Position numbers and translations under genes: made by a program. The notes beneath the pieces are model-generated. The model did not search any database. It was given only the letters and a program-made list of their open reading frames with translations, and was not told the DNA's origin. Source: a virus. Taken from it: a stretch of 22,824 bases of DNA. Of this stretch, positions 1 through 22,824 are shown piece after piece. Location of the stretch: positions 1 through 22,824 of the IMG/VR virus record IMGVR_UViG_3300036652_000658. One strand, 5' to 3'. Positions within the stretch are counted from its first letter, which is position 1; each line of letters begins with the position of its first letter.

Positions 1-568
1 CAAGGGTTGCCACTGCGTCAAAGGTCTGGGTGAACGTGCCCGAGGTGACATCCACCCACGAACCATTGTCCAAGGCCGCAAGCATGGTATTGCTTGTCCG
101 GGCAGAGCGTGCAATGAGTGTCCGGGCATCCAACAGGACGATGATGGACCAGTCAGCGAACGTGCCAGAGCCTCCTATCGCGTCCACAAGCACCGACATA
201 GCCCCGGTCGTAGAGTCATATGCCGAGCACGTACCCAGCATGTAATTCGCGATGTTGGCTTGAGACGTAATCTTGATGCGCTGACCGACACCAAATGCAC
301 GATTCGCCTGCGTGGTGAAGGTCTTTGTGCCCGTACCAATCAGCAGCGAAGTCGTGGAAGTTCCTGTGGAGTATTGGCCAGAGGACTGAGCTGCGATGTT
401 GATCTGAGCGGCAGTGGCTACTACAGCCTCATTGCCGAGGTTGGGGAAAGAGCCTTGAACTGCGGCTTTGATCAGGCGCAGATGGTTGTCGCCCAGGGAC
501 TTGGGATCAGTCCCCGTGGGGTTGGCTGGGACCAGCTGCCCGATGAACGATGCGGTTTCGAGTGCCAT
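1..568 (-). CDS. Phage tail fibre protein, N-terminal part (cut by window edge)
   Basis: The reading frame opens at ATG 568 and stays open to base 1, so only the first ~189 residues are present. The start reads MALETASFIGQLVPANPTG, followed by DPKSLGDNHLRLIKAAVQ. This N-terminus is typical of many phage tail-fibre or tail-tip proteins, where it attaches the fibre to the tail. The remainder is Ser/Thr/Ala/Gly-rich, as expected for a beta-rich shaft. Its ATG overlaps the stop of the adaptor gene by one base (TAATG), which implies translational coupling. The receptor-binding end lies outside the window, so specificity cannot be judged. Family assignment rests on recognising the N-terminal motif only. 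Confidence 0.75.
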   Translation of the reverse strand, partial: MALETASFIGQLVPANPTGTDPKSLGDNHLRLIKAAVQGSFPNLGNEAVVATAAQINIAAQSSGQYSTGTSTTSLLIGTGTKTFTTQANRAFGVGQRIKITSQANIANYMLGTCSAYDSTTGAMSVLVDAIGGSGTFADWSIIVLLDARTLIARSARTSNTMLAALDNGSWVDVTSGTFTQTFDAVATL

Positions 569-1194
569 TAGTAGCCCCGGTTGATGTTGCGCACGCGCAG
601 TGCGGAGCCGGTGAATTGAGCGGCTTTATCGGAGTCGCGCAGCTCGCTCATGTCTTTGTTGTATTTGCCCTCCCACATCACAGCCCTATTGTCATCAAAG
701 ATGAACGGCGAAGCCTCTGCCAGCGCGCCGAACAGGTAGATGGATGGGAAGTTGGTCAGCAGCCAGTTGGTATCTCCGTCAGCAGATAGGGCCGGGAACT
801 TGGCGTAGTAGCTCACAGAGATGGGGTAGATGGCATCCGGCATGGGGCCGAAGATCAGCTGATCCCCATCAATCGAAAACACCACCGGCTGGCCATCGAA
901 GGTCTGCGGGTAGCGTGAATTGATGTGCTCCACAGTTGCGAAGGAGATAGGCGTGGGGTTGTCAGTGTTCAGCGACACGTCATTGAACTCCAGCCAGTCA
1001 GTCGGGAGCGTAATGCCTTGAGCTCCTGCAACCGTGCTCAGCGTCGCGCTGGTCAGCTGCTTGCGCAAACGCAGATCCCGCGCGATCTTGGCCTCAGCCA
1101 GGGCGATTAGATCGGGGATGTTGTCCGTCAAGTCTGTGCGCTTCAACCAAGACGCCACAGACGTTTTCAGGCCGGCATAGGTAGTGAGGCTCAC
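568..1194 (-). CDS. Head-tail adaptor protein, SU10-adaptor-like
   Basis: A protein of 208 residues beginning VSLTTYAGLKTSVASWLKR and continuing with DLTDNIPDLIALAEAKIARDL. This matches the helical N-terminus of the phage adaptor family typified by SU10, which joins the portal ring to the tail. GTG at 1194 is chosen because GGAAGGGG lies about 5 nt upstream and the GTG overlaps the stop of the preceding gene (GTGA). A longer in-frame start at 1275 would cover over 80 bp of that gene and carries an uncharacteristic N-terminus. The position between small head proteins and the tail fibre fits an adaptor. The family is recognised from memory, with no search run. Confidence 0.75.
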   Translation of the reverse strand: MSLTTYAGLKTSVASWLKRTDLTDNIPDLIALAEAKIARDLRLRKQLTSATLSTVAGAQGITLPTDWLEFNDVSLNTDNPTPISFATVEHINSRYPQTFDGQPVVFSIDGDQLIFGPMPDAIYPISVSYYAKFPALSADGDTNWLLTNFPSIYLFGALAEASPFIFDDNRAVMWEGKYNKDMSELRDSDKAAQFTGSALRVRNINRGY

Positions 1195-1502
1195 ACTTGC
1201 CCCTTCCAGATGCGGAAGTGCGACAACTCGGGCGAATTGAGAATGCGGCGGGAATGCTCTTGCGAACCCATGCACTCACGGAATGTTATGCCGTTGTCGT
1301 TGCAATACCGTTCAATGACGACGAAGGGGATGCGACCAGCGTGCTTCATCTCGCCGGAACCGTGATGGCCTTCCTTGTGTCGTGCCTGGGCATCTTCAAG
1401 GATTGCATCGCAGTCCTGAATCGTGCCGGTGGTCATGGACCCGTCCCCATTCATCTGGACGACAGACCGAACCCCACCAAGACCGACATCGAGGGTCCGC
1501 AT
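1191..1502 (-). CDS. Conserved phage protein of the head-tail module, function unknown
   Basis: A protein of 103 residues. It has a Gly-rich N-terminus (MRTLDVGLGGVRSVVQMNGD), then a helical stretch containing GSMTTGTIQDCDAILEDAQ, then FVVIERYCNDNGITFRECM and the C-terminus HFRIWKGQV. Proteins with this pattern recur next to capsid and adaptor genes of phages, but no function is known to me. GGAG lies 8 nt before ATG 1502. The start overlaps the upstream stop by 1 nt and the stop overlaps the adaptor start, so it is expressed with the head-tail proteins. It could be a minor virion or assembly protein. That role is inferred from position only. Confidence 0.7.
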   Translation of the reverse strand: MRTLDVGLGGVRSVVQMNGDGSMTTGTIQDCDAILEDAQARHKEGHHGSGEMKHAGRIPFVVIERYCNDNGITFRECMGSQEHSRRILNSPELSHFRIWKGQV

Positions 1503-1816
1503 CAGTTGTTCTCCAGAGGAACCACGTTGACCTTGCCTGCCAAAGTACCTTGGATGTAGGCAATATGCGTGATGCCAGCAGGAACAGAAAGGTTGATTGA
1601 GTCGCCAGGCTGGATCATGATGTCGTTGGCGGTTGCGGCAACCCCAACAAGACCGAGCTTCACGTAAGACTCATTGATCGCAGAAACCCGCACGTAATTG
1701 GGGCGCGACCCACTGGAAGTAACGGGGATTGCAGACGCGGCCGAAGCGGCGCCCGTAGCAGCGGTGAACCCGACTGCGGTTACGGTGATGAATCCACCGC
1801 CATAGACTTTGCTCAT
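1502..1816 (-). CDS. Small beta-rich head-module protein, unknown function
   Basis: A protein of 104 residues, rich in Ala, Gly, Val, Ser and Thr, with no membrane segment and no cysteine. The alternating pattern (for example KVYGGGFITVTAVGFTAA and IMIQPGDSINLSVPAGITHI) suggests a beta-sandwich, as in capsid decoration or collar proteins. GGAG precedes ATG 1816 by about 5 nt. It is the first gene after a strong terminator-like hairpin (1845-1869), so its transcript depends on read-through or on a separate promoter that I could not identify. Decoration or stopper protein is a guess from location and composition. Confidence 0.65.
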   Translation of the reverse strand: MSKVYGGGFITVTAVGFTAATGAASAASAIPVTSSGSRPNYVRVSAINESYVKLGLVGVAATANDIMIQPGDSINLSVPAGITHIAYIQGTLAGKVNVVPLENN

Positions 1817-1844
1817 ATGTGCTCCAGCGTCATCGCGACGTTAG

Positions 1845-1869
1845 GAAAAAGAAAGGGGCCGAAGCCCCT
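1845..1869 (-). terminator. Intrinsic terminator after the 138-residue head gene
   Basis: On the minus strand the stem AGGGGC / GCCCCT closes a UUCG tetraloop (1854-1869). A tract TTTCTTTTT follows directly at 1845-1853. This is a canonical rho-independent terminator. It sits 9 nt downstream of the stop at 1879 and just before the 104-residue gene, splitting the head operon. Confidence 0.85.
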
Positions 1870-1878
1870 ATTTTGTGC

Positions 1879-2295
1879 TTACGCCGGGGTGAAAGCAAGC
1901 GTGATGGTCCCCGCTCCAGCAGCACCCAAGGCACCGCTGATCAGGATGCCCACCCGCGTGCCAGCCGCCATATCCACTTGCGCCGCAACAGGCACAAACG
2001 CAATTGGCTGCAGCAAAGAGCCTTGCATACTCACAGCATCCGATGCAGCAGTACCCGATGCAATCGCCGTACCGTTACCAGCGCGGACGATTTGCGCTGT
2101 CACCGCGTTGGTCGCCGCAGTAACGCGGGCGATGGTCGCCGATTGCAGGATGCAGCGCCGGGTCAGCGCCACCGCAATCATAGTGACAGCCGCCGAGGTG
2201 TACGGCACCGTAACGTAGATGAACGAACCAACGTCACCGTCAGTACCTTCCAGACCAGCAGAGCCGTCAGCAAGTTGTTTGATATTGATCGACAT
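1879..2295 (-). CDS. Head-associated (decoration-like) protein, unknown function
   Basis: A protein of 138 residues immediately downstream of the major capsid gene. It is dominated by Ala, Thr, Val and Gly with a beta-rich pattern (for example SFIYVTVPYTSAAVTMIAV and AGTRVGILISGALGAAGAG). AAAGGAG lies 7 nt before ATG 2295. Genes in this slot commonly encode capsid decoration or cement proteins, but no signature residue proves that here. It is bracketed by two nearly identical UUCG hairpins (2315-2334 and 1854-1869), so its mRNA may be a discrete, stable segment. That suggests a product needed in high amount. Confidence 0.7.
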   Translation of the reverse strand: MSINIKQLADGSAGLEGTDGDVGSFIYVTVPYTSAAVTMIAVALTRRCILQSATIARVTAATNAVTAQIVRAGNGTAIASGTAASDAVSMQGSLLQPIAFVPVAAQVDMAAGTRVGILISGALGAAGAGTITLAFTPA

Positions 2296-2314
2296 AGTGT
2301 TCTCCTTTTGAAGA

Positions 2315-2334
2315 GACGGGGCCGAAGCCCCATC
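2315..2334 (-). other. UUCG tetraloop RNA hairpin between capsid and decoration-like genes
   Basis: The minus-strand RNA folds as GAUGGGGC-UUCG-GCCCCGUC, an 8-bp stem with one G-U pair and an extra-stable UUCG loop. No U-tract follows (the next bases are UCUUCAAAAGG), so it is probably not a full terminator. It more likely protects or processes the 3' end of the capsid message. The core GGGGC-UUCG-GCCCC is repeated in the terminator at 1854-1869. Confidence 0.7.
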
Positions 2335-2337
2335 GGA

Positions 2338-3258
2338 TTACAGAATGTCGTACACAGCGCCGTGGGCCTTGGGAGCGCGGCATTCCAGCGTGTATTCCAC
2401 GAGGATTTCGCGCTTCTCAGCGTCACCGGTCTTGGCGAGTTCGACCGTCATGAACGGACGCAGGTAGGCGATGGCCAGCTTGTCGGACTGCAGAATGAAC
2501 ACGTCGCGTGCAGCTTGGAAGCGGTTGGGGATCGCTTGCAGGGTGCCGAAGTCCGACACGTAGTAATCGACCGAAGCGTAGAGCTTGGCGTCTTCCGACT
2601 TGTCGAAACGGGTCGCGTTGCCGGTGAAGCCCGAGAACGTCTGTTTCGCAGGAGGCGACATCATGATCATGTCAGGCTCACCACCAGCGGTGTACACCTT
2701 CTGGATCACGTCCTTGATCTGCGCTTCAGTGAACGCTCGCTGCGTACCTGGCGTGTAGCCGGTGTTCGCGGTGTACGACGCGAGAGTACCGCCGTTGTTG
2801 TTGACGTTGTCCACGACCCAGCCACGCAGGCCACGCGATTGACGTGGAGCGGTCGCAAGCACATCGTTCTGAGTCAGGCCCAACTCCATGTCGCGCTTGA
2901 TTTCAGCCGATGCCAGGGCCAGCTGATAGGCCAGCTCGTCCTTGCGCCCGGCTGGGTTCATCGCTTGTTGCGTGCCCGAGACAATCACCGTCTTGGTGGA
3001 AATCTGGGTGCGGTTGTTCAGGCGAACCGTGGGGGTAACCGTCTTGGCAACAGCATCATCGCCTTCGGCCTGGGCGTTCGCAGCAGCTGCGGCCAGGTCT
3101 TGGGTTTGCCACTCGTGCAGCGTGTTGGTGGCCTTCGTCTTCGAAGCCATGTTCAGCACGGGGGTCTGCGTGGGGGAGATGCGATAGATCGCGTCGGTGA
3201 GATCCTCACGGTTGCCGATTGCGGCGGTGGTGAGGAATGTTCCAGATGGAGCAGCCAT
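2338..3258 (-). CDS. Major capsid protein, SU10-type (HK97 fold)
   Basis: A protein of 306 residues that I recognise as the SU10 major capsid family (formerly DUF5309). It has an N-terminal segment with AIYRISPTQTPVLNMASK, a QTQDLAAAAANAQAEGDDA stretch, RTQISTKTVIVSGTQQAM, and a conserved core with IMMSPPAKQTFSGF and DYYVSDFGTLQAI. The C-terminus has EYTLECRAPKAHGAVYDIL. It forms the icosahedral shell around the scaffold. The start ATG 3258 has AAAGGA about 8 nt upstream. It follows the scaffold gene with a 40-bp gap carrying a GNRA hairpin, the usual scaffold-capsid order. No protease gene or cleavable N-terminal domain is evident. Confidence 0.9.
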   Translation of the reverse strand: MAAPSGTFLTTAAIGNREDLTDAIYRISPTQTPVLNMASKTKATNTLHEWQTQDLAAAAANAQAEGDDAVAKTVTPTVRLNNRTQISTKTVIVSGTQQAMNPAGRKDELAYQLALASAEIKRDMELGLTQNDVLATAPRQSRGLRGWVVDNVNNNGGTLASYTANTGYTPGTQRAFTEAQIKDVIQKVYTAGGEPDMIMMSPPAKQTFSGFTGNATRFDKSEDAKLYASVDYYVSDFGTLQAIPNRFQAARDVFILQSDKLAIAYLRPFMTVELAKTGDAEKREILVEYTLECRAPKAHGAVYDIL

Positions 3259-3274
3259 TTCAATATCCTTTCAG

Positions 3275-3286
3275 CGCTTCTCAGCG
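3275..3286 (-). other. Small GAGA-loop hairpin upstream of capsid gene
   Basis: The minus-strand RNA CGCU-GAGA-AGCG is a 4-bp stem with a GNRA loop, 17 nt upstream of the capsid ATG and 12 nt after the scaffold stop. The core CGCU-GAGA-AGCG recurs before the portal gene (7064-7077). It is weak on its own and is listed because of the recurrence. Confidence 0.45.
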
Positions 3287-3298
3287 TTAGAAATCAAG

Positions 3299-4240
3299 TC
3301 AAAGAAGCCCAGCAAACACCGCTGCGGCGTCTTCCACCCGTCCGCTCTTGGCGAGCTTCTGGAAGGCAGACGAACGCTTGTCCAACGCCTGGTTTTGACC
3401 AACTCCAGGGCGCTCAACCTTTTGGGGGAGCGCGGCAACCTTCTTTGCGGCTGCACTGGCTTTGGCCGTCAACTGATCGTAAAGCATCGCCTTGCGGGCG
3501 ACTGTCACGGTCTTGGCGTCGTAGATGTTCGCTACGCTTTGCTCGTCAAATCCCTGACCTTTCAGGTACTCGGCGAGCGCTTTTTGCTCGGCCTTCGCAG
3601 TCTCTTGGTTCTTCCACTCGGGGACCTTGGCGAGGAGTTCTTCTCGCTGGTCTTGCAAGTGGGTAGCAAGTGCCTGCTGTTGCTCGTGCTGGTGGATCTG
3701 TTGAATCTGCTGTTGTTGCCCGTACACCTGGTTCAGCGCTGCTTGTCTCTTTTGCAAGAGGTGCTGCTGAATTACGTACTCACCTGGGTTATTTACAGCA
3801 AGGCTCTCCCAATCCACCGATTGATTTTGCTCACTCAGAGCGCCTTCAAGCTGAGCCTGCATCCGGTTCAGATTTTGGGCGTACTGTTGTCGCTCTTGCA
3901 GCGCCTGCTGCGACTGGGCTTGAGCTTGCTTTCGCTCGTCAGCCGTGGCCATGGTCTTTTTGGTGTAGTCCGCTTGGCGCAGTCGATCCGCTTCTAGCTT
4001 CTCGGCTTTGTCCTTCGGCAGCTGGATCTTGTATCCATCTACATCCACCTCGACCATCTCTACCTGCGGATCCTCCGTGCCCTCTTCGGGTTGAGTCTCT
4101 ACAGTGGCTTCGGCTGGTTGCTCAGTCTCTGGCGCTTCCGTACTGGTCTCTACTTTGGGCTCAAGCATCTCCGCAAAGACCGCTGCCGCTTGATCGGTGT
4201 TCAGCGGCGAGTTACTGGGTTCCGTTCCCGGATTATCCAT
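3299..4240 (-). CDS. Capsid scaffolding protein
   Basis: A protein of 313 residues. An acidic N-terminus rich in Glu, Pro and Thr is followed by a short beta-like element (VEMVEVDVDGYKIQLP, about residues 58-73). A long Gln-rich coiled coil (about 85-205, for example QQALQERQQYAQNLNRMQAQ) follows, then a basic helical C-terminus. That layout, together with the position directly before the capsid gene, fits a scaffolding protein that templates procapsid assembly. ATG 4240 is preferred over an in-frame start 48 nt upstream because AAGGAG lies at the right distance and the extra N-terminus (MCCVRASSRDD) looks non-coding. No protease domain is visible. Confidence 0.8.
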   Translation of the reverse strand: MDNPGTEPSNSPLNTDQAAAVFAEMLEPKVETSTEAPETEQPAEATVETQPEEGTEDPQVEMVEVDVDGYKIQLPKDKAEKLEADRLRQADYTKKTMATADERKQAQAQSQQALQERQQYAQNLNRMQAQLEGALSEQNQSVDWESLAVNNPGEYVIQQHLLQKRQAALNQVYGQQQQIQQIHQHEQQQALATHLQDQREELLAKVPEWKNQETAKAEQKALAEYLKGQGFDEQSVANIYDAKTVTVARKAMLYDQLTAKASAAAKKVAALPQKVERPGVGQNQALDKRSSAFQKLAKSGRVEDAAAVFAGLL

Positions 4241-4256
4241 CTTTTTCTCCTTGGGG

Positions 4257-4270
4257 TCGTCTCGCGACGA
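4257..4270 (-). other. GCGA-loop hairpin upstream of scaffold gene
   Basis: The minus-strand RNA UCGUC-GCGA-GACGA is a perfect 5-bp stem with a GNRA loop, ending 17 nt before the scaffold ATG. The rest of the 85-bp gap (4241-4325) shows only the ribosome-binding site and no convincing promoter. Confidence 0.5.
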
Positions 4271-4325
4271 TGCCCGCACACAACACAATCACCCCTCAGG
4301 TGTACTAAGCCGGTTGTGCTTCAGC

Positions 4326-4664
4326 TCAGATTTCGATGTAGTCACCTGTGTTCAGCTGCCCCTTGTAAGGCCCCGTGAACACGTTGATATTGCCGTTGGC
4401 ACACATCACCAGATTATGCACTGGGTCAGGATGCCACACGTTGCGGAGCCGAGGCTCTTTGTGGGCTAGGTGCCGGATCCGCTCATGGAACTGATCCCAG
4501 CTTTCGCCCTGTCGAACAGGCTCTGCTTGTGCTGCAGTTCCAACTGGGCGAGTTTCCCCGTCTCCAGTGTCGTCGTCAAATGGCTCTGCACCTTCTTCAG
4601 CAGCGTTAGGTACTGCCAAATCTTTTCGCGGCCTTCCTGGTCCCTTACGGGGCTGTTTTTCCAT
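4326..4664 (-). CDS. Small phage protein with AT-hook-like N-terminus, overlapping its neighbour
   Basis: A protein of 112 residues. The N-terminus MEKQPRKGPGRPRKDLAVP contains an AT-hook-like GRPRK. An acidic linker follows, then a C-terminal domain with WHPDPVHNLVMCANGNINVF and GPYKGQLNTGDYIEI. Between residues 1 and about 66 it is read from the same DNA as the 3' part of the 103-residue gene in a different frame. GGAGG lies 10 nt before ATG 4664, which supports use of this start despite the overlap. Function is unknown. Its position between portal and scaffold suggests a minor head or packaging accessory protein. Confidence 0.65.
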   Translation of the reverse strand: MEKQPRKGPGRPRKDLAVPNAAEEGAEPFDDDTGDGETRPVGTAAQAEPVRQGESWDQFHERIRHLAHKEPRLRNVWHPDPVHNLVMCANGNINVFTGPYKGQLNTGDYIEI

Positions 4665-4777
4665 GACTCGATTACCTCCAATTCAATGTCTACAAACACT
4701 TGCTGAAAGACCTCGTTTTCGAGGACTTCCCGCGCCCGGTTGCCGTCATAAAGACGCTGCTCTAGTGTCTTACTCAT
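4466..4777 (-). CDS. Conserved helical phage protein next to portal, unknown function
   Basis: A protein of 103 residues, almost entirely helical: MSKTLEQRLYDGNRAREVLE, then VFQQVFVDIELEVIESWKNS, then EGREKIWQYLTLLKKVQSHL. The pattern (residue block VLENE..., W in the middle, LxxVxxxL repeat, GKLAQ) is one I recognise from small proteins following portal genes in many phages. Their role is unknown to me. The ATG overlaps the portal stop by 8 nt. About 199 nt of its 3' end also encodes the next gene in another frame. Confidence 0.75.
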   Translation of the reverse strand: MSKTLEQRLYDGNRAREVLENEVFQQVFVDIELEVIESWKNSPVRDQEGREKIWQYLTLLKKVQSHLTTTLETGKLAQLELQHKQSLFDRAKAGISSMSGSGT

Positions 4778-7055
4778 TGCTCACCGCCGTGTCAGACGCT
4801 TGCTCTTGTTGAGCGGAAAGCGTGGTTTGTGCTGTCAGTTGGGCTGCGTCGATTCTGCTCTCCGCCTGGATGCGGGCAATCTCGATGGCCTTTTGATACT
4901 CCAGCTGCGCCCGCTGGGCATCCGCTTCCATCTGCCGATCAATGCGGTAGGCTTCCAATTCACGCTCCATCGACATCTTGAGTTGCTGCTGCTCAGCCTC
5001 TGCTCTCTGGCGGTTGGTGTCTACCTGGGCCTGCATCTGCATCTTCTCGCGCTCCAGCTGTGCATTCAGCTGGGCGTTCTTCTCATCCGACTGCGCCTTG
5101 ATTTGGGCCTTCATCTGCTCAACCTGCATTGCCTGTTGGGCAGGGTCCGGCTTCTGCTGTGGCGGCTGCTTGGATGGGTCTGTAAAGAACTTGTCGGCGT
5201 TCTTGAACCCGAGAGCCTTGGCTTGCTCTTTCTGCAGGTTGTAGACGTTCCCAGGGTTCGCAGTGCCCACTTGCAGGCCGAACATCTGAGACTGGCTCAG
5301 GCTCATCAGATGGGCAACCTGCTGGTCTTTCGACCCGGTGCCCAAGCCCACGTTCAGGCAGGTATCAAAGCCGTTCTTCCAGTCCCGAGGGTTGACCTCG
5401 ACCCATTCGCCACGGAGCTTGACGATGTCCTTCTTGCTCCTATGTTGAGAGCACAGACGTAGCATCAGACGGAACACGTCGCGGAATCCATCGGCGAAGT
5501 TCCTGGCGATCAGGTCCGTCCGCATGTCGGCCTTGTTGGTCACAATGGTGGCCTGAGTCGCGGTCACAGGCCGGTCAAGCGCATTCGTGTCCATCCCTGC
5601 GCTCTGACGACTCCAGCCGGTGGAATCCTCGATGTAGCCGGTCATGTACTCCATCATGCCCATGCCGACAGAGGAATCTCCCATGCCCTGGTCGAGGCGG
5701 CCAGCCATCCCAGGGGCCTTCAGGCGGACAATGCCACCTGGGCGTGAGGTCAGCAGGTCGTCCAGGTTCACCTGGCCGTCAACAGCGAAGTACCGCCCGT
5801 TGATCTGCAGGTACATGTTGTCCAGCTGGCCACGGAGAATGCTGGTCTTGATCTTCTGGCCTTCCATCGCGAGATCAGCGATAGACAGACCGAAGAACTT
5901 GTGCGGCATCGGGATAGGCGTAATCGACACGAACGGCGAGATATCCACAATCTCGTTGTCCAGGATCTCATTGCCTGCCCGAACCACCTTGCGCAGCTCG
6001 GCAATCCCATCACCATCCCAATCGACACGGATATAGCACTCCGTCACCCAGATAATCCGCTGGGACTTGTCCATGTTCTGCGTGGTATCCGTCTGCAGAT
6101 AGCCTTGCTCATCGTCGAAGGATAGACGCTCGATGCGCTCCATGTTCAAGGAAGCGGCAGAGTCGTCCGATGTCAGATTGTCGACATTCTTGTAGCCCAT
6201 CGACTTGAGCTCAGACGAGGTGCGCGCGACACGGTGCCCGACAAACGAAGCATCACAAATGCTCTTGGCGTTGCGGTTAATCAGGAACTCTTCGGGGGGA
6301 ACGTTCTCGACCTTGATGCGCCCGTACTTGTTCAGGTTGCGCTTGCACACCACGTCATAGAGCATCTTGGGCGGCATGGCCTGCAGTTGCTGCATCTGCG
6401 CTTGGATCTGTTGCACAGCCTGAGCGGCCTGCGGGTTCTGCTGGGCGGCTTGCATGGCCTGTTGCAGCTGTTGGGCCATCTGCTCCATGGCCTTTTCGCG
6501 CTTCTCGGCATCTTCCTCATCGGGGTAGGTCTTCTGCTCGACCACCTCGATCTCTTCATCGTCCATCAACTGAGCGAGCTCCATGTCTGTCATGGCCTCG
6601 TACTCTTCGCGCTCTTCCTCGTTTCGAGTGTCCCACCAGACTTTAACGATGCCGTTCTTTGACAGCAGGGCATCCTTCATCCAGTTGTAAGCGATCTTCT
6701 CGCCTGGGTTGCGCACGTAGAACAGGTGGTTGATGTAGTCGGTAGCTTGCTCAGCCTGGGGCTCGTCGCCAGGCTTCTGGGCTTCGAACTCGACCACGGT
6801 ATCGCCAGCGCAGAACTTCACCATCAGCATGGGAAGCATCGACTCGATGGTGTTGCGCACGTCAGGAGAAACCACAGAGGACCGGCCATCCACCTCTGGA
6901 GGCGACAGGTCCATCACAGGCTCAGCGTAGTAGTACGCCATGGCCTTCTGCCGCTGATGAGATAGCTTGCCCGACCAATATCCTATGGAGTCGCGCATCT
7001 CGGCGTCTGTGATCGCCTTCAGCTCGTCTTCGGTCATTTGGTCTTTTTTGGCCAT
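4770..7055 (-). CDS. Portal protein, P22-like
   Basis: A protein of 761 residues, close to the size of the P22-like portal class. It forms the dodecameric DNA-entry channel at one capsid vertex. Visible features are the N-terminal wing (SIGYWSGKLSHQRQKAMAYY), DGRSSVVSPDVRNTIESMLP about residue 57-76, and NWMKDALLSKNGIVKVWWD about 124-142. The central block has FVSITPIPMPHKFFGLSIAD and the tail DSTGWSRQSAGMDTNALDRP. An unusual Gln/Ala-rich insertion spans about residues 192-231. The C-terminal ~130 residues are a Gln/Glu/Lys/Ala-rich coiled coil, like the portal barrel. ATG 7055 follows the terminase stop by 34 bp. Confidence 0.88.
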   Translation of the reverse strand: MAKKDQMTEDELKAITDAEMRDSIGYWSGKLSHQRQKAMAYYYAEPVMDLSPPEVDGRSSVVSPDVRNTIESMLPMLMVKFCAGDTVVEFEAQKPGDEPQAEQATDYINHLFYVRNPGEKIAYNWMKDALLSKNGIVKVWWDTRNEEEREEYEAMTDMELAQLMDDEEIEVVEQKTYPDEEDAEKREKAMEQMAQQLQQAMQAAQQNPQAAQAVQQIQAQMQQLQAMPPKMLYDVVCKRNLNKYGRIKVENVPPEEFLINRNAKSICDASFVGHRVARTSSELKSMGYKNVDNLTSDDSAASLNMERIERLSFDDEQGYLQTDTTQNMDKSQRIIWVTECYIRVDWDGDGIAELRKVVRAGNEILDNEIVDISPFVSITPIPMPHKFFGLSIADLAMEGQKIKTSILRGQLDNMYLQINGRYFAVDGQVNLDDLLTSRPGGIVRLKAPGMAGRLDQGMGDSSVGMGMMEYMTGYIEDSTGWSRQSAGMDTNALDRPVTATQATIVTNKADMRTDLIARNFADGFRDVFRLMLRLCSQHRSKKDIVKLRGEWVEVNPRDWKNGFDTCLNVGLGTGSKDQQVAHLMSLSQSQMFGLQVGTANPGNVYNLQKEQAKALGFKNADKFFTDPSKQPPQQKPDPAQQAMQVEQMKAQIKAQSDEKNAQLNAQLEREKMQMQAQVDTNRQRAEAEQQQLKMSMERELEAYRIDRQMEADAQRAQLEYQKAIEIARIQAESRIDAAQLTAQTTLSAQQEQASDTAVSNE

Positions 7056-7063
7056 AGTCTGGG

Positions 7064-7077
7064 CCGCTTCTCAGCGG
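7064..7077 (-). other. GAGA-loop hairpin between terminase and portal genes
   Basis: The minus-strand RNA CCGCU-GAGA-AGCGG is a perfect 5-bp stem with a GNRA loop, 8 nt before the portal ATG. It occupies the place where a Shine-Dalgarno sequence would be expected, and no good one is seen here. It may modulate portal translation. Confidence 0.55.
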
Positions 7078-7089
7078 TGCCTTTCGTGT

Positions 7090-8358
7090 TTATGCATAGC
7101 TCAATTTCGGGTATTTTAGGGTAGAGCCGCCCCATTCGTCATTGGTTAACTGATCTGCGACCAATGCGAGATACCGGAAAGCATCAGCTCCATGGCTGTA
7201 TTCGTCGTGCAAAGGCGCTCCAGGATGGTTCGTTTGCTGGTTCACATGCCGGCGATAGCGCTTCAAACACTCAACCAACCGTTTTGTCTTGTCCTTGTCG
7301 AAATAGCACCGGCTGAACACCATGCGGGCGGCTTTAATCCCCTGCTCAACGTCCATCCGAGGGATGCCGGGGTTTGTGGTGTCTCCTGGAACCGATCTGC
7401 CAAACGCTTGCAGTATTTCCTGCGCGCTCTTGCCGGACTTGTATTCCTTAGTGAACCCATCGTGTGGCAGATAGTCGTTACCCCAGTTCAGCGGCATGTC
7501 CTTCAGGTCTTTCACGTAGTCCGACAGCTTGCGGTGTGAATCCTCGATGTAGTCCACGATCCGGATCTCAGAAGCACCACGCTGAACCAGGATGATGGAC
7601 ATGGAGTCATTCCAGCCCAGATCCCACACCGCGTGCGTCTTCAGCATCTCGTCCACAGGGACTTCGCGCATCCGGCCCTTAGCCTCGGCCTCGGACACTT
7701 CATCGAAGTAAATCGCCCCTTGAACTGCTGGCATGCACTTTCCTTCCCAGATGTGGCCGTACTCGTCTACCTTCAAAGTAGCTTGAGCGTGTCGGCGCTC
7801 TTGCTCCAAGACTTCAGGGAACCACGGGTTCTCGGTGTAGTTCATCAGCACAGCCACACAGTCAGGCGGCGGGCTGGTCACAAAGCGTTGGTAAGTCTCG
7901 TCCGTGTCTAGCTGCGGGTTGAACGTCACCCACACCTCTGATTCGCTCTTGCGGATGGTAGGCAAAAGTACAGACCAGGATTTCTTGCTGACTGCGTGGG
8001 CCTCTTCGATCCAGACCCTATCCACCCCTTCATAGGACTTGATCGAGTCCACAGTGTGCTGCTGGAGCCCTGCAAAGGTGATCTCTGTCCCGTTCTTTCC
8101 CTTGATGACCGTCTGCTGCACTTCGTAGAAGTAGCCCAGGTCCAATGCCTCTATCTGGTCACTCAGGAGCTTGTGCACAGAGTCGGCAATCGACTTCTGC
8201 ACCTCTCGGGTGCACAGGATGCGCAATGGCCTCTCGGTGCCTTGGATCAACAGTGCGCGGGCGAAGCCCCAAGACTTACCCGAACCCCGACCGCCATACG
8301 CGCACTTGTAGCGGTGCGGCGTAAACAGGAACTGCAGGGCTCGGGGGAATTCGATCAC
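7090..8358 (-). CDS. terL: Terminase large subunit (PBSX/Terminase_3 type)
   Basis: A protein of 422 residues: the ATP-driven motor and nuclease that cuts concatemers and pumps DNA into the procapsid. The ATPase domain shows Walker A GGRGSGKS (residues 22-29), Walker B VDRVWIEEAH (about 112-121) and the coupling motif VWVTFNPQ (about 142-149). The C-terminal RNase-H-like nuclease has candidate metal ligands D246 (VWDLGWND), D300 (YLPHDG) and D385/D392 (HDEYSHGADAFRY). GTG 8358 is chosen because it overlaps the upstream stop as GTGA and gives the family-typical start VIEFPRALQFLF. An ATG 120 nt upstream would add an Arg-rich tail read through the small-subunit gene. Confidence 0.93.
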   Translation of the reverse strand: MIEFPRALQFLFTPHRYKCAYGGRGSGKSWGFARALLIQGTERPLRILCTREVQKSIADSVHKLLSDQIEALDLGYFYEVQQTVIKGKNGTEITFAGLQQHTVDSIKSYEGVDRVWIEEAHAVSKKSWSVLLPTIRKSESEVWVTFNPQLDTDETYQRFVTSPPPDCVAVLMNYTENPWFPEVLEQERRHAQATLKVDEYGHIWEGKCMPAVQGAIYFDEVSEAEAKGRMREVPVDEMLKTHAVWDLGWNDSMSIILVQRGASEIRIVDYIEDSHRKLSDYVKDLKDMPLNWGNDYLPHDGFTKEYKSGKSAQEILQAFGRSVPGDTTNPGIPRMDVEQGIKAARMVFSRCYFDKDKTKRLVECLKRYRRHVNQQTNHPGAPLHDEYSHGADAFRYLALVADQLTNDEWGGSTLKYPKLSYA

Positions 8359-8639
8359 TTGAATGTGACCGTGAGAGAGTGCTTCACAGCGCCGCCGTCT
8401 TCGCCTGTCACTTGGATGGGCATTACCTTGCCAATCAAGCCAAGGAATGCAGAGGCGGTCTTTGGGTCTTCGGCGCAACGAGCGAGGTAATCAACTCCAC
8501 CAACCTGCTCCAATGCCTGCGCGATCATGTCGCGGATCATGCCGGTGTTCTTGTTCGGCACGCCTTTAGGACGACCTGGGCCAGCTCCCATTGCGGCAGC
8601 GCCCTTAAGGTTCTTCTTCGTTTGTTTTACGTCAGACAT
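8355..8639 (-). CDS. Putative terminase small subunit
   Basis: A protein of 94 residues. It has a Lys-rich start MSDVKQTKKNLKGAAAMG, the motif GPGRPKGVPNKNT (about 20-32), a helical section MIRDMIAQALEQVGGVDYLA and the C-terminus GLIGKVMPIQVTGEDGG. Proteins with the GRPKGVPNK start and this length lie directly before terL in many phages and are taken as small terminase or packaging recognition proteins. ATG 8639 is preferred to an upstream in-frame start because AGAGG lies 6 nt before it. It overlaps the upstream gene by 8 nt and terL by 4 nt. The biochemical role is inferred from position. Confidence 0.7.
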   Translation of the reverse strand: MSDVKQTKKNLKGAAAMGAGPGRPKGVPNKNTGMIRDMIAQALEQVGGVDYLARCAEDPKTASAFLGLIGKVMPIQVTGEDGGAVKHSLTVTFK

Positions 8640-8826
8640 TGACCGCCTCTTTAGCCATCTGTTCAAGCTTGGCCTTGGCTTCTTCGACCAGATGGCAAGT
8701 CATCCCGAAGTGAGCTTCGGCCATGTCTACCTGCTCATTTAGGGCATCCAACGTCTCGCGCGATCTTTGCTTGGCCATCAATGCTGCGCCTAAGTCGCTA
8801 ATGGCGGTCATGTGCTTCTTTGACAT
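8632..8826 (-). CDS. Small helical protein, unknown function
   Basis: A protein of 64 residues, mostly one amphipathic helix (LMAKQRSRETLDALNEQVDM and HLVEEAKAKLEQMAKEAVNV). It contains a single histidine-rich spot near the middle and no membrane segment. It is the first gene after the tRNAs and overlaps the terminase small subunit gene by 8 nt. The ribosome-binding site is weak. A second ATG five codons in is an alternative start. The 185 bp upstream (8827-9011) shows no ORF, no convincing promoter and no terminator. Confidence 0.55.
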   Translation of the reverse strand: MSKKHMTAISDLGAALMAKQRSRETLDALNEQVDMAEAHFGMTCHLVEEAKAKLEQMAKEAVNV

Positions 8827-9011
8827 CTCGGGTTCCTATGGATTGTCCGATAAATGCCACATTGTGCCATTAAAGCGCTCTTCAGACTACCTCGATGCAA
8901 CTCAAGGCAGAGCGTTGCTGTTCTCGGCTCCTCTGCTGACGTCAGCCGCATACGCCATTTCCTGGCGCCCCTGTGAAGACGCCGCCCGGCAGATTCGGGA
9001 CTGTGATGACC

Positions 9012-9087
9012 TGGCACCGCGACGTGGACTTGAACCACGAACACCTGACTTCAAAGGCCAGTGCTCTACCAATTGAGCTATCACGGA
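9012..9087 (-). tRNA. tRNA-Gln, anticodon UUG
   Basis: This 76-nt cloverleaf is read on the minus strand. The acceptor is TCCGTGA / TCGCGGT with G73 and an encoded CCA. The D-stem is GCTC/GAGC. The anticodon stem CTGGC/GTCAG has loop CTTTGAA, giving anticodon TTG for codon CAA. The variable loop is GTGTT and the T-arm is CGTGG-TTCAAGT-CCACG. Position 1-72 is a U-U mismatch and 5-68 is a G-U pair. An unpaired 1-72 and G73 are compatible with glutaminyl-tRNA synthetase recognition, which in E. coli favours a weak 1-72 pair. It lies 6 nt after tRNA-Pro on the same transcript. Confidence 0.92.
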
Positions 9088-9093
9088 TCAATT

Positions 9094-9170
9094 TGGTCTG
9101 TGTGGGTGGACTCGAACCACCGACCTCAGCCTTCCAAGGGCCGAACGCTGACCAACTGCGCTACACACAG
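9094..9170 (-). tRNA. tRNA-Pro, anticodon UGG
   Basis: This 77-nt cloverleaf is on the minus strand. It has a perfect 7-bp acceptor CTGTGTG/CACACAG with C1-G72, A73 and an encoded CCA, the usual proline tRNA signature. The D-stem is GCGC/GCGT. The anticodon stem CGGCC/GGCTG has loop CTTGGAA, giving anticodon TGG for codon CCA. The T-arm is GGTGG-TTCGAGT-CCACC. Its 5' end lies about 10 nt downstream of the promoter -10 box, so the primary transcript needs almost no 5' trimming. Confidence 0.93.
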
Positions 9171-9179
9171 AGAACCTTC

Positions 9180-9208
9180 ATTATGCGCGGGCTAGGTGGG
9201 TTTGTCAC
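9180..9208 (-). promoter_or_regulatory. Sigma70-type promoter for the tRNA pair
   Basis: On the minus strand GTGACA (9208-9203) and CATAAT (9185-9180) are separated by 17 bp, each one base off the consensus hexamers TTGACA and TATAAT. The predicted transcript would start at about 9173, some 3 nt before tRNA-Pro. The -35 box overlaps the stop codon of the 32-residue membrane peptide gene. It may also supply transcripts for the terminase operon. Confidence 0.75.
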
Positions 9209-9303
9209 GCCAAAAGCCACCACGCACACAATGCCCAAACACCAAGAATTGCCCCCCAGATGGCGCACACGCCGCCGATAAATCTCCAGTCGTTTACTGT
9301 CAT
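9205..9303 (-). CDS. Tiny membrane peptide (32 residues)
   Basis: ATG 9303 begins MTVNDWRFIGGVCAIWGAIL and the frame ends at TGA 9207-9205. GGAGG lies immediately before the start, and the ATG overlaps the NinB stop as ATGA, so translation is very likely. Residues about 9-31 form one hydrophobic segment rich in Trp, Ala and Leu, so the product is probably a single-pass inner-membrane peptide. Its 3' end overlaps the promoter that drives the tRNAs. Function is unknown. A holin-like or envelope-modifying role is possible but unsupported. Confidence 0.65.
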   Translation of the reverse strand: MTVNDWRFIGGVCAIWGAILGVWALCAWWLLA

Positions 9304-9710
9304 CTTTCCTCCAATTCGTAAAACGTCACGCCCAACTCACTGGCGGCGTATGCCTCAACCTGCGAGCAGAACTCTGAAAACTCGGCTGTGTCCAGCTCCG
9401 TGGAGCTTTTGCCGATCACCTGGCCGCCTGGTAATTCCTCGACCCCGATGAACATGCGCTTGAAATACTCATGCCAGTTCTCGGCGCTGTACATCTTCCC
9501 GCCTACCACCGCTTGCGCTGCAACCTGGGCTAACACTCCATTGCCCCAGTACCGGCGGTTCTGCGGGCTGGTGCGCTTCCTCTTGGAGACTGTCAGTACC
9601 CACCTATGTCCACCTTGCAGAACCTGCGCCAGGAAAGGGTAGAGCTGGGTCTTGATGACTTGCCAAGCCTGGGAGCGGTTGTGCAGCTCAAGATGCAGCT
9701 TTTCAGCCAT
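9300..9710 (-). CDS. ninB: NinB/Orf-family recombination mediator
   Basis: A protein of 136 residues with the NinB pattern: N-terminal HLELHNRSQAWQVIKTQLYP, then TVSKRKRTSPQNRRYWGNGV (the conserved RSxxQNxxYW-type motif), then NWHEYFKRMFIG and a C-terminal EFSEFCSQVEAYAASELGV. In lambda the homologue (Orf) binds SSB and single-stranded DNA and can replace RecFOR in loading a recombinase. Its length is close to lambda NinB. It overlaps the upstream coiled-coil gene by 8 nt and the tiny membrane gene by 4 nt. It lies downstream of the O/P-like genes, as in the lambda nin region. Confidence 0.85.
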   Translation of the reverse strand: MAEKLHLELHNRSQAWQVIKTQLYPFLAQVLQGGHRWVLTVSKRKRTSPQNRRYWGNGVLAQVAAQAVVGGKMYSAENWHEYFKRMFIGVEELPGGQVIGKSSTELDTAEFSEFCSQVEAYAASELGVTFYELEER

Positions 9711-9993
9711 CGCCCTTGCCGTCTTCCGCCGTATGCCACAGTGCAGACGTAGCTGTCATCAGTGGCTGGCGCGCGGCCCTCATCTCTGGCTCCCATGCGG
9801 CACGGTTTTTGTACTGGGCTACTGTCGCCTCCAGCGTCTCAATGCGGCTCACAGCCGCCTCAATGTGCCTCAGGGCCTTGACGTTGGCATGCAGCAATGC
9901 CCTCTGTGCCTCGTAGAGCTTGGTCGATAGCGTTGAGTTCTCCTCCGTCAGCCGGTCAACTTCGCCCTCAAGGATTCCTTCAATGTCTCTCAT
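9703..9993 (-). CDS. Coiled-coil protein, unknown function
   Basis: A protein of 96 residues. Residues 1-62 form a strong heptad-type coiled coil (ILEGEVDRLTEENSTLSTKL, IEAAVSRIETLEATVAQYK), followed by a short basic and polar tail. It has no cysteine and no membrane segment. The ATG overlaps the upstream stop (ATGA), and the 3' end overlaps ninB by 8 nt. I do not recognise a family. The tight coupling suggests co-regulation with the nin genes rather than any defined function. Confidence 0.65.
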   Translation of the reverse strand: MRDIEGILEGEVDRLTEENSTLSTKLYEAQRALLHANVKALRHIEAAVSRIETLEATVAQYKNRAAWEPEMRAARQPLMTATSALWHTAEDGKGDG

Positions 9994-10289
9994 CGCGCTT
10001 CACCTTTAAGCATTCCAGCCAACAAATCCGCTTCCATCTGCTCGGAAAGCGTTACCAGGCCCTTCTCTATTGCGTCAGGCCACCATTCAGGCTTTCCGCT
10101 GGGGGTTTCGCCGCAGTGGTAGCGCATCCCTTGGGGCTTCAGCTTTTCGGCGGGTACCATCTGCGATGGCCGAAGCGGATATGGACAGTTATGGTCGATT
10201 ATGGACACTCTGGCCATAACTTTGTCGGTGGTTTCCATCGCTATGCAGGGCCAGCCACCGTACGAATAGCGGCATCCTTGGGCGATCAT
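9990..10289 (-). CDS. Hypothetical phage protein
   Basis: A protein of 99 residues starting MIAQGCRYSYGGWPCIAMET. It has several aromatic and His/Cys residues (CPYPLRPSQM, MRYHCGETPSGKPEWWPDAI) and a C-terminal helix SEQMEADLLAGMLKGEAR. ATG 10289 is preferred over an in-frame ATG 51 nt upstream because it overlaps the preceding stop as ATGA, the pattern used throughout this operon. The cysteines are not in a clear zinc-binding pattern. No family is recognised. Confidence 0.6.
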   Translation of the reverse strand: MIAQGCRYSYGGWPCIAMETTDKVMARVSIIDHNCPYPLRPSQMVPAEKLKPQGMRYHCGETPSGKPEWWPDAIEKGLVTLSEQMEADLLAGMLKGEAR

Positions 10290-10483
10290 GGCAGTGTCCG
10301 GTAAGCGATGATGCGCATCGAGCCATGCGGTATTTTCCACGGCAAGCCGTTGGCCGGAATGCTGCAGATTTCCGCCTCTCTGCCATTGCGCGACAGAACA
10401 ATCACGTCAACCTTCTTGTCATACGTCTCTGGCGGCTGCTCGTTGCTGTCACCTCGGGGGGTGAATCCTTCGGGGATGTTCAT
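10286..10483 (-). CDS. Hypothetical small phage protein
   Basis: A protein of 65 residues starting MNIPEGFTPRGDSNEQPPET. It has a central strand KVDVIVLSRNGREAEI and the C-terminus SMRIIAYRTLP. Similar short proteins ending in an IIAYR-type strand are frequent in phage early regions, with unknown role. ATG 10483 starts 1 nt after the upstream stop and is preferred over an in-frame upstream start that would run through the zinc-ribbon gene. Confidence 0.6.
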   Translation of the reverse strand: MNIPEGFTPRGDSNEQPPETYDKKVDVIVLSRNGREAEICSIPANGLPWKIPHGSMRIIAYRTLP

Positions 10484-10484
10484 G

Positions 10485-10667
10485 TCATGCGCCTGATGGG
10501 AGCCGGCAATAGCCGCAAATGTCAGCACGGTCTGACGGGGCGCCACAGCCTGGGCAGTGCCGGTGATATGGCACGTACTTCGTGACCGGGACACCGTCCA
10601 TGCGCGGGAACTGCTGCTGCAGCGCCTGCTTGATCATGCGAATATGGTTGTCGCCTTGGTCGTTCAT
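10485..10667 (-). CDS. Small zinc-ribbon protein
   Basis: A protein of 60 residues with a helical first half (DNHIRMIKQALQQQFPRMDG). The C-terminal single zinc ribbon is CPGCGAPSDRADICGYC (CxxC-x9-CxxC), preceded by HRHC. It probably binds one zinc ion, and it may contact nucleic acid or protein. The ATG overlaps the stop of the membrane gene upstream (ATGA), and the next gene begins 1 nt after the stop. The specific function is unknown. Confidence 0.65.
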   Translation of the reverse strand: MNDQGDNHIRMIKQALQQQFPRMDGVPVTKYVPYHRHCPGCGAPSDRADICGYCRLPSGA

Positions 10668-10828
10668 GGCAGATACCTAGCAATCACATCGTAGAAGATG
10701 CCGCAGAAGTAGATGGCGATCAGTCCAATGATGATCTTGATCCAGACTTGGTCGCGAGCCTTGGAGCGCTCAAACTCAAGGGTTGCGGCGTCTATCTCTT
10801 CTTGGGTGAGCCAAGGGCGGTTGTTCAT
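10664..10828 (-). CDS. Small single-pass membrane protein (54 residues)
   Basis: The start reads MNNRPWLTQEEIDAATLEFE, followed by a charged helix, then a hydrophobic segment VWIKIIIGLIAIYFCGIFY (about residues 28-46) and a short tail. This predicts a cytoplasmic helix followed by one membrane span. The ATG overlaps the HNH gene stop (ATGA) and its stop overlaps the zinc-ribbon start (ATGA), which strongly supports translation. Function is unknown. Confidence 0.65.
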   Translation of the reverse strand: MNNRPWLTQEEIDAATLEFERSKARDQVWIKIIIGLIAIYFCGIFYDVIARYLP

Positions 10829-11316
10829 AGTACGTTTCCTTCGTGAAGTTCTCGCTTTTTCGCCACATAGGCGGCATGCGCCTCCTCTGGCGTGTCAAAG
10901 CCGCCCAAATAGATTTGCTTGCCATTCAGCCAAATTTTGGCGCGGTATTTCCCGCCATTCAAATGCACACCAATGAACCCCGTCTTGTTTGGCCGGACGC
11001 CATTGCGCTGGTTCTGGCAGTTGATCTGATTGCTCACATCTCTTAGGTTCGCGATGCGGTTGTCATTGCGAACGCCGTTGATGTGATCTATCTGCCCTTT
11101 TGGCCACTCTCCATAATGAATAGCCCAAGCAATCCGGTGCCCTTTCAAGACCGCTCCAGGCAAATTCACCTGGATGTACCCAGCGACGTCCAAGCACTTT
11201 GCTTCTTTGCCCAGCAACGTAGAGGCCCGCACCTTGATCCAAGTTAAAGCCCCCGTTTCCGGGTCGTAGGCCAAGCGCTCTTTAAGCTCCTGAGGGGAAT
11301 AGATCTTTTGCGGCAT
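10825..11316 (-). CDS. HNH endonuclease with AP2 DNA-binding domain
   Basis: A protein of 163 residues. An N-terminal NUMOD-like stretch (YDPETGALTWIK) leads to an HNH_3-type nuclease with H60-R61, the core IDHINGVRNDNRIANLRDV (about 76-94) and a trailing Asn pair. The C-terminal AP2 domain reads TGFIGVHLNGGKYRAKIWL followed by IYLGGFDTPEEAHAAY (about 112-150). Such free-standing enzymes nick or cut DNA site-specifically and usually spread as selfish homing genes between phages. Both active-site and DNA-binding parts look intact. It sits in the nin region behind a 16-bp perfect palindrome, and its stop overlaps the next start. It may instead assist packaging or replication. Confidence 0.88.
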   Translation of the reverse strand: MPQKIYSPQELKERLAYDPETGALTWIKVRASTLLGKEAKCLDVAGYIQVNLPGAVLKGHRIAWAIHYGEWPKGQIDHINGVRNDNRIANLRDVSNQINCQNQRNGVRPNKTGFIGVHLNGGKYRAKIWLNGKQIYLGGFDTPEEAHAAYVAKKRELHEGNVL

Positions 11317-11317
11317 A

Positions 11318-11333
11318 GACGTAATATTACGTC
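11318..11333. repeat. 16-bp perfect palindrome at ninG / HNH junction
   Basis: GACGTAATATTACGTC reads identically on both strands. It covers the ninG stop codon and the 10 bp gap before the HNH start at 11316. It could be a binding site for a dimeric protein, or a target or scar of the endonuclease. Chance occurrence is not excluded: about 0.35 perfect 16-mers are expected in a random window of this size. Confidence 0.5.
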
Positions 11334-11902
11334 AACTTCGCCGAACGTTCAAGCCTTCTGAGCCGCTTGCCCATGATTTTTTTGAAGCGCCCCAAATAGT
11401 CGCGGCTGTTGCGCGTCACAGCGTTCTGCGCCTTGAGCCAGTCCACGCGCTCTTGGCCCACTTTCTGGACTAGCTTCACTTCGTATTGGTCAATTCTTCC
11501 GCTGTAGAGCTTGTTACAGATCCAGCAGGATTTGTGAATGTTCCACAGGTTGAACTGCAGGGCAGAGCAGGCGCCGTGCGAGCGAAAGTGCGAGCCGTGC
11601 CACTGGCCATCCCAATTCGCCGGCAGCTCGCAGGATATGCACTCGTCGTTCCTGTCCCGGATACGGGCGATGTGCTGGACGATCTTGCGGCACTCTTCCT
11701 CAAGCACGCTGATCTTCTTCAGACTCTCGCGCTTCACCCTGTCCTGGCGCTTCTCTTCTACCTGGGCGGCCTTGGATGCCTTTGCAGCGCGTCTTTCTGC
11801 CTTCTGGGCCTGTGCGTCTGCCCATGGGGCTATGCAGGCTTCGTGGATGCGCTCAGGGGGTGCTAGGCGCCCCTTGCAGTGGGGGCAAAGGGCGCGGCGC
11901 AT
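11327..11902 (-). CDS. ninG: NinG/Rap-family recombination endonuclease
   Basis: A protein of 191 residues. An N-terminal zinc pair CPHC (residues 6-9) is followed by a long basic coiled coil rich in Lys, Arg and Ala (about 30-80). The catalytic zinc-bound domain has CISC (88-91), GSHFRSHG (103-110), FNLWNIHKSC (117-126) and CWIC (126-129), and the C-terminus is basic. This order matches the lambda NinG (Rap) family, an HNH-like nuclease that cuts branched recombination intermediates such as Holliday junctions and D-loops. It starts 1 nt after the Gp49-like gene and ends 10 bp before the HNH gene. Confidence 0.9.
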   Translation of the reverse strand: MRRALCPHCKGRLAPPERIHEACIAPWADAQAQKAERRAAKASKAAQVEEKRQDRVKRESLKKISVLEEECRKIVQHIARIRDRNDECISCELPANWDGQWHGSHFRSHGACSALQFNLWNIHKSCWICNKLYSGRIDQYEVKLVQKVGQERVDWLKAQNAVTRNSRDYLGRFKKIMGKRLRRLERSAKLT

Positions 11903-11903
11903 G

Positions 11904-12308
11904 TCAGTCTGCAGCCAGCTTAGTGCGCAGTTCGTAGCCCATCAGTGGCCAGATTTTCTGCTCGGCGTTTTGGCGCGCGATCTTGCGGCCAATGTCGGCA
12001 TCAAAGTTCTCGGGACTGGCGCAAGCGCTTTCCCCAGTAACCGTGAAGCCGTTTTGCAGCGTCAGCACACAGAAAGTCAGCAGCCCCAAAGAGCCAGCCG
12101 CCTCAAAGTGGAATGGCCGCAGCACGCCGTCAGGGCTGGCCTCGTTGTATGCACTGCCAGCAACGCCGTCAAAGGCGGTGAAGTAGTGCTCGCTGGCAAT
12201 ATTCGCCTTAAGGTCGGCAGGCGTCACGCGCGCGGCAGTCTTGCCCTTGGCTTGGATCATCTGCTCCACGGCGTTGTCGGAGTTGTCGGGGGAGTTCACG
12301 TTATGCAT
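11904..12308 (-). CDS. Gp49/Gp66-like phage protein
   Basis: A protein of 134 residues. The C-terminal half shows the hallmark sequence of the phage Gp49-like family: LTLQNGFTVTGESACASP, then ENFDADIGRKIARQNAEQKI and WPLMGYELR. The N-terminus carries VTPADLKANIASEHYFTAFD, as in other members. The family is widespread in phages of proteobacteria, but its biochemical role is unknown to me. It overlaps nothing and starts 1 nt after the preceding stop. Confidence 0.8.
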   Translation of the reverse strand: MHNVNSPDNSDNAVEQMIQAKGKTAARVTPADLKANIASEHYFTAFDGVAGSAYNEASPDGVLRPFHFEAAGSLGLLTFCVLTLQNGFTVTGESACASPENFDADIGRKIARQNAEQKIWPLMGYELRTKLAAD

Positions 12309-12309
12309 T

Positions 12310-12504
12310 TCATTCCTCAGTTGTTGCCAGTGTCCGACTGGCGGCGGCTTGGGCTTGCCCCAATTCCTTTGCTACGTCCTTTCCAATCCCCTGAAACATA
12401 GGCTCCTTCTCCAGCTCCTTGCATCGGAATCTGCTGTGGTCTATGAAGCCTGGGAGCATGGCCATTCTTGTTAGGTGGAGGACTTGTTTTGTGTATTCGT
12501 TCAT
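12310..12504 (-). CDS. Hypothetical small protein
   Basis: A protein of 64 residues, starting MNEYTKQVLHLTRMAMLPGF and ending with an Ala-rich helix (GQAQAAASRTLATTEE). Its only cysteine is in FRCKELE. The start overlaps the upstream stop by 4 nt and the stop is 1 nt from the next ATG. It has no recognised family, and its coding status rests on the operon fit. Confidence 0.55.
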   Translation of the reverse strand: MNEYTKQVLHLTRMAMLPGFIDHSRFRCKELEKEPMFQGIGKDVAKELGQAQAAASRTLATTEE

Positions 12505-12743
12505 CTGGCTTTGATCATGGCAAAAAGCGCGACGATCCCCGCCTCATCAACCGGCAAACTTGGGTATTGAAGGCCGTCCGCTGCTTCCACAAACGTCTCA
12601 ACCTCCACATCCACCCCGGCCGTGTGCTCTTGACCGCAGGCGGAGCAGTAGAACTTCTGCCGCTGGTGAACAAGGTGCCTGGCGTCCAGGTCGAAGTCGA
12701 TGCCGGACAGGGGGCAGTCGTATGCCTGCCATACCCTGGTCAC
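12501..12743 (-). CDS. Hypothetical small protein with CxxC motif
   Basis: A protein of 80 residues, beginning MTRVWQAYDCPLSGIDFDLD. The middle reads HLVHQRQKFYCSACGQEH, where Cys-x2-Cys together with His residues and the upstream Cys could hold one zinc ion. The C-terminus is an acidic helix. The ATG overlaps the upstream stop (ATGA). Function is unknown. Confidence 0.55.
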   Translation of the reverse strand: MTRVWQAYDCPLSGIDFDLDARHLVHQRQKFYCSACGQEHTAGVDVEVETFVEAADGLQYPSLPVDEAGIVALFAMIKAR

Positions 12744-12865
12744 AGCAAATCTCCAAGTATGCGCAGAGCGCGCTTTACATCAATGTCCATGGCAGGCTCT
12801 CCGTTGCGTACTTCATCTAGTACTGAGTGAGCCCAGGATTGTTCGGGGGTTAGGTTTTCACGCAC
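12740..12865 (-). CDS. Hypothetical small protein, start uncertain
   Basis: With GTG 12865 as start the product has 41 residues: VRENLTPEQSWAHSVLDEVR followed by a short helix with DIDVKRALRILGDLL. AGGT lies about 9 nt upstream, and the overlap with the preceding gene is then 16 nt. A longer version from GTG 12946 (68 residues) lacks a ribosome-binding site and overlaps the preceding gene by 97 nt, so I prefer the short form. The stop overlaps the next ATG (ATGA). The compact, polar and helical sequence matches no family I know. Confidence 0.5.
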   Translation of the reverse strand: MRENLTPEQSWAHSVLDEVRNGEPAMDIDVKRALRILGDLL

Positions 12866-13146
12866 GGCGTCACCTGCATTGGTAGTGATTTGTGAAGGGC
12901 TGCACGCGGAACTGTGTACATAGGCGCCGGTGTTGGCAGTGGCCACGGGTCCACAAGCCCAATGATGGCGCTCATGGCCTCTTCAATGTTCAACTTTTCA
13001 TCGTTCGGCAGATAGCAGCGGACGATGTTCAGAATTTGCGCAAGCCTGTGCTCCGCCTTGTAGAACTTGAATTCCCAGTCTGTGGGCTTTTCCTCCAGGC
13101 TGGTCAACTGGGCTAGGATTTGCTGCCCTTCGATTGTCTTGCTCAT
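12850..13146 (-). CDS. Hypothetical protein
   Basis: A protein of 98 residues, with a helical N-terminal half (IEGQQILAQLTSLEEKP, FYKAEHRLAQILNIVRCYLP) and a Pro-rich C-terminal tail (DPWPLPTPAPMYTVP). AAGGAG lies 6 nt before ATG 13146. It comes 31 bp after the helicase-loader gene. No family is recognised. Its helical content and location suggest an early protein of unknown role. Confidence 0.6.
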   Translation of the reverse strand: MSKTIEGQQILAQLTSLEEKPTDWEFKFYKAEHRLAQILNIVRCYLPNDEKLNIEEAMSAIIGLVDPWPLPTPAPMYTVPRAALHKSLPMQVTPCVKT

Positions 13147-13177
13147 GCTTCGCTCCTTAGTGCTTCCTTGGCAAACC

Positions 13178-13705
13178 TCATTGCCATGACATTTTCCCCA
13201 TCATCCCCAGCGCCTGTTTCGCAGACGTGAGGGCGTAGGGCCGGATCTTGTCGCCTGCTTCACTGCGGGCCATGATTGCGCGCGCCCAGTCCTTGCCATC
13301 GTTCTTCTTGCTGTAGTCCACCTTCATGGGGGCTACAGGGGCTGGCGGGGGCAGTGCTGGCAGGCCGGCAATCTCTGCGTAGGTCTTGCGGGGCATCGCG
13401 GCCTCGCACAGCTTTTCAAACTGGGGCAGGTTCGGCGGAAATTCCGCGTGGTCAGCCTGCACCCGGCCTGCGGCTGTCTCGATCACGTCGCCGGGGTACT
13501 TTGACAGCTTCTGCTCCCAGACCTTCATGGCGACCCGAATCCCCTTGTCGCGGCCTTCCTCGTCTTTCTCGCCAGTGGCGAACTTGGAGATGAATTGGTT
13601 GCCGTAGGCGCCATGCAAAACAGCGAACAGCTTGCGGATCGTGATGGATTCGCCCCGCTCGGCTTGTTGGATGCCCTCGGCGGCGAGTTCTGAAACGTGG
13701 TTCAT
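13178..13705 (-). CDS. Replication protein P-like (helicase loader)
   Basis: A protein of 175 residues. The section IRKLFAVLHGAYGNQFISKF, then RVAMKVWEQKLSKYPGDVIE and FPPNLPQFEKLCEAAMP is the pattern of lambda P-type proteins, which bring the host DnaB helicase to the initiator at the origin. It is shorter than lambda P (about 230 residues). ATG 13705 is chosen because it overlaps the initiator stop as ATGA. An in-frame start 57 nt upstream would overlap more of the initiator gene. The C-terminus is Pro/Ala-rich and then basic. Its place right after the O-like gene strongly supports the call. Confidence 0.8.
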   Translation of the reverse strand: MNHVSELAAEGIQQAERGESITIRKLFAVLHGAYGNQFISKFATGEKDEEGRDKGIRVAMKVWEQKLSKYPGDVIETAAGRVQADHAEFPPNLPQFEKLCEAAMPRKTYAEIAGLPALPPPAPVAPMKVDYSKKNDGKDWARAIMARSEAGDKIRPYALTSAKQALGMMGKMSWQ

Positions 13706-14481
13706 ATGAAATTCCCGAAGATTGCTTTGTGAGCTGCCGCGTACTTGTGTTCTCCACCGCACCCGGCGCGGTTGCCGTCAGGTTTGAACAGGCCCTGCCA
13801 GCCTCCTATCGCCGCGTTCTCCAGCGCAAGGTTGTGATCTATGCCCTCCTGTCGCCAGGAATCGAGCTTGTCCACCGCCATCTGCTTTTGGGCATTGGTG
13901 GCGTTCTTCCGCTTTCCGCAGGAGTGCCATGCGTCCCAGTGCTCACGATTGATCCAATCCGGGACAGGGAAGGGGGCCTCGCGCTTGCGCGGGGATCTCT
14001 TCTTCTCTTCTTTAGATACTGCTTCTGCTTCTGTATCTGCTTCTGCATTGTCTCTACTCTGGTCTACAGAGTTCGACGGCGATCTACTTTGATCTACATT
14101 TTCTACAGATGCACGCTCTTTGGCCCGGCGCTCATTGATGTAGCGGCGCTTGCTTTCCTTCACGGTTTCCTCGTCGCGCAATGCTCGATACTTCTCGTGG
14201 TTCAAAAGGCGCCATCCGCCGTCAATCGGCTCAATGCGGCGCCCCTCGTTATCAGGCGTGCGGCTATAGGCATCTGGCGACATGAAAGCCTCCAGCGCCA
14301 CAACAGCGTCTTCTACAGGGACGCGCGCCCTGTTCGCCAATCCCGGAACAGATCCCCACACGCGGCCATGCTGGTCGGCCATGGCCAACATGCATATCCA
14401 AACGAGGCGGGTTCTGTCGGGCTCGCACCAGATGGTGGATTCGGTGATGCTGGAAAACAGCTTCGTGAATGTGCGGCTCAT
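13702..14481 (-). CDS. Replication initiator, lambda O-like
   Basis: A protein of 259 residues. The N-terminal winged-helix region begins MSRTFTKLFSSITESTIWCE and contains MLAMADQHGRVWGSVPGLAN and DGGWRLLNHEKYRALRDEE (to about 103). Many phage initiators share this block. A low-complexity acidic/basic linker (about 105-165) holds the twice-used VDQSR (129-133 and 139-143), whose DNA forms candidate iterons. The C-terminal domain has WINREHWDAWHSCGKRKNA and AAIGGWQGLFKP, with DUF-type features of O-like proteins. The protein should bind the origin and recruit the P-like loader. The ribosome-binding site is weak and iteron-like repeats lie directly upstream, which fits autoregulation. Confidence 0.8.
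   Translation of the reverse strand: MSRTFTKLFSSITESTIWCEPDRTRLVWICMLAMADQHGRVWGSVPGLANRARVPVEDAVVALEAFMSPDAYSRTPDNEGRRIEPIDGGWRLLNHEKYRALRDEETVKESKRRYINERRAKERASVENVDQSRSPSNSVDQSRDNAEADTEAEAVSKEEKKRSPRKREAPFPVPDWINREHWDAWHSCGKRKNATNAQKQMAVDKLDSWRQEGIDHNLALENAAIGGWQGLFKPDGNRAGCGGEHKYAAAHKAIFGNFI
14053..14107 (-). repeat. Iteron-like repeats inside the initiator gene (candidate origin)
   Basis: On the minus strand the 16-mers TGTAGATCAAAGTAGA (14098-14083) and TGTAGACCAGAGTAGA (14068-14053) are 14/16 identical and spaced exactly 30 bp apart. A further half-site TGTAGA lies at 14107-14102. They fall in the linker between the two domains of the O-like protein, as the lambda ori iterons do within O. 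The function is inferred. Confidence 0.6.
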
Positions 14482-14489
14482 GTGAAAAT

Positions 14490-14524
14490 TCTACAGTAGA
14501 TATTGATGTCTACATTGATCTACA
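14490..14524 (-). promoter_or_regulatory. Iteron-like cluster upstream of the initiator gene
   Basis: The minus strand carries TGTAGATCAATGTAGA (14524-14509), 15/16 identical to the nearest in-gene copy. The perfect inverted repeat TCTAC-A-GTAGA follows at 14490-14500, ending 9 bp before the initiator ATG. It could be an operator for autoregulation or part of the origin. The other bases of the 83-bp gap show no clear promoter. Confidence 0.6.
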
Positions 14525-14564
14525 TGGGTGATTTTTACTCACGTATCTTGCTGCTGTGCAAGGG

Positions 14565-14879
14565 CTATTTGATCTGGAGCAGGCGTTCTTTGATGTCGAT
14601 GCAGGTGCAGATTGCGTACTGGTGCTGCACGTAGCGCTCGTCCTTCTCGTGGACATTGCGCAAAGACTTCTCCTGATCCATGATTTCTTGCACAGCCTGG
14701 CGCACCTGGGCGGCATAGCGCTCTACCGCTGCCTCTGCGCACTGGAGGCCGTAGGCGGTCGCGTAGGCTTGCATCTTGGCCTGGGTGTAGGTGAAGCTCA
14801 GCGCGCCGTTGTTTTCGCTGAAATCGCCGTCTGCGCGGGGTAGCTCTGGCAGCGGCGGCAGGTCGTTGGGTTGTGTCAT
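14565..14879 (-). CDS. Hypothetical early protein
   Basis: A protein of 104 residues, beginning MTQPNDLPPLPELPRADGDF (Pro-rich), followed by a helical region ALSFTYTQAKMQAYATAYGL and a charged helix (IMDQEKSLRNVHEKDERYV). The C-terminus is ICTCIDIKERLLQIK. The pattern with a YTxxQMxAYA-type helix is common in small phage proteins of unknown role. The ATG overlaps the upstream stop (ATGA). The gene ends just before the iteron-like cluster. Confidence 0.65.
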   Translation of the reverse strand: MTQPNDLPPLPELPRADGDFSENNGALSFTYTQAKMQAYATAYGLQCAEAAVERYAAQVRQAVQEIMDQEKSLRNVHEKDERYVQHQYAICTCIDIKERLLQIK

Positions 14880-15397
14880 GGCTGGTCCTTTGGGGAATCT
14901 GGTTGGAATTGCCAGTGGGTGATTTCCTCATCCTCCACCGTTTCGAGCGGGCGCGTCCCGGTGTAGGTCGAATAAACGTTCTTTGTCGGCCATCTGCTCC
15001 CGTACTTCCTGCCGTAGGCAATGATGGTGTGGCAGGGGGGCGGCATTCTGTCGGCTACCTTTATCCAGCGATCACGCTCGCGCTCCTGCTTCACTGCCTC
15101 TGCTGCATAGGCATCGCGCTGGGATTGGGTGTAGATGGGGCAATCGTCGGGGTCGCAGCGGTTTGCCGAAATCAAAGTGCTAATGCTGTGGCCAGCCTCA
15201 ATGAGTCTTTTGGCGGGCTTGGACATGTAACCCAGTGCCTCATGCTTCTTATCCTCGCCGCTCGCCTCTACGTCCATGATGTGGCTATCGAGTGAGCTCA
15301 CGCCAGCACTGAAGTTTGCGTTGGACACTGCCTCACGCTTGGCCATTTTCTCGGCCCACTCGCGGCGCTCGATCTCGTTTGCTTCTTGGTCGGTCAT
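14876..15397 (-). CDS. DUF551-domain phage protein
   Basis: A protein of 173 residues. The C-terminal ~65 residues show the DUF551 pattern: RWIKVADRMPPPCHTIIAYG (about 110-129) and, near the end, EEITHWQFQPDSPKDQP. The N-terminal half is charged and helical, with EIERREWAEKMAKREAVS at its start, and carries the short motif CDPDDCPIY. DUF551 is frequent in phage early operons of proteobacteria and has no known function. Both ends overlap the neighbouring genes by 4 nt. Confidence 0.75.
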   Translation of the reverse strand: MTDQEANEIERREWAEKMAKREAVSNANFSAGVSSLDSHIMDVEASGEDKKHEALGYMSKPAKRLIEAGHSISTLISANRCDPDDCPIYTQSQRDAYAAEAVKQERERDRWIKVADRMPPPCHTIIAYGRKYGSRWPTKNVYSTYTGTRPLETVEDEEITHWQFQPDSPKDQP

Positions 15398-15645
15398 GAT
15401 TTCTCCTGAGTAAGCCGGACTTTCTTTTCATAAAGCCTGCCGTGCAAATCGGCGTAAGTGGTCGCAGGCACGCTTTGCAAGCTCCGGTAAGCGGCACACT
15501 GCCCCTCAAGATAGGCAATCTCTCGTTCAAGTAACTTGATGCGCTCCGCCTTGTTGGCAGCACTGGCGATCTTTTCGCGAGCCTCCTTGGCAAGCTTCTT
15601 AATTGCGGCTGCCTGCTGGCGCTTCAGAAAATAGTCTCTGAACAT
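15394..15645 (-). CDS. Coiled-coil protein, unknown function
   Basis: A protein of 83 residues that is basic and helical at the N-terminus (MFRDYFLKRQQAAAIKKLAK). A heptad stretch (KAERIKLLEREIAYLEGQ) follows, then a short C-terminal segment. AGGA lies 8 nt before ATG 15645, 1 nt after the upstream stop. It could associate with a partner through the coil. No family is recognised. Confidence 0.6.
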   Translation of the reverse strand: MFRDYFLKRQQAAAIKKLAKEAREKIASAANKAERIKLLEREIAYLEGQCAAYRSLQSVPATTYADLHGRLYEKKVRLTQEKS

Positions 15646-15646
15646 C

Positions 15647-15847
15647 TCATTTTCCTTTCAAGGGTAGGTAGCCAGAAGCTCGGGCACGGCAGCGGGCTTC
15701 TGTGATGTCAACCAGCTCATCCCACAGCTTCTCCATGGTCGGCATGTTGTTGTGGGTCATGGCCTGCTTCAGCTTGATCTTGACCTTCTGCTGGTCGTCG
15801 TGGCGCTGGGCGTCTACTGCTTGGGGGTTGGCGGGGTTCTTGGTCAT
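15647..15847 (-). CDS. Hypothetical small protein
   Basis: A protein of 66 residues, polar and rich in Asn, Gln, Asp and Lys in the first half (MTKNPANPQAVDAQRHDDQQ). A helical second half (MEKLWDELVDITEARCRARA) and a basic tail follow. The ATG overlaps the upstream stop (ATGA). No family is recognised, and the coding call depends on the operon arrangement. Confidence 0.55.
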   Translation of the reverse strand: MTKNPANPQAVDAQRHDDQQKVKIKLKQAMTHNNMPTMEKLWDELVDITEARCRARASGYLPLKGK

Positions 15848-16140
15848 GATGGGTCACGCTTCGCAGAATCCAGCAACTTGGCATTAACGAGCCTCTCTTC
15901 CGCCCGACGCAGGGTTTTCGCGCAATCATCAACGTAGTCCTCTGCATGCCTGACAAGGAGGGCTTTGGCGGCCTCAAAGGTCGCTCTGTAAGATGTCCAT
16001 TCAGAATCCTTGTTAGCCCACCGCGAGCAACCTGGGCTAGTGTTGACCAGTATTTTTTGAGCCGTTTCGCGCTCGACTTGAACGGCTTTTATGCAGTTCA
16101 TGAAGCCTTTATTAGCTTCGTACCATGTTTCTGTTTTCAT
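15844..16140 (-). CDS. Hypothetical helical protein
   Basis: A protein of 98 residues, largely helical and Ala/Glu/Arg-rich (MNCIKAVQVERETAQKILVN, ATFEAAKALLVRHAEDYVDD, LRRAEERLVNAKLLDSAK). Three Trp residues lie in the first half. It contains four Cys without a metal-binding pattern. The ATG overlaps the upstream stop by 4 nt and the stop overlaps the next ATG. Function is unknown. Confidence 0.6.
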   Translation of the reverse strand: MKTETWYEANKGFMNCIKAVQVERETAQKILVNTSPGCSRWANKDSEWTSYRATFEAAKALLVRHAEDYVDDCAKTLRRAEERLVNAKLLDSAKRDPS

Positions 16141-16436
16141 ACTGGCACCTTGTCTTGTTGGGGGAGTGGGGCGAGGAGTTCATCTACGGCGTCATCTCCG
16201 GGGTCTTCCAGACGCTTCAAGCTTGATGTCCGGAATGATGTTTCTCCAGCGTCCTCTATCAAGCTGCCTACGACATTGCGCCCAACAAACGTGCCCAGCG
16301 GCTTTACCCACCACTCGCCTTCATGTGGCGGCGCAGTTCGCTCGGTTACAACGCCGAATCTGCCCAAGTTTTGAGGGTGTTCATCTTTTGCGACGCGCAC
16401 AACCATGACGCGGGCGCCGGGTTCAATCTTGCTCAT
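16137..16436 (-). CDS. Hypothetical protein with SH3/KOW-like N-terminal region
   Basis: A protein of 99 residues. MSKIEPGARVMVVRVAKDEH followed by NLGRFGVVTERTAPP resembles the small beta-barrel with a Gly-Val turn seen in KOW/SH3-like domains. A middle strand GEWWVKPLGTFVG and a charged helical tail with LKRLEDPGDDAVDEL follow. Such small barrels bind RNA, protein or peptides. The assignment is by pattern only. The overlaps on both sides are 4 nt. Confidence 0.6.
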   Translation of the reverse strand: MSKIEPGARVMVVRVAKDEHPQNLGRFGVVTERTAPPHEGEWWVKPLGTFVGRNVVGSLIEDAGETSFRTSSLKRLEDPGDDAVDELLAPLPQQDKVPV

Positions 16437-16654
16437 ATAGCCGCCTTCTTCAGTTTGGAGCGTTTATCGGTACTCTTGCGGCCTGCTGCCTGGCCTTCCA
16501 AGTCAATAGCGTTCTTAGAGCGGCCTTGCAATGGGGCTTGGAGAAGGCCACGGCAGTTGAGAACGAGCCCCATGGGTGCGCGTGAGGCGTTGGTCTTGCG
16601 AGGGGCTTTGCTGGGCATGTCGATGCCGCGCGGACGAGGTACGGGGAAGGTCAT
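16433..16654 (-). CDS. Hypothetical basic small protein
   Basis: A protein of 73 residues, strongly basic (many Lys and Arg, for example MPSKAPRKTNASRAPMG and KSTDKRSKLKKAAI), with no hydrophobic segment. It could bind nucleic acid, but no motif shows this. ATG 16654 overlaps the upstream stop (ATGA). A second in-frame ATG at 16618 is an alternative. No family is recognised. Confidence 0.5.
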   Translation of the reverse strand: MTFPVPRPRGIDMPSKAPRKTNASRAPMGLVLNCRGLLQAPLQGRSKNAIDLEGQAAGRKSTDKRSKLKKAAI

Positions 16655-17004
16655 GGCTGCAGCATTTCAAGGATGGCATCGCGTGCCTCAATTGCGTCTT
16701 TTTGCGTGTGGAACAGCAACCCCTGCTGCAGCCATTCGTCATAAGGACCGGCGCCCCATTCAAATGAATCAACACCTTTGACGCACGTCACACAAGCCAG
16801 CCAAACCGTTGTGCCGCTTGGAGGCGCCGACCGCATGGGAGCATTAACTTTCCGGCTGCCAATAGTGATCGTCGGGTGGTTCACGATGCGCTCCAGGGCT
16901 CTTGCGTAGGTCACATAGCCCCACTCTTTGAGGAAACCGCTAGTTCCGCCTGGCATTTCGGCGAATGCATCGGCGAGCTGTTGCTCGGTGAAGTTGATTT
17001 TCAT
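16651..17004 (-). CDS. Hypothetical phage protein
   Basis: A protein of 117 residues. A helical N-terminus (MKINFTEQQLADAFAEMPGG) is followed by a Thr/Val region (TTVWLACVTCVKGVDSFEW). The C-terminus LLFHTQKDAIEARDAILEML resembles the G-x-F-x-T-x-x-x-A helix common at the end of small phage proteins of unknown function. The ATG overlaps the upstream stop by one base (TGATG). It is the second gene of the leftward operon. Confidence 0.65.
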   Translation of the reverse strand: MKINFTEQQLADAFAEMPGGTSGFLKEWGYVTYARALERIVNHPTITIGSRKVNAPMRSAPPSGTTVWLACVTCVKGVDSFEWGAGPYDEWLQQGLLFHTQKDAIEARDAILEMLQP

Positions 17005-17150
17005 CAGATTTGACCTCTAAGTTTGGACGTAAGCCAGCGCTCAAACTCCAGCAGAGTGAGCGTGAATGACGCCTGCGTTTTGGTGTGGGTGACGTGGATG
17101 CCTTCCGGCTTGAACGTCACGGTGAAGGAGGGGAGTGTGAGGTTTGGCAT
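17004..17150 (-). CDS. First leftward gene: small hypothetical protein
   Basis: A protein of 48 residues: MPNLTLPSFTVTFKPEGIHV, followed by THTKTQASFTLTLLEFERWL and the tail TSKLRGQI. Beta-strand-like Thr/Phe/Val alternation dominates. No strong ribosome-binding site precedes ATG 17150 (only CTAGG). It is kept because its stop overlaps the next start (TGATG) and no other frame is plausible here. It would be the 5'-most gene of the leftward transcript. I could not find a convincing promoter for it. Confidence 0.5.
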   Translation of the reverse strand: MPNLTLPSFTVTFKPEGIHVTHTKTQASFTLTLLEFERWLTSKLRGQI

Positions 17151-17287
17151 GCCTAGATTGGATGCCCAGCCTTTGCAGAAGTCACGTCATTTCGGCCAAT
17201 GGAAAACGAAAACGCGATTAATTTTCTTCATGAACAACTCTGCTGATTTCCCCTACAGTTCATCACATCGGTTCAGCAATGCACCGG

Positions 17288-17315
17288 TTGAAAGAAGCGA
17301 ACGGCCCGCTATAAG
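17288..17315 (+). promoter_or_regulatory. Rightward sigma70-type promoter
   Basis: TTGAAA (17288-17293) and TATAAG (17310-17315) are separated by 16 bp, which is close to consensus. Transcription would begin near 17322 and read the rightward gene block. The 258-bp divergent region 17151-17408 holds no credible gene. Upstream of this promoter are the short motifs CGGTTCAGC and CCGGTTGAAA but no clear operator repeats, and no leftward promoter is apparent. Confidence 0.7.
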
Positions 17316-17366
17316 GTCGGGCTGAGGCGAAACCCGCAAGGGAGCAAGACAGCAAGATACGAAAGC

Positions 17367-17392
17367 GCATTCCAACGAGTGCTCTTTCTTAT
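17367..17392 (+). promoter_or_regulatory. Leader hairpin with U-rich tail (possible attenuator)
   Basis: GCATTC-CAAC-GAGTGC (17367-17382, one G-U pair) is followed by TCTTTCTTAT. It lies in the leader about 45 nt after the predicted start and before the AAGGAG of the first gene. TGCTCTTT (17380-17387) also matches the first 8 bases of the bacterial rrn boxA. Termination would be weak, so this could be an attenuator or an antitermination site. Confidence 0.4.
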
Positions 17393-17408
17393 CAACCAAG
17401 GAGTGATC

Positions 17409-17687
17409 ATGGCGAAAAAACCAAAGTACAAGAATCTGTCCGAATTAGCTGCGGCCTTTGCCAGCGGCGAGCTGAACAAAGCGCACTACAAGCTGGTACT
17501 GGACAACGACTGCTCTTGGCTGCAATTCTGCGGCCCCCTGCCAGAAGGCATTGATGAAGAGAGTGACGCCGGCTATTCGTTCAGAGACGAGCGCACCGAC
17601 GAATGCCGTAGTTGGTTTGAGGGCAGAGGGTACGCTGACTTGAGCGCCGCTTGCACCGCTGCCGGCATCCCTAACGAGTGGCGCTGA
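17409..17687 (+). CDS. First rightward gene, hypothetical
   Basis: A protein of 92 residues beginning MAKKPKYKNLSELAAAFASG. A helix-turn-like first third is followed by KLVLDNDCSWLQFCGPLPEG and an acidic, aromatic C-terminal half ending GYADLSAACTAAGIPNEWR. ATG 17409 is chosen because AAGGAG is 5 nt upstream. An in-frame ATG at 17379 would include leader sequence. Genes at this place in phages are often early host-takeover proteins, but nothing in the sequence proves that. No family is recognised. Confidence 0.65.
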   Translation: MAKKPKYKNLSELAAAFASGELNKAHYKLVLDNDCSWLQFCGPLPEGIDEESDAGYSFRDERTDECRSWFEGRGYADLSAACTAAGIPNEWR

Positions 17688-17733
17688 TAGGCTTTCCCCG
17701 CCCCCTTGGGGGTCAATCAACAGGAGAACGAGC

Positions 17734-17913
17734 ATGAGGCACGGCCAAAGAACAATTGAGGGCGCGGTCTACGAGCTAGGCGCGCGATTCTGCGGGATCA
17801 GGGCCGAGGCTTTGGCCAAAGAAGAGGCAGCGGTGAAGAGGGCGCGCGGACTGAAGGTCCGCGTCATCAAGATCAACAGCGTGGATTACATGGTCTACCA
17901 GCTGGGCGCCTGA
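17734..17913 (+). CDS. Small hypothetical protein
   Basis: A protein of 59 residues, starting MRHGQRTIEGAVYELGARFC. A Lys/Arg/Ala helix (EAAVKRARGLKVRVIKI) follows, then the tail NSVDYMVYQLGA. AGGAG lies 7-8 nt before ATG 17734. The short phrase VYELGA near the start is echoed as VYQLGA at the end. It is basic overall. The 36 bp before its ribosome-binding site contain only a C5/G5 dyad without a U-tract. Confidence 0.6.
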   Translation: MRHGQRTIEGAVYELGARFCGIRAEALAKEEAAVKRARGLKVRVIKINSVDYMVYQLGA

Positions 17914-17949
17914 CCACCCCATCCCGCCCATCAGGGCACCAATCCATAG

Positions 17950-17971
17950 CCAGCATCTCGCTGGTTTTTTT
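17950..17971 (+). terminator. Intrinsic terminator on the rightward strand
   Basis: CCAGC-ATCTC-GCTGG (17950-17964) is followed directly by seven T residues (17965-17971). It is a textbook rho-independent terminator after the second rightward gene. Genes downstream must be reached by read-through, antitermination or another promoter, and I see none that is clear. Confidence 0.85.
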
Positions 17972-17987
17972 ACGCCTGGAGAAAAGC

Positions 17988-18509
17988 ATGCAGGAGCGAA
18001 GCCCCATCGAAATACTTGGCGCCATCCTTGATGAAGTTGAAGGCTTGCGGCGCACCGATGCCCAAAGCCATCTTCCCGAATTCCTGTTGCGGGAGGCGCG
18101 CGCGGCTCTTGAAGTTGGAACCGAGAGCAGCAGGAATGAACTGCAGATCACCGACCTGGACGGTCTACAGGGCCGAACGATCAGCCATGTCTTCGACGGG
18201 GATCTCAAATCGGCGTCCATCGTTCTGCTTTGCACGGACGGCGCCTATCTCGCACTCGAAATTGACGGCGGCAATGGCGACGAGTTCATCAAAGTGGATT
18301 CGCTGAGCCGCTGGGGACGCGCAAGTCACGGGCTTGCTGACTATCTCTGGCCGCGCCAGCTTGTTGCCGCCGGGCTCATGTCCGATGCCGAGCGCATCAG
18401 GCTTGAACACGAAGAAAAGACCAAGGCACTTGAGCGCACCAAAAAGAGCAGCGAAGAAAAGATGGAGCGGCTGCGAAAAGAACTAGCCGATCTCGAAAAG
18501 AGCTTTTGA
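17988..18509 (+). CDS. Hypothetical protein with C-terminal coiled coil
   Basis: A protein of 173 residues. A helical N-terminus (MQERSPIEILGAILDEVEGL) precedes a mixed alpha/beta centre (SASIVLLCTDGAYLALEIDG, NGDEFIKVDSLSRWGRASHG). The C-terminal 45 residues form a charged coiled coil (EEKTKALERTKKSSEEKM, RLRKELADLEKSF). GGAG lies 8 nt before ATG 17988. There is no membrane segment or catalytic motif. It is the first gene after the terminator and begins the middle block of the rightward region. No family is recognised. Confidence 0.65.
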   Translation: MQERSPIEILGAILDEVEGLRRTDAQSHLPEFLLREARAALEVGTESSRNELQITDLDGLQGRTISHVFDGDLKSASIVLLCTDGAYLALEIDGGNGDEFIKVDSLSRWGRASHGLADYLWPRQLVAAGLMSDAERIRLEHEEKTKALERTKKSSEEKMERLRKELADLEKSF

Positions 18510-18552
18510 GCAACCCCCAGGCCCCATAGCGGGCCGTCTCTAGGAGGCCCCC

Positions 18553-18825
18553 ATGGACCCATACAAAGCACCGCGCCCGCCAAAGGGCGAACACGAAGTA
18601 ACGCTGTACCCGGACTGGGCGAATGATGAACCGGTGGTTTGCCACTTTGAGTACGTGCCCGGCGAGCCTATGACGCGCGATGCCCCTGGTTGCGCAGAGG
18701 AACTGAACCTCACTTGCGCATACATCCGGGGCTGGGACTGCTATCGGATCTTGGGCAGCAAGCAAATCGCGGATCTGGAAGAGCAGATTCTGGCAAGGCA
18801 CAACGAACTGGAGTACGAGCCATGA
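18553..18825 (+). CDS. Hypothetical small protein
   Basis: A protein of 90 residues, starting MDPYKAPRPPKGEHEVTLYP, with a Trp/Tyr-rich middle (CAYIRGWDCYRILGSKQI) and an acidic helical end (LEEQILARHNELEYEP). TAGGAGG sits about 6 nt before ATG 18553, one of the strongest ribosome-binding sites in the window. The 43-bp gap before it has a GGCCC/GGGCC dyad without a U-tract. The stop overlaps the next start (ATGA). Confidence 0.65.
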   Translation: MDPYKAPRPPKGEHEVTLYPDWANDEPVVCHFEYVPGEPMTRDAPGCAEELNLTCAYIRGWDCYRILGSKQIADLEEQILARHNELEYEP

Positions 18826-19154
18826 GCACCACGCACACCCCCGGCCCTTGGGAGGCAGACGGCATCAGCGTCCATGCCGAGAACGGCAGCGTGAGACATA
18901 TCGCGCGCTGCAACTATGCGGCTGTCGGGCAGAACTGGAGCGGGTCCGACTATTCGCACCCTTTCATGCAGGCAGCCAATGCCCGCCTGATCGCGGCCGC
19001 GCCTGATCAACACGAGTTGCTGCAGACCTTCACCGAGTGGGCGCGCCAGATCGCGGCGCGCACTGATCTGCCCCGCGGCATTCGGACTGCTGCAGCGAAC
19101 TTGGCCGACGACGGCAAGCGCCTGATTTCCAAGGCCACGGGGGAAGCATCGTGA
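18822..19154 (+). CDS. Conserved phage protein (HTPGPW...ANARLIAAAP type)
   Basis: A protein of 110 residues. The start MSTTHTPGPWEADGISVHAE and the block ANARLIAAAPDQHELLQTF are characteristic of a very widespread family of small phage proteins of unknown function. The C-terminus is helical with QIAARTDLPRGIRTAAANLA. ATG 18822 overlaps the upstream stop by 4 nt. A longer in-frame start at 18690 would lie inside the neighbouring gene and is rejected. The stop overlaps the following GTG start. Confidence 0.75.
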   Translation: MSTTHTPGPWEADGISVHAENGSVRHIARCNYAAVGQNWSGSDYSHPFMQAANARLIAAAPDQHELLQTFTEWARQIAARTDLPRGIRTAAANLADDGKRLISKATGEAS

Positions 19155-19390
19155 GTGACGTTCGCTGGATCAAGACCACAGCCGAGGTCTACGACGCCAT
19201 CTACGGCCAGCACCGCAAGGAGCTGTGCCTGCACGGGACCATCACCGACACGAGCGACTACAACGGCGCGCCCCGCATCATGACCGAGTGGGGCCTGCCT
19301 GGTGCGGACTATCCGCTCATCAAGTACGACATTCGCGGCGAGGACAAGACGTTCTGGCTTGCGGCTGTGAAACAGGGGCAGGACGAATGA
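19151..19390 (+). CDS. Hypothetical small protein
   Basis: A protein of 79 residues starting at GTG 19151 (VSDVRWIKTTAEVYDAIYGQ). The middle has ELCLHGTITDTSDYNGAPRI, and the end KYDIRGEDKTFWLAAVKQGQ. The GTG overlaps the upstream stop (GTGA), and its own stop overlaps the next ATG. A mixed alpha/beta pattern is likely. No family is recognised. Confidence 0.6.
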   Translation: MSDVRWIKTTAEVYDAIYGQHRKELCLHGTITDTSDYNGAPRIMTEWGLPGADYPLIKYDIRGEDKTFWLAAVKQGQDE

Positions 19391-19578
19391 ACACCCCACC
19401 CACTCGCCGCCAGATAGACGAGATGAACCGCGTGCAGGACGAGAAGCGCGCGGAGAACGACGCACTCGGCCCACGCCCGCAGAACTGCGGCCAAAGCTAC
19501 TGCAGTTGCATCGAATGCCCATACCCGCCAAGGCGCGCCGGCACCTGCATTACCCCATCCCAAGGAGCCCCTGAATGA
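19387..19578 (+). CDS. Small Cys-rich protein
   Basis: A protein of 63 residues, helical and charged in the N-terminal half (MNTPPTRRQIDEMNRVQDEK). A Cys-rich second half follows (CGQSYCSCIECPYPPRRAGT, then C). Five Cys in CxxxxCxCxxC and a late Cys suggest a metal-bound or disulfide knuckle. ATG 19387 overlaps the upstream stop and its stop overlaps the next ATG. Function is unknown. Confidence 0.6.
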   Translation: MNTPPTRRQIDEMNRVQDEKRAENDALGPRPQNCGQSYCSCIECPYPPRRAGTCITPSQGAPE

Positions 19579-19874
19579 AATACCTCGTAGCAGTCATCGA
19601 CAGCGGTGAAGCCATGTTCACCTTCCCCAAGACCGTTGACCACGACCGCATGGCCGAGTCGCTGGAGCGCATTCGCTTCGGCGGCGAACGCAACTGGGAC
19701 CGAAAGCTGTTCAAGGGAGTGGAGCGCGGCACGATTGTCTCGGCTGGCTTCATCAGCAACGGCACTTGCCATGGGCGCAGTGAGACGCTGGACCTTGATT
19801 GCCGGCCGATCACCGACACGGCGCTGTTCCGGGCGCAGTACGGCTCCATTCCAACACCGGATGCCGCGCCATGA
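19575..19874 (+). CDS. Hypothetical protein
   Basis: A protein of 99 residues beginning MKYLVAVIDSGEAMFTFPKT, suggesting a beta-strand opening. A charged helix follows (HDRMAESLERIRFGGERNW), then a middle with GTIVSAGFISNGTCHGRSE and a polar end. AAGGAG precedes the start by about 8 nt, and the ATG overlaps the upstream stop. I do not recognise a family. Confidence 0.6.
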   Translation: MKYLVAVIDSGEAMFTFPKTVDHDRMAESLERIRFGGERNWDRKLFKGVERGTIVSAGFISNGTCHGRSETLDLDCRPITDTALFRAQYGSIPTPDAAP

Positions 19875-20023
19875 CCCACCTCAAAACCACCACCCTAGCC
19901 GCCCTCTTCCTGGCGGCTTTCTTCATTCTGGCCCACCTCATGGACGGCCCCAGCGACATGCAAGCAGAGGAAGACACCGCTCTCGCTGTGAGCGACCTTG
20001 CAAAGATGGAGGGGGCGAAATGA
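19871..20023 (+). CDS. Small membrane-anchored protein (50 residues)
   Basis: MTHLKTTTLAALFLAAFFIL followed by an acidic tail with SDMQAEEDTALAVSDLAKME. Residues about 7-24 form one hydrophobic span preceded by a Lys, so this is a signal-anchor-like single-pass protein. It overlaps both neighbours by 4 nt (ATGA). It is the first of three tiny membrane-protein genes in a row. Confidence 0.6.
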   Translation: MTHLKTTTLAALFLAAFFILAHLMDGPSDMQAEEDTALAVSDLAKMEGAK

Positions 20024-20211
20024 CCGCGCTACTCACGATTGCCTGGTTGGTGTGCACGTTCCTGTCCTTGGTCTGCGTTTACCAATTCGTCGGCATGCAC
20101 CTGATGGTTTGCTATTTCCCCGAGGGCAAAAGCTGGTGGAACGTCCCCGCGCAATGGTTGTCATTGGCCGCATTTGCCGCCTGTGCAATTTACAACCCAT
20201 GGCGTTTTTGA
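20020..20211 (+). CDS. Small two-span membrane protein (63 residues)
   Basis: The product begins MTALLTIAWLVCTFLSLVCV (first hydrophobic segment, about residues 3-22) and has a second at about 42-59 (AQWLSLAAFAACAIYNPW). A polar loop FPEGKSWWNVP lies between. The ATG overlaps the upstream stop. Two spans in 63 residues would fit a class II holin, but no lysis genes are nearby to support that, so function remains unknown. Confidence 0.6.
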   Translation: MTALLTIAWLVCTFLSLVCVYQFVGMHLMVCYFPEGKSWWNVPAQWLSLAAFAACAIYNPWRF

Positions 20212-20212
20212 C

Positions 20213-20299
20213 ATGCCCCCATCCCTAGCCGCAGCCCTCTGGCTCCTAACCTGCGCGATCTGTCTTGCGCTGGCTATGACCTATTTCTATGGAGTTTGA
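20213..20299 (+). CDS. Tiny membrane peptide (28 residues)
   Basis: ATG 20213 opens MPPSLAAALWLLTCAICLAL, with a stop at 20297-20299, one nucleotide after the previous stop. Residues 5-25 are hydrophobic, giving a single span. The ribosome-binding site is poor, so translation would rely on coupling to the upstream gene. This is the least certain of the membrane trio. The next gene starts 2 bp later. Confidence 0.45.
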   Translation: MPPSLAAALWLLTCAICLALAMTYFYGV

Positions 20300-20300
20300 T

Positions 20301-20660
20301 ATGAAATTTCTGATCGACAAGACTTCTTCTTGGGACAGAGAAGAGGCGCCCCATCCTGCTGCGTTTCAAGGGCCACTCCCGAGCCTGCGGACAGAGGTTC
20401 GGACATGCCGCACGATTGAAGAGTTTGACTCTCGATTTGGCGACCGGGAAGGCACATGGACCAGCAAGGGCCAGAACCACCGCACATGCCCTGATGGCAT
20501 TTGCCGCGAAGTCCCCCAGGTCGGTACGGCTTGGTATGTGGAAATCGAAACTCTCGCCGATCTTTTAGACTTTGCCGGGAGCAATGGCGATCTGGTGATT
20601 TCCAACAATCCGCGCGTTGGCTGCCCTGAGTTGGAAATCTACGACGACTACCGGGAATGA
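20301..20660 (+). CDS. Hypothetical protein
   Basis: A protein of 119 residues: MKFLIDKTSSWDREEAPHPA at the start, RTCRTIEEFDSRFGDREGTW in the middle, and NNPRVGCPELEIYDDYRE at the end. Mixed alpha/beta content with scattered Cys. ATG 20301 is preferred over an in-frame ATG at 20289 because GGAG lies 6 nt upstream of it, while nothing suitable precedes 20289. No family is recognised. Confidence 0.65.
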   Translation: MKFLIDKTSSWDREEAPHPAAFQGPLPSLRTEVRTCRTIEEFDSRFGDREGTWTSKGQNHRTCPDGICREVPQVGTAWYVEIETLADLLDFAGSNGDLVISNNPRVGCPELEIYDDYRE

Positions 20661-20824
20661 CCATGCACCACGACCCATTTTCCCTTTGGGTTGCAAAAGC
20701 CATCGCTGACTGTGGGGGCGACAGTGCTGCATACCTGGCAGAGATAGAGGCGGAAGTTACCCGCTTGCGCGTCATCCTGCCTTATGGCACACTCTGTTTT
20801 GTCGATGTGCTGAACCCACAATGA
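20657..20824 (+). CDS. Small hypothetical protein before the structured RNA
   Basis: A protein of 55 residues: MTMHHDPFSLWVAKAIADCG, then a helical stretch SAAYLAEIEAEVTRLRVILP and the tail GTLCFVDVLNPQ. ATG 20657 overlaps the upstream stop (ATGA); a second ATG two codons later is an alternative. The stop at 20822-20824 lies about 12 bp before the terminator-like hairpin. No family is recognised. Confidence 0.55.
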   Translation: MTMHHDPFSLWVAKAIADCGGDSAAYLAEIEAEVTRLRVILPYGTLCFVDVLNPQ

Positions 20825-20835
20825 CAAAGACACAT

Positions 20836-20912
20836 GAGGCCTCTTTCTCATGCGCTCAGCCGAAAGGCAATGGTGGGTTCAGCACCAGAGCGCAGCAGAA
20901 AGAGGCCTTTTT
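20836..20912 (+). ncRNA. Three-way-junction RNA element with built-in terminator
   Basis: AGGCCTCTTTCT (20837-20848) pairs perfectly with AGAAAGAGGCCT (20897-20908), and TTTTT (20908-20912) follows. Inside, after a 2x2 internal loop, TGCGCTC (20851-20857) pairs with GAGCGCA (20888-20894). It encloses two hairpins: GCC-GAAA-GGC (20859-20868, GNRA loop) and TGGTG-GGTTCAG-CACCA (20871-20887). The outer stem and T-tract make an efficient terminator. The inner junction goes beyond what a terminator needs and suggests a structured RNA. I do not recognise a named family. Confidence 0.6.
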
Positions 20913-21174
20913 GCGTTCTATCGACCTCTCTGCATGCGGAACGTCGGTGGTGCAGTCAGCACAAGTCCGGTACACGAGCAAGCCAAACCGGACAGCGTGG
21001 GCGAATTCCTAGAGCGCGGCGGTGGGCGAAAGTCCGATAGTCTGGGATAGCGTAATGCGACGGGCATGGCTCCGGGAAGCATTGACGTAGAGCGAACTGT
21101 TCTCCAGGAGACGGTAAGGCTACGTTTGCTCTGAACAATCACCAAGAAGCATTGTTACTTTAAGAGGGATAGAT
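20913..21174 (+). other. Non-coding stretch with several stems upstream of ERF gene
   Basis: These 262 bp lack a credible gene: short ORFs exist in several frames but none has a ribosome-binding site or a protein-like composition. Stems visible are GTGC/GCAC (20950-20962), a perfect GTCCGGT/ACCGGAC (20965-20993) and GGGC-GAAA-GTCC (21024-21035, GNRA loop). ACGTAG/CTACGT (21085-21125) competes with AGAGCGAA/TTTGCTCT (21089-21132), and AACAAT/ATTGTT (21134-21156) follows. It may hold the leader and promoter of the recombination genes, though I could not place a good promoter. Confidence 0.45.
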
Positions 21175-21792
21175 ATGAATGTCTACCAGAAGCTGAACAA
21201 AGCCAGAGCTGACTTCCATCAGCAAAAGCTGATCAAGACCGGCCACAACAAGTTCGCCGGCTACAACTATTTCGAGTTGGGCGACTTCCTGATCCCGGCG
21301 CTCTCCATCTTCAACGAAAACGGCCTTTGCGGCATCGTGTCGTTTGGCGCCACAGAAGCCGCCATGCGCGTCGTGGACTGCGACAAGCCCGAGGACATGA
21401 TCGTTTTCACGTCGCCGCTGTCAGAGGCCAATCTGAAGGGCTGTCACCCAGTGCAGAACGTTGGCGCGGTCGAGACGTATCAGAGGCGTTACCTCTGGCA
21501 AGTCGCGCTGGAGATTGTCGAGCATAGCGCAGTAGATGGCGCGCAGGTCGCCGGCAAGAAGCCGGGAAAGATTGCTGTCAAGGAAGGCATTGGCGACGAT
21601 CTCCCAGAAGACTGGAAATCCTACCTCAAGGGCCTGGCCTTTGAAGTGAAAGAAGACGTTGACGCTGGCCGTCTGGATGACGCAAAGAAGCGCATCAAAG
21701 ACGCAGCCCTTGAAGACGATCAATACATCTACATGGATCGCCAGCTCGACTCCAAGACCCGTTCCGCACTCAAGCCAAAGGCACCAGTATGA
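21175..21792 (+). CDS. erf: ERF-family single-strand annealing recombinase
   Basis: A protein of 205 residues. The N-terminal domain reads MNVYQKLNKARADFHQQKLI, then TGHNKFAGYNYFELGDFLIP (about 22-41), a FNENGLCGIVSF segment, and VQNVGAVETYQRRYLWQVAL (about 94-113), which are the ERF hallmarks. The C-terminal ~80 residues are charged and helical. ERF proteins (P22 Erf type) form rings on single-stranded DNA and anneal complementary strands during recombination and circularisation. GAGGG lies about 7 nt before ATG 21175. The stop overlaps the SSB-like gene (ATGA), a common pairing. Confidence 0.9.
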   Translation: MNVYQKLNKARADFHQQKLIKTGHNKFAGYNYFELGDFLIPALSIFNENGLCGIVSFGATEAAMRVVDCDKPEDMIVFTSPLSEANLKGCHPVQNVGAVETYQRRYLWQVALEIVEHSAVDGAQVAGKKPGKIAVKEGIGDDLPEDWKSYLKGLAFEVKEDVDAGRLDDAKKRIKDAALEDDQYIYMDRQLDSKTRSALKPKAPV

Positions 21793-22106
21793 CCCAGTAT
21801 GACAACACCAACCGTGGAGTTCTCTTCATCAACGACCGCAAAGAAGAGGGCAGCAACAAGCCGGACCGCACTGGCTCCATCAACGTTGACGGCGTGGAAT
21901 ACTTCCTCGACGGCTGGATAAAGTCGGGGCAGAAAGGCCAGTTCCTGAGCCTTTCCATCAAGCGCAAGGACAAGCAACCACAGCAGGAGAGCCGCCCGGC
22001 CCAGCGCCCGCAGCAACCACCACAGCAACGCCAGCAGCCCCCACAGCGGGGAAACGACAGCTATGGTGGTGGTTATCAAGACGATGACAGCGCCCCACCA
22101 TTCTGA
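21789..22106 (+). CDS. SSB-like DNA-binding protein
   Basis: A protein of 105 residues. The N-terminal ~60 residues (MTQYDNTNRGVLFINDRKEE, then GSINVDGVEYFLDGWIKSG and FLSLSIKRK) look like a small OB-fold beta-barrel. A Gln/Pro/Arg-rich linker (about 63-88) leads to the tail DDDSAPPF (98-105), which resembles the acidic C-terminal tip of bacterial SSB used to recruit partner proteins. Overlap with the ERF gene by 4 nt supports a joint role in single-strand handling. It lacks the length and motifs of a canonical SSB, so a diverged or functional analogue is the best wording. Confidence 0.7.
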   Translation: MTQYDNTNRGVLFINDRKEEGSNKPDRTGSINVDGVEYFLDGWIKSGQKGQFLSLSIKRKDKQPQQESRPAQRPQQPPQQRQQPPQRGNDSYGGGYQDDDSAPPF

Positions 22107-22146
22107 TCAGCCTGGCTATTTGATACCGACCTCATTGGAGCAAGAC

Positions 22147-22824
22147 ATGAGCACACCTGAAATCAACATCACTTCCCGTCACATCAAGTACGGCGCTATC
22201 GCCCTGATGGCCGCCATCGTTCTGGCTTTCTGCTGGCCGCTCTACACAGTGCCCACAGGCCATCGCGGCGTCATCACCGTGGGCGGCGCAATCAAGGGCA
22301 TCGAGCCGGAAGGCTTCACGCTTATCTGGCCATGGCAGAAGCTCAGCGTGTTCAACGTGCGCGCCGAACAGGCCAGCATTGAGAACGCCGATGGCGCCAC
22401 TGCTGACCAGCAACCCGTGAAGACAAGCCTTGTGGTGCGCTACTCAGTGCTACCCGACAAGGTGGCCCACGTCTTCGAGCAATACAGCCGCGACGGCAAC
22501 CTTGACTCGTACATCCAGACAGCCAGCATGGATGCATTCAAGGCGGTCACGGCACGCTACTCCGCCCCCGACCTGATCGCCAAGCGGCCACAGGTAGCAA
22601 CGGACATCGTTGCCCAACTCCGAGCCAAGGCCGGCGTGTATGGCGCGCAGATCATCAATGTGGACATGACCAACTTCTCCTTCAACCCGGCCTACATGGC
22701 GGCGATCAATGAGAAGGTCACGCAAGAGCAGTTGCGCCAAGCGGCCGAGAACAAGGTGCTCACCGTCAGCGCCCAGCAAAAGGAAAAGGTCGCCATCGCC
22801 GAAGCCGAAGCCACGGCCCGCATC
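22147..22824 (+). CDS. SPFH/band-7 (prohibitin/HflC-like) membrane protein, cut by window edge
   Basis: The frame is open from ATG 22147 to the right edge, giving at least 226 residues. The N-terminus has a single membrane span (about 14-33, YGAIALMAAIVLAFCWPLY) followed by TVPTGHRGVITVGGAIKGIE and PEGFTLIWPWQKLSVFNVRA, the start of the SPFH domain. The helical stretch towards the edge (AAINEKVTQEQLRQAAENK, KEKVAIAEAEATA) is the usual coiled-coil extension. In bacteria such proteins form membrane rings around FtsH protease (HflKC). GGAG lies 6-7 nt before the start. Its role in a phage is unknown. Confidence 0.85.
   Translation, partial: MSTPEINITSRHIKYGAIALMAAIVLAFCWPLYTVPTGHRGVITVGGAIKGIEPEGFTLIWPWQKLSVFNVRAEQASIENADGATADQQPVKTSLVVRYSVLPDKVAHVFEQYSRDGNLDSYIQTASMDAFKAVTARYSAPDLIAKRPQVATDIVAQLRAKAGVYGAQIINVDMTNFSFNPAYMAAINEKVTQEQLRQAAENKVLTVSAQQKEKVAIAEAEATARI

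What the first reader, a model, noticed from the sequence alone, without database searches (positions are those of the whole stretch)
20836..20912. Three-way-junction RNA ending in an intrinsic terminator
Nearly every base between the 12-bp outer stem and its T-tract is paired: a second 7-bp stem, a GNRA hairpin and a 5-bp stem with a 7-nt loop. A simple terminator needs only the outer helix. The conserved-looking inner junction suggests a small RNA or a regulatory switch deciding whether transcription reaches the ERF recombination genes. No known family comes to mind, so this may be undescribed.
Basis: partly seen in the sequence, partly recalled or inferred. Interest (0 to 1): 0.7.

Follow-up and report, generated by a model that had tools for sequence, protein, structure and literature searches.

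The report
Phage antisense RNA with self-matching terminator
A phage RNA folds into a transcription stop signal whose inner loop is an exact mirror match to the RNA just before it, and related phages keep this match while changing its letters, so the RNA probably lets a phage recognise and switch off transcripts of its own kind.

Summary
The three-way junction and T-tract at 20836-20912 are real (-45.6 kcal/mol, z = -7.5) and match no Rfam family. The 3' hairpin of the junction (seqB, 20873-20885) is a perfect 13-nt complement of a stretch just upstream (seqA, 20807-20819); 0 of 3000 shuffles reach this. Downstream lies a structured RNA block (20935 to about 21160), 80-82% identical over 91 nt to blocks in two environmental phage alleles. 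Those two and three more alleles (L082, L085, L098-L100) have the same plan: seqA, then a junction terminator enclosing seqB, then a structured block. Their flanks are nearly identical, but seqA/seqB is hypervariable and stays complementary (8 of 13 pairs changed on both sides, 0/500 shuffles). In all six alleles the modelled nascent RNA prefers seqA:seqB while polymerase is over the T-tract; blocking seqA restores the terminator. Best reading: an attenuator that also releases an antisense RNA, working like P4 CI, P1 C4 and Gifsy-1 IsrK, but matching neither Rfam C4 nor isrK. It is not an erf leader: erf relatives lack it. Switching and action in trans are inferred from models, not tested.

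The parts
20663..20824 (+). 53-aa ORF whose last codons contain seqA; its stop overlaps the ATG of the next small ORF (ATGA)
   Evidence: no family match
20798..20828 (+). Upstream hairpin displaying seqA; loop 20810-20816 CUGAACC
20807..20819 (+). seqA, GTGCTGAACCCAC, exact complement of seqB
20833..20852 (+). CATGAG...CTCATG hairpin that occupies the 5' arm of the terminator in the alternative fold
20836..20912 (+). 77-nt three-way-junction RNA ending in an intrinsic terminator (P1 20836-20857/20888-20909; P2 20859-20868 GAAA loop; P3 20871-20887)
20873..20885 (+). seqB, GTGGGTTCAGCAC, inside P3; loop 20876-20882 GGUUCAG is the complement of the seqA hairpin loop
20908..20912 (+). T-tract of the terminator
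20821..21012 (+). 63-aa ORF running through the terminator; possible translated leader, no relatives as protein
20935..21160 (+). Conserved structured RNA block shared with L082 and L085; hairpin GTCCGG/CCGGAC with a G-C, G-U, A-U pair series
21175..21792 (+). erf gene downstream (not a fixed partner of the element)

Best explanation
A phage antisense-RNA attenuator. As the transcript emerges, seqA pairs with seqB and delays the terminator, so transcription can continue into the downstream RNA block and genes. If seqA is occupied, by a ribosome finishing the 53-aa ORF or by an already released 77-nt RNA whose loop matches seqA, then the three-way junction forms and transcription stops, releasing another 77-nt RNA. 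This makes a self-reinforcing, sequence-specific silencing loop that could act on an incoming phage with the same seqA. Shown by sequence or computation: the fold, the 13-nt match, covariation of the match in related cassettes, and two-state behaviour in energy models. Inferred: that the switch works in cells, that the RNA acts in trans, that it gives self-specific silencing, and what the downstream block does.
For:: strong junction plus T-tract; 13-nt complement, 0/3000 shuffles; five related alleles in environmental phages with near-identical flanks and variable seqA/seqB; own partner is best in 6/6 alleles (-15 to -26 kcal/mol against -3 to -15 for non-cognate); 95% of cells paired, 8 of 13 pairs changed on both sides, covariation score 0.57 against 0.20 in shuffles (0/500) and 0.05-0.12 when slid; extended pairing beats shuffles in all five (0-1/500); in all six alleles P(seqA:seqB) is 0.99-1.00 with RNA ending 12 nt short of the T-tract end, and blocking seqA restores terminator pairs. 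P1 C4 has the same topology and size, with target copies upstream and downstream.
Against: The window allele is a single sequence; its own junction does not match the covariance model of the relatives' junction, so the covariation evidence reaches it by architecture and by the shared downstream block, not by alignment of the junction. No promoter was found just upstream in the window, whereas the relatives have an extended -10 (TGWTATANT) there. No significant second target was found downstream, unlike P1 C4 and P4 CI. In the full-length window RNA the terminator form wins at equilibrium, so antitermination depends on kinetics. seqA:seqB could also coexist with the outer stem as a pseudoknot, which was not modelled.
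Confidence: 0.55

Rival explanations
1. Cis-only attenuator: seqA:seqB is the antiterminator of a translation-coupled leader (ribosome position on the 53-aa or 63-aa ORF decides), and no RNA acts in trans.
For: seqA covers the end of the 53-aa ORF and abuts the next ATG, and the 63-aa ORF crosses the terminator. needs only one transcript.
Against: The relatives have a promoter just upstream and no reading frame kept open through the leader in all alleles. A cis pair gives no obvious reason for the two strands to diversify while the flanks stay nearly identical.
Confidence: 0.25
2. Ordinary processive terminator; the inner structure and the upstream match have no function.
For: Strong stem plus T-tract is enough for termination.
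Against: 13-nt match at 0/3000 shuffles; the same architecture with covarying match in five relatives.
Confidence: 0.07
3. Leader for a protein- or RNA-mediated antitermination system (Q- or put-like), with the downstream block as the antitermination element.
For: In the relatives the cassette lies at the nin-terminase boundary, where lambda has PR'-tR' and Q acts.
Against: Explains neither the hypervariable complementary strands nor a block placed after the terminator; no Rfam match.
Confidence: 0.08

Closest known systems
Phage P4 CI RNA (seqA/seqB/seqC transcription-termination immunity)
   Same: Small RNA whose seqB matches an upstream seqA in its own transcript; termination is the regulatory outcome (PMC4825925).
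   Different: CI is processed from a longer transcript; here the RNA ends at an intrinsic terminator. No downstream seqC above chance. No sequence relationship seen.
Phage P1/P7 C4 antisense RNA (Rfam RF01695)
   Same: 77 nt, long P1 stem, P2 tetraloop hairpin, P3 hairpin with the antisense loop; target copies annotated upstream too (a1, b1) (PMC5320573).
   Different: No Rfam C4 match in the window, while P1 scores 68.8 bits in the same search. One 13-nt antisense segment instead of a' and b'. T-tract directly after P1. The next gene is erf, not icd/ant.
Gifsy-1 IsrK and STnc1160 (Rfam isrK)
   Same: Terminator-ended small RNA followed by a stable RNA block conserved at nucleotide rather than protein level; next to a late antiterminator gene, comparable to the place of the relatives.
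   Different: IsrK activates its downstream target and its partner is downstream. No Rfam match.
Lambda PR'-tR' late leader
   Same: In the relatives, promoter plus terminator at the nin-to-terminase boundary.
   Different: Lambda's leader has no hypervariable self-complementary pair (general knowledge); the window copy lies upstream of erf instead.

Membership tests
Rfam C4 antisense RNA (RF01695) | Covariance-model score at or above the gathering score | tested here: not met
   No match in the window record at E <= 10, nor in the records of L084 and L085; P1 control 68.8 bits. No Rfam match in L098-L100 at E <= 0.5.
Rfam C4 antisense RNA (RF01695) | P1/P2/P3 three-way-junction topology of about 77 nt | tested here: met
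Rfam C4 antisense RNA (RF01695) | Antisense loops complementary to targets in its own operon, upstream and downstream | tested here: inconclusive
   Upstream perfect 13 nt; downstream not above chance.
Rfam C4 antisense RNA (RF01695) | 5' end made by RNase P | not testable with these tools
   Needs RNA data.
P4 CI-type termination immunity RNA | seqB pairs with seqA in its own leader, complementarity kept across variants | tested here: met
   Window 13/13; five related alleles covary.
P4 CI-type termination immunity RNA | Second target copy seqC downstream | tested here: not met
   Downstream duplex energies not better than shuffles.
P4 CI-type termination immunity RNA | Trans-acting silencing of the same leader (immunity) | not testable with these tools
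   Needs experiment.
Rfam isrK | Covariance-model match | tested here: not met
   Not among matches up to E 10 for 20600-21250.
Intrinsic (Rho-independent) terminator | GC-rich stem directly followed by a T-tract | tested here: met

The most novel reading that the evidence does not exclude
A modular, hypervariable RNA self-recognition cassette of environmental phages: interchangeable junction terminators, diversified seqA/seqB identity tags and at least two kinds of downstream structured RNA are reshuffled, and the released RNA silences any transcript with the same tag, giving RNA-based immunity groups outside the C4, CI and IsrK families.
Probability: 0.35. Interest if true: 0.78.

Novelty: new variant of a known kind. 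Interest (0 to 1): 0.62.

Why it matters
RNA-only immunity and self-termination is known from a few model phages (P1/P7, P4) and a related switch from Gifsy-1. Here the same logic appears in uncultivated phages with no Rfam match, with several alleles that differ almost only in the two recognition strands. That gives a natural test set for whether such tags define RNA immunity groups. The downstream RNA block, shared by cassettes with unrelated junctions, is a second undescribed structured RNA.

Tried and rejected
Window DNA around the element against phages, plasmids and E. coli genomes: no match. L082 and L100 elements against phages: no match. Exact terminator tail in viral contigs: none. 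Genome-wide exact pattern: four hits inside unrelated sequence, taken as chance. Covariance models of the downstream block (R1) and of the relatives' junction (R2), each over two samples of 399 genomes (order and phylum of an Acidovorax genome, chosen as a guess at the host group): nothing, which is weak evidence of absence because no positive genome is known. Upstream regions of erf relatives: no comparable element, so an erf-leader function was dropped. Coding explanation for the downstream homology (63-aa ORF): rejected for the shared part, since frames shift between window and relatives. Downstream seqC: not above chance (for L098-L100 the upstream slices of that call were cut short and were redone). 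Weak plant microRNA hits in the low-threshold Rfam scan are taken as chance. The seqA:seqB probabilities printed used coordinates off by one base and are void; they were redone.

Full report
What is there. It ends in a five-base T-tract. No Rfam family matches at the gathering score or meaningfully at low threshold. The record is a 22.8-kb IMG/VR fragment of a tailed phage with an SU10-type portal and adaptor, a terminase, NinG, ERF and single-strand binding proteins.

What was missed. Bases 20807-20819 are the perfect complement of 20873-20885, which forms most of the 3' hairpin of the junction. In 3000 dinucleotide shuffles a match of 13 nt never occurred; 11 nt or more occurred in 0.3%. The upstream copy is itself displayed in a hairpin whose 7-nt loop CUGAACC is the exact complement of the 7-nt junction loop GGUUCAG (and sequence). 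Two competing structures are therefore possible.

Relatives. A search with the 63-aa ORF that crosses the terminator found four viral contigs through a DNA stretch downstream of the terminator. Over 91 nt it is 80-82% identical to 20935-21024, and the homology is at nucleic-acid level, since the frames shift. Directly upstream of that stretch the relatives also have a long three-way-junction terminator with an upstream complementary strand. A pattern from that terminator brought in three more alleles. Two of the five alleles carry the window's type of downstream block (L082, with identical copies in L083 and L084, and L085); three carry another type (L098-L100). The window carries the first type behind an unrelated junction (its junction is not found by the relatives' model). 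The parts thus seem to be exchanged as modules (inference).

Covariation. The five relatives are nearly identical outside seqA and seqB, yet differ strongly inside them. Of 13 seqA:seqB pairs, 8 have changes on both sides; 95% of cells pair; four of five measures beat all 500 shuffles, and sliding the partner by one to three columns destroys the signal. G-U pairs occur, which points to RNA rather than DNA pairing. Each seqA binds its own seqB best in 6 of 6 alleles. Helices of the junction itself vary little, except the hairpin that carries seqB. Caveat: these are five related sequences and the number of independent events is not known.

Mechanism. With RNA ending 12 nt short of the end of the T-tract, roughly what has emerged when polymerase is there, the model gives P(seqA:seqB) of 0.99-1.00 and essentially no terminator stem in all six alleles; making seqA unavailable brings the stem back. 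Full-length RNA favours the terminator in four alleles including the window, and seqA:seqB in L082 and mostly in L099. So occupancy of seqA would decide termination. A ribosome at the stop codon of the 53-aa ORF would cover seqA in the window; the released 77-nt RNA could also bind it. The second route gives self-reinforcing silencing and explains why the two strands diversify together. These steps are inferred.

Downstream block. With the window, L082 and L085 aligned, RNAalifold finds 60 pairs, 11 of them kept through changes on both sides; in the hairpin at 20965-20993 one pair runs G-C, G-U, A-U through the three sequences. With about two independent lineages this is suggestive only. Its function is unknown; by position it corresponds to STnc1160 behind IsrK.

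Context. In erf relatives the upstream gene usually abuts or overlaps erf and no such RNA is seen; the window has 350 nt there. In L084 and L098 the cassette lies between NinB/NinG-type genes and terminase genes, with a conserved extended -10 just before it (TGWTATANT). The window shows no comparable promoter, so there the cassette would be read from an upstream operon promoter (inference).

Known systems. P1 C4 has the same size and topology, with annotated target copies upstream and downstream. P4 CI uses upstream seqA and downstream seqC to cause termination, and IsrK is a terminator-ended RNA followed by a stable RNA conserved as nucleotide sequence (PMC4825925). A. baumannii carries many C4-like RNAs that vary in the a' loop (PMC5320573). 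The window element works like these, but fails the Rfam C4 and isrK tests and lacks a downstream target, so it is filed as a new variant, not a member.

Noticed in passing
L098 (- strand, below 7411), L099 (7090-7660), L100 (- strand, below 4567): A second kind of structured block follows the same junction terminator (GTACTCCACACGATAGTAAGAGCCGC...), with an insertion in L098 and L099 relative to L100; no Rfam match, found only in these three contigs.
   Followed up: partly
L084:4193-4687 (-), L085:2472-2732 (-), L098 homologue: An HNH-like ORF of related sequence lies just downstream of the cassette on the opposite strand in three of the relatives.
   Followed up: no
window 9012-9170 (-): Adjacent tRNA-Gln (ttg) and tRNA-Pro (tgg) genes next to the terminase region.
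   Followed up: no
window 22063-22824 (+): Incomplete ORF matching PHROG 200 ('lipoprotein'); by eye it looks like a membrane-anchored SPFH/prohibitin-type protein, directly after erf and ssb.
   Followed up: no
window 20950-20962: GTGCAGTCAGCAC in the downstream block resembles seqB (10 of 13 bases); L082's block has AGTTGTTTGATA resembling its seqB. May be degenerate copies or chance.
   Followed up: partly
window 10825-11316 (-): ORF that by eye looks like an HNH/AP2-type homing endonuclease, beside the NinG gene.
   Followed up: no
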